From: Chitinophagaceae bacterium
Lineage (GTDB): Bacteria > Bacteroidota > Bacteroidia > Chitinophagales > Chitinophagaceae
Length of the DNA stretch: 53,777 bases
Assembly: GCA_025933935.1 (NCBI GenBank)
Contig: JAICYZ010000002.1
Coordinates: 1 to 53,777 of the forward strand
Direction of reading: 5' to 3'
The translations under genes and the position numbers were made by a program. Positions 1 through 53,777 of the stretch are shown in pieces; within the stretch, counting starts at the first letter, position 1; each line of letters opens with the position of its first letter. Under the pieces are notes generated by a model, which was given only the letters and a program-made list of their open reading frames with translations, did no database searches and had not been told where the DNA came from.

Positions 1-459
1 AGCATAGGCGGAAGTATTTCCCTGCCCTGTTTCTGCAGTTTTAGAACCAATGTTTACAATTGATCCCTTTGATTTTATTAAATAAGGTAAAGCATGATGC
101 GCCATTAAATAGTAATGCACTAAATTTTTATGCAGTGAAGCAATAAAACCTTCATAATTTCCTTGTTCCAAACCAACTCCATCATTTACCCCGGCATTAT
201 TTACCAAACCATCAATTCGGTTATATTTTTCAACAATCTTTTTTATTGCATTCTCACACTCTTCGGGTTTTGTTAATTCTGCTACTACCTGAAACCCTTT
301 GCTATTGATACTTTCAAGCGTTTTTAAATTGTCGCTTTCATTTCTACCGACGATCACCGGTATCGCATTTTCTGCAGCCAGTGTTTTTACAATTCCTTCC
401 CCAATTCCTTTCGCGCCGCCCGTTACAATGATGACTTTATTATCAAGATGAAGATTCAT
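1..459 (-). CDS. L-fucose dehydrogenase (SDR), 3' end outside window
   Basis: This is the N-terminal 153 residues of a short-chain dehydrogenase. It is absent from the ORF track because its stop lies left of the window. It begins MNLHLDNKVIIVTGG and shows the Rossmann motif TGGAKGIG, then LVNNAGVNDG, then SKTAETGQGNTSAY. The last of these ends at what should be the catalytic Tyr of YxxxK. The VNNAGVNDG and TGQGNTS signatures are, from memory, those of the L-fucose dehydrogenases of Burkholderia and Xanthomonas type, which oxidise L-fucose to L-fuconolactone with NAD(P)+. It follows the lactonase gene by 18 bp on the same strand, which supports that role. The catalytic Lys and C-terminus cannot be seen. 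A different sugar dehydrogenase of the same clade is the main alternative. Confidence 0.8.
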   Translation of the reverse strand, partial: MNLHLDNKVIIVTGGAKGIGEGIVKTLAAENAIPVIVGRNESDNLKTLESINSKGFQVVAELTKPEECENAIKKIVEKYNRIDGLVNNAGVNDGVGLEQGNYEGFIASLHKNLVHYYLMAHHALPYLIKSKGSIVNIGSKTAETGQGNTSAYA

Positions 460-477
460 TTTTTGTGTTTAGATGGT

Positions 478-1305
478 TTAGGAATTTAGATTATAAAATT
501 TGATTGCATTTGTATCAAATACTTTTTGCTTTTCTTCATCAGAAAATTGCAACATATATTTTTCCAGTAAATTTTTCCATTTATTATAAGTGCTACTCAA
601 CAACATCACCGGCCAATCGCTTCCAAATAAAATTCTGTCTGTACCAAAAGATTCAAATACTACGTCAAGGTAAGGATATAAATCTTCGGTTTTCCATTCG
701 TTCCATTTTGCTTCTGTTACTAATCCGGAAACCTTGCAATAAACATTTTCATTTTTAGCAATTTCCTTTATTTCAATTTTCCATTCATTGATTTTTTGAT
801 CTCTTATACAAGGTTTGGCACAGTGGTCGAGGATAAATTTTTGATTGGAAAATTTATTTACAAATTGAATCGCTTCTTTTAACTGATTTGGATAAATGAG
901 GATATCGTAGGTAAAATCAAAACTTTTTAAAAGTTTAATTCCATTCACGAAAGCTTCTTTTCTTAAAAAACCATCAGACTCTGCCTGTACTATATGTCTG
1001 AAGCCTTTTACAACAGGATATTCAGACCAGTAAAGCAACTTATCTTCAAGATTCTTATTTTGCAGATCTACCCAGCCAACAATGCCTTTTATAAAAGGGT
1101 TCTTATCTGCCAGTTGCAACAAAAAATCCGTCTCATTTTCGCTTTGGTCGGCTTGCACTGCAATAATTCCTGTTACCCCATTTTCGTGCAAAACAGGTTG
1201 TAAATCTTGTGGAAAAAAATTGCGTTGCAGCAATCCCATTTCATCAGTAATCCATGCATCTTTTATTGGATTGTATTTCCAGAAATGAACATGGGCGTCT
1301 ATCAT
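478..1305 (-). CDS. L-fuconolactonase-type amidohydrolase
   Basis: A 275-aa protein of the amidohydrolase-2 (TIM-barrel) family. The metal-binding HxH is at the very N-terminus (IDAHVHFW, His5 and His7). A central histidine lies in LDHCAKP, and the late catalytic Asp is in FGSDWP (about residue 230). This layout is characteristic of L-fuconolactone and L-rhamnonolactone hydrolases, which open the sugar lactone to the aldonate in the cytoplasm. Its placement between an L-fucose dehydrogenase and a FAH-family hydrolase (9 bp and 18 bp gaps, same strand) favours L-fuconolactone as substrate. No signal peptide is seen. Related lactonases such as the 4-sulfomuconolactone hydrolase family cannot be excluded from sequence alone. 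Confidence 0.8.
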   Translation of the reverse strand: MIDAHVHFWKYNPIKDAWITDEMGLLQRNFFPQDLQPVLHENGVTGIIAVQADQSENETDFLLQLADKNPFIKGIVGWVDLQNKNLEDKLLYWSEYPVVKGFRHIVQAESDGFLRKEAFVNGIKLLKSFDFTYDILIYPNQLKEAIQFVNKFSNQKFILDHCAKPCIRDQKINEWKIEIKEIAKNENVYCKVSGLVTEAKWNEWKTEDLYPYLDVVFESFGTDRILFGSDWPVMLLSSTYNKWKNLLEKYMLQFSDEEKQKVFDTNAIKFYNLNS

Positions 1306-1314
1306 GCTAGATAA

Positions 1315-2163
1315 TTATTTGGTCCAGTTTTTTACAAGTTGTTTTTGTGTTCCAAGCCCATCGATTCCCAATTCTACTACATCTCCGGCCTTTAAATAAA
1401 CCGGCGGATTCATTCCAAGTGCAACGCCATGCGGAGTGCCGGTAGAAATAATATCGCCAGGCAATAAAGTCATAAACTGGCTGATATAAGAAACAACCTG
1501 GGGAATATTGAATATCAAATCGTCTGTATTTCCATCCTGCATTTTTTTCCCATTAACGGTAAGCCATAAATGTAAATTATCTACATTTTCAATTTCGTCT
1601 TTAGTGGCCAACCACGGCCCAAGTGGAGCAAAGGTGTCGCAACTTTTTCCTTTTACCCACTGGCCGCCGCGCTCTATCTGAAATTCTCTTTCACTTACAT
1701 CATTGTGCAAACAATATCCGGCTACATAATCCATTGCCCCATCGCCATCTACATAACTGGCACGTTTTCCTATCACTACCGCCAACTCTACTTCCCAGTC
1801 TGTTTTTACTGAATTTTTCGGAATGATAATATCGTCATCAGGACCGCAAATTGCTGTTGTAGATTTGAAGAATAAAATGGGTTCTTTTGGAATAGCAGCG
1901 TTTGTTTCTTTGGCATGCTTTGCATAATTTAATCCAATACAAATTATTTTGGAAGGCTTATACACCGGGCATCCTAATCTTTCTTTTGAATCTATTTCCG
2001 GGAAATTGTTTTCTTCGATAATTTTTTTTAAATTATTTACACCATCATTTGCAAAAAAATCTTCGTCATAATCTTTTATAAATGATGACACATCGTATCT
2101 TTTATCCTGAATGATTACTCCAGGTCTTTCATTTCCAGGCTTTCCGAAGCGTATTAATTTCAT
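1315..2163 (-). CDS. FAH-family 2,4-diketo-3-deoxy-L-fuconate hydrolase (probable)
   Basis: A 282-aa fumarylacetoacetate-hydrolase superfamily protein. The N-terminal cap domain is followed by the catalytic barrel. CIGLNYAKHAKE carries the expected His, and the metal ligands are DWEVELAVVIG and HNDVSERE; the C-terminal STGTPHGVALG is typical. In the non-phosphorylative L-fucose pathway an enzyme of this family cleaves 2,4-diketo-3-deoxy-L-fuconate to pyruvate and L-lactate. The gene is first in a tight minus-strand run with the lactonase and L-fucose dehydrogenase, so this is the most likely substrate. FAH proteins are promiscuous by annotation, and oxaloacetate decarboxylase or acylpyruvase activity is the main alternative. 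No secretion signal is present. Confidence 0.72.
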   Translation of the reverse strand: MKLIRFGKPGNERPGVIIQDKRYDVSSFIKDYDEDFFANDGVNNLKKIIEENNFPEIDSKERLGCPVYKPSKIICIGLNYAKHAKETNAAIPKEPILFFKSTTAICGPDDDIIIPKNSVKTDWEVELAVVIGKRASYVDGDGAMDYVAGYCLHNDVSEREFQIERGGQWVKGKSCDTFAPLGPWLATKDEIENVDNLHLWLTVNGKKMQDGNTDDLIFNIPQVVSYISQFMTLLPGDIISTGTPHGVALGMNPPVYLKAGDVVELGIDGLGTQKQLVKNWTK

Positions 2164-2228
2164 AATGCTGTTTTTTGTTGTGCAAAGTTACTTCACCAGT
2201 AAAAAAAGAAATAAGTCGATTTTCTATT

Positions 2229-3626
2229 TTATTTATAACCCAAAATCTTCAACATACTTGCCGCGCTTTGTTCTTTGGCATATTCCCAATCTACCAGCTT
2301 GCCATTCTTATCATAATCAAGTACAATGTATTTTGGAGAAGGTATCAGGCAATGTTTTATCCCGCCATAACCACTTATTTGATCCTGGTAAGCGCCCGTA
2401 TGAAAAAAGCCCACGTAAAGTGGTTCGCCGGTTCCGATTTTCGGTAAAAAGACTTCATTGATGTGTTCCTCTGAATCGTAATAATCATGACTATCGCAGG
2501 TGATGCCGCCGAGCGTTACCCGCTGATATTCATTGTCCCATTTATTTACAGGAAGCATCAGGAACTTTTCACCAATGCCCCATGTATCAGGCAAAGTGGT
2601 GATGAAAGATGAATCAATCATATACCAGGTTTCGCGGTCGTTTTGCATTTTTTCACCAATCACACTGTAAATATGCGCCATGCTTTCACCAACCGTATAA
2701 CTTCCAAATTCTGTAAAAATATTTGGCATCGGTACCTTGCTTTTTTTGCATGCAACTTTGATGTTTCTGACGATTTCGTTGATCATGAACTGGTAATCAT
2801 AATCAAAGCCCAAAGAATGTTTTATGGGAAACCCACCGCCAATATTTATTGAATCTAATTCCGGGCAAATTTTTCTGAGCTGGCAATAAAGATTGATTAC
2901 TTTATTCAGCTCGCTCCAATAATAAATGTCATCCTTTATTCCTTTATTCAAAAAAATATGAAGCATTTTTAATTGAAACTTATTTTCAAATCCTTCAATT
3001 TCATCTACATAAAATTCCAGAATGTCTTTTGCCCGGATTCCCAAACGCGAAGTGTAAAAAGGAAATGTTGGTTCTTCCTCCGCTGCCACCCGAATGCCAA
3101 TATTAAAAGGCACTTTTACTGATTTTCGATAGGCTTTCAGTTCTTCTTTATTATCTAATACAGGAATGGCATTTTTAAAACCCGAATTGAGCAGTCGTGC
3201 GATTCTGCTCGTGTAAGTTTTTTGTTTAAAGCCATTACAAATGATGAATGTTTCCTTGGTGATCTTTTTTCTTTCAAATAATTTCAGAATGATCTCGATA
3301 TCGTATGCATAGGATGTTTCAAGATGAATGTCATGTTTCAATGCTTCCTCAACGATGAAAGAAAAATGGGAGCTTTTGGTACAATAGCAATAATTGTATT
3401 TTCCTTCATACTTATGCTTTTTAAAGGCATGCTCAAACATTTTTTTAGCCTTATTTATTTGCATGCCTATTTTTGGCAAATAAGTGAACTTGAGCGGCGT
3501 TCCATATTTATCTATCAGCGCTTTTACATCTACATCATTGTATTGGAGATAACCATCTTTCAGATCATAACCTTCCTGCGGAAAATTAAATGTTTGATCT
3601 ACAAGATCACTATAAGTGTTATTCAT
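2229..3626 (-). CDS. speA: Arginine decarboxylase, fold-type III PLP family
   Basis: A 465-aa PLP enzyme of the alanine-racemase-fold decarboxylase group (Orn/DAP/Arg decarboxylase 2). The PLP lysine lies in YCYCTKSSHF near residue 85. The phosphate-binding glycine loop is NIGGGFPIKH, and EFGSYTVGES replaces the more usual EPGR. The substrate Cys-Asp pair of the partner active site is in GITCDSHDYY. Length and motifs fit the biosynthetic arginine decarboxylase found across Bacteroidota, which makes agmatine for polyamine synthesis. It is cytoplasmic and functions as a dimer or higher oligomer. It lies 65 bp upstream of the fucose genes on the same strand, but no functional link is evident. 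A carboxynorspermidine or diaminopimelate decarboxylase is less likely given the CDS motif and length. Confidence 0.78.
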   Translation of the reverse strand: MNNTYSDLVDQTFNFPQEGYDLKDGYLQYNDVDVKALIDKYGTPLKFTYLPKIGMQINKAKKMFEHAFKKHKYEGKYNYCYCTKSSHFSFIVEEALKHDIHLETSYAYDIEIILKLFERKKITKETFIICNGFKQKTYTSRIARLLNSGFKNAIPVLDNKEELKAYRKSVKVPFNIGIRVAAEEEPTFPFYTSRLGIRAKDILEFYVDEIEGFENKFQLKMLHIFLNKGIKDDIYYWSELNKVINLYCQLRKICPELDSINIGGGFPIKHSLGFDYDYQFMINEIVRNIKVACKKSKVPMPNIFTEFGSYTVGESMAHIYSVIGEKMQNDRETWYMIDSSFITTLPDTWGIGEKFLMLPVNKWDNEYQRVTLGGITCDSHDYYDSEEHINEVFLPKIGTGEPLYVGFFHTGAYQDQISGYGGIKHCLIPSPKYIVLDYDKNGKLVDWEYAKEQSAASMLKILGYK

Positions 3627-3744
3627 TCAAAATTTTTAAGGCTTTAAAAATATTTACAAATGTAATAGAATGGAGAATATAATAGTGAATTGCATGGAGT
3701 ATGCCAAGGATGAATTAAGAATGGATAATTAAGGAACAGGCATA

Positions 3745-3778
3745 AAAAAACCGTCGCGATTTTTTCGGACGGTTTTAA
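3745..3778 (-). terminator. Rho-independent terminator after rplT
   Basis: AAAACCGTC (3747-3755) and GACGGTTTT (3768-3776) form a perfect 9-bp stem. Read on the minus strand, it is followed by a run of U. It closes the rpmI-rplT transcript just downstream of the rplT stop and separates it from the arginine decarboxylase gene. Confidence 0.85.
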
Positions 3779-3794
3779 AGAAATTTTGAAAGAA

Positions 3795-4139
3795 TTATTT
3801 TACTGACAAAATCAGGTTTTTAAAGCTTTCAGGTTCGTTCATGGCCATATCAGCAAGAATTTTCCTGTTAAGGCCAATATTTTTTTCATTTAATTTATGA
3901 ATGAACTGGCTGTACGTCAATCCTTCTTCTCTTACAGCTGCGTTAATACGTGCAATCCACAAAGCACGGTATTCGCGTTTTTTTAATTTGCGGCCAACAT
4001 AGCTATATGTTAACCCTTTTTCCATTACGTTTTTAGCAACGGTATAAACGTTTTTTCTTTTTCCGTAATAACCTTTAGCGGCTTTAAGAACTCGTTTCCT
4101 TCTTGCCCTTGATGCTACTGCATTTGATGAACGTGGCAT
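3795..4139 (-). CDS. rplT: 50S ribosomal protein L20
   Basis: A 114-aa, strongly basic protein matching L20 along its whole length: [19 protein letters not shown] at the start, then [15 protein letters not shown] and [13 protein letters not shown]20 binds 23S rRNA early in large-subunit assembly and, in several bacteria, represses its own operon through the mRNA leader. It follows rpmI by 45 bp and ends at a strong terminator. The first ATG is the natural start. The usual upstream neighbour infC (IF3) is not next to this pair. Confidence 0.97.
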
Positions 4140-4184
4140 ATTTTAATATTTTTATTTTTTTTGAAAATTGTTGATAGGAAGCGA

Positions 4185-4382
4185 TTATTTCATACGAAGT
4201 AATCTCATTACAAATGGTCTGTTGGCATCACTTACACAACCTTTCTTGCGCAAAGCACGTTTGCGTTTGGTGGTTTTTTTTGTAAGAATGTGACGTTTGT
4301 AGGCTTTTTGAAAAGTGATTTCACCGGTTCCGGTTACTTTGAAGCGCTTCTTTGCGCTTGAGTTGGTTTTAACCTTTGGCAT
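4185..4382 (-). CDS. rpmI: 50S ribosomal protein L35
   Basis: A 65-aa basic protein with the L35 signature: [20 protein letters not shown] followed by a lysine/arginine-rich stretch and the terminal VMRLLRMK. It is a large-subunit protein and pairs with rplT as usual. It is the first gene of the transcript. A Bacteroidota -7 element lies about 130 bp upstream (4510-4517), leaving a leader of roughly 120 nt. infC, which normally precedes rpmI, is absent: the next gene upstream is a divergent DoxX protein. Confidence 0.97.
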
Positions 4383-4509
4383 TATTATAATATTTTACTT
4401 TTACACCCTCGCCGGCGTCCCGAACAGACGGGAACTTATGGAGCCATGTGGGCAATATGTTTTTAGAGAAAATCCGCTTCAGCCAAAACACAAAATTCTG
4501 AAAGGGTTG

Positions 4510-4517
4510 CAAAAGTA
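4510..4517 (-). promoter_or_regulatory. Promoter -7 element for rpmI-rplT
   Basis: On the minus strand this reads TACTTTTG, a perfect match to the Bacteroidota -7 consensus TAnnTTTG. No clear TTTG -33 box lies at the expected distance. Transcription would start near 4503 and give a leader of about 120 nt, which contains a small hairpin (TCCCG-AACAGA-CGGGA on the plus strand). Confidence 0.5.
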
Positions 4518-4573
4518 AGGATTTATTTTGGAAAAGAGATAAAATTTGATTCATGTCGTCAATCTTTTCGCCG

Positions 4574-4589
4574 TATTTGTTTGTCTACT
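4574..4589 (+). repeat. Intergenic 16-mer motif, one-mismatch copy
   Basis: TATTTGTTTGTCTACT, one mismatch from the 16-mer found exactly at 31321, 48132 and 53704. It sits in the gap upstream of the doxX-like gene and in its orientation, about 73 bp before the start codon. Confidence 0.55.
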
Positions 4590-4662
4590 GGCCCTGATCG
4601 ACAAGGATCCGTAGGTTCCGATTGATACTTTATCGTATATTTATCAGATTCATTCCAGCCGT

Positions 4663-5115
4663 ATGGTACATCTCAATAAAACGGGTAATGTTCCTGCACT
4701 TCTTTGTCGCCTTGCTGTAGGATTAATTTTCCTTTCGGAAGGATTGCAAAAATATTTATTTCCTGAAACACTTGGCACTGGCAGATTTGCAAAAATCGGT
4801 TTTAGCAACCCCGGATTCTGGGCTTATTTCACCGGGACATTTGAAATTGTTTGTGGAATTTTAATATTAATTGGCTTGTTCACACGATTAGCTGCGATTC
4901 CACTTTTGATCATTATGATCGTTTCGTTTTTTACTACCAAATATCCGGAATTGATTGAAAAAGGCTTCTGGTTTATGGCACATGATTACCGCACAGATTT
5001 TGCTATGACCCTGTTGCTGATTTATCTAATTATTTACGGTGGCGGGAAAAAATCAATTGACTACACAATTCAACAGAAGGCAAGAGGCAATAAAAATTTT
5101 AATCTACGGAATTAA
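4663..5115 (+). CDS. DoxX-family membrane protein
   Basis: A 150-aa protein with four predicted membrane segments. The first pair includes LLCRLAVGLIFLSEGLQKY, the typical DoxX opening (a helix followed by EG.QK), and helices continue through FAMTLLLIYLIIYGG. DoxX-like proteins are inner-membrane proteins of poorly defined role, often linked to quinone or thiol redox processes. It is followed after 3 bp by an MFS transporter on the same strand, so the two are probably co-transcribed. The start is the only ATG near the front of the conserved region. The DoxX family call is firm; the biochemical role is not. Confidence 0.8.
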   Translation: MVHLNKTGNVPALLCRLAVGLIFLSEGLQKYLFPETLGTGRFAKIGFSNPGFWAYFTGTFEIVCGILILIGLFTRLAAIPLLIIMIVSFFTTKYPELIEKGFWFMAHDYRTDFAMTLLLIYLIIYGGGKKSIDYTIQQKARGNKNFNLRN

Positions 5116-5118
5116 AAC

Positions 5119-6321
5119 ATGGAACCGGTAAAGAAAAAAAGCTTTTTTTCAGGCCTGACAAAAAATACTTTTTTGTTGGCATTCACCAGCCTTTTTTCAG
5201 ATATTTCTTCGGAAATGCTTTATCCAATTCTTCCGATCTTTTTAACCCAAACCTTGAAAGTAAGCGGAAGCATTATTGGACTGATCGAAGGAGTTGCCGG
5301 AACCATTCAGAATGTGATCCAGGGATTTTCGGGCAGTCTGTCAGATAAATTGCAGAGGCGAAAAGGAATTGCTGTATTTGGATATGTACTTTCCGCAATT
5401 TCCAAACCCTTTATGGGATTGGCAATATCATGGCCTTTGGTTTTTGGTGCCCGTTTCCTGGACAGGTTTGGTGCGGGAACACGGGCAGCGCCACGTGATG
5501 CATTAATTGCGGCCTCCGCTGATGAAAAAAACCGGGGAAAAGCTTTTGGATTAGAAGGGGTAGGAGATAATCTTGGCGCTTTTATCGGTCCTCTCATTGC
5601 TGTAGTCCTTCTTTTTTCCTGGCAATTTAATATCCGTTCTGTTTTTTTCCTGGCATTCATACCGGGAGTTTTATCAGTAATAATGATTTTATTGGTAAAA
5701 GAAAAGAAGACTAACGTAAAGTCAAAAATAAAAATAGATGTAGGCCTTAAACAATTTCCGACACAATACAGAAAATATTTGTTGGTAACAGCTTTATTTG
5801 GAATCGGCAATTCAAGTAACGCGTTCTTAATTCTGCAGACAAAAGACCTCGGTGTTTCATTCGAAAATACCATTCTTATTTATGCGGTTTTCAATTTGCT
5901 GGCAGCCGCAATTTCCTATCCTGCCGGTCATTTATCAGATAAATATGGAAGAAAAAATATTTTACTTATCTCATTCCTGATTTTTTTAATCGCTTATAGC
6001 GGCTTTGCTTTCACCAAAAATCTATGGCTTATCGGCTCTTTATTTTGTTTGTATGGATTATACCAGGGCATTTTCAGAGCGGTCGGAAAAGCGATGGCAG
6101 CCGACTTCGTACCATCGCATTTAAGAGCTAGCGGCATCGGTTGGTATTCGACTACTATCGGGTTAACCGGACTCGTTGCCAGTATAGTGGCGGGGCAGCT
6201 TTGGGACAAAGTAAGCCACTCTTCGGTTTTTATTTTTGGAGCGCTTTTTTCATTAGTCGGAATTGTTTCATTGATCCTGTTAATACAAGGCAAAAAAGCA
6301 AACGTTGTTCACATGAATTGA
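5119..6321 (+). CDS. MFS transporter
   Basis: A 400-aa major facilitator protein with about 12 membrane helices. The signature loop between helices 2 and 3 is SGSLSDKLQRRKG, and the segment around helix 4-5 reads GARFLDRFGAGTRAAPRDALI. A second half-repeat motif, GHLSDKYGRKN, lies near residue 275. The RFGxGxRxAPRDALIA signature defines a widespread but substrate-unknown MFS group. It is probably an exporter or solute:proton symporter in the inner membrane. It begins 3 bp after the DoxX gene and ends in a hairpin shared with the convergent oxidoreductase gene. Substrate cannot be inferred. Confidence 0.85.
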   Translation: MEPVKKKSFFSGLTKNTFLLAFTSLFSDISSEMLYPILPIFLTQTLKVSGSIIGLIEGVAGTIQNVIQGFSGSLSDKLQRRKGIAVFGYVLSAISKPFMGLAISWPLVFGARFLDRFGAGTRAAPRDALIAASADEKNRGKAFGLEGVGDNLGAFIGPLIAVVLLFSWQFNIRSVFFLAFIPGVLSVIMILLVKEKKTNVKSKIKIDVGLKQFPTQYRKYLLVTALFGIGNSSNAFLILQTKDLGVSFENTILIYAVFNLLAAAISYPAGHLSDKYGRKNILLISFLIFLIAYSGFAFTKNLWLIGSLFCLYGLYQGIFRAVGKAMAADFVPSHLRASGIGWYSTTIGLTGLVASIVAGQLWDKVSHSSVFIFGALFSLVGIVSLILLIQGKKANVVHMN

Positions 6322-6322
6322 A

Positions 6323-6359
6323 AATAATGCTGCTTCAAAAAATTGAAATTTGCATTATT
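6323..6359. terminator. Hairpin between convergent genes
   Basis: AATAATGC (6323-6330) and GCATTATT (6352-6359) form a perfect 8-bp stem, with a nested TTCAA/TTGAA stem inside the loop. It lies between the convergent MFS (plus) and MDR oxidoreductase (minus) genes, so it could end both transcripts. There is no good U-run on either side. Confidence 0.45.
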
Positions 6360-6387
6360 CCTTGCTTTGCTGAAGCCAGGTAAATTT

Positions 6388-7335
6388 CTAATCCACTTTT
6401 ACAACTACTTTTCCTTTAGTTTGATGCGTTTCCACTGCTTTATGCGCCCAGGCTATTTGGTCTAATGTGAAAATTTTATCAACAAAAACTTTCAATTTTT
6501 TTTCCTGTAAAAGACTGGCAATGATTCGCATTTCTTCTCCATCTGCCCGCATCATTGGCCAGCTTAATTTGATATTTCGTTCATTTGCAAGTTCTATTGC
6601 TTTTGGATCATTTTTGGTGGAAGAGGGAAGGCAAACCACAATGCCACCCTGTTTTACACAGGAAATCGTTCTATACAAAACCTCGCCTCCCATTGCATCT
6701 AAAGCACAATCCAAATCATGAACGATATTTTCAAACCTTTCTTTTTTGTAATCAATAAACTGATCAACTTCCAGTGATTTTAAAAACTTTTCATTTTTCT
6801 CTGATGCAGTTCCGATCACATATGCGCCATTCATTTTTGCAAACTGAACCGCCATATGACCAACTCCACCGGCCGCCGCCTGGATCAGTATTTTTTCTCC
6901 TGATGATACTTTTAATTCTTCATTAATGGCCTGATAAGCGGTTAAACCGGCAATTGGAATTGCTGCCGCTTCTTCAAACGAAATATTATCTGGTTTTATC
7001 GCAAGTAACTTCGGATCGGCAAGCGTAAATTCTGCATAAGCATTTCCCAAACGTGGAAAGCCAACACATCCAAAAACGTGATCGCCGGTTTTGAATTGCG
7101 TAACATTTTTGCCGACATTTTCAACAATACCACTTACATCCCATCCCAAAATAACCGGTAGTTTAATTTGTTTTGAAATGCCGCTGGTTCCTGCTCTTAC
7201 TTTGGTGTCGACAGGGTTAATACCGATTGCTTTTACTTTAATTAAAACCTGTTCTTCATTAACTTCCGGTTTATCCACTTCGGTAATTTGCAATACATCT
7301 GCATTACCAAATTCATTTATAATTGCTGCTTTCAT
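6388..7335 (-). CDS. MDR-family NADPH:quinone oxidoreductase
   Basis: A 315-aa medium-chain dehydrogenase/reductase of the zinc-free quinone-reductase branch. The GroES-like N-terminal domain contains GINPVDTKVRAG and LGWDVSGIVE. The Rossmann domain carries AAAGGVGHMAVQFAK (residues about 150-170). The ligands for catalytic and structural zinc are absent, which separates it from alcohol dehydrogenases. Such enzymes reduce quinones or alpha,beta-unsaturated carbonyls with NADPH in the cytoplasm. It follows ndh by 18 bp on the same strand, suggesting a shared redox operon. The exact substrate is unknown. Confidence 0.82.
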   Translation of the reverse strand: MKAAIINEFGNADVLQITEVDKPEVNEEQVLIKVKAIGINPVDTKVRAGTSGISKQIKLPVILGWDVSGIVENVGKNVTQFKTGDHVFGCVGFPRLGNAYAEFTLADPKLLAIKPDNISFEEAAAIPIAGLTAYQAINEELKVSSGEKILIQAAAGGVGHMAVQFAKMNGAYVIGTASEKNEKFLKSLEVDQFIDYKKERFENIVHDLDCALDAMGGEVLYRTISCVKQGGIVVCLPSSTKNDPKAIELANERNIKLSWPMMRADGEEMRIIASLLQEKKLKVFVDKIFTLDQIAWAHKAVETHQTKGKVVVKVD

Positions 7336-7353
7336 TTTAATATTTTTCTTTTC

Positions 7354-8631
7354 TTAATTACAATCTGCTTGTTTTTTTGGACGGATGATCAATCTCAATG
7401 TTGGATTATTCGTAATAAAAGACCAGAACCAACTGAAGGCTAATTTCACTTTATTTCTGAATCCAACCAATGGAATAATATGAACAAAAAGCCAGACGAG
7501 CCACGCAAAAAATCCGGTGAAAGAAACCTTGGGCAAATCGGCCACCGCTTCATATTTGGAAATGATTGCCATGCTGCCTTTATTATTATAAGAAAATGGT
7601 TTCAGCTTTTCGCCAGATTCCATTTTTCGAAAGTTTTCTCCCAAAAGGTGGCCCTGTTGAATGGCAACCTGTGCCAGCTGAGGATGACCGTTCGGATAAT
7701 TTTTATCAGTGGTTTGCAAACATATATCACCGATTGCATAAATATTTTTTGAATCTTTTACTTTATTAAATTCATCGACTAAAATCCTTCGGCCTCGTCC
7801 AATCTGCTCAGGTAAAATACCAGGTACCTGGCGCGCTACAACGCCTGAAGTCCATATCAAACAATTGGTAGCAATTATTTCTCCATCTGCCATGATCACG
7901 TTTCCATCTTTATAATCTTTTACGGTTTTATTTAATTTTATTTGCACGCCTAATTCACTCAAAACCTTATAAGCTGCATCCTGCGCTTTTTTGCTCATCG
8001 AACCGAGGAGATGTGGTGAAGCATCAACCAGGTGAATCCGGGAATTGCCGCGTTTAATTTCAGGATATTCTTTTGCAACAATCGTTTGTCCCATCTCCGC
8101 AAGCATTCCTGCAATTTCAACTCCGGAGGGTCCGCCCCCCGCGATCACAATTGTTAATAATTTTTCTCTTTCTGCATCATTATTTGATATTACCGCATTT
8201 TCCATATTCAGCAGCAAATGATTGCGAAGGTTAATCGCATCATCTACTGATTTCATCGCCAAAGAATGTTGCTTTACATTTTCCATCCCGAAATAATTGG
8301 TTTCTGTACCGATAGCAAGCACCAGATAATCATAATCGAGCGAACCGGTAGTAGTTTCAATGGTATTTTTCTCCGGGTCCACTTTCAAAAGCATTCCGTA
8401 ATGAAAACGTACGTTATTTTTTTCTGTGAACATCCTGCGGAATGGATAACTGATATTTGAAGGCTCAATAAAAGCCGTTGCCACCTGGTAAAGCAACGGT
8501 GGAAAAAAATGATAATTGTCCTGGTCCACCATCGTTACCCGAAACCTTTTATCTTTCCAAAGGTGTTTTACAATATTGACACCTGCAAAACCACCACCAA
8601 CAATCACTACCTTTTTAACTGTATCTGCCAT
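7354..8631 (-). CDS. ndh: Type II NADH dehydrogenase (NDH-2)
   Basis: A 425-aa FAD-dependent NADH:quinone oxidoreductase. The FAD-binding VVIVGGGFAGVN is at the N-terminus and a second dinucleotide fold, VIAGGGPSGVEIAG, lies near residue 165. AIGDIC near residue 300 is the usual FAD-contacting GD motif. The C-terminus carries a hydrophobic/amphipathic stretch (FFAWLVWLFVHIIPLVGF) that fits membrane attachment. NDH-2 feeds electrons from NADH to menaquinone without pumping protons. It is the first gene of a two-gene minus-strand unit with the quinone reductase. The 297-bp divergent gap to yidC holds a perfect -7 box for yidC and otherwise no gene that I can see. Confidence 0.92.
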   Translation of the reverse strand: MADTVKKVVIVGGGFAGVNIVKHLWKDKRFRVTMVDQDNYHFFPPLLYQVATAFIEPSNISYPFRRMFTEKNNVRFHYGMLLKVDPEKNTIETTTGSLDYDYLVLAIGTETNYFGMENVKQHSLAMKSVDDAINLRNHLLLNMENAVISNNDAEREKLLTIVIAGGGPSGVEIAGMLAEMGQTIVAKEYPEIKRGNSRIHLVDASPHLLGSMSKKAQDAAYKVLSELGVQIKLNKTVKDYKDGNVIMADGEIIATNCLIWTSGVVARQVPGILPEQIGRGRRILVDEFNKVKDSKNIYAIGDICLQTTDKNYPNGHPQLAQVAIQQGHLLGENFRKMESGEKLKPFSYNNKGSMAIISKYEAVADLPKVSFTGFFAWLVWLFVHIIPLVGFRNKVKLAFSWFWSFITNNPTLRLIIRPKKQADCN

Positions 8632-8897
8632 GTTTAAACTTTTTCTCTAAATTACTAAATAACCAGTCGCTTCATTTTCTAAAGACGGAATAGTTAATCA
8701 AAATAAATATTATATGATCGAAATCATTTCTCTCAAATTCTATTCCTCAATTGAAATCCTTTACTAGCAGTAGAAAAATTCAAGACCTTAATGCAAATAG
8801 GAATCGTACGCTTTCGCATTTTCTTTCAGGATGTTAAAAGCCTTGATTTTATTTTATTTCAAGGTAATTTGAACCCTGCTAAACTATAAGTTTTGTG

Positions 8898-8905
8898 TAC
8901 ATTTG
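8898..8905 (+). promoter_or_regulatory. Promoter -7 element for yidC
   Basis: TACATTTG is a perfect TAnnTTTG match 23 bp before the yidC ATG, giving a leader of about 17 nt. The nearest TTTG upstream is 26 nt away, longer than the usual 19-21, so the -33 box is uncertain. Confidence 0.55.
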
Positions 8906-8928
8906 CACCCTAATTTTTAAATATAGGT

Positions 8929-10782
8929 ATGGATAGGAATTCGATTATTGGTTTTGCGCTGTTGGCTGTTTTGTTTTTTGGATATTTTTATTATTCAAAA
9001 CAAGGGCAATTGACAGCAGAAAGAGAAAGACAGCATATCCAGGATTCTCTGAATAAACTCAAACCAAAAGTAGACACCACACTAAAAATGCAGTCAGCAG
9101 CTGATTCTTTAGCTGTAAAGAAAGATTCTTCGCTTGCAGGTTTAAAACAGGATAGTACAGGAAAAGAGCAATTGGTTACCGTTGAAAATAAAGTATTTAA
9201 AATTACTTTTTCTAATAAAGGCGGCCAGCCGCAAAAAATCGACCTGAAAGATTTTAAAACTTTTGATGGCAAGCCATTGATTCTGCAGGACGGAAGTTTT
9301 AATAATATTTCTTACGCAATCAATACCGGTAATAATCAAACTGCTCAAACGTCTGACCTTCTTTTTACGCCATTGCCGGTGCAAACCGAAAGCGATGGCA
9401 GCAAGGTGATTGGTTTTACGTTGCAGACAAATAATGGCGAATCTATCGAACACCAATATGTCATCAAGCCGGATGATTATATGATTGCCTTTAATATTAA
9501 ACTCAATGGTGCAAACAAACTGCTGACTCAAAATACACTCAATCTTTTATGGCAGGCAAAGGCAACGAAAATGGAGAAGGATATAGAATGGGAAACGCAG
9601 CAATCGCATATTTCATTCGTAGAAAACGGCGATTATGATTTTGAGCATGTGGTAAAAGGAAAAGATGACGATAAAAAGTTTGTGCGTCCCGTAGATTGGC
9701 TTGCTTTGAATCAACAATTTTTTGCAGCTGCCATTGTTGCTAAAAATAAATTTTCTTCAGGGGAAGTTACCTGGCAAAGTCCGAATGATACCAGTTTACA
9801 CATTATAGCAAAAGCCACAGCTAATTTAAAATTAAACGTACCTGCAGGAAATGATGCGGTTGTTCCTTTAGAACTTTTTTATGGCCCCAGCGATTATAAA
9901 ATTTTGAAATCTTACGGCAATCAAATGTACAATATGGTTCCTTTGGGGAGTGGTATTCTTGCATTTGTAAAATATATCAACCGTGGGTTTATCATGCCGG
10001 TTTTTAATTTTCTTTCAAGTAAAATCGCCAGTTATGGTTTGGTAATTGCGCTTCTTACAATTATCATCCGCTTGCTCATTTCGCCGCTCACTTATCAGAG
10101 TTATCTGAGCGGAGCGAAAATGAAATTATTAAAACCGGAACTGGAAGTTCTTAAAACTAAATTTAAGGATGACAAACAGGCTTTTGGAATGGAACAAATG
10201 AAGCTTTACAAAAGTGCCGGCGTAAATCCCCTTGGCGGCTGTATTCCCGCTTTATTCCAGGTACCGATATTTTTTGCGTTGTACGATTTCTTTAATTCGA
10301 ATATTGCCTTGCGACACCAAAGCTTTCTGTGGGCCAAAGATTTATCTACGTATGATTCGATTTATCATCTTCCATTCAATATTCCTTTTTATGGCGATCA
10401 CGTAAGTTTATTTACGATTACTGCCGCCATTACCAGCATGCTCATTTCTGTTTATGGAATGAGTAATATGCAGGACAATAGCAATCCGGTGATGAAATAC
10501 CTCCCTTTCATTTTTCCGGTTATTTTAATCGGTGTTTTCAATAGAATGCCGGCTGCTCTTACGTGGTATTATACGGTTTCCAATACGATTACGTTGCTCA
10601 TCCAGCTTGTAATTCAGAAATATATAATTGACCACGATAAGATAATGGCCAAACTGCAGGAAAATAAGAAGAAACCGGCTGCGCAAAGCAAGTGGCAGGA
10701 ACGAATAACCGCGATGCAGGAATCGAACACCAAACTCAAAACCATGAAGGAGAAAAGTGATGCTTTGAAAAAGAAAAGATAG
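8929..10782 (+). CDS. yidC: Membrane protein insertase YidC
   Basis: A 617-aa insertase of the Gram-negative type. An N-terminal membrane anchor (residues about 5-22) is followed by a large periplasmic P1 domain (about 85-345). The conserved five-helix insertase core begins near YINRGFIMPVFNF. The positively charged groove residue is the Arg of IIIRLLISPLTYQS. The cytoplasmic coiled region lies in KMKLLKPELEVLK, followed by NPLGGCIPALFQVPIFFALY. The long lysine-rich C-terminal tail (about 60 residues) could help bind ribosomes. It inserts and folds inner-membrane proteins alone or with SecYEG. The rpmH/rnpA context common in other phyla is absent. Confidence 0.97.
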   Translation: MDRNSIIGFALLAVLFFGYFYYSKQGQLTAERERQHIQDSLNKLKPKVDTTLKMQSAADSLAVKKDSSLAGLKQDSTGKEQLVTVENKVFKITFSNKGGQPQKIDLKDFKTFDGKPLILQDGSFNNISYAINTGNNQTAQTSDLLFTPLPVQTESDGSKVIGFTLQTNNGESIEHQYVIKPDDYMIAFNIKLNGANKLLTQNTLNLLWQAKATKMEKDIEWETQQSHISFVENGDYDFEHVVKGKDDDKKFVRPVDWLALNQQFFAAAIVAKNKFSSGEVTWQSPNDTSLHIIAKATANLKLNVPAGNDAVVPLELFYGPSDYKILKSYGNQMYNMVPLGSGILAFVKYINRGFIMPVFNFLSSKIASYGLVIALLTIIIRLLISPLTYQSYLSGAKMKLLKPELEVLKTKFKDDKQAFGMEQMKLYKSAGVNPLGGCIPALFQVPIFFALYDFFNSNIALRHQSFLWAKDLSTYDSIYHLPFNIPFYGDHVSLFTITAAITSMLISVYGMSNMQDNSNPVMKYLPFIFPVILIGVFNRMPAALTWYYTVSNTITLLIQLVIQKYIIDHDKIMAKLQENKKKPAAQSKWQERITAMQESNTKLKTMKEKSDALKKKR

Positions 10783-10855
10783 TTTTTTTATTTGCAACCT
10801 TTGGAAGCATAATGTTATCTACATCATTGAATTATCTTTAAATGATAAACATATT

Positions 10856-11509
10856 ATGAAATCTTATTCAATTGTATTTCTTCTTTCTTTTGCTTTTCTT
10901 TCATTTTCGTCGACGGCACAAAAAACGTTGTCAGAAGGAACGCTGGTGTACAGCATGTCTGTAGAAACCGGAAGCGGAGAACCGAAAATGGCCGATATGC
11001 TTGATGGCGCTACAACTACTATCTCTCTGAAAGGAAATGAAAGCAGGACAGAACTGGTGAGTAGTCTTGGACGTGAAGCGACCATTTATGACGCAGCCAC
11101 GGGCAAAGGTGTGATTCTTAAAGATTACAGCGGACAAAAATTAATGATTACAATGACTCCGCAAAACTGGGAGCAGAATAATAAAAAATATCAAGGAATT
11201 GTTTTTGACAACACGAATGAAACTGCGACCATTGCCGGCTTTAATTGTAAAAAGGCAATCGCTAAATTGCAAAACGGAACCAGCTTTACCGTTTATTACA
11301 CTACCGATGTAAATGTGGCGAATAAATCTTATGATGCTCAGTTTAAAACCTTGCCCGGATTACCTGTTCAATACGAAATGGAAAACGGAAAAATGAAATT
11401 TAAATTTACCCTTGCATCTATTAATTATAATCCCGTGCCTGCTTCTAAATTCGAAATTCCTAGCTCCGGTTACCGCGTCATGACTTATGAAGAAACAAAG
11501 ACTAAATAA
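10856..11509 (+). CDS. Secreted protein, DUF4412/GLPGLI-like
   Basis: A 217-aa protein with a cleavable signal peptide (hydrophobic stretch VFLLSFAFLSFSSTAQ, likely cut after STA). The mature part is rich in beta-strand-like segments such as GTLVYSMSV, ATIAGFNCKKA and FTVYYTTDV. It resembles Bacteroidota periplasmic proteins of the DUF4412/GLPGLI kind, in which a conserved I.G..CKKA segment recurs. No catalytic motif is visible. It is 73 bp downstream of yidC on the same strand and could be read from the same message. Function unknown. Confidence 0.7.
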   Translation: MKSYSIVFLLSFAFLSFSSTAQKTLSEGTLVYSMSVETGSGEPKMADMLDGATTTISLKGNESRTELVSSLGREATIYDAATGKGVILKDYSGQKLMITMTPQNWEQNNKKYQGIVFDNTNETATIAGFNCKKAIAKLQNGTSFTVYYTTDVNVANKSYDAQFKTLPGLPVQYEMENGKMKFKFTLASINYNPVPASKFEIPSSGYRVMTYEETKTK

Positions 11510-11575
11510 CTGAGCCTTTATTCGACCTTATAAATTATATTCCAAAAAAAATAGAAATTCGACTTATTTCTCCTT

Positions 11576-11722
11576 CTATTGCAATTCAGGGAATCTATTT
11601 GCAGCTTGCAGCGAAGCAATAAATGTCCACATTTCTTTTGTTAATGATGGCAACTTAGCAACACCTATCATGTTCCTAAGGAACCTTCGAATTTGTGGCT
11701 GAAAAATCGAAAGGCTTGACAT
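11576..11722 (-). CDS. Possible 48-aa ORF next to a terminator
   Basis: Too short for the ORF track. It reads MSSLSIFQPQIRRFLRN and continues to a TAG stop with a tryptophan- and alanine-containing helix-like end (MWTFIASLQAANR). The composition looks more protein-like than random. However, its ATG directly abuts the U-run of the terminator of the neighbouring minus-strand gene, so a dedicated promoter is hard to place. It could be a decayed gene end. I do not recognise it. Confidence 0.2.
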   Translation of the reverse strand: MSSLSIFQPQIRRFLRNMIGVAKLPSLTKEMWTFIASLQAANRFPELQ

Positions 11723-11749
11723 TAAAAAACCTGCATTTCTGCAGGTTTT
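11721..11749 (-). terminator. Rho-independent terminator
   Basis: AAAACCTGCA (11726-11735), loop TTTC, and TGCAGGTTTT (11740-11749) make a perfect 10-bp stem. On the minus strand it runs into TTTTTT. It ends the 115-aa secreted-protein gene and may also act on the plus strand after the DUF4412-like gene. Confidence 0.85.
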
Positions 11750-11778
11750 CCTATAAAAACACTTTTATGAAACAATGA

Positions 11779-12126
11779 TTATTTCCTTCCGCGTATGATT
11801 AACTTATAACCATCTTTCTGGCTATATTCGGGAATTAATATTTTTTGTTTGTAAGGTAAAATATAAACTGTATTTCCTTTTTTATATGAAATATAAGCCT
11901 CACTTACCAAAGAGTTTCCAATCTGCTCCTGGTCTGTAAGGAAACTACCTCTGTAAGTAAGTCCGGACTTTAAATTGAAAGGAATAGAATTTTTTAAATT
12001 GCCGTTTGTCTTTATATTGAGCTGGGTTTTGTTCTTTTTCACAAAACCGCCCCTGTCTGCGAAAGCGAAAACACATACTCCGCAAACAAGCAATAGTACC
12101 GTTACTAATTTGGAATATTTTGTCAT
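11779..12126 (-). CDS. Small secreted protein of unknown function
   Basis: A 115-aa protein with a signal peptide (LVTVLLLVCGVCVFAFADR). The mature part is basic and polar, with a repeated Lys/Tyr/Ile flavour (YISYKKGNTVYILPYKQK) and ends KLIIRGRK. It has no recognisable domain and no cysteine pair after cleavage. The 10-bp terminator downstream and a perfect -7 box upstream (12155-12162) make it a self-contained transcription unit. It is likely periplasmic or surface-associated. I do not recognise the family. Confidence 0.6.
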   Translation of the reverse strand: MTKYSKLVTVLLLVCGVCVFAFADRGGFVKKNKTQLNIKTNGNLKNSIPFNLKSGLTYRGSFLTDQEQIGNSLVSEAYISYKKGNTVYILPYKQKILIPEYSQKDGYKLIIRGRK

Positions 12127-12154
12127 TTGTGAAAACTTTATTAACTTATAAACG

Positions 12155-12162
12155 CAAAATTA
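12155..12162 (-). promoter_or_regulatory. Promoter -7 element for the 115-aa secreted protein
   Basis: On the minus strand this reads TAATTTTG, matching TAnnTTTG, 29 bp before the start codon. No clear TTTG -33 box is seen. Confidence 0.45.
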
Positions 12163-12282
12163 AGAATTTATTGTGATAAATTATAGCCATTCATCACATT
12201 TTTTTCCAAATGCAAGAAAAAAGCAACAAAAGAGGTTTTGTTTTAAAATAATCAGTACTTTGGTGCTATAAGTTCAACGATT

Positions 12283-13710
12283 ATGAAAGATAACCACTAC
12301 AGGCAGGAAAGGGAGGAGATGAATGAGCTATTGCGTCAGTATAATAATTTTAAATCGGGCAGGAAGTTCAATTTTATTGAAGAAGAATCATTTCACCGGC
12401 TGATCGATTATTTTGATGAAAACGACAATCTTTCAGCGGCACTTGAAGCGTCAAATTTTGCCATAGAACAATACCCATATTCTTCGACACTTTATATAAG
12501 AAAGGCTGATATTCTTATTGCCACCCAACATTATCATGAAGGTTTGTCCATCCTTGGAAAAGCAGAAGTGTTGGATAGTAATGATATCAATCTTTATATT
12601 TTAAAAACTGATGCTTACCTCGCTTTGGATTACCAGGAAAAAGCGGCGGCTTTACTCGAAGAAGGGATTGTGGTTTTTGATGGAGAAGAAAAGATTGAGT
12701 TGCTTTTTGAGCTGGCGGATGTATATGACGACTATGAGGATTTTGAAAAGGTTTTTAATTGCCTGCGTTTGGTGTTAGAACAGGATCCGACCAATGAGGA
12801 AGCGCTTTATAAAATTTGTTTTTGGGCAGATTATACCGGTAAAAATGAAGAGAGCATCAAAATCCACCAGGACATTATTGACGAACATCCTTATTCTCAT
12901 TTGGCATGGTTCAACCTCGGCACGGCTTACCAGGGATTAAAGTTGTATGAAAAAGCAATTGATGCATATCAGTATGCGATCGCGATAGATGAAAAGTTTG
13001 ATTATGCTTATCGCAACCTGGGCGATGCATATTTAAGAATGAAAAAATATCGTGATGCAATAGAAGCACTTCAAAAAGTGCTCGAGCTTTCTATGCCTGA
13101 AGAGGTGATATATGAGGCAATCGGATACTGTTTTGAAAAATTGAAAAGCCCTGCACAGGCAAGATTCAATTACCGCAAAGCAGCTCATTTGAATTCTGCG
13201 GAGAGCCGTTTGTATTATAAAATTGCGGGAACTTATATGGAAGAAGGATATTGGGAAAGTGCGGTTAAAAATCTTGAAAATGCGTTGAGTATTAACCGGA
13301 CGCAACCGGATTACCATTATGCCGTCGCCCTTTGTTATATTCAATTGGGAAGGATCAAAGATGCCGTGATTCATTTTACTCACTTTATAAAAGCGCGCCC
13401 CAAAAACGTGAAAGGATGGAAAGAACTGATCAAGTGTCTTTATGATGCTGAATATTTTGAAGAAGCGCTGGAACAAATCTATAATGCCCAAAAAAACACG
13501 GACGACAAACCGTTATTTATTTTTTACAAGTCAGCGGTGCTTTTTGAAATGGGAAAATCAAAAGAAGCATTATTACAACTCCATTTGGCCATGCAGACCG
13601 CACCGGCCTTATTAAAACAATTTATCGAATTAAATCCTTCATTATTGCAGCATCCCGCCGTTTCCGATATCATCAGCAATTATAAAAAAGCGTTGAAGAA
13701 AAAGAAATAA
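12283..13710 (+). CDS. Tetratricopeptide-repeat protein
   Basis: A 475-aa protein built almost wholly of TPR-like 34-residue helical hairpins from about residue 35 to 460. Clear units include AWFNLGTAYQGLKLYEKAIDAYQ, YAYRNLGDAYLRMKKYRDAIEALQ and YHYAVALCYIQLGRIKDAVIHF. No signal peptide or membrane helix is present, so it is probably a cytoplasmic scaffold. The tail is lysine-rich (ALKKKK). Such proteins mediate protein-protein contacts; the partner cannot be deduced. It precedes comA by 117 bp, but comA appears to have its own promoter. Confidence 0.9.
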   Translation: MKDNHYRQEREEMNELLRQYNNFKSGRKFNFIEEESFHRLIDYFDENDNLSAALEASNFAIEQYPYSSTLYIRKADILIATQHYHEGLSILGKAEVLDSNDINLYILKTDAYLALDYQEKAAALLEEGIVVFDGEEKIELLFELADVYDDYEDFEKVFNCLRLVLEQDPTNEEALYKICFWADYTGKNEESIKIHQDIIDEHPYSHLAWFNLGTAYQGLKLYEKAIDAYQYAIAIDEKFDYAYRNLGDAYLRMKKYRDAIEALQKVLELSMPEEVIYEAIGYCFEKLKSPAQARFNYRKAAHLNSAESRLYYKIAGTYMEEGYWESAVKNLENALSINRTQPDYHYAVALCYIQLGRIKDAVIHFTHFIKARPKNVKGWKELIKCLYDAEYFEEALEQIYNAQKNTDDKPLFIFYKSAVLFEMGKSKEALLQLHLAMQTAPALLKQFIELNPSLLQHPAVSDIISNYKKALKKKK

Positions 13711-13799
13711 AAGCCTTTCATTGTCGCAGAAAAAAATGATTCTTATCAGTTGCTGACATGATGTTCAAATTTTTTTCTACATCTTTGCTTCTGCCAAAC

Positions 13800-13807
13800 T
13801 ATATTTG
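13800..13807 (+). promoter_or_regulatory. Promoter -7 element for comA-aroE
   Basis: TATATTTG, a perfect TAnnTTTG match, 20 bp before the comA ATG. The -33 region is T-rich without a clean TTTG at 19-21 nt. Confidence 0.5.
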
Positions 13808-13827
13808 CGCATTCTCAATAATTTAGT

Positions 13828-14598
13828 ATGAATTTTAATCTGAATCAAATCCCTGACAGGGTTGAAAAGCCCCGTAAGTATGGTGTAACGATGATTATGG
13901 ATAAAGGCCTGAGCCTGGAAGAAGCGAGGAATCTAATAAGCGTTGCACATCCGCACATTGACATTGTCAAACTTGGTTTTGGAACTGCTTATGTAACACC
14001 AAACCTTCGCGAAAAGATCAATTTATACCAGTCGTTCAACATTCCGGTTTATTTTGGCGGCACTTTGTTTGAAGCTTTTTTGATAAGAAATCAGTTCAAT
14101 GATTACATACAGCTTTGTAAAGATTTCGGCGTTACTTACATGGAAGTGAGCGACGGTTCTATCACGATTCCTCACACAGAAAAATGCGGATATATAGAAA
14201 AGCTTACCAAATATGGAACGGTTTTAAGTGAAGTAGGAAGTAAAGATGCAACACATATTATTCCGCCCTACAAATGGATAGAACAAATGAAGGCCGAACT
14301 GGAAGCCGGGTCGTCTTATGTGATTGCAGAAGCACGTGAAGCCGGTAATGTCGGGATCTATCGTGGCACAGGAGAAGTAAGAGAAGGTCTGGTACAGGAA
14401 ATACTGACACAAATTCCCGGAGAAAAAATTCTTTGGGAAGCACCGCAAAAAGCACAGCAACTTTATTTCCTCGAGCTGGTTGGTTGTAATGCAAATCTTG
14501 GAAATATTGCGCCTTCAGAAATTATTCCTTTGGAAGCCATGCGTATCGGTCTTCGTGGCGATACGTTCCATCTCTATCTTGACAAAGAAAGTGCATAA
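13828..14598 (+). CDS. comA: Phosphosulfolactate synthase family (ComA)
   Basis: A 256-aa TIM-barrel protein matching the ComA family: KPRKYGVTMIMDKGL near the start, DIVKLGFGTAYV, VYFGGTLFEAFL, the DGSITI segment and IAEAREAGNVGIYR. The founding archaeal enzyme adds sulfite to phosphoenolpyruvate to give phosphosulfolactate in coenzyme M synthesis. Bacteroidota lack coenzyme M, so here the product more plausibly feeds sulfonate metabolism, for example sulfolactate or cysteate for sulfonolipids; that is inference. The stop and the aroE start overlap (TAATG), so the two are translationally coupled. Cytoplasmic. Confidence 0.85.
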   Translation: MNFNLNQIPDRVEKPRKYGVTMIMDKGLSLEEARNLISVAHPHIDIVKLGFGTAYVTPNLREKINLYQSFNIPVYFGGTLFEAFLIRNQFNDYIQLCKDFGVTYMEVSDGSITIPHTEKCGYIEKLTKYGTVLSEVGSKDATHIIPPYKWIEQMKAELEAGSSYVIAEAREAGNVGIYRGTGEVREGLVQEILTQIPGEKILWEAPQKAQQLYFLELVGCNANLGNIAPSEIIPLEAMRIGLRGDTFHLYLDKESA

Positions 14599-15341
14599 TG
14601 AATATTTATGGTTTGATTGGTAAAACACTTCATCATTCTTTTTCAAAAAGATATTTTTCTGAAAAATTCAGAAGTGAAAATCTCACAGATTCACAATACA
14701 TGAATTTTGAAATAAAAGATCTTGCTGCCGCAATTCCTGAATTAAAAACTAATCCTGAGTTAAAGGGATTAAATGTAACCATTCCATATAAAACAGAAAT
14801 TATTCCTTTCCTGGATGATGCTTCAGAAGAATGCATGGAGATTAAAGCATGCAACTGTATAAAAATATCTGGTGGGAAATGGACTGGTTACAATACCGAT
14901 ATTATTGGTTTTAAAAAAACATTTACTCCTTTCTTAAAACCATTTCAGCAAAAAGCATTGATACTTGGAACCGGCGGCGCTTCTAATGCGGTAGCTTTTA
15001 TTTTGAAAAAATTAAATATTGATTTTGTAAAAGTTAGCCGCACAAAAAACCTGTCTGATTCGATCATTTCTTATGAAGATATTTCGGAAGAAACGATGAA
15101 GGATTTTCAAATTGTAATCAATACTACTCCTGTCGGTACTTTTCCAAACGTAAATGAATGTCCTCCGCTACCTTATGAGTTCATTACAGATAAGCATTAT
15201 TTTTTCGATCTGATTTATAACCCCGCAAAAACTTTATTTCTTTCTCTTGCAGAAAAGCATGGAGCTTTTATTGAAAACGGTGATAAAATGCTGATGATCC
15301 AGGCTGAAGAAAGCTGGAAAATATGGGAAAATAGCAAGTAG
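14598..15341 (+). CDS. aroE: Shikimate dehydrogenase
   Basis: A 247-aa enzyme with the AroE layout. The substrate-binding N-terminal domain contains GKTLHHSFSKRYF and the catalytic Lys of NVTIPYKTEIIPF. TGYNTDIIGF follows, then the NADP-binding Rossmann motif ALILGTGGASNAV near residue 120. QAEESWKIW closes the C-terminus. It reduces 3-dehydroshikimate to shikimate in aromatic amino-acid synthesis. It overlaps the comA stop by one base. At 247 residues it is slightly shorter than E. coli AroE (272) but nothing essential appears missing. Confidence 0.95.
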   Translation: MNIYGLIGKTLHHSFSKRYFSEKFRSENLTDSQYMNFEIKDLAAAIPELKTNPELKGLNVTIPYKTEIIPFLDDASEECMEIKACNCIKISGGKWTGYNTDIIGFKKTFTPFLKPFQQKALILGTGGASNAVAFILKKLNIDFVKVSRTKNLSDSIISYEDISEETMKDFQIVINTTPVGTFPNVNECPPLPYEFITDKHYFFDLIYNPAKTLFLSLAEKHGAFIENGDKMLMIQAEESWKIWENSK

Positions 15342-15482
15342 AAAGTGATGAGCCGCAAGACACAAGTCGCAAGACGTAACTAGAAATGAGCAAGTACCAG
15401 TAAACGAATAAATAACCCAAATTCCTATTCAGGCCCTTGGCGATTAATTACCTGTTTTTGAAAATCTTCCTTGAATAAATAC

Positions 15483-15506
15483 AAATAAAAATGTGTGTTT
15501 TTATTT
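15483..15506 (+). terminator. AT-only hairpin after aroE
   Basis: AAATAAAAA and TTTTTATTT flank TGTGTG, a perfect 9-bp stem with no G-C pair, in the 297-bp gap between aroE and the symporter gene. It could weakly end the comA-aroE transcript. Nothing else is evident in the gap apart from a short repeat of CGCAAGAC near 15355-15380. Confidence 0.25.
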
Positions 15507-15638
15507 AGCTTTCAATCTGTTTAAATATATTGCATAACCATTTATCAGATATAACGATGGGATGGGCCATACACGAAAGAAAATTTTAGAACCAGTTGAA
15601 TTTGCTTCTTTAAACAACTAAAAAACCACTCACCTTAT

Positions 15639-17291
15639 ATGCACTTACATCTTGTAGATTACGGAATCATTGGCCTGTATTTTTTGTTTGTAATCGGCAT
15701 TGGTTTTTTATTAAAAAAGAGAATAAAAACCGGCAATGATTTCCTGATGAGCACGCGCAACATTCCGTTGTGGATTACGAGCCTTGCATTTATTTCTGCA
15801 AACCTCGGAGCGCAGGAAGTATTGGGAATGGCGGCAAATGGTGCCAAATATGGACTTTACACAGCGCATTTTTACTGGATGGGTGCGGTTTTAGCCATGT
15901 TGTTTTTAGGTGTTTTTATGATGCCGTTTTATTATGGAAGTAAAGCTCGCAGTGTACCGGAATTTTTAAAATTACGCTTCGATGAAAAGACAAGAACGTT
16001 TAATGCACTCACTTTTGCAGTAATGACCATTTTTTCTTCCGGCATTTCTTTGTACGCCTTAGCCATGTTGATGCAAACGATTCTTGGATGGGATTTTAAT
16101 GTATCTATTTGGCTGGCAGCCGGTATCGTGTTGGCTTATACGTTTTTAGGTGGATTGACCAGTGCCGTTTACAATGAAGTGCTTCAATTCTTTTTAATTG
16201 TTTTGGGAATTGCGCCTTTGGTTTATATCGGGTTTCACCAGGTAGGGGGCATAGATGGGATTCTGGCAAATGTAGACAATGCGAAACTGCATTTATGGAA
16301 AGGAATGAGTCACGCATCAACAAATCCTATGGGAACGGATGCTTTCAGCCTGATATTCGGTTTAGGCTTTGTGCTTGCATTTGGATATTGGTGTACTGAT
16401 TTTTTGGTGGTGCAACGGGCTATGATTTCACACAATTTGAATGATGCAAGGCGTACGCCCATTATTGCTGCATTACCTAAAATTTTCATGCCGTTGATTG
16501 TAATTGTTCCGGGAATTTTATTACTTGCTTTACAAAAAGAGTTTTCGGGTTTTGAACTTCCCTTAAACACAAACGGACAAACGGATTATAACATGGTACT
16601 TCCTTTGTTGTTATCAAAACTTTATCCGAGCGGAATTTTGGGAGTTGGAATTACTGCCTTGATTGCTTCCTTTATGTCCGGAATGGCCGGAAATGTAACT
16701 GCCTTTAATACGGTTTTTACTTTTGATATTTACCAAACCCATATTAAAAAGAATGCGAGCGAAAAGCATTACTTATATGTAGGAAAAGCGACTACAGTAG
16801 TTGGAATTTTGTTGTCCATTCTTACGGCTTATGTGGCACGTGGATTCAATAGTATCATGGATTTATTGCAATTGGTTTTCAGTTTTGTGAACGCTCCTTT
16901 ATTTGCTACATTTTTTCTGGGAATGTTTTGGAAAAAAACAACGCCTAATGGCGCCTTCTGGGGTTTGTTATCCGGCACAGGAGCGGCTGCGCTCACTTAC
17001 TCGCTCTCGACAGCAGAAGGAAAAGGCGGATGGATTGCAAATCTTCATACTTTTTATTCCGGCACAAGCCAGGCATTTAACATTGCCTGGATTGCGTTTG
17101 TCATTTGTTTTGTTATAACAGCAGTAATTAGTTTCGTAACAAAACCGAAACCTGAAAATCAATTGGTTGGTCTTGTTTACAGCCTTACACCAAGGCAAAG
17201 AGATAAAAACCGGGTATGGTACAGGAATCCGGTTTGGCTTGCTATCATCATGTTGTTAATTACACTGTTCTTTAATATTCTTTTCTATTAA
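15639..17291 (+). CDS. Sodium/solute symporter (SSS family)
   Basis: A 550-aa inner-membrane transporter with about 13-14 helices. It opens with YGIIGLYFLFVIGIGFLL. The family signature region is present (LTFAVMTIFSSGISLYALA and FGLGFVLAFGYWCTDFLVVQRA), as is the conserved GLTSAVYNEVLQFF. SSS proteins couple Na+ to uptake of sugars, carboxylates or vitamins; this one is closest in feel to the SGLT sugar branch common in Bacteroidota. It is followed after 7 bp by a 66-aa membrane protein and lies next to, but on the opposite strand from, the fucosidase locus. The substrate is unproven. Confidence 0.88.
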   Translation: MHLHLVDYGIIGLYFLFVIGIGFLLKKRIKTGNDFLMSTRNIPLWITSLAFISANLGAQEVLGMAANGAKYGLYTAHFYWMGAVLAMLFLGVFMMPFYYGSKARSVPEFLKLRFDEKTRTFNALTFAVMTIFSSGISLYALAMLMQTILGWDFNVSIWLAAGIVLAYTFLGGLTSAVYNEVLQFFLIVLGIAPLVYIGFHQVGGIDGILANVDNAKLHLWKGMSHASTNPMGTDAFSLIFGLGFVLAFGYWCTDFLVVQRAMISHNLNDARRTPIIAALPKIFMPLIVIVPGILLLALQKEFSGFELPLNTNGQTDYNMVLPLLLSKLYPSGILGVGITALIASFMSGMAGNVTAFNTVFTFDIYQTHIKKNASEKHYLYVGKATTVVGILLSILTAYVARGFNSIMDLLQLVFSFVNAPLFATFFLGMFWKKTTPNGAFWGLLSGTGAAALTYSLSTAEGKGGWIANLHTFYSGTSQAFNIAWIAFVICFVITAVISFVTKPKPENQLVGLVYSLTPRQRDKNRVWYRNPVWLAIIMLLITLFFNILFY

Positions 17292-17298
17292 AATAAAG

Positions 17299-17499
17299 AT
17301 GATGAATAAATTTTTTGACCTCCGTTTTGTAATAGGTATTTTTTTTCTTGCAGTAGGAATTTTATTATTGCTCTATAGCTTTACAAATCCAACAGTTATG
17401 CATGCAGCAGTGAATCGGTGGTGCGGCATCGTGTTTATGGTATTCGCATTGATAATGATTGCTTTGGCTTTTGGGAAAAATCAAGCGGATAAATTGTAG
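17299..17499 (+). CDS. Small two-helix membrane protein after the SSS symporter
   Basis: A 66-aa protein with two membrane helices (FVIGIFFLAVGILLLLYSF and IVFMVFALIMIALAF) joined by a short polar loop, and a polar C-terminus. It starts 7 bp after the symporter stop, so co-transcription is nearly certain and translational coupling likely. Small accessory membrane proteins are known for some SSS transporters, but this sequence is not one I recognise. It starts with two consecutive ATG codons and either could serve. Confidence 0.65.
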   Translation: MMNKFFDLRFVIGIFFLAVGILLLLYSFTNPTVMHAAVNRWCGIVFMVFALIMIALAFGKNQADKL

Positions 17500-17603
17500 T
17501 AGTTTTAGAAATGAAATTTGCCTATAGTGCAGTAATAAATAAGGTGATCATGTAATTTGGTTCTTGTCAAAAGGCCCATTAGAAGTATACCAATTGCAGT
17601 TCT

Positions 17604-18935
17604 CTACTTCGTCTCAATTTCAATAATTGTATCCACATCATTCAATTTAATTCCATCAAGATTTAGCGTTAAAACGTTCTTATCCTGTTTGTATTTTACT
17701 TTTTTATCTGTTCCCATCAATTGGCAACTTTTTACTTTACCTTGAATTCCGGTTATAAGAATAGGCTGACTTGAATCTTTTAAAACATGAACATATACCG
17801 CTTTATTTTTTGCAGTAACAACGCCCCAATTCTGCGGTGGCATTACATTTCCTCTTGTTCCGTAAATACTTTCGCCATATTGCTGCATCCATTTTCCTAC
17901 TTCTTTTAAAGTATCAACAAATTCATTTTGAATTTTTCCATTGGGCATCGGGCCTACATTCAATAAGAAATTTGCATTCCGGCCTGCAGCGTTTACAATG
18001 TAATGAATCAATTGATTTACCGATTTGTAATTGTCATCTTTGATGTCAAATCCCCACGAGCCATTCATCGTTTCACATGTTTCCAAAGGCAATTTGTTTG
18101 ATGCTTTTTGAAAACTCAATCCCGATTTATTTTCCCCGGGAAGATCTCTTTCGAACATCTGGAAATCTTCGCCCGGAAAAGGAGTAAGGTGATGATTATT
18201 TCCAATAAGGCACTGAGGTTGAAGTTTATGAATGAGTGCATAAATTTCAGGTAAATGCCAATCTACTTTCGGTGTGCGGTCTTTCGCTCCTTCAGGCGCC
18301 GTCTGGTCCCAATAACCATCAAACCAGATTCCTGCTATTTCTCCATAATTTGTGAGTAATTCTGTCAATTGGTTTTCCATAAATTTTATGTAATCATTCC
18401 AGTTGCCATGTACAGTTCTTCCTGTTCCCTGGCCTGTTCTGCCAGTCCACCACGAGTAATCATCGCGCCTCCAGTCTAATAAAGAATAGTATAAGAAAAG
18501 CTTCATGTTTTGTTTATGACATTCATCTGCAATCATTTTTACAACATCTTTTTTATAAGGCGTATTCATGATATTGAAATCAGAATATTTTGTATCCCAC
18601 ATACTAAAACCATCGTGATGCCTGGTGATTAAAGTAATGTATTTCATACCGGCATTTTTTGCCATACTCACCCACTCATGTGCATCAAATTCTGTCGGAT
18701 AAAAAAAATGTTCGAGGCGCGTATAATCTTTTACATGAATGTTTTGATTATTCATAGCCCATTCGGCATCGCCAAGTATACTGAATACGCCCCAATGAAT
18801 AAACAAGCCAAATTTTGCATCCTGAAAACCGCTCCTGGCTTCAATATTGGCAGATGTTGGAGTATACGTTTGTGCATGACCGTTATTAATTGCGATTGCA
18901 GTAAACAGACAAATAATTAGAATTTTAATTTTCAT
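17604..18935 (-). CDS. Alpha-L-fucosidase, GH29
   Basis: A 443-aa secreted glycoside hydrolase. A signal peptide (ILIICLFTAIAINNGHAQ) is followed by the GH29 barrel: AKFGLFIHWGVFS, LITRHHDGFSMWD, FLYYSLLDWRRDD and the nucleophile region IAGIWFDGYWD, where the Asp of WFDG is the expected nucleophile. A short beta-sandwich domain ends the protein. It releases L-fucose from glycans in the periplasm or outside the cell by a retaining mechanism. Its gene starts 3 bp after the SDR gene and is last in the mutarotase-FucP-SDR-fucosidase run, so the released sugar would be imported and oxidised by its neighbours. No lipobox is seen. Confidence 0.92.
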   Translation of the reverse strand: MKIKILIICLFTAIAINNGHAQTYTPTSANIEARSGFQDAKFGLFIHWGVFSILGDAEWAMNNQNIHVKDYTRLEHFFYPTEFDAHEWVSMAKNAGMKYITLITRHHDGFSMWDTKYSDFNIMNTPYKKDVVKMIADECHKQNMKLFLYYSLLDWRRDDYSWWTGRTGQGTGRTVHGNWNDYIKFMENQLTELLTNYGEIAGIWFDGYWDQTAPEGAKDRTPKVDWHLPEIYALIHKLQPQCLIGNNHHLTPFPGEDFQMFERDLPGENKSGLSFQKASNKLPLETCETMNGSWGFDIKDDNYKSVNQLIHYIVNAAGRNANFLLNVGPMPNGKIQNEFVDTLKEVGKWMQQYGESIYGTRGNVMPPQNWGVVTAKNKAVYVHVLKDSSQPILITGIQGKVKSCQLMGTDKKVKYKQDKNVLTLNLDGIKLNDVDTIIEIETK

Positions 18936-18938
18936 TTT

Positions 18939-19703
18939 CTAAGTATTAAGTTTTAAAAATCCCCCATCAATCGGATAATCGGTGCCGGTAATAAATGACG
19001 CTTCATCGCTGCATAGATATAACGCCAAAGCAGCTACTTCTTCCGGCCTAGCCATTCTTCCGATCGGTTGTGTTTTAGATAATTTTTCAAACATTTCTTT
19101 TTCATTTCCCGGATAGTTTTTTTGCAAAAATCCATCTACAAAAGGTGTATGAACCCGTGCGGGGGAAATGGAATTGCAACGGATATTTTCATGGATATAA
19201 TCTTTGGCAACCGATAATGTCATCGCAGCTACCGCGCCTTTAGCCATTGAGTAAGCAAACCGGTCTGCAAGCCCGGACCATGCAGCAATAGAAGCCATAT
19301 TAACAATAGCGCCACCACCATTTTTTTTCATGAACGGAATGGAAGCAAATAAACAATTATAAACGCCTTTCACATTTACATTTACAATTCTATCAAAATC
19401 TTCTTCAGAAGTTGTATCTGCTCTGCCAATATGAGCAATGCCGGCATTGTTTATCAAAATATCATGCGTTCCTATCGCTTCAAATGTTTGAATTACTTCT
19501 TTTTGATTGGCTACATTACAAGAATAAGCAAATACATTTCCCTCATTCTTCTTGATTTCTTCAACCGTTGATTTTGCACTTTCTTCTGTTAATTCAATAA
19601 TGTGAACTTCCGCGCCTTGTTTAGCAAATAGAATGGCTATCGCTTTGCCAATGCCACTGCCGGCACCGGTTATCACTGCTTTTTTATTTTTTAAAGAGAA
19701 CAT
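18939..19703 (-). CDS. SDR, probable 2-keto-3-deoxy-L-fuconate dehydrogenase
   Basis: A 254-aa classical short-chain dehydrogenase. TGAGSGIG near residue 12, INNAGIAHIG near 85, catalytic Ser in NMASIAAWSG, YSMAKGA for the Tyr-Lys pair, and GTDYPIDGGF at the C-terminus are all present. In the oxidative L-fucose pathway an SDR oxidises the C4 hydroxyl of 2-keto-3-deoxy-L-fuconate with NAD+. The gene lies between fucP and the fucosidase gene on one strand, which makes that role likely. The alternative is a second sugar dehydrogenase. Cytoplasmic; no unusual residues. Confidence 0.75.
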   Translation of the reverse strand: MFSLKNKKAVITGAGSGIGKAIAILFAKQGAEVHIIELTEESAKSTVEEIKKNEGNVFAYSCNVANQKEVIQTFEAIGTHDILINNAGIAHIGRADTTSEEDFDRIVNVNVKGVYNCLFASIPFMKKNGGGAIVNMASIAAWSGLADRFAYSMAKGAVAAMTLSVAKDYIHENIRCNSISPARVHTPFVDGFLQKNYPGNEKEMFEKLSKTQPIGRMARPEEVAALALYLCSDEASFITGTDYPIDGGFLKLNT

Positions 19704-19834
19704 TTTTATTACTTTATTATTTAATTATTCTTCATTCAACCAGTTTATCATTTTGCTTTAAAATGTTGGTAGCAGTAAAGCAACTTTTATCCAAAATTTT
19801 TAATTCTCAATTTCTAATTCATATTTCACATTTC

Positions 19835-21070
19835 TTATTCTTCAACAATCTTATACCCTCTCAATCCATACCAAGCTACAACAATAAAGCATACTAACGG
19901 TACGACATATGCGTAATTGATCGAGTAATTATCGGTTATTTTTCCCATAATAAATGGCACCAAAGCGCCGCCAACGATGGACATAATAATAAATGATGAA
20001 GCCTTCTTTGTATGATGGCCCAAATCTTTAACACCAAGGGCGAAAATGGTCGGAAACATGATCGATTCAAAAAAGAAAACCGCTATTAAAGAATAGACCG
20101 AAAATATTCCTTTTCCTGAGACAACCACGATGCATAAAAGGATGTTGATAATTGCATAAAGTGTCAGGAGCTTATTTGGTGCGATAATTTTCATTAACCC
20201 GGTGCCCACAAAACGTCCCACAGTAAATAGAATCATTCCTATCCCTAATAGATAAGCGGCTTCTGTGTTGTTGATGCCCTTTCCCGGCTCTGTGCAATAA
20301 TTGATGAATAAGGCCGCCACACCTACTTGTGCGGCCACATAAAAAAACTGTGCAACAATTGCTCCGGTAAAATTTTTATGTTTGAATAAAGGTTTTACAT
20401 CCAAAGATTTTTCAGAAACCAGTTTGCTTTCTTTTATTTCCGGAAGGTGGGTTCGAAAAAATAAAAAGGCAATAATTAAAACGATTGCGCCAATGATGAG
20501 ATACACCATTTTTACTGAATCAAGATTACCGGAATTTTGTTTTCCAAAAAATAAATTTGCACCGATGATCGGTCCAATAAAAGAACCAACGCCATTAAAA
20601 CATTGCGAAAGATTTAGACGGAACTCAGACGATTCTGGTTTTCCTAAAACGGTAACATAAGGATTAGCGGCCGTTTCCAGGCATCCAAGGCCTGAGGCCA
20701 AAATAAATAAAGCAATCAGAAAAAAATTAAAATCAGATCGTTGTGCAGCAGGATAAAATAAAAATGCCCCGAAAGCATACAACAGTAAACCAAGAATTAT
20801 TCCTCTTTTGTACCCAAATTTATTCATGAAAAAGCCAGCCGGTAAGGCGATTAAAAAATAGGCGCCGAAATAAGCAGCTTGCAGCAACGTTGATCTTGCG
20901 GTCGTGATATTTAATGTTTCCTGGAAATGTTTATTCAGAACATCCAATAAGCCATACGCCGTGCCCCAAAGAAAAAATAAACTCGTAACCAGAATAAGTG
21001 GCAAGGTATAATTTTGGGCAGGAATATTTTTGGAAGTTGAAACAGAAACAGGAGTGGTTGATAAAGCCAT
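19835..21070 (-). CDS. fucP: L-fucose:proton symporter (FucP-type MFS)
   Basis: A 411-aa MFS permease with about 12 helices. The opening is diagnostic: FFLWGTAYGLLDVLNKHFQE, followed by AAYFGAYFLIALPAGFFMNKFGYKRG. This is the FucP/GluP subgroup that imports L-fucose or glucose/galactose with protons. The neighbouring fucosidase, mutarotase and fuconate-pathway SDR point to L-fucose. It starts 18 bp after the mutarotase stop; the 131-bp gap to the SDR gene may hold a secondary promoter or processing site. Sits in the inner membrane. Confidence 0.87.
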   Translation of the reverse strand: MALSTTPVSVSTSKNIPAQNYTLPLILVTSLFFLWGTAYGLLDVLNKHFQETLNITTARSTLLQAAYFGAYFLIALPAGFFMNKFGYKRGIILGLLLYAFGAFLFYPAAQRSDFNFFLIALFILASGLGCLETAANPYVTVLGKPESSEFRLNLSQCFNGVGSFIGPIIGANLFFGKQNSGNLDSVKMVYLIIGAIVLIIAFLFFRTHLPEIKESKLVSEKSLDVKPLFKHKNFTGAIVAQFFYVAAQVGVAALFINYCTEPGKGINNTEAAYLLGIGMILFTVGRFVGTGLMKIIAPNKLLTLYAIINILLCIVVVSGKGIFSVYSLIAVFFFESIMFPTIFALGVKDLGHHTKKASSFIIMSIVGGALVPFIMGKITDNYSINYAYVVPLVCFIVVAWYGLRGYKIVEE

Positions 21071-21088
21071 GATTGAGTTTTATGGAAA

Positions 21089-21415
21089 TTAAAGTTCAAA
21101 AATTTTATTCATTAAAACCCATTTTTCTCCCGGCTTTGCCTGTGGAATTGCCTGCTGGTATTTCCACATCAAATCTTCCCAAGCCTGTACTTTTGAATTC
21201 GCGCTATCCATTGCATTTTTTTTATCAAAAGAAAAACTTTCATCCGTTTCCATAATCATAAAAAGTCGGTTGAAAACGCGGTAAATTTCCAAATTGGTAA
21301 TCCCCGAATCCTTAATAGAATCAATCACTTCAGGCCATACGGCCTGGTGCTGTTTTTCGTAGTCAGCAATTAAACTTTCATCATTTTTTAGATCGAGCGC
21401 CAGGCAATATTTCAT
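21089..21415 (-). CDS. L-rhamnose/L-fucose mutarotase (YiiL family)
   Basis: A 108-aa alpha/beta-barrel dimer-type mutarotase. MKYCLALDLKNDESLIADYEKQH matches the RhaM/YiiL opening, where the His of YxxxHxxxWPEV is catalytic, and MIMETDESFSF follows. It interconverts sugar anomers so that the dehydrogenase receives the right form. YiiL-type proteins act on L-rhamnose, but members in oxidative fucose clusters are described as L-fucose mutarotases; the context here favours fucose. It is first in the minus-strand fucose run, 90 bp from the divergent AraC start. Confidence 0.8.
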   Translation of the reverse strand: MKYCLALDLKNDESLIADYEKQHQAVWPEVIDSIKDSGITNLEIYRVFNRLFMIMETDESFSFDKKNAMDSANSKVQAWEDLMWKYQQAIPQAKPGEKWVLMNKIFEL

Positions 21416-21505
21416 TCCTGTAAATTAAATTATTGAAAAGAATATACCTATAGCAATATTATCTTTCTCTTGCATTATATTATCTTTATCGTCCGAAAAA
21501 TTGTT

Positions 21506-22384
21506 ATGAAAGTTCTTCAGACAGAAATAAGTCCACGTATTAACAGCTTTCTGTCTCTGATTGAAAGAGATGACGCTTTTTTTAAAGCGCCTTTTCATTT
21601 TCATCCGGAGATGGAGCTGGTTTACATTCTTGAAAGTTTTGGCAAAAGAATTATTGGCGATAATATTGAGCCATTTGATCAGGGAGATATGGTTTTTATT
21701 GGGAGTAACCTGCCGCATCTTTGGATGAACGACGAAATTTTTTATAACGGAATTCCGGGCTTGAAAGCAAAAGCAATTGTTTTTTATTTTAATAAAAATA
21801 TTTTCAGTCCTGCTTTTTATGAAATGAAAGAAGCATTTAGAATGAATGAATTTTTTCAAAATGCAGAAAAAGGAATGCGCATACATGGTGAAACGAAAGA
21901 AATGGTAGCAGAAAAATTTAAGTGTCTTCTACAGAAAAAAGATTTTGAAAAGATGGTTGGACTGCTTGAAATTCTTCACGTGCTTTCTCTATCAAAAGAT
22001 ATTAGTTTCATTACCAGCGATGGATATCATGCGCAGCTAAAACATGCTGAAACCGATCGCTTGTCTGCAGTTTATAAATATGTGCAGGATCATTTTAAAG
22101 AAAATATCAGTCTTGGAACCATTGCCAATATATCCAATCTTACGCCGCAATCTTTCTGTCGGCTTTTTAAAAAAAGAACCGGAAAAAATTTTGTTGAATA
22201 CCTGAATGAAGTACGGGTTGCAGCTGCATGCAAATATTTATTGGATACTGATTGGACCATTTCTGAGATTGCATACAATTGCGGCTATAAAACCGTTTCT
22301 AATTTTAATAAATTATTTAAAAGCATTACCGGGACAAGCCCCAAAATTTATCGGAGAAATGCAGATGTGTTGATTAGCAATTAG
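21506..22384 (+). CDS. AraC-family transcriptional regulator
   Basis: A 292-aa regulator. The N-terminal cupin-like sensing domain (APFHFHPEMELVYILESFGKR) is followed by a C-terminal double helix-turn-helix (LGTIANISNLTPQSFCRLFKKRTG and ISEIAYNCGYKTVSNFNKLFK). The ORF track begins at 21470, but MKVLQTEISPR at 21506 is the start that matches family spacing; the 12 extra residues look like translated upstream sequence. Divergent from the mutarotase-fucP-SDR-fucosidase genes with a 90-bp gap, it is the likely activator, with L-fucose or a derivative as effector. The 343-bp gap downstream holds no gene that I can see. Confidence 0.9.
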   Translation: MKVLQTEISPRINSFLSLIERDDAFFKAPFHFHPEMELVYILESFGKRIIGDNIEPFDQGDMVFIGSNLPHLWMNDEIFYNGIPGLKAKAIVFYFNKNIFSPAFYEMKEAFRMNEFFQNAEKGMRIHGETKEMVAEKFKCLLQKKDFEKMVGLLEILHVLSLSKDISFITSDGYHAQLKHAETDRLSAVYKYVQDHFKENISLGTIANISNLTPQSFCRLFKKRTGKNFVEYLNEVRVAAACKYLLDTDWTISEIAYNCGYKTVSNFNKLFKSITGTSPKIYRRNADVLISN

Positions 22385-22727
22385 CTAATGTGCTAATTAA
22401 TTAATGTGAAAATGTGAAGATTAAAAGATTTTTACAAAAAGATGGTGCAGAAGAATTTTGAAAAAAAAAGCACCTGCAGGAACGCCTTTGAATAGAATGC
22501 TACTAATCAGTTTTTAAAACAGCTTACATCATAACGGTCGTGTACAAACGAAAATAAAGATGATGAAAAATTGAAGCTTCAAAAGTAGAAAAATATCAAT
22601 TAAGGTAAGAGCTGGCGTTTATAAAAAGATAAATGAGGAAATAAGAAACGGTGTTATTTATTGATTTGCTGTAAAAGCAAGTCGATAAAGGGTACGCATG
22701 TAATATATAGAGTGTCAATACGGTCCG

Positions 22728-23777
22728 TCAATGTGAAAACGGTATTTTTTCAGTCCTTGATTTAAGGAATGATACTACTTCTTCATCTGAATTGTAGCGG
22801 TCATCCAGCGTTACGTAATTCTTCGCAAGCAGATCATATCGCTTTCTCATAAGCCAGATAAAAACATGTAAAAAATGAATGCCATCAAACACAATTGCTT
22901 TGTTGGTTACATATTTATTTAAGGTTTTTTGAAAATAAACAGGATGCTCTGTCCAGTGCATGCTCTGTTTTTCATGATGGCTGATATGATATCCGTCATT
23001 CCAGCATTTAAGATTGTATTTTGTATTGATACAGGTAATACTGCTCTTATATTCATTACCAGGATCGTCGGCATCAATAAAGGAATGCTGCGCCCAGTTG
23101 CCCATCATGGCAACAAGCCGGTAAATGAAAAATGGAATGATAAACACCCAAAGTGTCGCTTTATAACTAATAAAAGATAACGCAATGCAGAATCCTATGA
23201 ACAGTAACTCTCCCCGAACTGACCGATACATCAATCTGTTTCTTTTTTTTCTCAAAAAATAAGCGGCCAGGTCATATACTCCCCTGAATAAAAAAGAACC
23301 GAAATATTTTAAAAAATCTTTTAAAGAATCTCTTTGAAAAGGCATCGTACTGCTTTCATCATCTTCCAGGTTGTTTTCCACGTGGTGCATGCCAATGTGG
23401 TGTGTAAAATAAGTTTCCGGAGAATGCCCAAAAAAGGGCGCTATTACCCATGGTAAATAGTAATTCATAAACTGATGCTTTTTATTGAAAAAAGCGCGGT
23501 GACTGGTACAATGCAGCATCAGGCCAAATGGTCCTTTGAAGACGAAGTTGTTTAAATAAGCATATGCGATTGCAACAAGCCACCAAACCCATCCTTGTAT
23601 AAAAGGCATGTATAACAATATGCCAAGTGGAATCAATGTAAAGGATATTTTTAGGGTAAGATAAATAAAAGGCAAGTCCCGCTCATCACGGATCCATTTT
23701 AAAAAGAATTGATCAAGAGAGGAATATTTTTTTGGTTTTATAAATACCGGATCTGTGATTGCTGTTAAGTGCTTCAT
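22728..23777 (-). CDS. Fatty acid desaturase, membrane type
   Basis: A 349-aa integral membrane di-iron enzyme. The three histidine boxes are present: HCTSHRAFF, HHIGMHHVENN and HISHHEKQSMHW. Hydrophobic segments lie on either side (SFTLIPLGILLYMPF, WVWWLVAIAYAYLN and further helices near 190-225). It would introduce a double bond into acyl chains or a related lipid with O2 and an electron donor. It lies downstream of the GH43 gene on the same strand after a 220-bp gap, and no operon link is obvious. Beta-carotene hydroxylase-like or sphingolipid desaturases share these boxes, so the substrate is open. Confidence 0.85.
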   Translation of the reverse strand: MKHLTAITDPVFIKPKKYSSLDQFFLKWIRDERDLPFIYLTLKISFTLIPLGILLYMPFIQGWVWWLVAIAYAYLNNFVFKGPFGLMLHCTSHRAFFNKKHQFMNYYLPWVIAPFFGHSPETYFTHHIGMHHVENNLEDDESSTMPFQRDSLKDFLKYFGSFLFRGVYDLAAYFLRKKRNRLMYRSVRGELLFIGFCIALSFISYKATLWVFIIPFFIYRLVAMMGNWAQHSFIDADDPGNEYKSSITCINTKYNLKCWNDGYHISHHEKQSMHWTEHPVYFQKTLNKYVTNKAIVFDGIHFLHVFIWLMRKRYDLLAKNYVTLDDRYNSDEEVVSFLKSRTEKIPFSH

Positions 23778-23871
23778 GATATTGGAATCTACCGGAATTT
23801 CTTTTGATTTTGTTTTAAATTTTGCCGGCCTCTCTCAAAGATATAGCTTTATCCGTTGAAATACGTTATAA

Positions 23872-24021
23872 TCTAAGCGGGAATTTCCTTTAAAAGATAT
23901 TTACGCTGACAGTGCAAATGAAGGCAACAGTATTGTAAAACCCGGCGAATATGCAGCAGCAGCCAAGATTTTTTCGCATTACTTAGATAAAATACCATCA
24001 TTCCCCGGAAGGCTTTTTTAG
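23872..24021 (+). pseudogene. Possible gene remnant between desaturase and GH43
   Basis: After a stop at 23869, one plus-strand frame reads REFPLKDIYADSANEGNS and on through YAAAAKIFSHYLDKI to a TAG. This looks like a genuine protein end rather than random sequence, yet no ATG lies upstream in frame. Another frame just before it (GLSQRYSFIR, then stop) could be its frameshifted continuation. It overlaps the last bases of the GH43 gene on the opposite strand. The original gene is not recognised. Confidence 0.25.
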
Positions 24022-25044
24022 AGTTACATTTATACTTACCGGGCTACCGAAGTTTGGAGTACCATCTATATTCCAGGTAAATTTTTGCATACGCGGAGAG
24101 CGGCTGTTTCCACAACCTTGTCCTGCTGTGCTGTTTGCATGATAGAGAATCCAATCTTCAGTACCATCCCTTGATTTAAAAAAGCTGTTGTGCCCGGGAG
24201 AAAATGCGCCACCTGCAGCAAAAGTGCTGAAAATGGGTGTAGCTGTTTTATTCCAATCCAATGTATTCATCGGATCGCCATTTTCTTTTAATGATAACAA
24301 GCCCAAACAGTAATTATCTGTCCAGCATCCGCTGGCAGAGTAAGTGATAAATAAATTGCCTTTACTGTTCATGAGCATTTCCGGCCCTTCATTTACCGTA
24401 GGTGGAGCGCCGATTTTTTCCCAATCGTAAGTTGGGGAAGATATGAGCACCCTGTCGCTGCTTATGGTAAGAGGATCACTCATTTTAGCGATATAAATAT
24501 CCTGTTCACCGTTTGTGTTTCCCGGCCATCCGGACCAAAGCATATAGAGCTGGTTTTTGTATTCAAACACGCTTGGATCTATCGCCCACTTATCAGAAAC
24601 ATCGGTTACTTTTCCCTTCAAGCTCCAATTATCTGACATCGGATCGGCAGAATCATTTTCCAAAACAAAGACGCGGTGGCTGTTATTGCTTCCACTATCT
24701 GCAGCAAAATACATGTACCATTTATTTTGCAAATAATGAAGCTCCGGTGCCCAGATATCATGGGAATAAGCACCGCTTGACGGGGGACTCCAGATTGTTT
24801 TAATTACGGCGTTTTTCAGATCAGACATTTTGCTCGTTTTGTAAATAACCAGGTTTATTCCGGTAGTATGGGTGAAATAATAATTCGTGTCTTTCTGAAC
24901 CACCCACGGATCAGGGCCGGAAGAAAGCAATGGGTTAGTAAAGCCCGTATCACTTACAACTACCGGCGGAGTAATTTGCGTATTGCTTTCTCTTTTACAC
25001 GAGCAGTTGAACAAACACAGAATTAAGATGCAATATTTGACCAT
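23998..25044 (-). CDS. GH43-family glycoside hydrolase, lipoprotein
   Basis: A 348-aa five-bladed beta-propeller hydrolase. The catalytic triad of acids is recognisable: Asp in SSGPDPWV (base), Asp in WAIDPSVF (pKa modulator) and Glu in VNEGPEML (acid). GH43 enzymes cleave alpha-L-arabinofuranosyl, xylosyl or galactosyl links. The ORF track starts at a TTG (25080); the ATG at 25044 gives a proper lipoprotein signal (YCILILCLFNCSCKRE), so I chose it. The basic-acidic residues after the Cys recall Bacteroidota surface-export signals. It is the only glycosidase of the SusCD locus, 97 bp after susD. Confidence 0.85.
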   Translation of the reverse strand: MVKYCILILCLFNCSCKRESNTQITPPVVVSDTGFTNPLLSSGPDPWVVQKDTNYYFTHTTGINLVIYKTSKMSDLKNAVIKTIWSPPSSGAYSHDIWAPELHYLQNKWYMYFAADSGSNNSHRVFVLENDSADPMSDNWSLKGKVTDVSDKWAIDPSVFEYKNQLYMLWSGWPGNTNGEQDIYIAKMSDPLTISSDRVLISSPTYDWEKIGAPPTVNEGPEMLMNSKGNLFITYSASGCWTDNYCLGLLSLKENGDPMNTLDWNKTATPIFSTFAAGGAFSPGHNSFFKSRDGTEDWILYHANSTAGQGCGNSRSPRMQKFTWNIDGTPNFGSPVSINVTLKKPSGE

Positions 25045-25140
25045 GAAAATTTTTCTTGTTAATAAAGCGGAACTGCTCAAGGGTTATATTTTTAATTTTT
25101 TCTCTAAAGAATTATCATTATTTGTTTGTTTGTTGCAGAC

Positions 25141-26691
25141 TTAATATCCGGGATTTTGTTTTAAGTTAGGATTAATATCCAGGTCAAATTGGGGAATCGG
25201 CAAAAATTCATCTTTCCCAACTTTAAAGTTTGCGAATCCTGCATCTCTTGAAGCCAGTTGTGGCCCAAGATCGCCCCATCTTGCAAGATCTTCCCAACGA
25301 TGTCCTTCACCGGTAAGTTCTGTAATTCTTTCGTGTTTTAGTTGGGTTAAAAAATCCTGCTGATTTAATCCAGGCATTACAGTAGATAATGGTGCAAGTC
25401 CGGCACGCTGCCTCACTTTATCTACGAAAGGATAAGCCAGATCAGTTTTACCCTGTGCATTCAAAGCCTCGGCGTATAATAAAAGAACGTCCGCATACCG
25501 CACATAACGGTAGTTGTTTCCGGAATGGAAGACTTCTCCATCCATTGTAGCGTCATCCAACTCTTTTCTAAAATAAACATCATGGGTATTTGGAACGACG
25601 GTAAGATCACTTGAGTATCCAAGGGAGGAGAACGTGCGGCCATACACGATTGTATAATCCGGTCCTCTTTCATCGGTAGAATCATAGAGGAACGTAGCTG
25701 CCAGTCGTGGATCGCGTTTGCCATCAACCGTTTTTTCTTTTAAAAATTCCCAAACTGGCCATCTGCGTGCCTGGCCATCGGTAAATCCAATTGGCCTTGG
25801 CGCAAAAAAAGGCGGAATAGAAGTGCCATAATTTAAATTATCTGATCCTGGCGCTACGTCATCATCATGCGAATCATTGGGATTAAGCGCGTTTTGCCAT
25901 TCAAAAACCGATTCCGAATTGTTTTCAGAAGTTTCAATAAAATTACTGCGATAATCAGAAACAAGACTATAAACATCTTTGCCATCGCCTTCTGTAAGCC
26001 ACTGTAGTGCCTGTTGTGCTTGTGCATACTTGTGTTGTTGCATATATGATTTTCCCAGCATTGCATAAGCTGCTCCTTTTGTAGCCCGTCCCACATTAGC
26101 AGCATCATATTTTACCGGTAAAACGGCTGCAGCCTCTGAGAAATCCTGTTCGGCCTGGGCAAAAACACTGTCTTGCGAAGAAGTAGGTGGGTAATCTGTG
26201 GGTTTGGAAGCGTGAAGCATGATAGGAACGTTTCCATAAATAGTAGCGAGATTATAATAAAAAAATCCACGCAAAAATTTTGCTTCCGCAATGTATTGCG
26301 CTTTCAAAGTCGCATCCATACTGATCGCAGGTACATTGTCCAAAACCTGGTTAGCGCGATTGATACCAATATAATCATCCTGCCAAACACTGGTTACGAG
26401 GTAATCGTTGTAATCGGTGATATGAAATACGTCGTAAGTGTTTACAATATCCGGGTTCGGGCTGGTGCTGTATCCTTCATCCGAACGGATCATGGTCATA
26501 AAGTAAAGCCAGCGTGAAAGGCCTTCACGATGAAAAGTACTGTAAATAGCATTGATACCTAGCTGAGCATCATTAGCTGTTTTCCAGAAGTTTTCAGTCG
26601 TTGGCGTATTGGGATTAGGAATCGTGAGATCCTTTTTGCAACTGCAAAATCCGATGAGTGATATAATAAGTATGAAGATTATCTTTTTCAT
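25141..26691 (-). CDS. SusD/RagB-family glycan-binding lipoprotein
   Basis: A 516-aa outer-membrane lipoprotein. The signal peptide MKKIIFILIISLIGFCSCKKD carries a CSC lipobox. TPR-type helices typical of SusD follow (ANQVLDNVP, AKFLRGFFYYNLATIYG). The C-terminal RagB/SusD domain ends DINPNLKQNPGY, a standard family ending. The ORF track starts 41 codons upstream in sequence that overlaps the susC end; the ATG at 26691 is the one that yields the signal peptide. SusD caps the SusC barrel and selects the oligosaccharide. It lies 19 bp after susC. Confidence 0.95.
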   Translation of the reverse strand: MKKIIFILIISLIGFCSCKKDLTIPNPNTPTTENFWKTANDAQLGINAIYSTFHREGLSRWLYFMTMIRSDEGYSTSPNPDIVNTYDVFHITDYNDYLVTSVWQDDYIGINRANQVLDNVPAISMDATLKAQYIAEAKFLRGFFYYNLATIYGNVPIMLHASKPTDYPPTSSQDSVFAQAEQDFSEAAAVLPVKYDAANVGRATKGAAYAMLGKSYMQQHKYAQAQQALQWLTEGDGKDVYSLVSDYRSNFIETSENNSESVFEWQNALNPNDSHDDDVAPGSDNLNYGTSIPPFFAPRPIGFTDGQARRWPVWEFLKEKTVDGKRDPRLAATFLYDSTDERGPDYTIVYGRTFSSLGYSSDLTVVPNTHDVYFRKELDDATMDGEVFHSGNNYRYVRYADVLLLYAEALNAQGKTDLAYPFVDKVRQRAGLAPLSTVMPGLNQQDFLTQLKHERITELTGEGHRWEDLARWGDLGPQLASRDAGFANFKVGKDEFLPIPQFDLDINPNLKQNPGY

Positions 26692-26710
26692 GTCTGTTTG
26701 ATTTAAGAAT

Positions 26711-29700
26711 TTAAAATCCGAATTGTAATCCGATAGAGTAGATCCTGCTTGATGGCCAGTTACCTGCATCAAATCCGCGGGTAATAATTCCGGTGCCCTG
26801 CACATCCGGATCAAGGCCTTTGTATTTGGTAATCGTTACCAGGTTTTGTCCGCTGATATAAACATGAAGGTTAGAAATGCCCGTTTTCCTTAGAGTGTTA
26901 TTCGGAATAGAATATCCAATTTCTAGATTTCTTAACCGTACATAAGAACCGTCTTCGATCCATCTTGAAGTTTGTGCCATATTATTCAATGAAACTTCCG
27001 GATCTGCCGGAACATCTACAGCTAAACGAGGATCACTTCCGTTCGGATTGCTCGAAGACCACGGATTAATGTCCTTTCTGAAATTTGTCAATTGATAGCT
27101 ATCGAGCACTCTTCTGATATCATCGTATATTTTATCTCCAAAAACACCGACTAGCTGGATATTGATATTAAAGTTTTTATACGAACCATTGAATTGAGCG
27201 CCTGCCTGTAAAGTGGGCCACGGCGAACCATCAAATTGACGGTCGTTGTTATTAATGGTTCCATCGCCATTTGCATCTACATATTTTATATCCCCGGGTT
27301 TGGCATCTGGCTGTATCTGTTTTCCGTCTTTACTTACATAGCTGTCGATTTCCTGTTGGCTTTTAAATATTCCATCCGTTTTTATGACATACCATTCACC
27401 AATACTGTGGCCTACCTGTGCACGGAGAAAATTCGTTGGTTCTATGTAATTTACCTTATTCCCTGCGGCATCTACTCCTTGATTGCCGACAGATAATACC
27501 TCGTTTTTAATCGTAGTTATGTTTGCAGATACATCCCATTTAAAAGGTTTGTCGTTTTTGCGATAGGTTGCTGCTACTTCAATACCGGTATTTCTGATTG
27601 AACCTGCATTTGCAGATGGTAACCCTGTGCTTCCTAAATATTGGCCCAGTGGTAATTGTACCAGAACGTCTTTGGATAAGGAATTGTATGCATCTGCACT
27701 TATCGATACCCGATTATCAAATAAAGTAGCATCGAAGCCAATATTTTTCTGAATCCTGGTTTCCCAATGTAAATCAGGATTTGCTATTTGTGCCTGGTAT
27801 TCTCCGACAAGCGGCGTTTGACCTACTCCATATACAGCGCGCGGATTATTATTCAGCAAGCCTATATAATCCCATGAACCGAGTACATCACTAAAACCGA
27901 GTTTTCCATAAGAAGCACGTATTTTTAAATCATTTATCCAGCCTATTTTGAAAAAACTTTCTTTGCTGATTCTCCATGCTGCTGCCGCTGATGGAAAATA
28001 ACCAGTTCTGAAATCCGGTCCAAACCGTGAGTCCTGATCAATTCGCCCCGTTAATGTTACCAGATATTTATCATTATAAGTATAATTTATTCTGCCCAAA
28101 TATCCGTGAGATCTCCAGAATACCGGCGTACCACCGTCAGCAGATGGATTTCCTAATGCGGAACCGATTGTTGTAAAATATTGGCCGTTCACATCCTGCA
28201 GAACGGTTCTTCCTGCATTTGTTACATCTCTTTTTTGTTCTGTACGTGAAAAACCAATTACACCATTTATGTTATGCAATCCAAAATCTTTATTAAAATT
28301 CAGCGTATGTTCCAGCAGTAAGTTGGTAAAACGCTCTCTGTCTTCATTGATGCTGGTGGATGGGGGCTGGTTGGTGTATCTCCAGATTCCTGTATCACGA
28401 ACCTCTCTCGTATAATCGAAACTTGCTTCCAGCCCTGCATTAAACCGGTAACTCAACCAATTGGTAAATTTTAGTTCAGCATAGGCATTACCTACAATTT
28501 TTGCGAAGTTGTAATTAACCTTATCTAATGCATTTACCGCTAAATAATTAGCCGCATAAGTCGGATTATCTGTGGTTCCCATTCCCCATCCTGCGGGATT
28601 ATATTGGATCGTTTTATATTGGTCTCCCTGTACTGCGATGGTTGGAAGCATGCTGGCGGATTCATAAAATACATTAATTCCACCTCCCGGATTGTTTCCA
28701 TTGGTATTACTAAGCATCATGTTTTCTCCAACGGTAAGAATGCCTTTTTTAGCTTGTGTATTGATTCGCAGACTTGTTCTTTGAAAATCATTGCCAATCA
28801 CTGGCCCTTTGTTGTCGTAATAGCTGCCTGAAATCAGATAATTACTGGTAGCGGAACCCCCGGATATACTCATGTTATAATCCTGATCGTTTCCGGTTCT
28901 GAATATTTGATTTTGCCAATTTGTATTGATCGTATTGTTTGCCACCTGGTTTGCTATGCCGGCAGGTAAGTTCAATCCGGAATTCTGATAAGCAGTACTT
29001 ATTGTTTTTAAATACGCAGGCGCATCCATAACGTTCCATTTTTTAGCAATTTGCTGGGCGCCATATTTTGCAGAAAATGAGAATTTAGCAGGACCTTCTT
29101 TTCCTTTTTTAGTCGTAATGATGATTACCCCGTTTCCCGCCCGTGATCCATAGATAGCAGCTGCAGAAGCATCTTTCAAAATTTGTATTGAAGCAATATC
29201 ATCGGTATTAATGGTTGTATTTGCATCCGCAAGCATTCCGTCAATTACGTACAAAGGATTTGAATTGCCGAAGTTTCCTACCCCGCGAATTTCAATGGTT
29301 GCATTTTGGCCGGGAGCGCCGCCATTTCTGACCGTTACGCCGGGTACTAATCCTTGTAACGATTCTGCAACTGAACCGGATGTGACCTTGTTGGCATCGG
29401 CCATATTTACCACACCGGTAGCTCCGGTAAGATCTTTTCTTTTCACCGATTGATAGCCGATTACAACGACATCACTAAGTGAAGTACTGGCAGGTTGCAG
29501 CGTGATATTAATTGTGGTACGACCATTTACATTTATTTCCGCCGTTTGGTAGCCTACATAAGATACCACAAGAGTTGCGTCAGAGGGAACGCTGATCGAA
29601 TAACGTCCATTTGGATTGGAAGCCACACTAAAAGTGCTGTTCTTGACGTTGATGGTAGCGCCGGCTAACGGAATTCCCCCGGTTCCTGTAACCGTGCCGG

Positions 29701-30091
29701 TAACCACAATATCCTGCGGATCTTCCAACTCAGCTGATTCTATTACTACGAGATTATCAGGCAGTACTTTATATTTTAGACCGGTATTCCTTAATAAAGC
29801 TGCCATCGTTTCAGAAATCGAATAGTCGTTAATATTCATATCCACTTTGGTATTCAAGGCAGGTACGTCGCTGTTGTACAAAAAACGGTAATCGCCCTGC
29901 TTTTCAATTTTCTGAATGACATTTTTGATTTTCGCGTTTCTAATATTGAGCGAAATATTTGGTTGCGCTTTTATATCCGCATTGGTGCGCAAAATCCCAA
30001 GAAGGAAGAAGAGAATTGTTAATTTCATAAGGAATAGTGCTTTAGACAATTCTTTTAAGAAATACTGCGTGCGCAGCTGTCTTTTTTTCAT
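26711..30091 (-). CDS. SusC/RagA TonB-dependent transporter with STN domain
   Basis: An 1126-aa outer-membrane transporter. After the signal sequence come an STN (secretin/TonB N-terminal) domain (residues about 45-120), a carboxypeptidase-like beta-sandwich (GTVTGTGGIPLAGATINVKN), the plug with the SusC signature (VIGYQSVKRKDLTG, then IRGVGNFGNSNPLYVIDG) and a 22-strand barrel ending in GLQFGF. The STN domain normally contacts a FecR anti-sigma factor across the periplasm, and a FecR plus sigma pair sits directly upstream, so the locus is trans-envelope regulated. It imports oligosaccharides with SusD, powered by TonB. The glycan is unknown. Confidence 0.97.
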   Translation of the reverse strand: MKKRQLRTQYFLKELSKALFLMKLTILFFLLGILRTNADIKAQPNISLNIRNAKIKNVIQKIEKQGDYRFLYNSDVPALNTKVDMNINDYSISETMAALLRNTGLKYKVLPDNLVVIESAELEDPQDIVVTGTVTGTGGIPLAGATINVKNSTFSVASNPNGRYSISVPSDATLVVSYVGYQTAEINVNGRTTINITLQPASTSLSDVVVIGYQSVKRKDLTGATGVVNMADANKVTSGSVAESLQGLVPGVTVRNGGAPGQNATIEIRGVGNFGNSNPLYVIDGMLADANTTINTDDIASIQILKDASAAAIYGSRAGNGVIIITTKKGKEGPAKFSFSAKYGAQQIAKKWNVMDAPAYLKTISTAYQNSGLNLPAGIANQVANNTINTNWQNQIFRTGNDQDYNMSISGGSATSNYLISGSYYDNKGPVIGNDFQRTSLRINTQAKKGILTVGENMMLSNTNGNNPGGGINVFYESASMLPTIAVQGDQYKTIQYNPAGWGMGTTDNPTYAANYLAVNALDKVNYNFAKIVGNAYAELKFTNWLSYRFNAGLEASFDYTREVRDTGIWRYTNQPPSTSINEDRERFTNLLLEHTLNFNKDFGLHNINGVIGFSRTEQKRDVTNAGRTVLQDVNGQYFTTIGSALGNPSADGGTPVFWRSHGYLGRINYTYNDKYLVTLTGRIDQDSRFGPDFRTGYFPSAAAAWRISKESFFKIGWINDLKIRASYGKLGFSDVLGSWDYIGLLNNNPRAVYGVGQTPLVGEYQAQIANPDLHWETRIQKNIGFDATLFDNRVSISADAYNSLSKDVLVQLPLGQYLGSTGLPSANAGSIRNTGIEVAATYRKNDKPFKWDVSANITTIKNEVLSVGNQGVDAAGNKVNYIEPTNFLRAQVGHSIGEWYVIKTDGIFKSQQEIDSYVSKDGKQIQPDAKPGDIKYVDANGDGTINNNDRQFDGSPWPTLQAGAQFNGSYKNFNINIQLVGVFGDKIYDDIRRVLDSYQLTNFRKDINPWSSSNPNGSDPRLAVDVPADPEVSLNNMAQTSRWIEDGSYVRLRNLEIGYSIPNNTLRKTGISNLHVYISGQNLVTITKYKGLDPDVQGTGIITRGFDAGNWPSSRIYSIGLQFGF

Positions 30092-30152
30092 ACATTTATA
30101 CTTTATGGTTAAAAAATAAATTACCTGTCGAACGGTTATATTTTTTTAGCTG

Positions 30153-30180
30153 AACGGGGGATACTGCAATATCCTCCGTT
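30153..30180. other. Hairpin between fecR and susC
   Basis: AACGGGGGATA and TATCCTCCGTT flank CTGCAA. Read on the plus strand this is an 11-bp stem with one G-T pair and a following T-run; read on the minus (coding) strand it has one A-C mismatch and no T-run. It sits in the 102-bp fecR-susC gap and could set the level of susCD relative to the regulators. Confidence 0.4.
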
Positions 30181-30193
30181 GTTTTTTTGTGTT

Positions 30194-31294
30194 TTACTTC
30201 ATAATTTTAATTGTATCATTAGCTATTTTATATTTGAATCTTGCTGTCAGTTGAAGCGCATCCAATGCCTGCTCAATCGACTCGTTTTGAAAAATTCCCT
30301 TGAAATGGTAATTTTCCAGTTCCGGATTTAATATTTCTATTTTTACTCCATACCAGCGTTCCATTTTCTCGGCCATTTTAATAAAATTATCATCATCAAT
30401 CACCAGCCGGTTGTAGAGCCAGGACGTTTCTTCCTTGAGACTATCTGGCTGAGTTGGAGATAGCGCGGATATAGAAATTTCATCATTAGAACCGGCACTA
30501 CGCGCTGAATCAACTTTGTTTTTAGTTTCCGGTACAATTGACTCAGTCTGTTTTTTTCTAAAAACCAATTTTTCATTTGGTTTTAAAATTACTTTCGGAG
30601 CAGAAGGGTCAGTTTTATTATAAACTTCAATACTGCCTCTTAATAATGTCGTTTCTATTGTTTCATCCTGTTGATATGATTTTACATTGAATAAAGTTCC
30701 GAGCACTTTTATATCGATATTTGAAGTGTGAACGATAAATGGATGATTGGCATCTTTCGTTACGTCAAAGTATGCTTCGCCATCCAGGTTAACATCGCGG
30801 ACATTTTTATTAAAGTCCTTCGAATAGGTCAAACTGGAGGATCCGTTTAATCTGACGACACTTCCGTCGGGTAAAATGACCTGTGATCTGGAACCTGGTT
30901 TGACAAATACATGTTGAATACCAGTTTTGGCTGAAGAATGATTGTGAATATTTATTTTAATTAAAAACCCAACGGTACAAATGATGAGTATAGAAGCGGC
31001 TGCATACAGCCATTTATATCTATAAAGTTTTCCACTCTTAGCCGGGAGAGCATCAGCTATTTTTTCTTCCTCATTTCCGCTATTCAAAATGAGATGAAAT
31101 CTTTCTTCTTCCATTTCATCGCCGCTATTTTGCAAATCATCTTTTTGATTCCAATACTTTTCAATACTATTAACTGTACTTTGTTCAGCAGGGAACGATT
31201 TTAAATAACTCTCTAATTCAGACAGTTCTTCGTCAGAAGCTTCACCGGAAAGTTTCAGGGCCACCAATTTCCATAATTTGTTTTCCGGCTCCAT
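30194..31294 (-). CDS. FecR-family anti-sigma factor
   Basis: A 366-aa single-pass inner-membrane protein. A cytoplasmic N-terminal domain (LVALKLSGEASDEELSELE) is followed by one membrane helix (LYAAASILIICTVGFLI) and the periplasmic FecR domain (GSRSQVILPDGSVVRLNGSS, then GEAYFDVTKDANHPF). A C-terminal secretin-like domain ends FKYKIANDTIKIMK. It holds the ECF sigma factor until the STN domain of SusC signals substrate. The ORF track uses a TTG 13 codons upstream; the ATG at 31294 fits the family. The intergenic 16-mer lies 26 bp before it. Confidence 0.93.
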   Translation of the reverse strand: MEPENKLWKLVALKLSGEASDEELSELESYLKSFPAEQSTVNSIEKYWNQKDDLQNSGDEMEEERFHLILNSGNEEEKIADALPAKSGKLYRYKWLYAAASILIICTVGFLIKINIHNHSSAKTGIQHVFVKPGSRSQVILPDGSVVRLNGSSSLTYSKDFNKNVRDVNLDGEAYFDVTKDANHPFIVHTSNIDIKVLGTLFNVKSYQQDETIETTLLRGSIEVYNKTDPSAPKVILKPNEKLVFRKKQTESIVPETKNKVDSARSAGSNDEISISALSPTQPDSLKEETSWLYNRLVIDDDNFIKMAEKMERWYGVKIEILNPELENYHFKGIFQNESIEQALDALQLTARFKYKIANDTIKIMK

Positions 31295-31320
31295 GCTAGA
31301 TTGCTCTTTTATATAAAGAC

Positions 31321-31336
31321 AGTAAACAAACAAATA
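31321..31336 (-). repeat. Intergenic 16-mer motif, exact copy
   Basis: On the minus strand this is exactly TATTTGTTTGTTTACT, between the sigma and fecR genes and oriented towards fecR, 26 bp before its ATG. Other exact copies are at 48132 and 53704. Confidence 0.6.
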
Positions 31337-31358
31337 CCCCTTAAAAAGAATTTCAGAT

Positions 31359-31958
31359 TTATTTTTTGCTTAAATGCGTTTCTTTTGTTTTCTCGAGTTC
31401 TTCCTTTACTGAAAAGGCGATACGTCGGATGGCTATGGTCATTTGAGCATCAACTGTATGTGGAGATAAATTCAATATTTCAGCTACTTCTTTATACTTC
31501 AAACCGTCTTCACGAATGAGTTTAAAGATCATCTTGCATTTAGGAGGAAGCATTTCTATGGCGCTTTTTATCTTTTCAAAAGTCTCACGGTAAATTAAAA
31601 GTTGCTCAGGACAAATTGGGTCAGTTATGACAATATTCACGGCGTCAAAAGGCTTATTAATGCTTGAATTCGCTTTCGAGGAGAGATAATTGAGTGAAGT
31701 ATTTTTGGTAGCAGTATATAAATAAATTTTTAGATTTTTGATAGCAGATGCATGAGTTCTGTTTCTCCATATTTTAATAAAGACATCTTCTACACATTCT
31801 TCAGCTGCTTCTTTATTCTTAATAAGGATAAATGAAAATTGTAAAAGCTTTTTATAAAAATGATGATAAACTTCTTTGAAAGCAACTTCACTTCCAGACT
31901 CAATTTGCTTAAGCAGTTGCGCCTGCAAAAGATCTGTGAAACCGGTATCGGAACTCAT
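31359..31958 (-). CDS. ECF RNA polymerase sigma factor (PUL regulator)
   Basis: A 199-aa ECF sigma-70 factor. Region 2 includes AFKEVYHHFYKKLLQFSFILIKN and AEECVEDVFIKIWRNR; region 4 is LPPKCKMIFKLIREDGLKYKEVAEILNLS with its helix-turn-helix. It belongs to the Bacteroidota FecI-like class paired with FecR and a TonB-dependent transporter, and should drive susC onwards. The 344-bp gap to rpsG holds the rpsG terminator and a small hairpin TGCAG-AACG-CTGCA near 32056 but no gene that I can see. Confidence 0.95.
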   Translation of the reverse strand: MSSDTGFTDLLQAQLLKQIESGSEVAFKEVYHHFYKKLLQFSFILIKNKEAAEECVEDVFIKIWRNRTHASAIKNLKIYLYTATKNTSLNYLSSKANSSINKPFDAVNIVITDPICPEQLLIYRETFEKIKSAIEMLPPKCKMIFKLIREDGLKYKEVAEILNLSPHTVDAQMTIAIRRIAFSVKEELEKTKETHLSKK

Positions 31959-32247
31959 AAAATTTACAATATTTATAGGCCGGACAATAAAAAGAAATGC
32001 TTTATTGCTTCAGGGGGTAGTGGAAACGGCTACTGACTCTAAGACAAAAGTTTGTTGCAGAACGCTGCACAATTTCCAGATTTCTTACAATTAGGAACAT
32101 TATTCATTAAACCGGCTGCGTTTTAATAGTAGAAATACTTACTTCAATTCCTCGTCTTGCTGCAGTTTTGGATTATAATAATGTACATGCTTTTCTTAAA
32201 ACGTTTTTGATACTCGGCTCATTTGCCAGTAACTACGGTTCTGTCAA

Positions 32248-32280
32248 AAACAAAAAACCCCTTCTTTACAGAAAGGGTTT
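32248..32280 (-). terminator. Rho-independent terminator after rpsG
   Basis: On the minus strand AAACCCTTTCT and AGAAGGGGTTT pair over 11 bp (one G-U) and are followed by TTTTTTGTTTTT. It lies 23 bp after the rpsG stop and ends the rpsL-rpsG transcript, so fusA is not co-transcribed here. Confidence 0.85.
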
Positions 32281-32302
32281 AATTATTTAATTTGAAATCT
32301 TA

Positions 32303-32770
32303 TTAAATTCTGAAATGTGCAAATGCTTTGTTTGCATCAGCCATACGATGGGTATCTTCTTTCTTTTTAAAAGCGGCGCCTTCGCCCTTGCTTGCGGCTA
32401 CAATTTCATTTGCCAGTTTTTCGGACATGCTGCGACCGTTTCTGTCGCGACTGTATTTAATAAGCCATTTGATGCTCAGAGAAATTTTTCTGTCTGCGCG
32501 AACTTCTGAAGGAATCTGGAAAGTAGCACCACCTATTCTGCGGCTTTTTACTTCTACTCCGGGAGTAACGTTTGCCAGCGCTTTTTTCCATACTTCATAA
32601 CCATCATCGCCTGAAATTTTAGAAACTTTATCGATCGCATCATAAAAAATAGTGTACGCGCCACTCTTTTTTCCTTCCCACATTAAATTATTTACAAAAC
32701 GGGTTACCAATTTATCCTGAAATTTTGGATCAGGAGCTAATGGAAGTTTTTTTGCTTGTGCTTTACGCAT
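32303..32770 (-). CDS. rpsG: 30S ribosomal protein S7
   Basis: A 155-aa protein matching S7 throughout: MRKAQAKKLPLAPDPKFQDKL, VTRFVNNLMWEGKKS, VEVKSRRIGGATFQIPSEV and the C-terminal HRMADANKAFAHFRI. It nucleates assembly of the 30S head by binding 16S rRNA. It follows rpsL by 46 bp. In most bacteria fusA comes next; here a terminator and then the ECF sigma gene follow. Confidence 0.97.
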   Translation of the reverse strand: MRKAQAKKLPLAPDPKFQDKLVTRFVNNLMWEGKKSGAYTIFYDAIDKVSKISGDDGYEVWKKALANVTPGVEVKSRRIGGATFQIPSEVRADRKISLSIKWLIKYSRDRNGRSMSEKLANEIVAASKGEGAAFKKKEDTHRMADANKAFAHFRI

Positions 32771-32816
32771 TGTTCTTTTTTATTTTTTGCCAAATGAAAT
32801 ATCCGGCTGCGGTTAA

Positions 32817-33197
32817 TTATTTTTTAGCTTTTTCTTTTTTTGTTCCGTATTTAGAACGGCTTTGTTTGCGGTCTTTAACACCGGCAGTATCGAGGCTGCC
32901 ACGTACAATGTGGTAACGTACTCCTGGTAAATCCTTTACCCTTCCTCCGCGAAGCAACACAATAGAGTGTTCCTGCAGGTTGTGACCTTCCCCGGGAATA
33001 TAAGCGATTACTTCAATTTTATTAGTAAGCCTTACTTTAGCCACCTTGCGGAGAGCTGAGTTTGGTTTTTTCGGAGTTGTTGTATAAACCCTGGTACACA
33101 CGCCTCTGCGCTGTGGGCAGCTGTCAAGCGCTCTGGATTTACTTTTGGCCCTGATGATTGTTCTTCCTTTTCTTACTAATTGTTGTATTGTAGGCAT
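32817..33197 (-). CDS. rpsL: 30S ribosomal protein S12
   Basis: A 126-aa protein, S12 by [12 protein letters not shown], the conserved [22 protein letters not shown] loop and [17 protein letters not shown]. It takes part in decoding at the A site. The two lysines usually changed in streptomycin-resistant strains (in TPKKPNS and RVKDLPG) are the wild-type residues. The ORF track begins 20 codons too early; MPTIQQ at 33197 is the family start. A good -33/-7 promoter lies 30-61 bp upstream. Confidence 0.97.
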
Positions 33198-33226
33198 CGT
33201 TTTTTTACCCTTATTTTTTTGGACGG

Positions 33227-33258
33227 CAAAGGTAAGTGTAGGTTTGCGAAAAACCAAA
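33227..33258 (-). promoter_or_regulatory. Promoter of rpsL-rpsG
   Basis: On the minus strand TTTG (33258-33255), a 20-nt spacer and TACCTTTG (33234-33227) match the Bacteroidota consensus TTTG-N19-21-TAnnTTTG exactly. The start would be near 33220, with a leader of about 23 nt. Confidence 0.75.
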
Positions 33259-33405
33259 AATTTTTGGTTATAAGAAAAAATGAAATTTTAAAATAAATAA
33301 AAACAGAAATATGCCTTATTTGTCCGTTTGCCGACTCTTCAACTTTCAAATTGATTATTGAGCATTAAACATTTAACTTTGGACATTCAACATTGAACAC
33401 GACAT

Positions 33406-34470
33406 TTACACTTTTACCATCCACCCATATTTATCTTCTGCTTTTCCTTCTTTAATAGCATTCATTCTTCTGCTTATTTCTGTACCTACTTTCCATTTTT
33501 CCGTTTCAAACGTCATCACAAAATCTTTATAACGCAATTCCTTTATAAAAGAGGTAGTAGCTGCCGTGCCGGTTCCAAAAACTTCATGAAGCGTACCTTC
33601 TTTATACGCATCCTCAATTTCATCAATGCTGAGATTCCTCTCCTCTACTTCCAATCCCATATCTTTAAGCAATTGAATTACACTATCTCGCGTTACTCCC
33701 GCCAGAATGGTTCCATCGGCTAAAGACGGTGTTACTGCTGTATTTCCCATAATGAAAAATACGTTCATCGTTCCACATTCCTGCACATATTTGTGTTCAA
33801 AAGCATCCATCCATAAAACCTGGTCGTAGCCTTTTCTTTTTGCTTCTGCCGTGGCATACATGGATGCACCGTAATTACCGGCATTTTTAGTATAACCGAC
33901 ACCACCGGGCACCGCTCTTACATATTTCTCTTCAGCATAAATCCGCATCGGAGCACTGTAATATGGGCCGGTGGGACTTAAAATAATCATAAATTTATAT
34001 TTTTGGCTCGGTTTCACACCAATCACTTCGTCCGTGCTGAACATAAAAGGACGGATATATAAAGAATGATCTGGTTTTGCAGGAATCCAGTCTTCGTCGA
34101 GTTTCACCAATTGTTTCATTCCTTCCATAAAAATTTCTTCAGGAACCTGTGGCATTTCCATCCTTTCTGCAGAAATATTAAAACGTTTGAAGTTGTCTTC
34201 GGGACGAAAAATAAACGCTTCCCCGTCTTCATTTTTATACGCTTTTATCCCTTCAAATATCGCCTGCCCATAATGCAGAGCCGCGCAAGCAGGATCAATC
34301 GTAATCGGCTGATAAGGTTTTATTTCTACCGTTCCCCACTCGCCTTTATCATAATTTACCTCCAGCATATGATCGGTAAAATATTTTCCGAAAGGAATAT
34401 TATTGAGATCTAATTCGCCTAATTTACTATTTTTAATCTTCGTAATTTTAAAATCTTCAGTAGCAACCAT
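33406..34470 (-). CDS. ilvE: Branched-chain amino acid aminotransferase
   Basis: A 354-aa class IV PLP aminotransferase. LHYGQAIFEGIKAYK, then the PLP lysine region GGVGYTKNAGNYGASMYA, EHKYVQECGTMNVFF, and the C-terminal EVFGTGTAATTSF are all conserved. Length and motifs fit the bacterial/mitochondrial BCAT2-like group. It makes leucine, isoleucine and valine from their keto acids with glutamate, and also opens their catabolism, a source of branched-chain fatty-acid primers in Bacteroidota. The track start is 23 codons too early; the ATG at 34470 (MVATEDFKITK) is used. Divergent from the next gene. Confidence 0.95.
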   Translation of the reverse strand: MVATEDFKITKIKNSKLGELDLNNIPFGKYFTDHMLEVNYDKGEWGTVEIKPYQPITIDPACAALHYGQAIFEGIKAYKNEDGEAFIFRPEDNFKRFNISAERMEMPQVPEEIFMEGMKQLVKLDEDWIPAKPDHSLYIRPFMFSTDEVIGVKPSQKYKFMIILSPTGPYYSAPMRIYAEEKYVRAVPGGVGYTKNAGNYGASMYATAEAKRKGYDQVLWMDAFEHKYVQECGTMNVFFIMGNTAVTPSLADGTILAGVTRDSVIQLLKDMGLEVEERNLSIDEIEDAYKEGTLHEVFGTGTAATTSFIKELRYKDFVMTFETEKWKVGTEISRRMNAIKEGKAEDKYGWMVKV

Positions 34471-34476
34471 ATCATT

Positions 34477-34484
34477 TAAATTTG
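34477..34484 (+). promoter_or_regulatory. Promoter -7 element in the ilvE divergent gap
   Basis: TAAATTTG matches TAnnTTTG and lies 39 bp before the 34523 start, so it could drive the UDG-like gene and rdgB. No clean -33 TTTG is seen. Confidence 0.4.
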
Positions 34485-34522
34485 CCACAAAGAAACGAAA
34501 AAAAGAGGAGCTAAAATACTTT

Positions 34523-35023
34523 ATGAGCTTAAATGACATTCAACTTTCGGACATTACGTGCCAAATGCTTTTTGAAAAAAACCTGGTCGCAGAGGTAGAA
34601 ATGGCTGAACAACAGCCGGTTTCAGAAAAGGTGACTATCAGCAGTTTGGGTGAAAACAAGAAAAATATTGTCTTTTTGGTCAACAATGTGGACCACAAGC
34701 ATTTGCCCGATAATGAAATGGAAATGCTTTCAAACCTCGTCATTGCCTGCGAACTTTCCATGTCAGATATTGCTTTGGTAAATTATCATTACAATCCGTA
34801 TCCTTACAGTCAATTCAACGATTATTTTGAGCCAAAAATCATTTTGCTCTTCGGTATTTCTACTGCTGCTATTGATTTGCCATTTACGATTCCATTTTTT
34901 CAAATTCAGAAATTTCAACAACAATTATTTCTCGCGGCACCGCCTCTTGCAGATTTCCTGGATAACAAAAATTTGAAAAAAGATTTATGGATAAGCCTTC
35001 AAAAATTATTTTTAAGTAAATGA
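34523..35023 (+). CDS. Unknown protein with UDG/HolD-like end
   Basis: A 166-aa cytoplasmic protein. The ORF track starts inside the divergent ilvE gene; MSLNDIQLSD at 34523 is the natural start. The middle has alternating strand/helix segments (NIVFLVNNVD, LSNLVIACELS, KIILLFGIS). The end, PPLADFLDNKNLKKDLWISLQKL, resembles the HPS.LLRNP..K...W.DL tail of family-4 uracil-DNA glycosylases and of the DNA polymerase III psi subunit (HolD), which shares that fold. The catalytic motif of UDGs is not visible. Its stop overlaps the rdgB start (ATGA), so the two are coupled. A psi-like or non-catalytic DNA-binding role is inference. Confidence 0.6.
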   Translation: MSLNDIQLSDITCQMLFEKNLVAEVEMAEQQPVSEKVTISSLGENKKNIVFLVNNVDHKHLPDNEMEMLSNLVIACELSMSDIALVNYHYNPYPYSQFNDYFEPKIILLFGISTAAIDLPFTIPFFQIQKFQQQLFLAAPPLADFLDNKNLKKDLWISLQKLFLSK

Positions 35024-35601
35024 ATGAATTAATTTTTGCCACCAACAATGAAAATAAGGTCTCCGAAGTAAAAGAGATTCTGCAAGGAAATTTCAAAATA
35101 CTTTCACTAAAAGAAGCGGGAATAGAAATAGATATTCCTGAACCTTTTGATACGCTTGAAGAAAATGCAAAAGAAAAAGCAAGAGTCATTTATCAACTTA
35201 CCAAGCAAAGTTGTTTTTCGGAAGATACCGGCCTTGAAACGGAATCTTTGAATGGTGAACCGGGTGTAAAAAGCGCCAGATATGCGGGGGAAAGTCGGTC
35301 CTTTGAGAAGAATATTGACAAATTATTAAGCAAATTAGAAAATAAAAGCAACCGAAACGCTCAATTTCGCACAGTCATTTGTTTGATTATGAACGGAAAA
35401 GAAAAAGTTTTTGAAGGTATATGCAAAGGCACTATTATTGCAGCAAGAAGGGGTAATTCGGGCTTTGGCTATGACCCGGTTTTTATTCCAAATGGTTCGG
35501 GAAAAACTTTTGCAGAAATGAGCATGGAAGAAAAAAACAGGTTTAGCCACAGAAGGAAAGCCATTGAAAAGTTAATCGCTTTTTTGAAAAAACAGCCCTG
35601 A
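35020..35601 (+). CDS. rdgB: RdgB/HAM1 non-canonical purine NTP pyrophosphatase
   Basis: A 193-aa enzyme that hydrolyses dITP, XTP and related nucleotides to monophosphates and keeps them out of DNA. The family signatures are complete: FATNNENKVSEVKEIL at the start, SEDTGLETESLNGEPGVKSARYAG, and GFGYDPVFIPNG followed by EKNRFSHRRKA. Length is normal. It overlaps the preceding UDG/HolD-like gene by 4 bp (ATGA), a pairing that joins two nucleotide- or DNA-quality functions if the neighbour's assignment is right. Confidence 0.95.
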   Translation: MNELIFATNNENKVSEVKEILQGNFKILSLKEAGIEIDIPEPFDTLEENAKEKARVIYQLTKQSCFSEDTGLETESLNGEPGVKSARYAGESRSFEKNIDKLLSKLENKSNRNAQFRTVICLIMNGKEKVFEGICKGTIIAARRGNSGFGYDPVFIPNGSGKTFAEMSMEEKNRFSHRRKAIEKLIAFLKKQP

Positions 35602-35642
35602 TTTTTTAACCAATATTATTTTAGAAAAACACCTCAAAAAAT

Positions 35643-36212
35643 TTGACTGCTCCAGGCAACCATATTCCTTCAGAAATCGACTTAATAAAAGGATGTATCG
35701 AAGGTGATGCTCAAATGCAAAGGTTGCTTTATCAAAGATTTTCTGCAATGATGTATACAGTTTGTCTTCGTTATTCTGAAAATCCGGAAGATGCCAATGA
35801 CGTTTTGCAGGAAGGATTTATTAAAGTTTATAAGAGTTTGAGCAAGTTTCGTGCGGAAGGATCTTTTGAAGGTTGGGTGCGAAGGATTTTTATCAATACT
35901 TCAATTGAACATTATAGAAAAAAAGTTAAATTATATAATGTAACAGAAGTACAGGAAAATACAATTGAAGACGACAACCTGGATGTGCTCGATTCACTGG
36001 CAACGAAGGACATTTTGAATATTATTAACGAATTGTCGCCCGGATATAAACAGGTTTTTAATATGCACGTCATAGAAGGGTATTCGCATAAAGAAATAGC
36101 GGATTTACTGGGGATAACAGAAGGTACCAGCAAATCTCAATTAGCAAGGGCAAAAAGCGTATTGAAAAAAATAATGGAAACAAGAGCGGAAAATTTAAAA
36201 AGGAGCAGGTAA
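35643..36212 (+). CDS. ECF sigma factor, TTG start
   Basis: A 189-aa ECF-type sigma factor: region 2 CLRYSENPEDANDVLQEGFIKVYKSLSKFR, then EGWVRRIFINTSIEHYRKK, and a region 4 helix-turn-helix HKEIADLLGITEGTSKSQLARAK. The only start that keeps region 2 is a TTG at 35643; an in-frame stop lies 21 bp upstream and the next ATG (residue 25) would cut into the domain. It is followed after 7 bp by a single-pass membrane protein that is probably its anti-sigma factor. The stimulus is unknown. It is not linked to a SusC/SusD pair. Confidence 0.9.
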   Translation: MTAPGNHIPSEIDLIKGCIEGDAQMQRLLYQRFSAMMYTVCLRYSENPEDANDVLQEGFIKVYKSLSKFRAEGSFEGWVRRIFINTSIEHYRKKVKLYNVTEVQENTIEDDNLDVLDSLATKDILNIINELSPGYKQVFNMHVIEGYSHKEIADLLGITEGTSKSQLARAKSVLKKIMETRAENLKRSR

Positions 36213-36219
36213 TCTTATC

Positions 36220-36801
36220 ATGCAAAATTTTAAAAATAGACTTTATCATTATGAAACTCCTCCACCAGAGGAGATATGGGAGCATATTTCAGAAGTACTG
36301 CAGAATGAAAAAGTAATAACGCTGTACACGCGCCGCAAATCAAAATTTCTTTTCTATGGCGCCACGGCTGCAGCCTCTGTAGTAATTATTTTTGTAGGCT
36401 CGTTGTTTTTCAAAAAGAATAAAGAACCGCATACCATCGCAAATACCGAAACAAAACACGAGTTATTGGCTCAAAAAGTAAAGGATTCAATCAATCTTAA
36501 TCAGAAAATATTAGAATCGATTATTCATAATCCACAGGAAAAAAAAGAAATTATTTCTAAAGACCTTTCTAAAACCAAGAAATACCTAACAGTAGCAAAT
36601 CCTGAAGGTCAACCAGTAAAAATTTCTCCAAAAGTGGCTACTCTCATCATTTCTGCCGATCATGAATTTCCTCCAAAACCTGTTTGGAGTAAAAAGATCG
36701 ATAAATGGCAAAAAATTATGTTGGCCAGCACGATTTCTCCCACCTCTGTTAGTTTAATTGACCTGGTACAATTAGCCGCCAACAGCGAAAATGTAGAATA
36801 A
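36220..36801 (+). CDS. Putative anti-sigma membrane protein
   Basis: A 193-aa protein with a short cytoplasmic N-terminus (YHYETPPPEEIWEHISEVL), one membrane helix (FLFYGATAAASVVIIFVGSLFF, residues about 48-69) and a 120-residue polar periplasmic part. The PPPEEIWE..S..L segment is a recurrent opening of Bacteroidota proteins encoded just after ECF sigma factors, and presumably binds the sigma factor. No zinc-binding HxxxCxxC (ZAS) motif is seen. It starts 7 bp after the sigma gene. Confidence 0.6.
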   Translation: MQNFKNRLYHYETPPPEEIWEHISEVLQNEKVITLYTRRKSKFLFYGATAAASVVIIFVGSLFFKKNKEPHTIANTETKHELLAQKVKDSINLNQKILESIIHNPQEKKEIISKDLSKTKKYLTVANPEGQPVKISPKVATLIISADHEFPPKPVWSKKIDKWQKIMLASTISPTSVSLIDLVQLAANSENVE

Positions 36802-36812
36802 AGTTTTGGCAA

Positions 36813-37238
36813 ATGGCACGGTTAAAACTTGAACTTCCTGAAAAATTAGTTGCCACTGTTTCAATCCCTGTCCGTATTACCGATATCAATTATGGCAATC
36901 ATCTTGGACACAATTCGCTCGTAGAAATCATTCATGAAGCACGCGTTCAATTTTTAAATCAGCATGGATTTACAGAACTCAATGTTGCCGGTACCGCACT
37001 GATCTTGAAAGAGCTTTTGGTGGAATTTATAAATGAATCTTTCTACAATGATCTTTTAGAAATCAACATATTTTCAGGGGAAATAACCGCAGTTTCTTTT
37101 GAACTTTTTTATCAAATTGCTGTGAACAGGAATGAAAGGAAGATGATTATTGCGCTCGCAAAAACTGCATTGGTTTGTTACAATTATGAAATAAAAAAAG
37201 TGAGACCTGTGCCGCCGCAATTGAAATCGGTTTTGTAA
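36813..37238 (+). CDS. Acyl-CoA thioesterase (4HBT hotdog family)
   Basis: A 141-aa hotdog-fold protein. VRITDINYGNHLGHNSLVEIIHEARVQFL holds the conserved Asp and His/Asn active-site segment, and the central strand FSGEITAVSFELFYQI follows. It resembles YbgC/FadM-like thioesterases that hydrolyse short- or medium-chain acyl-CoAs. It follows the putative anti-sigma gene by 11 bp, so it may share its message. Substrate unknown; cytoplasmic. Confidence 0.82.
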   Translation: MARLKLELPEKLVATVSIPVRITDINYGNHLGHNSLVEIIHEARVQFLNQHGFTELNVAGTALILKELLVEFINESFYNDLLEINIFSGEITAVSFELFYQIAVNRNERKMIIALAKTALVCYNYEIKKVRPVPPQLKSVL

Positions 37239-37321
37239 AATTTAATTTCTCTTAAACAATCTTCATAAAATTTTTTCTTTTCTTTTTCCAAAATATTGGT
37301 ACTTTTAAAAAACCCTTTTTT

Positions 37322-37795
37322 ATGTTATGGAGAAGATTTAATGGAGAAGCAATTGAATTGCCTATCAAAAATGCTGTAGAAAAAACCATCCAAAAAGAAA
37401 CCGAAGCAGGTAACAAATTAAAAGTTTGCATCGGTACCGACAGCCAGGTAAGAAGCCAGGATACAGAATTTGCAACAGTCATTGTTTTTCTTCGTGAAGG
37501 ACGCGGTGGATTCATGTTTATTCATAATGAAAAAACTACTCAAAAGTACAGTATCAAAGAACGGATGCTGGTAGAGGTCGCTAAAAGCATTGAAATCGCT
37601 TATGAGTTGTGCGATTTATTTACCAAATACGATGTCGACATGGAAGTGCATGCCGACATCAATACCAACCCCGGATTCAAGAGCAATGAAGCGTTGCGGG
37701 AAGCGATGGGTTATATCCTCGGAATGGGCTTTGCCTTCAAAGCCAAGCCGGAAGCATTTGCAAGCAGTTGCTGTGCTGATAAAATGGTGAATTAA
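37322..37795 (+). CDS. YkuK-like RNase H-fold protein (DUF458)
   Basis: A 157-aa cytoplasmic protein similar to Bacillus YkuK and the DUF458 family, which has an RNase H-like fold. The first strand is KVCIGTDSQVRSQDTEFATVIVFL (Asp of GTDSQ), and EVHADINTNPGFKSNEAL supplies another conserved acidic site. Such proteins are often annotated as nuclease-like but their role is unproven. Apart from a weak -7-like element (TACTTTTA) nothing marks the promoter. The 99-bp gap after it has short repeats of GTTAGAA/GTTTAGA. Confidence 0.75.
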   Translation: MLWRRFNGEAIELPIKNAVEKTIQKETEAGNKLKVCIGTDSQVRSQDTEFATVIVFLREGRGGFMFIHNEKTTQKYSIKERMLVEVAKSIEIAYELCDLFTKYDVDMEVHADINTNPGFKSNEALREAMGYILGMGFAFKAKPEAFASSCCADKMVN

Positions 37796-37894
37796 GAAAG
37801 GTTAGAATTGTTTAGATTTTTTAGCCGGGTTAGAAAGTTTAGAAAATGAATAAAATTGCTGCAATTTCCTTTCTGAACAACGCGAGCTAAAAAT

Positions 37895-38140
37895 TTGATT
37901 AATTTGCAAACAAATGCTTTTAGCTTGAATCAAAAAACAAAACCAAACCATCGGCAATATCTGGCAACCCTCAAAAAGATGGGACCGGAAAAACGCCTAT
38001 TAAAAGCCTTAGAGCTATCCGCTATTTCCAAACAACTTTTTATGAGTGGCCTGCGAAAAAGATTTCCTGACAAAACGGAGGCAGAGATTAAAGAACTATA
38101 TCTTCAAAGATTGGCTAAATGTTACAACCGAAATTATTAA
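37895..38140 (+). CDS. Small helical protein paired with a nucleotidyltransferase
   Basis: An 81-aa basic, helical protein. The core QYLATLKKMGPEKRLLKALELS and the ending RLAKCYNRNY match, from memory, a widespread small family whose members nearly always sit directly before a nucleotidyltransferase gene. The start is probably the TTG at 37895, because homologues extend ahead of the first ATG (37979, which would give 53 aa). Its end overlaps the next gene by 22 bp in another frame, so the two are coupled. A regulatory or antitoxin-like role is inference. Confidence 0.6.
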   Translation: MINLQTNAFSLNQKTKPNHRQYLATLKKMGPEKRLLKALELSAISKQLFMSGLRKRFPDKTEAEIKELYLQRLAKCYNRNY

Positions 38141-38643
38141 AGAAGGTATTGGCAATACTTGAAGATTCCGCAATTGAGTATATGGTTACGGGTTCAATAG
38201 TTTCAAGTATACAGGGAGAACCCAGGACTACACATGATATTGATATTCTGGTGAATATTGCCGATTCTTCAATCCAGACAATCATGAGTACATTTAGACC
38301 TCCGGATTATTATGTTTCTGAATCTGCTATTAAAGACGCCATTCAATCCAAATCAATGTTCAACCTCATTGATACAAAAGATGGTGAAAAAATTGATTTT
38401 TGGATTTTGACCGATGATGATTTTGACCGATCAAGATTTAAAAGAAAGTTTCCTGAAAAAATATTGGGACTAACGATGAACATTTCAACTTCAGAAGACA
38501 CGATACTTATGAAATTAAAATGGGCCAAGCTGTCAGGAGGAAGTGAGAAACAATTTACTGATGCGCTTCGGGTATATGAAGTGCAATTTGATAATATTAA
38601 CAATAATTATATTGAATTTTGCGGCAAAATATCTAAGGGTTGA
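38119..38643 (+). CDS. MNT/AbiEii-like nucleotidyltransferase, probably frameshifted
   Basis: A 174-aa protein of the polymerase-beta nucleotidyltransferase fold. EYMVTGSIVSSIQGEPRTTHDIDILV has the GS motif (Gly25-Ser26) and the metal-binding Asp-x-Asp (Asp40, Asp42). EDTILMKLKWAKLSGG is the usual following helix. Such proteins transfer nucleotides to RNA or protein, and AbiEii relatives are toxins. The reading frame stops early: shifting by one base in the AAAA run at 38626-38629 continues as YLRVEDLWNRLRKEAEPLT to a stop at 38687-38689, which matches the normal family ending. So the true gene probably runs to 38689 and carries a one-base insertion, a programmed shift, or a sequencing error. 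Confidence 0.75.
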   Translation: MLQPKLLKKVLAILEDSAIEYMVTGSIVSSIQGEPRTTHDIDILVNIADSSIQTIMSTFRPPDYYVSESAIKDAIQSKSMFNLIDTKDGEKIDFWILTDDDFDRSRFKRKFPEKILGLTMNISTSEDTILMKLKWAKLSGGSEKQFTDALRVYEVQFDNINNNYIEFCGKISKG

Positions 38644-38712
38644 GGATTTATGGAATAGGCTTAGAAAAGAAGCAGAGCCGTTAACCTAAAAAACATCATT
38701 TGATTCGTTACT

Positions 38713-39951
38713 TTAGCTCAGGCATCCATAAATCAAACAACCATCTCCATAACTCAAAAATCTGTATTCATGCGCCAACGCATACTCATAAATTTCCTTC
38801 CATTTTTTTCCAATCATCGCTGCTACTAACAGCAACAAAGTTGATTTTGGCTGATGAAAATTGGTGATCATTCCATTGATAATTTTAAAAGAATAACCAG
38901 GCGCAATTATAATTTGTGTTTGAATAAAAAGCCTTTCTGTTTTTTTGTTTTTTAAATAATTCAACAAAGAAGTTAAACAATCAACCGCAGAAATATTTTC
39001 AGGAAAAATCTCTTTATCATATACTTCCCATTGTTCTATTTTTAATCTTTCAAATTCAACGTAAGGATTGAGAAAAGTTTTTAATCCCATCCAATACAGG
39101 CTTTCAACCGTTCTTACAGAGGTAGTTCCTACACAAAATATTTGATGAGAAATATTTTGCGTCAGCTGCTCAATAAAGCTTGTAGAAACATCAATCCATT
39201 CAGCATGCATTTCATGGCCTTCCATGCTTGCAGCTTTTACAGGTTTAAATGTGCCGGCGCCTACATGAAGCGTCACAAATCCTGTGTCAATATTTTTTTT
39301 CTTAAAGGATGAAAATATTTCTTCCGTAAAATGTAAACCCGCTGTTGGCGCCGCTACTGAGCCTTCATGCACGGAATAAATCGTTTGATAAGTTTCTGAA
39401 TCACTTTCCTCCGCTTTTCTTTTGATGTATGGCGGCAACGGCGTTTCACCGGCATGTTCTATGATTTCTGCAAAAGAAAAATTTCCAGGATTCCAGGATA
39501 ATTGAACAACATACGCATCAGTTAATTTTTCTACCAAAGCAGATTTTAAAATGATGCTTTCATCATTTATAGTAATTTCTTTTTCAAGAAATTTTTCCTT
39601 CCATTTTCCTGCTCCGCCAATCATACATTTCCATTTTACTGATTTTTTTTGAGCAAGAACTACGGCATAATCATTAATTCTTTCATACGGCTCAAGGCAA
39701 AATATTTCTATCACCGCACCGGTTATTTTTTTAAATAAAATCCTTGCTTTGATTACTTTCGTATCATTAAAAATAAGGAGTGAATTTTCCGGTAAATGAT
39801 CAGCAATGTTTCGATAAATATCTTCTGAAATCTTCTCATTTTTATAAATCAACAATTTCGACTCATCTCTTTTTTTGAGCGGATAAACAGCAATTCTTTC
39901 TTCCGGTAAAAAATAATCAAAATCGGTGATAGACAAATTTTTTGGATGCAT
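38713..39951 (-). CDS. queA: tRNA preQ1(34) S-adenosylmethionine ribosyltransferase-isomerase
   Basis: A 412-aa enzyme of queuosine synthesis that transfers and isomerises ribose from S-adenosylmethionine to preQ1 in the tRNA wobble position. DFDYFLPEERIAVYPLKKRDESKLL, HAGETPLPPYIKR, APTAGLHFTEE and HVGAGTFKPVKA are all diagnostic. TNFHQPKSTLLLLVAAMIG is near the end. The ORF track begins 23 codons too early; MHPKNLSITDFDYF at 39951 is the family start. It follows the histidine kinase gene by 89 bp on the same strand, with a variant of the intergenic 16-mer between them. Confidence 0.96.
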   Translation of the reverse strand: MHPKNLSITDFDYFLPEERIAVYPLKKRDESKLLIYKNEKISEDIYRNIADHLPENSLLIFNDTKVIKARILFKKITGAVIEIFCLEPYERINDYAVVLAQKKSVKWKCMIGGAGKWKEKFLEKEITINDESIILKSALVEKLTDAYVVQLSWNPGNFSFAEIIEHAGETPLPPYIKRKAEESDSETYQTIYSVHEGSVAAPTAGLHFTEEIFSSFKKKNIDTGFVTLHVGAGTFKPVKAASMEGHEMHAEWIDVSTSFIEQLTQNISHQIFCVGTTSVRTVESLYWMGLKTFLNPYVEFERLKIEQWEVYDKEIFPENISAVDCLTSLLNYLKNKKTERLFIQTQIIIAPGYSFKIINGMITNFHQPKSTLLLLVAAMIGKKWKEIYEYALAHEYRFLSYGDGCLIYGCLS

Positions 39952-40007
39952 GCTGCAAAGGAAAGAATTTATCGAGTTATTTACGGTTTTTGAAAAATGA
40001 GCACGGC

Positions 40008-40023
40008 AGCAAACAAACAAATA
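40008..40023 (-). repeat. Intergenic 16-mer motif, one-mismatch copy
   Basis: On the minus strand TATTTGTTTGTTTGCT, one mismatch from the exact 16-mer, between the histidine kinase and queA genes and oriented towards queA, 56 bp before its ATG. Confidence 0.5.
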
Positions 40024-40040
40024 ACCTCAATTCTTATTTA

Positions 40041-41363
40041 TTATGCTGTTTTTTTTATCACCGGAAATTCCAAGGTGAAACAACTGCCTTTTCCGGGAGT
40101 GCTTTCTGCTTTTATTTTGCCGTGAAGTGTATCGACTACCGATTTTACATAGCTAAGGCCAAGTCCAAATCCTTTAATGTTGTGAATATTACCGGTATGT
40201 GCGCGGTAAAATTTCTCAAAAACACGGTTCAGTGTTTCTTTATTCATTCCAATCCCGTTGTCTTCAATTTTGATGCGAATGTGCCCGTTAAAATTTGAAG
40301 TCGTTAATTTAATTTTTAGATTTTCTTTTGAATATTTCACGGCGTTGTCGAGGAGATTATTGATGATGTTGGTAAAGTGCACATCATCTGCTAAAATCAA
40401 ATCATTTATTGCATTAAAGTGAGTTTCTAAAACGCCATTTTTTTCATTTAAAGGGAGCTGAATATTGTTGATTGCAGAAGTGATCAGTTCGTGTGAATGG
40501 AGCGGAACTTCTTTCAGCTGTACCGCCTCTTTATCCATCAAAGCCGCTTGTAGTATGGTTTCCACCTGCTTGTTCATCCTTTTGTTCTCTTCTTTGATAA
40601 TGCCTGAAAAATAATCCATTTTGGTTTTATCATTTACTACCTTTTCATTTTTTAAAGCATCGACAGCAAGAGAGATCGTTGCGAGCGGTGTTTTAAATTC
40701 ATGAGTCATATTGTTGATAAAATCGGATTTTATTTCGCTCAATTTTTTCTGACGAAGCAAAGCGCGGATGGTAATAAAAAAGGCGGTAAAAATGATAAAA
40801 GTAAAAACTACTGCTCCAATGAGCATCCACACCATTTGTTTCCAAACAACATTCTTAATATGCGAAACCACGACCACCAGAAGCTCCTGTGGTGCAAGTC
40901 CTTCGGCCAGGCTGCCGCCTGGCGGATCGAGCGGATAAATGAAAGACATATTATGGACCGTATCACTGTAAGCGTTGTAAAAATTCTTTGACTGAAGATC
41001 ATCGCCGATCATCGACGTTGTGGTGATCGCAAATTCGAAATCAAGTTTCTTGATGTTATTTTTTTCAAATTCTTTATTGATCAGCGACCGGATTTCATGA
41101 CGCGAAAAGTTATGAGCAATCGTAGTAGGAAATACATTTAAAGGGAATAAGAGATCGGCATTTTTGCGGTTGTCGAAAGGAGAGATTTTGGCCCTTTCAT
41201 TCACCAGTTCTTTCGCTGCCTGGATGGTCACCATTTTCACTGTTTCTTCAAACTGCAGTTCCTTGTCCTGCAAAGCCTGTTTGATCCATACGTACTGAAA
41301 AAAAATAATTCCCAACAAGGAAGCAAAAACCAGTATGGTAATTAGTGGGAAAATTTTTTTCAT
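40041..41363 (-). CDS. Sensor histidine kinase
   Basis: A 440-aa kinase. Two membrane helices (residues about 5-24 and 176-199) flank a periplasmic domain of about 150 residues. The phospho-acceptor is His221 in NNMTHEFKTPLATI. The N box NIINNLLDNAVKYS, G1 DNGIGM and G2 GFGLGLSYVK complete the ATP domain, so it should be active. No HAMP domain is obvious. Neither neighbour is a response regulator, so it is an orphan in this window. The signal is unknown. Confidence 0.93.
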   Translation of the reverse strand: MKKIFPLITILVFASLLGIIFFQYVWIKQALQDKELQFEETVKMVTIQAAKELVNERAKISPFDNRKNADLLFPLNVFPTTIAHNFSRHEIRSLINKEFEKNNIKKLDFEFAITTTSMIGDDLQSKNFYNAYSDTVHNMSFIYPLDPPGGSLAEGLAPQELLVVVVSHIKNVVWKQMVWMLIGAVVFTFIIFTAFFITIRALLRQKKLSEIKSDFINNMTHEFKTPLATISLAVDALKNEKVVNDKTKMDYFSGIIKEENKRMNKQVETILQAALMDKEAVQLKEVPLHSHELITSAINNIQLPLNEKNGVLETHFNAINDLILADDVHFTNIINNLLDNAVKYSKENLKIKLTTSNFNGHIRIKIEDNGIGMNKETLNRVFEKFYRAHTGNIHNIKGFGLGLSYVKSVVDTLHGKIKAESTPGKGSCFTLEFPVIKKTA

Positions 41364-41506
41364 GCGCGCAAATTTAAACTTGATCGCTACTAAATATCCT
41401 TAGCAGTCAGTTAACTTTATTTTTTTTAACTATCTCTTATCTTTTATTTTTTCTGCAAAGACAGGCTTTTTATTTTTTTTTGAGCAAATAAAATTAATTT
41501 AGAATT

Positions 41507-42058
41507 ATGATTTCACCAGCGAAAGGAATTTTATTAATTGCAAACCCTTTTTTGAAAGATCCAAACTTTAGCCGGACCGTTATTTTTATTTGTGAAAATG
41601 TGATGGAAGGTACTTTTGGTTTTGTGTTAAACAAACAATTTCCTAAAAATTTAAAAGAACTTTTACCGGATATGGAGATGCCCGATTTTCCTGTTTACCA
41701 GGGCGGCCCGGTACAACCTGATTCGTTGCATTTTATCCATCAATATCCGGATCTGATCAGCGGCGGTGAAGAAGTTTTTGACGGCGTGTATTGGGGCGGT
41801 AATTTTGAAAGTTTGCAGATTCATTTGAAAAATAATTCCATCAGTCCTGATAAGATTCGTTTTTTTATCGGATACAGCGGCTGGACAGAAGGTCAATTGG
41901 ACCAGGAAATGAAGATTGACAGCTGGCTGACCGTAAAGGCTACACCAAAATTAATCTTTGGTACCAGCGCTTCTGAAACCTGGAAGGAATCACTCAATTA
42001 TCTCGGCGGCGATTATAAAATGCTTGTCAATTATCCGATAGATCCCCAATTGAATTAA
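41507..42058 (+). CDS. yqgE: YqgE/AlgH-family protein (UPF0301)
   Basis: A 183-aa protein. KGILLIANPFLKDPNFSRTVIFIC, GTFGFVLNKQ, VYQGGPVQPDSLHFIH and FFIGYSGWTEGQLDQE span the family. It is cytoplasmic; UPF0301 members are broadly conserved but their activity is not settled. It is divergent from the histidine kinase. Nothing is fused or missing. Confidence 0.93.
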   Translation: MISPAKGILLIANPFLKDPNFSRTVIFICENVMEGTFGFVLNKQFPKNLKELLPDMEMPDFPVYQGGPVQPDSLHFIHQYPDLISGGEEVFDGVYWGGNFESLQIHLKNNSISPDKIRFFIGYSGWTEGQLDQEMKIDSWLTVKATPKLIFGTSASETWKESLNYLGGDYKMLVNYPIDPQLN

Positions 42059-42182
42059 TGGGAAAATATGTCGGTAGTGTGAAAATTCTATAAACTGGAA
42101 ATCCATAAGTAGGTTTCTTCTTTTCTTGTCTCCTCAATAATCATGGCAAACTTCTTGTTTAAATAAACAAAAAACACCCGTT

Positions 42183-42338
42183 ATGAAAAGACTCATTATT
42201 TTGCTTACCCTGATGACCGTTGCGGTATTTCTGATGCTTCCTGAAAAAGAACAGGATGAATTAAAACACGAAGGAAAGAAGTTAAAGAAGAAATTAAAAA
42301 AGAGTCATTTTCCTAAAAATGAACCTGCATCTGCGTGA
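42183..42338 (+). CDS. 51-aa membrane-anchored basic peptide
   Basis: Missed by the ORF track. MKRLIILLTLMTVAVFLML is a membrane or signal helix, followed by an acidic-basic tail very rich in Lys (KKLKKKLKK) and ending NEPASA. There is an in-frame ATG and a TGA. No -7 box is clear but a run of A/T precedes it. Composition suggests a real small membrane protein. It lies between yqgE and the acyltransferase. I do not recognise it. Confidence 0.5.
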   Translation: MKRLIILLTLMTVAVFLMLPEKEQDELKHEGKKLKKKLKKSHFPKNEPASA

Positions 42339-42377
42339 AAAAGATATCGGTAATTTCCTATTTTTACCTAAAAAGTA

Positions 42378-43334
42378 TTGCTTTATAATCTATTCTTAAT
42401 TCCATCCAGGATTGCATTGTATTTTTATTGCCGCAGGATTATAATTAACAATAGATCAATATTGCGCGAGCAAGGGCCGTTATTGATTGCAGCCAATCAT
42501 CCGAATTCTTTTTTAGATGCCATAATTGTTGGCTCGCTTTTTAAATCGCCGGTTTATTCGCTGGCACGCGGCGATGCTTTTGCAGGTAAATTTATTACAA
42601 AAATTCTTCGGTCATTCAACATGCTTCCGATTTATCGCGTAAGTGAAGGAGTAGAAAACCTGGAGTATAATTACACGACTTTCGATGCATGTGAACAATT
42701 GTTTAAAGCAAATAAAATCGTTTTGATTTTCAGTGAAGGCAGGTGTATCAATGAATGGCATCTTCGTCCTTTAAAAAAAGGAACCGCACGTCTCGCGTTC
42801 AATGCCTGGGAAAACAACATTCCTTTAAAAGTTCTGCCCCTTGGAATCAATTATAGTTCTTTTAGATTTTTTGGGAAAAATGTGTTTCTGAATTTTGGTA
42901 ACATTATTTCAAAAAACGATTTCTCCGATAAAATTTTTTCTGGAAGACATCTGAAGAAGTTTAATGAAAAATTGAATGAACAATTGGAAAATCTTGTTGT
43001 TGAAATTGATAAAAATGACTGGCAAAAAGCCAAAGATTATTTCCGGATACACCAGCCTTTATTGAAAAAAATTCTTTTATTTATTCCGGCAATTATTGGT
43101 TTTGCTATCAGCGCTCCATTATATTTTATTCTTCATTTAGTAATAAAAAAACGTGCTCACGATCATTATGATTCTGTAATGACCGGATTGTTATTTTTCT
43201 GTTATCCTTTATACATTTTTGCGATAACATTGATTGCATTTTTTATAACAAAAAACGTTTACGCTTTTCTATTGCTAATTATGCTGCCGGTTTGTGCATG
43301 GAGTTATTTACAACTTAAGAAGCAGATCCGGTAA
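42378..43334 (+). CDS. PlsC-like acyltransferase
   Basis: A 318-aa membrane-associated acyltransferase. The catalytic NHPNSFLDA box (Hx4D) is near residue 40 and the substrate box FSEGRC near residue 118. Two or more membrane helices close the C-terminus (LLFIPAIIGFAISAPLYFIL and the following). It probably acylates lysophospholipid, glycerol phosphate or another lipid. The start is a TTG at 42378: an in-frame stop lies 9 bp upstream, and the first ATG falls well inside the fold. The 495-bp gap that follows holds a candidate ncRNA and no obvious gene. Confidence 0.85.
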   Translation: MLYNLFLIPSRIALYFYCRRIIINNRSILREQGPLLIAANHPNSFLDAIIVGSLFKSPVYSLARGDAFAGKFITKILRSFNMLPIYRVSEGVENLEYNYTTFDACEQLFKANKIVLIFSEGRCINEWHLRPLKKGTARLAFNAWENNIPLKVLPLGINYSSFRFFGKNVFLNFGNIISKNDFSDKIFSGRHLKKFNEKLNEQLENLVVEIDKNDWQKAKDYFRIHQPLLKKILLFIPAIIGFAISAPLYFILHLVIKKRAHDHYDSVMTGLLFFCYPLYIFAITLIAFFITKNVYAFLLLIMLPVCAWSYLQLKKQIR

Positions 43335-43418
43335 TAACTCGTTGGTCAAATCCTCCTTTTGATTGTGTTGCAATATTGTGGATTCAGCAAAAAAATAAAT
43401 AAGTGCAATTTGTATTTT

Positions 43419-43448
43419 AAAAAAAAAGGGCAACATTACATGTTGCCC
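43419..43448 (-). terminator. Rho-independent terminator of a minus-strand transcript
   Basis: GGGCAACAT and ATGTTGCCC flank TAC, a perfect 9-bp stem. On the minus strand it is followed by nine T residues. No minus-strand protein gene ends here: the nearest, at 44418, is almost 1 kb away and has its own neighbours. It therefore points to an unannotated RNA. Confidence 0.75.
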
Positions 43449-43607
43449 AAGTTCGTAGGTTCTTCAATAATAATTTAAAACGGGTAATCTTTCAACAAAT
43501 ATTGAAACGATATATCATAAATATTGGAAATAGACGGTAGGTTATTGGGGTAAAAATTCTTTTTTCAATTACCTTTTGTCTCTTCGTTAGAACAAAAATG
43601 TTGCCAA
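43428..43607 (-). ncRNA. Candidate structured ncRNA
   Basis: A roughly 180-nt minus-strand region ends in a textbook terminator (43419-43448). Its proposed 5' end carries GGCAACAT (43605-43598), which is the same sequence as the first terminator arm and so complementary to the second, giving a possible long closing stem or alternative fold. Next to it UUUUGUUCU and AGAGACAAAA form a hairpin. CAAUAA and UUAUUG, and CCCAA and UUGGG, offer further long-range pairs. The size and the closing pairing recall 6S RNA, but I cannot match a known family. The 5' end is uncertain. Confidence 0.4.
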
Positions 43608-43686
43608 AAACTAAATTTCACACTGTTTATTGATTATAAAATTAATATAGTATAATTTTTATTTTAATTTACCCTAAAAACGCTTT

Positions 43687-43713
43687 AAAGACTACTTTAA
43701 ACAGTCTTTTTTG
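43687..43713 (+). terminator. Weak hairpin and T-run in the 495-bp gap
   Basis: AAAGACT and AGTCTTT (loop ACTTTAAAC) followed by a T-run give a plus-strand terminator-like hairpin. It is AT-rich and no plus-strand gene ends nearby. Confidence 0.25.
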
Positions 43714-43913
43714 AAGTAAAATGATTAAGTAATTCTTGGTTTATAAAAAGAATTTATTGAAAAAGCCACAATTGAAAAGTCATTGCATTACTTGAGTATT
43801 GGTATTCACTTCGGAGCGTTTCTTTCAGTGTGATGAAGCGTGCAGAAAGTTTAGCAGGAAATTTGCTTTATGAAGGAAACCCTTTTTTAATCTATAAAAA
43901 TCTATACTTTTTT

Positions 43914-44408
43914 ATGAAAACATGCTTTCTGTTTTTATCTGCTTTGTTTTTCTCTTTCATTGGTACTGCTCAGCTTCATACAACTCCAAAATGCCCTGAT
44001 TTTAGTATTGATATTTTAAAGGGAAGCGTTAACGGAATTATATATCCAAATGCCACTGTCGATCAGATCAGAGCAAATTTGCCTTGTTTTACCGGCTTCC
44101 AGGAAGAAGGTGATTCTTCCAAATGCGGCGGAGGTGTTTATTATAAAGACAAAGGTGTTTCATTTTATACAAGACGTGATTACATAGAAATAGGTCCCGA
44201 TTTTAAAGGAAAATTAAGTCTTCCACTCATGCACGCTTCCAGGAATAACTTATTCCAATGGCTCGGTGCACCGCAAATGAAAGATAAAAACTGGGATGCT
44301 TTTCAAACCTCTTACGGAGTTTTAATTCTGTATTATGACCAGGCAGACAAGGTAAATAAAATACAGTTTAGCACAGAAAAAGCAAACACAATCCGCTTAT
44401 GTGATTAA
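43914..44408 (+). CDS. Secreted protein of unknown function
   Basis: A 164-aa protein with a signal peptide (MKTCFLFLSALFFSFIGTAQ). The mature chain has several cysteines (KCPDF, LPCFTGF, KCGGG and the C-terminal RLCD), so disulfides are likely. It is otherwise mixed polar, with no recognised domain. The ORF track begins 28 codons earlier in sequence that does not look coding. The stop codon is inside the stem of a strong terminator. Likely periplasmic. Confidence 0.6.
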   Translation: MKTCFLFLSALFFSFIGTAQLHTTPKCPDFSIDILKGSVNGIIYPNATVDQIRANLPCFTGFQEEGDSSKCGGGVYYKDKGVSFYTRRDYIEIGPDFKGKLSLPLMHASRNNLFQWLGAPQMKDKNWDAFQTSYGVLILYYDQADKVNKIQFSTEKANTIRLCD

Positions 44409-44426
44409 GCGGATTATTTATTTTTT
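44390..44426 (+). terminator. Terminator overlapping a stop codon
   Basis: AATCCGCTTA (44390-44399), loop TGTGAT, TAAGCGGATT (44406-44415), then ATTTATTTTTT. The perfect 10-bp stem overlaps the last codons of the 43914 gene, and its TAA stop opens the 3' arm. It also separates it from the convergent lipoprotein gene ending 10 bp on. Confidence 0.9.
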
Positions 44427-44711
44427 CGCGGGTGCATTTTTATGAGATTGACCGCTGTCCGCATTATTTTTTGGCTGACTGCTACCTTGTGCAGGATTAT
44501 TCATTCTTCCTGTTTGTTCACCAGTGGTGTCCATTCCGTTTGGTTTTGCCGGATGTATAGTATCATGCATGTTTGCACTATCAGAATTGCCTGCAGAATA
44601 ATCGCCGGAAGGAGTAGAATTTTTATCTCCATTATCTTTGTTTGGCGTACTCGTGCATGCAATAAACAGGATGGTACAAACAATCAGCAATACGTGTTTA
44701 ATGTGTTTCAT
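44418..44711 (-). CDS. Small low-complexity lipoprotein
   Basis: A 97-aa lipoprotein. The signal MKHIKHVLLIVCTILFIACTS has a lipobox ending in Cys. The mature chain is rich in Asn, Ser, Asp, Gly and Lys (NKDNGDKNSTPSGDYSAGN), probably disordered, and anchored in a membrane. The ORF track start is 28 codons too early. No domain is recognisable. Possible role in the envelope only; no function can be assigned. Confidence 0.55.
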   Translation of the reverse strand: MKHIKHVLLIVCTILFIACTSTPNKDNGDKNSTPSGDYSAGNSDSANMHDTIHPAKPNGMDTTGEQTGRMNNPAQGSSQPKNNADSGQSHKNAPAKK

Positions 44712-44871
44712 AAAGGAATGTTTATTTTGTAGAAGCTCAAAATTTTTGCCATTTAATTGATGAACGAAGTTTTTACCAAAAAAAGGTTGCTTCAAAAATT
44801 ACCATATGATTGTTGAGTTCATTAATGATGAATTGATTCTACAAAAATCGTTTTGATTACTTTCAGCCTAT

Positions 44872-44903
44872 TTTGAATTCGTAATGAATTATTGCTAAAT
44901 TTA
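44872..44903 (+). promoter_or_regulatory. Promoter upstream of the 45002 gene
   Basis: TTTG (44872-44875), 20-nt spacer, TAAATTTA (44896-44903; consensus TAnnTTTG, one mismatch). The start would be near 44910, giving a leader of about 90 nt before the 45002 ATG. Confidence 0.55.
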
Positions 44904-45001
44904 GCATGAGTTTATAAGCAGTGTTGAATTGCAGTTGATCACAATTTCTAAATAAATGGTTTCATGAATTAAACAGGAATGGCTATTTTCAATTTTGGAA
45001 A

Positions 45002-45445
45002 ATGAAAAAAGATAATTCAAAATTACCAGGCTTTTTAACCACCGCTTCCACGCACACGATTGGAAATTTGGAGCTTTCAAAATTATTAAGCGAGGTAAAA
45101 TCTGCCAGAGTTGTTGATGGTAAAATACTTATCGGCGATCAAGAATTATCTGCATATTTAGCAGATCAATTGGGCTATGATTCTGACAGTCACTCCATAA
45201 AAAATTTGGTAAAGGCGGCTATTTTGAGAGCAGGAGGCAAAAATGGCGCTCCACAAGAACTTCCGGATGGCGCTAGTATTAGCGATCTTCTTACTGCAGA
45301 TGCCCAATATGTGCTACTCGCTTCTTACCTGGATGCGATAGTGAAGCATTTTAATATAAAAGGCGCAGTGAGTTTGCAAGAAGTAAATGCGTGCGTCCTG
45401 ATTCAGGATGCAATTGATTTAGTAAGTGGAAAAATTAATTCTTAA
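45002..45445 (+). CDS. Unknown cytoplasmic protein, first of a two-gene unit
   Basis: A 147-aa, mostly helical protein without signal peptide or membrane segment. It opens KLPGFLTTASTHTIGNLELSK and has an Ala/Leu-rich second half (VLLASYLDAIVKHFNIKG). No family is recognised. A likely promoter (44872-44903) precedes it. It is followed after 5 bp by an outer-membrane-like protein, so the two are probably co-expressed. Confidence 0.55.
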   Translation: MKKDNSKLPGFLTTASTHTIGNLELSKLLSEVKSARVVDGKILIGDQELSAYLADQLGYDSDSHSIKNLVKAAILRAGGKNGAPQELPDGASISDLLTADAQYVLLASYLDAIVKHFNIKGAVSLQEVNACVLIQDAIDLVSGKINS

Positions 45446-45450
45446 GGATT

Positions 45451-46389
45451 ATGAAGTACATTTTCGTCTTATTGCTGTTGATCAATACGATTGAACTCAA
45501 TGCTCAAAAAACTCCGGCGTGGCTTAACAATATTGGCATCAGGAAGTCTTTTGAAGATGATGAAAGCACGCAAAATCCTGGCTTGTTTACGATGTCAATC
45601 CCCAAGGAGAAGTCGCCATCCTACCTTGTTGATTTTGGATTGAAATATAATTTGTCAGCGGCGGCAAAGCAAAGCCAGAGCAGCATCATAGGAGAATATC
45701 ACCGTAATTCCATTGCGGATGGGCCTGTAAATAATTTTCAAATTGGTTATAAATTTATGAGCATTTTAAAGAAGCCGGAACCTTTGGAAAATGTATTTGA
45801 TTTATTAAATCCGGATTTCATTCAGACTTATAAGACTTTTAAATTAAACACTACTGCGAAATACCGTTATGATAAAATTGAAGGCTCACAGGGCATCGCA
45901 GCCACAGCGATGTTTTCTTATTTTCAACAAGGGCCGAGGGCCTCAGTAAGGACGCGTTGGTCTTCCTGGAATTCTAACAAAGATTCGAACTTTGCTTATT
46001 TATTGGTTCCCGAATTTGGCATAGAAATACAGAACAATTTTAAAGCCGACAGCACGATTTATAAAGGTTTTGTGGGCAGGACCGTTGCCGGAATGCAAAT
46101 AAGCTTTGGAAGTATTTTTCCAAATAAAGCCAATGTTTATGTTCCTTTAAACAGGTGGTTGTTTACAGTTGATGCAAAACTAAGATATGATGTTGTTGGC
46201 AAGGAATATTCAAGCAGCAGATGGCATCCTTTAATAAAAACAAATCTTGATTTCTTTCTGATATATAGTCCGGTAAAAGTGATTTTCGGCCCTGCCTTCA
46301 CTTATGGAGATAATCCGATTGCAGGATTCAGGCAATTTAATTTTCAGCCTCAGCAATTCTGGACGATTGCTTTTAAAGTGCAAAAGTGA
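45451..46389 (+). CDS. Putative outer-membrane beta-barrel protein
   Basis: A 312-aa protein with a signal peptide (MKYIFVLLLLINTIELNAQ). The rest has many short amphipathic strands with aromatic residues (YLVDFGLKYNLSA, FQIGYKFMSIL, TAMFSYFQQGP, VIFGPAFTYGD) and ends in a hydrophobic strand (FWTIAFKVQK), the usual signature of outer-membrane insertion. No family is recognised. It starts 5 bp after the 45002 gene; together they form a small unknown cassette. The 330-bp gap to mraZ holds the MraZ-type operator. Confidence 0.6.
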   Translation: MKYIFVLLLLINTIELNAQKTPAWLNNIGIRKSFEDDESTQNPGLFTMSIPKEKSPSYLVDFGLKYNLSAAAKQSQSSIIGEYHRNSIADGPVNNFQIGYKFMSILKKPEPLENVFDLLNPDFIQTYKTFKLNTTAKYRYDKIEGSQGIAATAMFSYFQQGPRASVRTRWSSWNSNKDSNFAYLLVPEFGIEIQNNFKADSTIYKGFVGRTVAGMQISFGSIFPNKANVYVPLNRWLFTVDAKLRYDVVGKEYSSSRWHPLIKTNLDFFLIYSPVKVIFGPAFTYGDNPIAGFRQFNFQPQQFWTIAFKVQK

Positions 46390-46664
46390 CGCCTCCCCCT
46401 TACCTGCACGCGTGCAATGTTCTTAAATAGTAAATAAGGTTTTTATCTACTACGCTACAAATAATATAGAACGCAGCGGCTTTCCTATTTCATGTTCTGA
46501 ATAGTTTATCCTATATATTAATTGTTTTACCTCGTTTAAATTTATTCACGATTTTTCCACAGGCAATGCACACTATTTCCTTCTAAAGGCATGTTTTATC
46601 AATCCTAAACACACAATGACACCACTTTGAAGCGCTGGTGGATAAAAAAATATTTCCATAAAAT

Positions 46665-46703
46665 GTGTAAAAAGTGGGAAAATGTGTTATTTTGTGGTAA
46701 ATA
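46665..46703 (+). promoter_or_regulatory. Phased GTGG repeats upstream of mraZ (MraZ operator)
   Basis: Four boxes beginning GTG lie at 46665 (GTGTAAAAA), 46674 (GTGGGAAAAT), 46684 (GTGTTATTTT) and 46694 (GTGGTAAATA), spaced 9-10 bp, one helical turn. MraZ is known to bind such direct TGGG-type repeats before its own gene, so this is the likely autoregulatory site of the dcw cluster. A near -7 element (TATTTTG, 46688-46694) overlaps the boxes. Confidence 0.7.
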
Positions 46704-46719
46704 TTGAAAAAACTCAAGA

Positions 46720-47184
46720 ATGACAGGCTTTTTAGGAGAATACGAAGCTACTTTGGACGCCAAGGGGCGCTTCCTTCTTCCGGCAGGTTTTAAAAAACAA
46801 TTGCCGGAAAATGGAGTAGATGTGTTTGTCATAAATCGTGGGTTTGAAAAATGTTTGAGTTTGTACATTCCTGAAAGCTGGCAGCCTCTATTTGCCGAAT
46901 TAAGCAAGTTGAATGATTTTGACCCAAAAGTAAGGCAATTCAAACGGTATTTTTTGAATGGAGCCACACAGGTCAGTCCCGACAGTGCCGGCCGCCTTTT
47001 GTTGCCAAAAAATCTCATGGAATATGCCGGGCTTGAAAAAGACATCGTGCTCGTGTCAGCAATTGACAAACTCGAGATTTGGGATAAAAATAAATATCAG
47101 CAGTTCTTTGAAACTTTTTCACCGGAAGCATTCAGCGATTTGGCAAAAGATGTGATGGCGGGTGATAAAACATCAAAACAATAA
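46720..47184 (+). CDS. mraZ: Transcriptional regulator MraZ
   Basis: A 154-aa protein with two SpoVT/AbrB-like swapped-hairpin repeats: FLGEYEATLDAKGRFLLPAGFKK and ATQVSPDSAGRLLLPKNLMEYAGL, each with the DxxGR motif. MraZ forms a ring, binds phased repeats before its own gene and represses the dcw cluster. It is first in the unit and followed 2 bp later by rsmH, the standard order. Confidence 0.95.
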   Translation: MTGFLGEYEATLDAKGRFLLPAGFKKQLPENGVDVFVINRGFEKCLSLYIPESWQPLFAELSKLNDFDPKVRQFKRYFLNGATQVSPDSAGRLLLPKNLMEYAGLEKDIVLVSAIDKLEIWDKNKYQQFFETFSPEAFSDLAKDVMAGDKTSKQ

Positions 47185-47186
47185 TT

Positions 47187-48107
47187 ATGCATCAGGCATA
47201 CCATGTGCCGGTATTATTGCAAGAAGTGATAGATGGACTGAAAATTATTCCGTCAGGAACATATGTTGATTGCACTTTTGGAGGAGGGGGCCACAGCAAA
47301 AAAATTCTGGAAAAATTAAATGCAGCAGGAAAATTAATTGTTTTTGACCAGGATGAAGATGCACGAAAAAATGCACCAAACGATGAACGCGTAATTTTTG
47401 TACCTCATAATTTTCGGCATCTTCAACGCTTTCTGCGTTTTCATAAAATCGAAAAAGTAAACGGCATTCTTGCTGACCTCGGCGTTTCAAGTCATCAATT
47501 TAATGAAGCGGAAAGAGGCTTTTCTACACGGTTTGATGCATTATTAGATATGCGTATGAACCAAAATGAAAACATAACCGCCGCTGATATCCTCAACGAT
47601 TTTTCAGAAGGAAAACTGCATAAAATTTTTGAAAAATATGGTGAGGTTACCAATTCAAAAACTTTGGCAAAAACCATTACTGAACTGAGAAAAACGCAAT
47701 CCTTAAACACCATTAATGAATTCAAAAATGCTATTTATCCGATTGTAAAAGGAAATCCGGAAAAATATTTTGCGCAGGTTTTTCAGGCATTGCGAATAGA
47801 AGTGAATGATGAATTAACTGTATTGAAAGAAATGCTTTTGCAAAGCGTGCAAGTGCTGGAGGACGGAGGAAGAATTGCGGTCATTACTTTTCATTCTCTG
47901 GAAGATCGAATCGTAAAAGATTTTTTTAAAAACGGAAATTTTAAGGATGAACAGGAGCAGGATTTATTTGGAAATAAAACGAAAAATGAATTAAAAGTAA
48001 TCACAAAAAAGCCAATTGTTCCGGCGGCCGAAGAATTGAAAATGAATCCGAGAGCAAGAAGTTCAAAATTGCGCATTGCAGAAAAAATAAAAGTTTTAGA
48101 AGAATAA
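47187..48107 (+). CDS. rsmH: 16S rRNA (cytosine1402-N4)-methyltransferase
   Basis: A 306-aa SAM-dependent enzyme (MraW). The SAM-binding motif is VDCTFGGGGHSKKIL near residue 27. ILADLGVSSHQFNEAERGFS and the C-terminal ITFHSLEDRIVKDFF are family signatures, and it ends with NPRARSSKLRIAEK. It methylates C1402 of 16S rRNA. Normal length and position in the cluster. The gap to ftsL is 51 bp and carries an exact copy of the intergenic 16-mer. Confidence 0.96.
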   Translation: MHQAYHVPVLLQEVIDGLKIIPSGTYVDCTFGGGGHSKKILEKLNAAGKLIVFDQDEDARKNAPNDERVIFVPHNFRHLQRFLRFHKIEKVNGILADLGVSSHQFNEAERGFSTRFDALLDMRMNQNENITAADILNDFSEGKLHKIFEKYGEVTNSKTLAKTITELRKTQSLNTINEFKNAIYPIVKGNPEKYFAQVFQALRIEVNDELTVLKEMLLQSVQVLEDGGRIAVITFHSLEDRIVKDFFKNGNFKDEQEQDLFGNKTKNELKVITKKPIVPAAEELKMNPRARSSKLRIAEKIKVLEE

Positions 48108-48131
48108 TTTAAAAAAAAATAGGAATTGCAA

Positions 48132-48147
48132 TATTTGTTTGTTTACT
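48132..48147 (+). repeat. Intergenic 16-mer motif, exact copy
   Basis: TATTTGTTTGTTTACT in the rsmH-ftsL gap, oriented towards ftsL and ending 11 bp before its ATG. Confidence 0.6.
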
Positions 48148-48158
48148 AAAGAGAAGAA

Positions 48159-48512
48159 ATGGAAGAAGAAAACAAAATACCGGAAGATAAAAAAACAAGA
48201 GGGCGAAACAGAAGTCATCGCCGCAAGCTCATGTACAACAAGTGGATTGTAAAAAACATTCCTTTTTATTTTTTTATATCGGCAATAGCAATTGTGTATA
48301 TCGCTAATGGACATTATGCTGATAAAACGATGAGACAGATTAATACAACGGAAAAAAACCTGAAAGAAATGGAGTATGAATTTAAGACGGTAAAACAGGA
48401 GGTCATTTTCAGAAGTAAGGAAAGCGAACTTGCAAAAGCAGTAGAGCCATTAGGCTTGAAACCTTTGGTAGTTCCGCCTTTAAGAATTGTTGATACGTTG
48501 GAAGAGAAGTAA
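48159..48512 (+). CDS. ftsL: FtsL-like cell division protein
   Basis: A 117-aa bitopic protein. A basic cytoplasmic start (RGRNRSHRRKLMYNKW) precedes one membrane helix (IPFYFFISAIAIVYIANGHY, residues about 33-52). A periplasmic coiled-coil follows (MRQINTTEKNLKEMEYEFKTVKQE). This is the Bacteroidota FtsL-like form; it recruits septal synthesis enzymes with FtsB/FtsQ-type partners. Position between rsmH and ftsI is the standard one and is stronger evidence than the sequence. Confidence 0.85.
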   Translation: MEEENKIPEDKKTRGRNRSHRRKLMYNKWIVKNIPFYFFISAIAIVYIANGHYADKTMRQINTTEKNLKEMEYEFKTVKQEVIFRSKESELAKAVEPLGLKPLVVPPLRIVDTLEEK

Positions 48513-48578
48513 AACCATGGACGAAGGTTAAAAGTTGAATGTTTATAGTTGAACATTGAAGATTGAACAACGAACAAA

Positions 48579-50699
48579 ATGGATATAAAAAAGGACATAT
48601 TATGGCGGGTGCATCTCAGCTTTCTCCTAATCATTTTACTGGGAGTAGTTGTGCTTGGCCGTGCCATTTATATCCAAAGAGTACAAGGTGATTATTGGAA
48701 AAGCATGGCCAACAAACAACATTTAAAATACTTTGATATTGACGCTGAACGCGGAAGTATTTACAGTGAAGATGGAAATATGTTGAGTACTTCTATTCCG
48801 GTCTTTGATATTTATGTTGATTTTGGCGCAGATGGACTTCGCGATAAAGACGGCAAAAGGTTTTATAAAAACCTGGATTCGTTAAGCATTTGTTTGGCGG
48901 ATTTGTTTAAAGATGCAAATGCAGCTTCATATAAGAAGTTATTGCTTACACAATATAAAAAGAGAGCCAGATATTTTGCTTTAAAAAAGAAAATTTCCTT
49001 TTCTGATTACCAGGAATTAAAAGATTTTCCATTGGTAAGAGAAGGCAGGAATAAAAGCGGTTTTATTATAGATGTAAGAGACAATCGCGTAAATCCGTAT
49101 GTGCTTCTTGCCAACCGGACGATTGGCCTTTCACGTGGAGATACGAGTAAAAATGTTGGCCTTGAAAGGTCCTGCGACAGTGTACTGAAAGGGCAAACAG
49201 GACAGCGTTTGATGCGCTACATGGCCGGTGCATATGTGCCTGTCGATGGTGGAGAAATCGCACCTGAAAATGGAAAAGATGTTATCACAACTATTGACAC
49301 TTATATCCAGGATGTCGCAGAAAATGCTTTGCTGAAAATGATGGAACAAAACAGTTCTATTCATGGAAGCTGTATTGTCATGGAAGTAAAAACAGGCAAG
49401 ATAAAAGCAGTTGCCAATCTTGGCAAGAGGCCAGACGGAAGTTATTGGGAAGATTATAATTATGGATTGGGAATGCGGACAGAGCCCGGTTCGGTTTTTA
49501 AATTAGCTACTTTGATTTCGCTGCTGAAAGATAAATATATAGATACCGGATCGATCGTGGATTGTGAAGGTGGACAAAAAAGCTTTTATGGATTGCGTAT
49601 TACAGATTCACATTTGGGAACAGGAAAAATTACAGTGAAAGAAGCATTTGCAATTTCGTCAAACGTAGCATTTGCGAAGCTGGCTGATGAATATTATCAT
49701 AATCAACCGACTAAATTTTGGCAGCATCTTCATGATTTGAGATTAGATACGACTTCAGGAATCGATATCGTCGGAGCTGCAAAGCCGTTCATTAAAAAAC
49801 CGTCTGGTAAGCACTGGGGTAAAACAACGATTCCATTTATGGCTCATGGTTATGAAGAACTGGAAACGCCATTAAATCTACTGATGGTTTATAACGCTGT
49901 GGCTAATAATGGAACAATGATGAAGCCTTATCTTGTAAGTGCTATCAGCGAAAATGGTGAAGACATCAAGACTTTCAAGCCACAGGTTTTAGTGGATAAA
50001 ATATGTGATGATGAAACGCTCGGAAAATTAAAAGGCTGTTTACTTGCAGTAGTTCAAAGCCCACACGGAACTGCCCACGCGCTGGAAAGTAATGTGTATG
50101 AATTTGCGGGCAAAACCGGAACGGCAGTTTCGGCGATGGACAACCGCGGATATAATAAAAGTGCCAAGATATATCAATCTGCATTTATGGGATATTTTCC
50201 TGTAAAAAATCCTGAATACAGCATTGCCATTGTAATTCAAAACAGCAGCGAGTCCAAACATGTTTATGGTGCTTCTGTGTCAGCTCCGGTGTTTAAAGAA
50301 GTAGCAGATAAATTATATGCAACGCGTGTGGCCGACAAATCTTTTGACCCTCAAACAGTGCCACAGGATAATGATCTCTATAAATTTTATGGAATGAAAA
50401 AAGATGTGAATAACATCTTTAACATGTTTAAGTATAAGGAAACAGATTCTGCTTCCAGCGGTTCATGGCGCACCACGATTTTGCAGAATGGAAATGCAAA
50501 ATTAATCGCTGATAATATTTCTACCTCTGCAAAAACGATTCCTGATGTTACCGGTATGGGCTTGAAAGATGCGGTTTATTTATTGGAAAATATGGGCTTG
50601 AAAGTTTCAGCGTCCGGAAGAGGGAAGGTGATTTATCAATCACTTGCACAGAACACAACATTTAATAAAGGTGAACTGATAAAAATTCAATTGAATTGA
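48579..50699 (+). CDS. ftsI: Septal peptidoglycan transpeptidase (FtsI/PBP3) with PASTA
   Basis: A 706-aa class B penicillin-binding protein. One membrane helix (residues about 12-30) is followed by the pedestal (AERGSIYSEDGNMLS). The transpeptidase has Ser305 in EPGSVFK (SxxK), SSN at 360-362 and KTG at 512-514. A C-terminal PASTA domain (from about IPDVTGMGLKDAV) senses cell-wall fragments or beta-lactams. It cross-links septal peptidoglycan, as part of the divisome. It is 66 bp after ftsL; the gap carries a GTTGAA-rich low-complexity segment. The stop overlaps murE by one base. Confidence 0.95.
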   Translation: MDIKKDILWRVHLSFLLIILLGVVVLGRAIYIQRVQGDYWKSMANKQHLKYFDIDAERGSIYSEDGNMLSTSIPVFDIYVDFGADGLRDKDGKRFYKNLDSLSICLADLFKDANAASYKKLLLTQYKKRARYFALKKKISFSDYQELKDFPLVREGRNKSGFIIDVRDNRVNPYVLLANRTIGLSRGDTSKNVGLERSCDSVLKGQTGQRLMRYMAGAYVPVDGGEIAPENGKDVITTIDTYIQDVAENALLKMMEQNSSIHGSCIVMEVKTGKIKAVANLGKRPDGSYWEDYNYGLGMRTEPGSVFKLATLISLLKDKYIDTGSIVDCEGGQKSFYGLRITDSHLGTGKITVKEAFAISSNVAFAKLADEYYHNQPTKFWQHLHDLRLDTTSGIDIVGAAKPFIKKPSGKHWGKTTIPFMAHGYEELETPLNLLMVYNAVANNGTMMKPYLVSAISENGEDIKTFKPQVLVDKICDDETLGKLKGCLLAVVQSPHGTAHALESNVYEFAGKTGTAVSAMDNRGYNKSAKIYQSAFMGYFPVKNPEYSIAIVIQNSSESKHVYGASVSAPVFKEVADKLYATRVADKSFDPQTVPQDNDLYKFYGMKKDVNNIFNMFKYKETDSASSGSWRTTILQNGNAKLIADNISTSAKTIPDVTGMGLKDAVYLLENMGLKVSASGRGKVIYQSLAQNTTFNKGELIKIQLN

Positions 50700-52165
50700 T
50701 GGCATCATTGCAACAAATATTGTATAAGGTAAACATTCATTCTGTAGTTGGGTCGACTGCTATAGAAATAAATGATTTGCAGATTGATTCACGCAAAGTG
50801 ACGCCAGGCTCGTGTTTTATTGCTGTAAGAGGAACTGTTTCGGATGGACATGAATACATTCAGTCGGCAATTATAAAGGGCGCAATTGCGATTGTTTGTG
50901 AAACGATTCCTGAAATTATTAATGAAGATATTCATTATACAGTTGTTGATAATAGTGCAAAAGCGGCCGCAATTATGGCACATAATTTTTATGGTCGCGT
51001 ATCGGAAAAAATAACGCTGGTAGGGGTAACAGGCACCAATGGAAAAACAACCATTGCTACTTTATTATTCAAACTATTTTCTTCACTTGGATATAAATGC
51101 GGGTTGATAAGTACTGTGCAAAATCAAATTGAAAATGAAGTTTTGCCTTCCACACATACGACACCTGATGCAATCAGTTTAAATCAGCTATTGGCAAAAA
51201 TGTATGACGATGGCTGTTCGTATGTGTTTATGGAAGTGAGTTCGCACGCGATACATCAGCACCGCATAGATGATTTGCAATATGCCGGTGGGATCTTTAG
51301 CAACATTACTCATGACCATCTTGATTATCACAAAACTTTTGATGAGTATATCAGGGTAAAAAAATCATTTTTCGATTCTCTTCCCGCTACTTCATTTGCA
51401 TTGAGTAACGCCGATGATAAACGTGGAAGTGTTATGCTTCAAAATACAAAAGCCCGGAAATATCTCTACAGCCTCAAAACTCTCGCAGATTTTAAAGGCC
51501 GCATTATAGAAGATTCACTCCTGGGATTGGAATTAATGATTGATGATGTGGAAGTGCATTTCAGATTGATCGGCACATTCAACGCATATAATCTGTTGGC
51601 AGTTTATGGTGCTGCGGTGTGTTTGGGGGAAAATAAAGAAAAAGTGTTGCAGTTATTAAGTAATACAACTGGCGCCGAAGGAAGGTTTGAGTATCTGGTT
51701 TCGCTCAAAGATAAAGTTGTCGGAATCATTGATTATGCGCACACTCCTGACGCATTGTTGAATGTGCTGGCTACAATAAAAAATCTTCGTCACGGGCAGG
51801 AAAGAATTATAACAGTGGTTGGTTGCGGTGGTAATCGCGATAAAACAAAAAGACCGGAAATGGCCGCTGTCGCATGTGAGTATAGTGATAAAATCATTTT
51901 TACTTCTGACAATCCACGTAATGAAGATCCGGATGAAATAATAAAAGAAATGGAATCCGGAGTACCTGTTACGGCAAGAAGAAAATGCATTTCCATTACC
52001 GATAGAAAGGAAGCGATAAAAACAGCGGTAACCCTGGCTGATAAAGAAGATATTATTCTCATTGCCGGAAAAGGGCATGAAAAATACCAGGAAATAAAAG
52101 GGGTAAAAAAACATTTTGATGATAAAGAAGTTTTGGCGGAAATGTTTCAGTTAATGGAGAAGTGA
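50699..52165 (+). CDS. murE: UDP-MurNAc-tripeptide synthetase (meso-diaminopimelate adding)
   Basis: A 488-aa Mur ligase. The P-loop is GVTGTNGKTTIATL near residue 113, and the N-terminal substrate domain starts LQQILYKVNIH. DNPRNEDP carries the DNPR motif that selects meso-diaminopimelate over lysine. It adds the third residue of the peptidoglycan stem peptide in the cytoplasm. The ORF track begins at a TTG (50696); ATG at 50699, overlapping the ftsI stop by one base (TGATG), is the usual coupled start. Confidence 0.96.
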   Translation: MASLQQILYKVNIHSVVGSTAIEINDLQIDSRKVTPGSCFIAVRGTVSDGHEYIQSAIIKGAIAIVCETIPEIINEDIHYTVVDNSAKAAAIMAHNFYGRVSEKITLVGVTGTNGKTTIATLLFKLFSSLGYKCGLISTVQNQIENEVLPSTHTTPDAISLNQLLAKMYDDGCSYVFMEVSSHAIHQHRIDDLQYAGGIFSNITHDHLDYHKTFDEYIRVKKSFFDSLPATSFALSNADDKRGSVMLQNTKARKYLYSLKTLADFKGRIIEDSLLGLELMIDDVEVHFRLIGTFNAYNLLAVYGAAVCLGENKEKVLQLLSNTTGAEGRFEYLVSLKDKVVGIIDYAHTPDALLNVLATIKNLRHGQERIITVVGCGGNRDKTKRPEMAAVACEYSDKIIFTSDNPRNEDPDEIIKEMESGVPVTARRKCISITDRKEAIKTAVTLADKEDIILIAGKGHEKYQEIKGVKKHFDDKEVLAEMFQLMEK

Positions 52166-52237
52166 GACGTAAACAATGAGATGTCGAAAGAAAAGAGAAA
52201 TAGAAATAGAATAGGATAATTATAAAAAGACTTTTAA

Positions 52238-53542
52238 ATGCTGTATCAACTTTTTGAATGGTTTGCAAAAAATGGAATCAAATTTCCCGGAAGCGGGCTG
52301 GTCCATTTTATCACCTTCAGGGTGTTGGTCGCTGTATTGCTATCGCTCATCATCACGATGATCTATGGTAAAAAGCTCATCCGTATTTTAAAGAAAAAAC
52401 AAATTGGCGAATCAGTGCGGGAACTGGGTTTGGCAGGAGAAAAAATGAAAAGCGGCACTCCAACCATGGGCGGAATTATTATCCTTCTGGCTATCTTAAT
52501 TCCTACTTTATTGCTTGCAGATTTGAATAAAGTTTATGTAAGGTTGATGCTTTTATGTACTGTGTGGCTTGGTATTATCGGGTTTGTAGACGATTATTTA
52601 AAGATAAAAGCAAAACGCATTTCAAGGGAAAAAGGCATACCGTATAAAAAAACAAATGCTGATGGACTGGCAGGAAAATTTAAAATTTTTGGTCAGGTTA
52701 TTCTCGGAATTATTATTGGCGCTACGCTTTATTTTAATCCGGCCGTGGTGGTAAAAAGAGAGATAATGGGATCAAAACCAATGGCTACTTTTGTTCCTCA
52801 ACGTGGCGAACACAAAGTAGGAGAAGATACCATTATTTCTGCCGGGGAAGTGCATCGTTTTGTTACTGTAAAAACGCCAATTACAACAATCCCATTTGTC
52901 AAAACTCATGAGTTCAATTATGCAAAATTATTGCCGGCGAGTTGGGAAGACTACACCTATATCTTGTATATCATTATTGTAATTTTTATTGTAACGGCTG
53001 TTTCAAACGGAGCGAATATCACAGATGGTTTGGATGGCCTTGCCACCGGTGTGAGTGCGATCATTGGCTTGGGATTGGGTGTGTTTGTTTTTGTAAGTGG
53101 CGATGTGCGTATCGCAGAATACCTGAACATTATGTACATCCCGAATCTAAGTGAATTGGCAATTTTTATCGCCGCGTTTGTGGGCGCTTGTGTCGGCTTT
53201 TTATGGTATAATGCTTATCCGGCGCAGGTTTTCATGGGTGATACTGGTAGCCTGGCGCTTGGTGGAATTATCGCATCGCTTGCGATTATTGTAAGAAAAG
53301 AATTATTGATTCCTATTTTTTGTTTTGTTTTTTTAGTAGAAAATCTGAGTGTGATGATACAGGTTTCTTATTTCAAATACACAAAGAAAAAATATGGTGA
53401 AGGAAGAAGGGTTTTTTTAATGAGCCCGCTGCATCATCATTATCAAAAATTAGGTTATCACGAGAGTAAGATAGCGGTGCGTTTTTGGGTGGTAACGATT
53501 CTTACGATGGTGCTGGCAGTGGTTACTTTAAAATTGAGATAA
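52238..53542 (+). CDS. mraY: Phospho-MurNAc-pentapeptide transferase
   Basis: A 434-aa membrane enzyme with about 10 helices that moves phospho-MurNAc-pentapeptide to undecaprenyl phosphate, making lipid I. GFVDDYLKI (DDxxK), NITDGLDGLATG, FMGDTGSLALGG and SPLHHHYQKLGYHE carry the catalytic acids and HHH region. A periplasmic insert of about 65 residues (from about KPMATFVPQRGEH) makes it longer than the 360-aa E. coli protein; this insert is typical of Bacteroidota. No murD follows within the window. Confidence 0.95.
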   Translation: MLYQLFEWFAKNGIKFPGSGLVHFITFRVLVAVLLSLIITMIYGKKLIRILKKKQIGESVRELGLAGEKMKSGTPTMGGIIILLAILIPTLLLADLNKVYVRLMLLCTVWLGIIGFVDDYLKIKAKRISREKGIPYKKTNADGLAGKFKIFGQVILGIIIGATLYFNPAVVVKREIMGSKPMATFVPQRGEHKVGEDTIISAGEVHRFVTVKTPITTIPFVKTHEFNYAKLLPASWEDYTYILYIIIVIFIVTAVSNGANITDGLDGLATGVSAIIGLGLGVFVFVSGDVRIAEYLNIMYIPNLSELAIFIAAFVGACVGFLWYNAYPAQVFMGDTGSLALGGIIASLAIIVRKELLIPIFCFVFLVENLSVMIQVSYFKYTKKKYGEGRRVFLMSPLHHHYQKLGYHESKIAVRFWVVTILTMVLAVVTLKLR

Positions 53543-53564
53543 GTTTCGAATGAAGAATTAATTG

Positions 53565-53679
53565 AAGAGTTTGTCTTTATGAAAACTATTTTTTTGAGTA
53601 AAAAAATGTAAGTACAGTATTTATGGTTTGATGAAAAGTGATTTAAGAATTTGTCTTTATGAAAACAATTTTTTTTGAA
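53565..53679. repeat. Direct repeat downstream of mraY
   Basis: TTGTCTTTATGAAAAC is repeated exactly at 53571 and 53651, an 80-bp offset, within similar flanks (about 34 bp each, 53565-53598 and 53645-53679). Each copy has a very short ORF starting MKTIF. This 235-bp tail holds no other gene that I can see. Confidence 0.6.
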
Positions 53680-53703
53680 TTGAATTAACGTTAGAAAAGT
53701 AAT

Positions 53704-53719
53704 TATTTGTTTGTTTACT
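53704..53719 (+). repeat. Intergenic 16-mer motif, exact copy
   Basis: TATTTGTTTGTTTACT near the right edge, oriented towards the next dcw gene beyond the window. Confidence 0.6.
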
Positions 53720-53777
53720 GTTTCAAAAACTTGAACAATTCCAATGCCTGTGAAGCTTTCCTAACCCCTTAAATTCA

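Follow-up and report, generated by a model that had tools for sequence, protein, structure and literature searches.

On the evidence of its sequence and of comparison with relatives, the gap between an acyltransferase gene and a gene for a predicted secreted protein holds a real small-RNA gene, neither 6S RNA nor attenuator. The gap lies in the window (the whole 53,777-nucleotide stretch analysed), which comes from a genome of the genus Ginsengibacter (Chitinophagaceae), numbered G000 here. The element is probably a free-standing small regulatory RNA gene with a sigma-54-type promoter, whose conserved core, in a presumably open body, would pair with target mRNAs in trans. Its family, present in at least ten related soil bacteria, is without a match in Rfam 15 and appears undescribed; the literature searched contained nothing on sRNAs in Ginsengibacter. 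The kind of element is already known; the RNA family appears to be new.

RNA polymerase with RpoN would transcribe this gene once an enhancer-binding protein, responding to some form of stress or to a surface condition, has activated it. The product, about 150 nt long and with no reading frame conserved among copies, would be ended by its own intrinsic terminator. Its body would remain largely open, and a conserved core would pair with target mRNAs in trans, altering their translation or stability. A broader proposal is offered tentatively: a genus-wide sRNA family might serve as the post-transcriptional arm of a regulon that sigma-54 governs in response to stress or surfaces, with promoter and core invariant and with body length and neighbourhood changed.

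Layout of the locus

At the sequence level the element is an independent transcription unit, with a promoter, an intrinsic terminator and no conserved ORF (Table 1). On the minus strand TTTTTGGCAACATTTTTGT is followed, after about 140 nt, by a perfect 9-bp stem of GGGCAACAT (43448-43440) and ATGTTGCCC (43436-43428) around the loop GTA, and then by nine T (43427-43419). From promoter and terminator, the RNA is predicted to be roughly 150-160 nt long in the window; its length varies across relatives, from about 120 to 160 nt. The sequence features named in a preliminary description, namely the perfect minus-strand terminator, its nine U and a complementary GGCAACAT, are present as described. The terminator indeed ends no ORF of protein-gene size on the minus strand. 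The gap, given as 495 bp, has that length only with GTG 43830 as the start of the right-hand gene. The start is probably ATG 43914, which is signal-peptide-like and conserved in G014, and the gap would therefore be about 579 bp.

Table 1. Features of the small RNA gene and its flanks (window coordinates)
Feature	Position	Strand	Remarks
Acyltransferase gene (PF01553)	42378..43334	+	left flank of RNA gene, convergent
Small RNA gene	43419..43580	-	predicted start ~12 nt past the -12 element; end in U run
Intrinsic terminator	43419..43448	-	9-bp stem, 3-nt loop, nine T; sequence, folding, covariation
Most conserved RNA segment, GATTACCCGTTTTAAATTATTATTGAAGAACCTA	43456..43489	-	proposed unpaired seed; common to G014, G018, G006
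Conserved CCAATAACC block	43540..43548	-	alignment A3; potential partner of UUAUUG in the core
Possible 5' hairpin, GGUAA...UUACC	43549..43573	-	read from sequence; sequence differs per relative
Sigma-54-type promoter, TTTTTGGCAACATTTTTGT	43592..43610	-	GG 43605-43604 (-24); G 43593 and T 43592 (-13/-12)
Predicted secreted protein gene, no Pfam match	43914..44408	+	right flank of RNA gene, divergent

A predicted sigma-54-type promoter

The hallmark of sigma-54 promoters is GG-N10-G[C], and the pattern here is TTTTTGGCA-N3-TTTT-[TG]-G[C]. All nine aligned copies keep TGGCA-N3-TTTT-N-G with the GG-N10-G spacing, the invariant columns being T-1, GGCA, four T and a G that lies twelve positions beyond the first G. 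A C follows the -13 G in seven of the nine; the window has T there (GT, not GC, at -13/-12) and G002 has G. The tenth copy, that of G008, reads GTGGCACTATATTTGA, with GG-N10-G and then A. Mean pairwise identity among the nine aligned copies is 0.83 over the 17-nt promoter block, as against 0.46 in the preceding 20 nt, 0.36 further upstream and 0.42 just downstream; the block is conserved although it is absent from the covariance model (R1) used in the searches. RpoN is encoded in the window genome (TIGR02395, G000:C299:6057-7499, E 1.2e-130), and a test of 150 genomes of the family detected it in every one.

The strict motif TTGGCANNNNTTTTGC was not enriched in seven genomes of the genus, with 9 matches (three of them the RNA gene) versus 8 in the reversed control. 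It occurs about once per genome, and its other occurrences lie mostly within genes. A wider sigma-54 regulon is neither shown nor excluded by this count. The same small RNA gene could instead be read by another sigma factor, ECF or variant sigma-A, the GG-N10-GC spacing then being coincidental. Absence of genome-wide enrichment would suit that reading, as would the T-rich TTTTTG, which looks like the last part of TAnnTTTG, the -7 box of Bacteroidota; however, most copies lack the TA of this box, and it is GGCA and a G at exact sigma-54 spacing that vary least, so that another sigma factor is unlikely.

No conserved upstream inverted repeat or activator site was recognised by eye across the aligned copies. 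The window has an inverted repeat, AAAGACT...AGTCTTT (43690-43712), which precedes the predicted RNA start by about 110-130 nt, a position suited to a sigma-54 activator site; it was not seen in relatives.

A probably open RNA body with a conserved core

Folding is concentrated in the terminator, with z = -3.9 against shuffles in the window copy and -3.9 to -4.9 over the eight full copies tested. Across eight relatives 96.4% of its stem is paired, and four pairs carry changes in both partners, where shuffling gives a mean of 1.0. The RNA body minus the terminator gave z of -1.1 to +1.0 versus shuffled sequence in all eight copies, with no excess structure, and when the first four copies were folded to a consensus, it contained zero pairs with two-sided change. 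The element had been put forward as a candidate structured non-coding RNA; a conserved non-coding RNA gene is indeed present in ten genomes, but its body has no fold beyond chance. The possible 5' hairpin is without statistical support, and some relatives fold hairpins of their own at this place. The CCAATAACC block is kept in most copies, and the helix CAAUAA:UUAUUG that it could form with the core is neither supported nor excluded by covariation because the pairing is nearly invariant.

The core reads ACTNCCC..TTATT.TTGAARRACC in most copies, and ACTCCCACTTTATTTTACATTATTGTTTTGAAAAACC and variants in G003, G016, G008 and G002. What is conserved is thus sequence in an unfolded stretch and not folding, which suggests that the RNA acts by base pairing in trans. 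CrcZ-type decoy RNAs act by sequestering a protein, and the open AU-rich body, with its conserved C-rich tract ACUCCC/ACUACC, might be taken for a decoy of this sort instead of an mRNA-pairing RNA; yet there is a single conserved core and there are no repeated motifs, and we regard sequestration as rather improbable.

The preliminary description saw in the same layout either a compact closed RNA such as 6S or an attenuator with two alternative folds, and neither survives. Both drew on GGCAACAT (43605-43598), which is the exact complement of the terminator 3' arm as stated. This supposed pairing arm is the -24 part of the sigma-54-type promoter and would therefore lie upstream of the transcript. 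Of the 8 Watson-Crick pairs of the long-range pairing, the best matches in relatives form 8, 6, 6, 6, 5, 5, 6 and 4, GGCA being retained but not the remainder of the arm. Conservation of the stems in relatives had been named as a check: the terminator stem is kept and covaries, whereas the long-range pairing is not kept.

A homologue of 6S RNA or 6S-Flavo (RF00013, RF01685) would be a closed long hairpin binding the housekeeping RNA polymerase. Besides the apparent closing pair of GGCAACAT with the terminator arm, which is not conserved and is located in the promoter, the likeness is one of length only: the Ginsengibacter RNA has no closing stem, paired ends or central bubble in its unstructured body, has a sigma-54-type promoter and is not family-wide. 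The Rfam covariance search that had been proposed gave nothing at gathering score in any family, only chance-level matches (E 0.4-2.5), and no 6S family matched even at E up to 10. RF01685 was not found in the genome, the same search being without a match in any control as well. Homology to 6S RNA is accordingly very improbable. Equally hard to sustain is an attenuator or riboswitch leader whose two alternative folds control a downstream gene. Sequence ahead of the terminator can pair with one arm, but this alternative pairing is not conserved, and the gene past the terminator is convergent in every readable neighbourhood (acyltransferase, ABC transporter ATPase, or a 255-aa protein and relatives), with no co-directional gene, so that an attenuator would have no gene to act on. 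That the transcript encodes a micropeptide is likewise highly unlikely, as the short ORFs, the longest of 29 codons (G014), include none conserved across copies; even G018 and G006, a close pair, disagree in the sequence, length and frame of theirs.

Distribution and gene neighbourhoods

Copies of the RNA gene were found in ten of the 20 Ginsengibacter genomes searched: G000, G014, G018, G006, G001, G003, G016 (Ginsengibacter hankyongi BR5-29), G002, G008 and G011. A DNA search over relatives placed the stretch in three genomes of the genus (G014, G018, G006), 73-85% conserved. The covariance model R1, built from these and the window copy with the promoter left out, added G001 (48 bits, E 1e-4). 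It misses G003, G016 and G002, and G008 is likewise without a match; these four copies were recognised from their synteny, promoter, core and terminator and not by the model. The G016 copy lies on contig 1 at about 39,960-39,820, with a predicted RNA of 110-130 nt. They and the G011 copy were found by reading the DNA downstream of phosphoglucomutase. The G011 copy is cut by the contig end, and all others consist of promoter, RNA and terminator.

The ten copies span three kinds of gene neighbourhood; eight stand downstream of phosphoglucomutase and two (window and G014) adjoin the acyltransferase gene. When the acyltransferase gap was compared in 80 genomes, the RNA was there only in the record of G014 (L019). 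In G000 and G014 another gene occupies the DNA downstream of phosphoglucomutase (L147, L148), and the RNA gene and its promoter therefore appear to have moved as a unit. Downstream of phosphoglucomutase there are zero copies in the branch G007, G009, G012 and G015 and in the outgroup G004, G005, G013 and G017. No copy was recognised in G019, and the anchor gene is missing in G010. Carriers, G008 not being counted among them, cluster in the phosphoglucomutase tree.

Covariance-model and pattern searches of about 380 further family genomes revealed no other true copy. A promoter-plus-core pattern matched in five of the 20 genus genomes, with zero reversed-control matches there, and outside the genus gave only two matches in a 399-genome sample, neither resembling the RNA. 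Model and pattern matches from outside the genus, together with weak extras in G013 and G018, were rejected as lying in coding frames or being bare terminators; the G411 match was judged from its printed sequence alone.

Relation to known small RNAs

Qrr1-5, GlmY, CrcZ and NrsZ are sigma-54-dependent sRNAs of Proteobacteria with known activator sites and targets. The Ginsengibacter element would work in the manner of these RNAs and of Rfp36 (below), and is like them in being an sRNA gene with a (predicted) -24/-12 promoter and an intrinsic terminator, but no sequence relation to the Proteobacterial RNAs was detected by Rfam. Within the Bacteroidota, one study describes Rfp36 of Flavobacterium psychrophilum, an sRNA with a mapped sigma-54 promoter and -24/-12 elements, and reports typical elements of this kind as motif SM4 (PMC9723704). 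Rfp36 is likewise a small non-coding RNA of a Bacteroidota with a -24/-12 promoter (predicted in the Ginsengibacter RNA), although its host belongs to a different class, Flavobacteriia. The genes dnaK, groES, clpB, lon and htpG belong to the sigma-54 regulon of Flavobacterium (PMC9723704). Rfp18 of Flavobacterium is also a genus-wide Bacteroidota sRNA, but strongly folded, unlike the unfolded body of the Ginsengibacter RNA (PMC9723704).

Little is charted of the small RNAs that Chitinophagaceae make, and few Bacteroidota species have had their sigma-54 mapped. Because G. hankyongi BR5-29 can be cultured, a defined RNA gene there whose promoter is constant would serve as a simple reporter of what activates sigma-54 in this group. 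It would also be a further case of an sRNA family marked by its promoter and not by its RNA fold, and overlooked by Rfam-type searches.

A dispersed motif in the region

A dispersed AT-rich motif, with a consensus of about AAATA-AAATT-CACTTATTT[AG]TTTNTTTGCTG, occurs in several, mostly intergenic copies in G000 and G014. Window copies lie at 43384-43411 and 40006-40031 (minus strand) and at 25110-25135 and 22654-22671 (plus strand), with others at L006-L010; the reversed control of the window has zero. One copy comes after the sRNA terminator.
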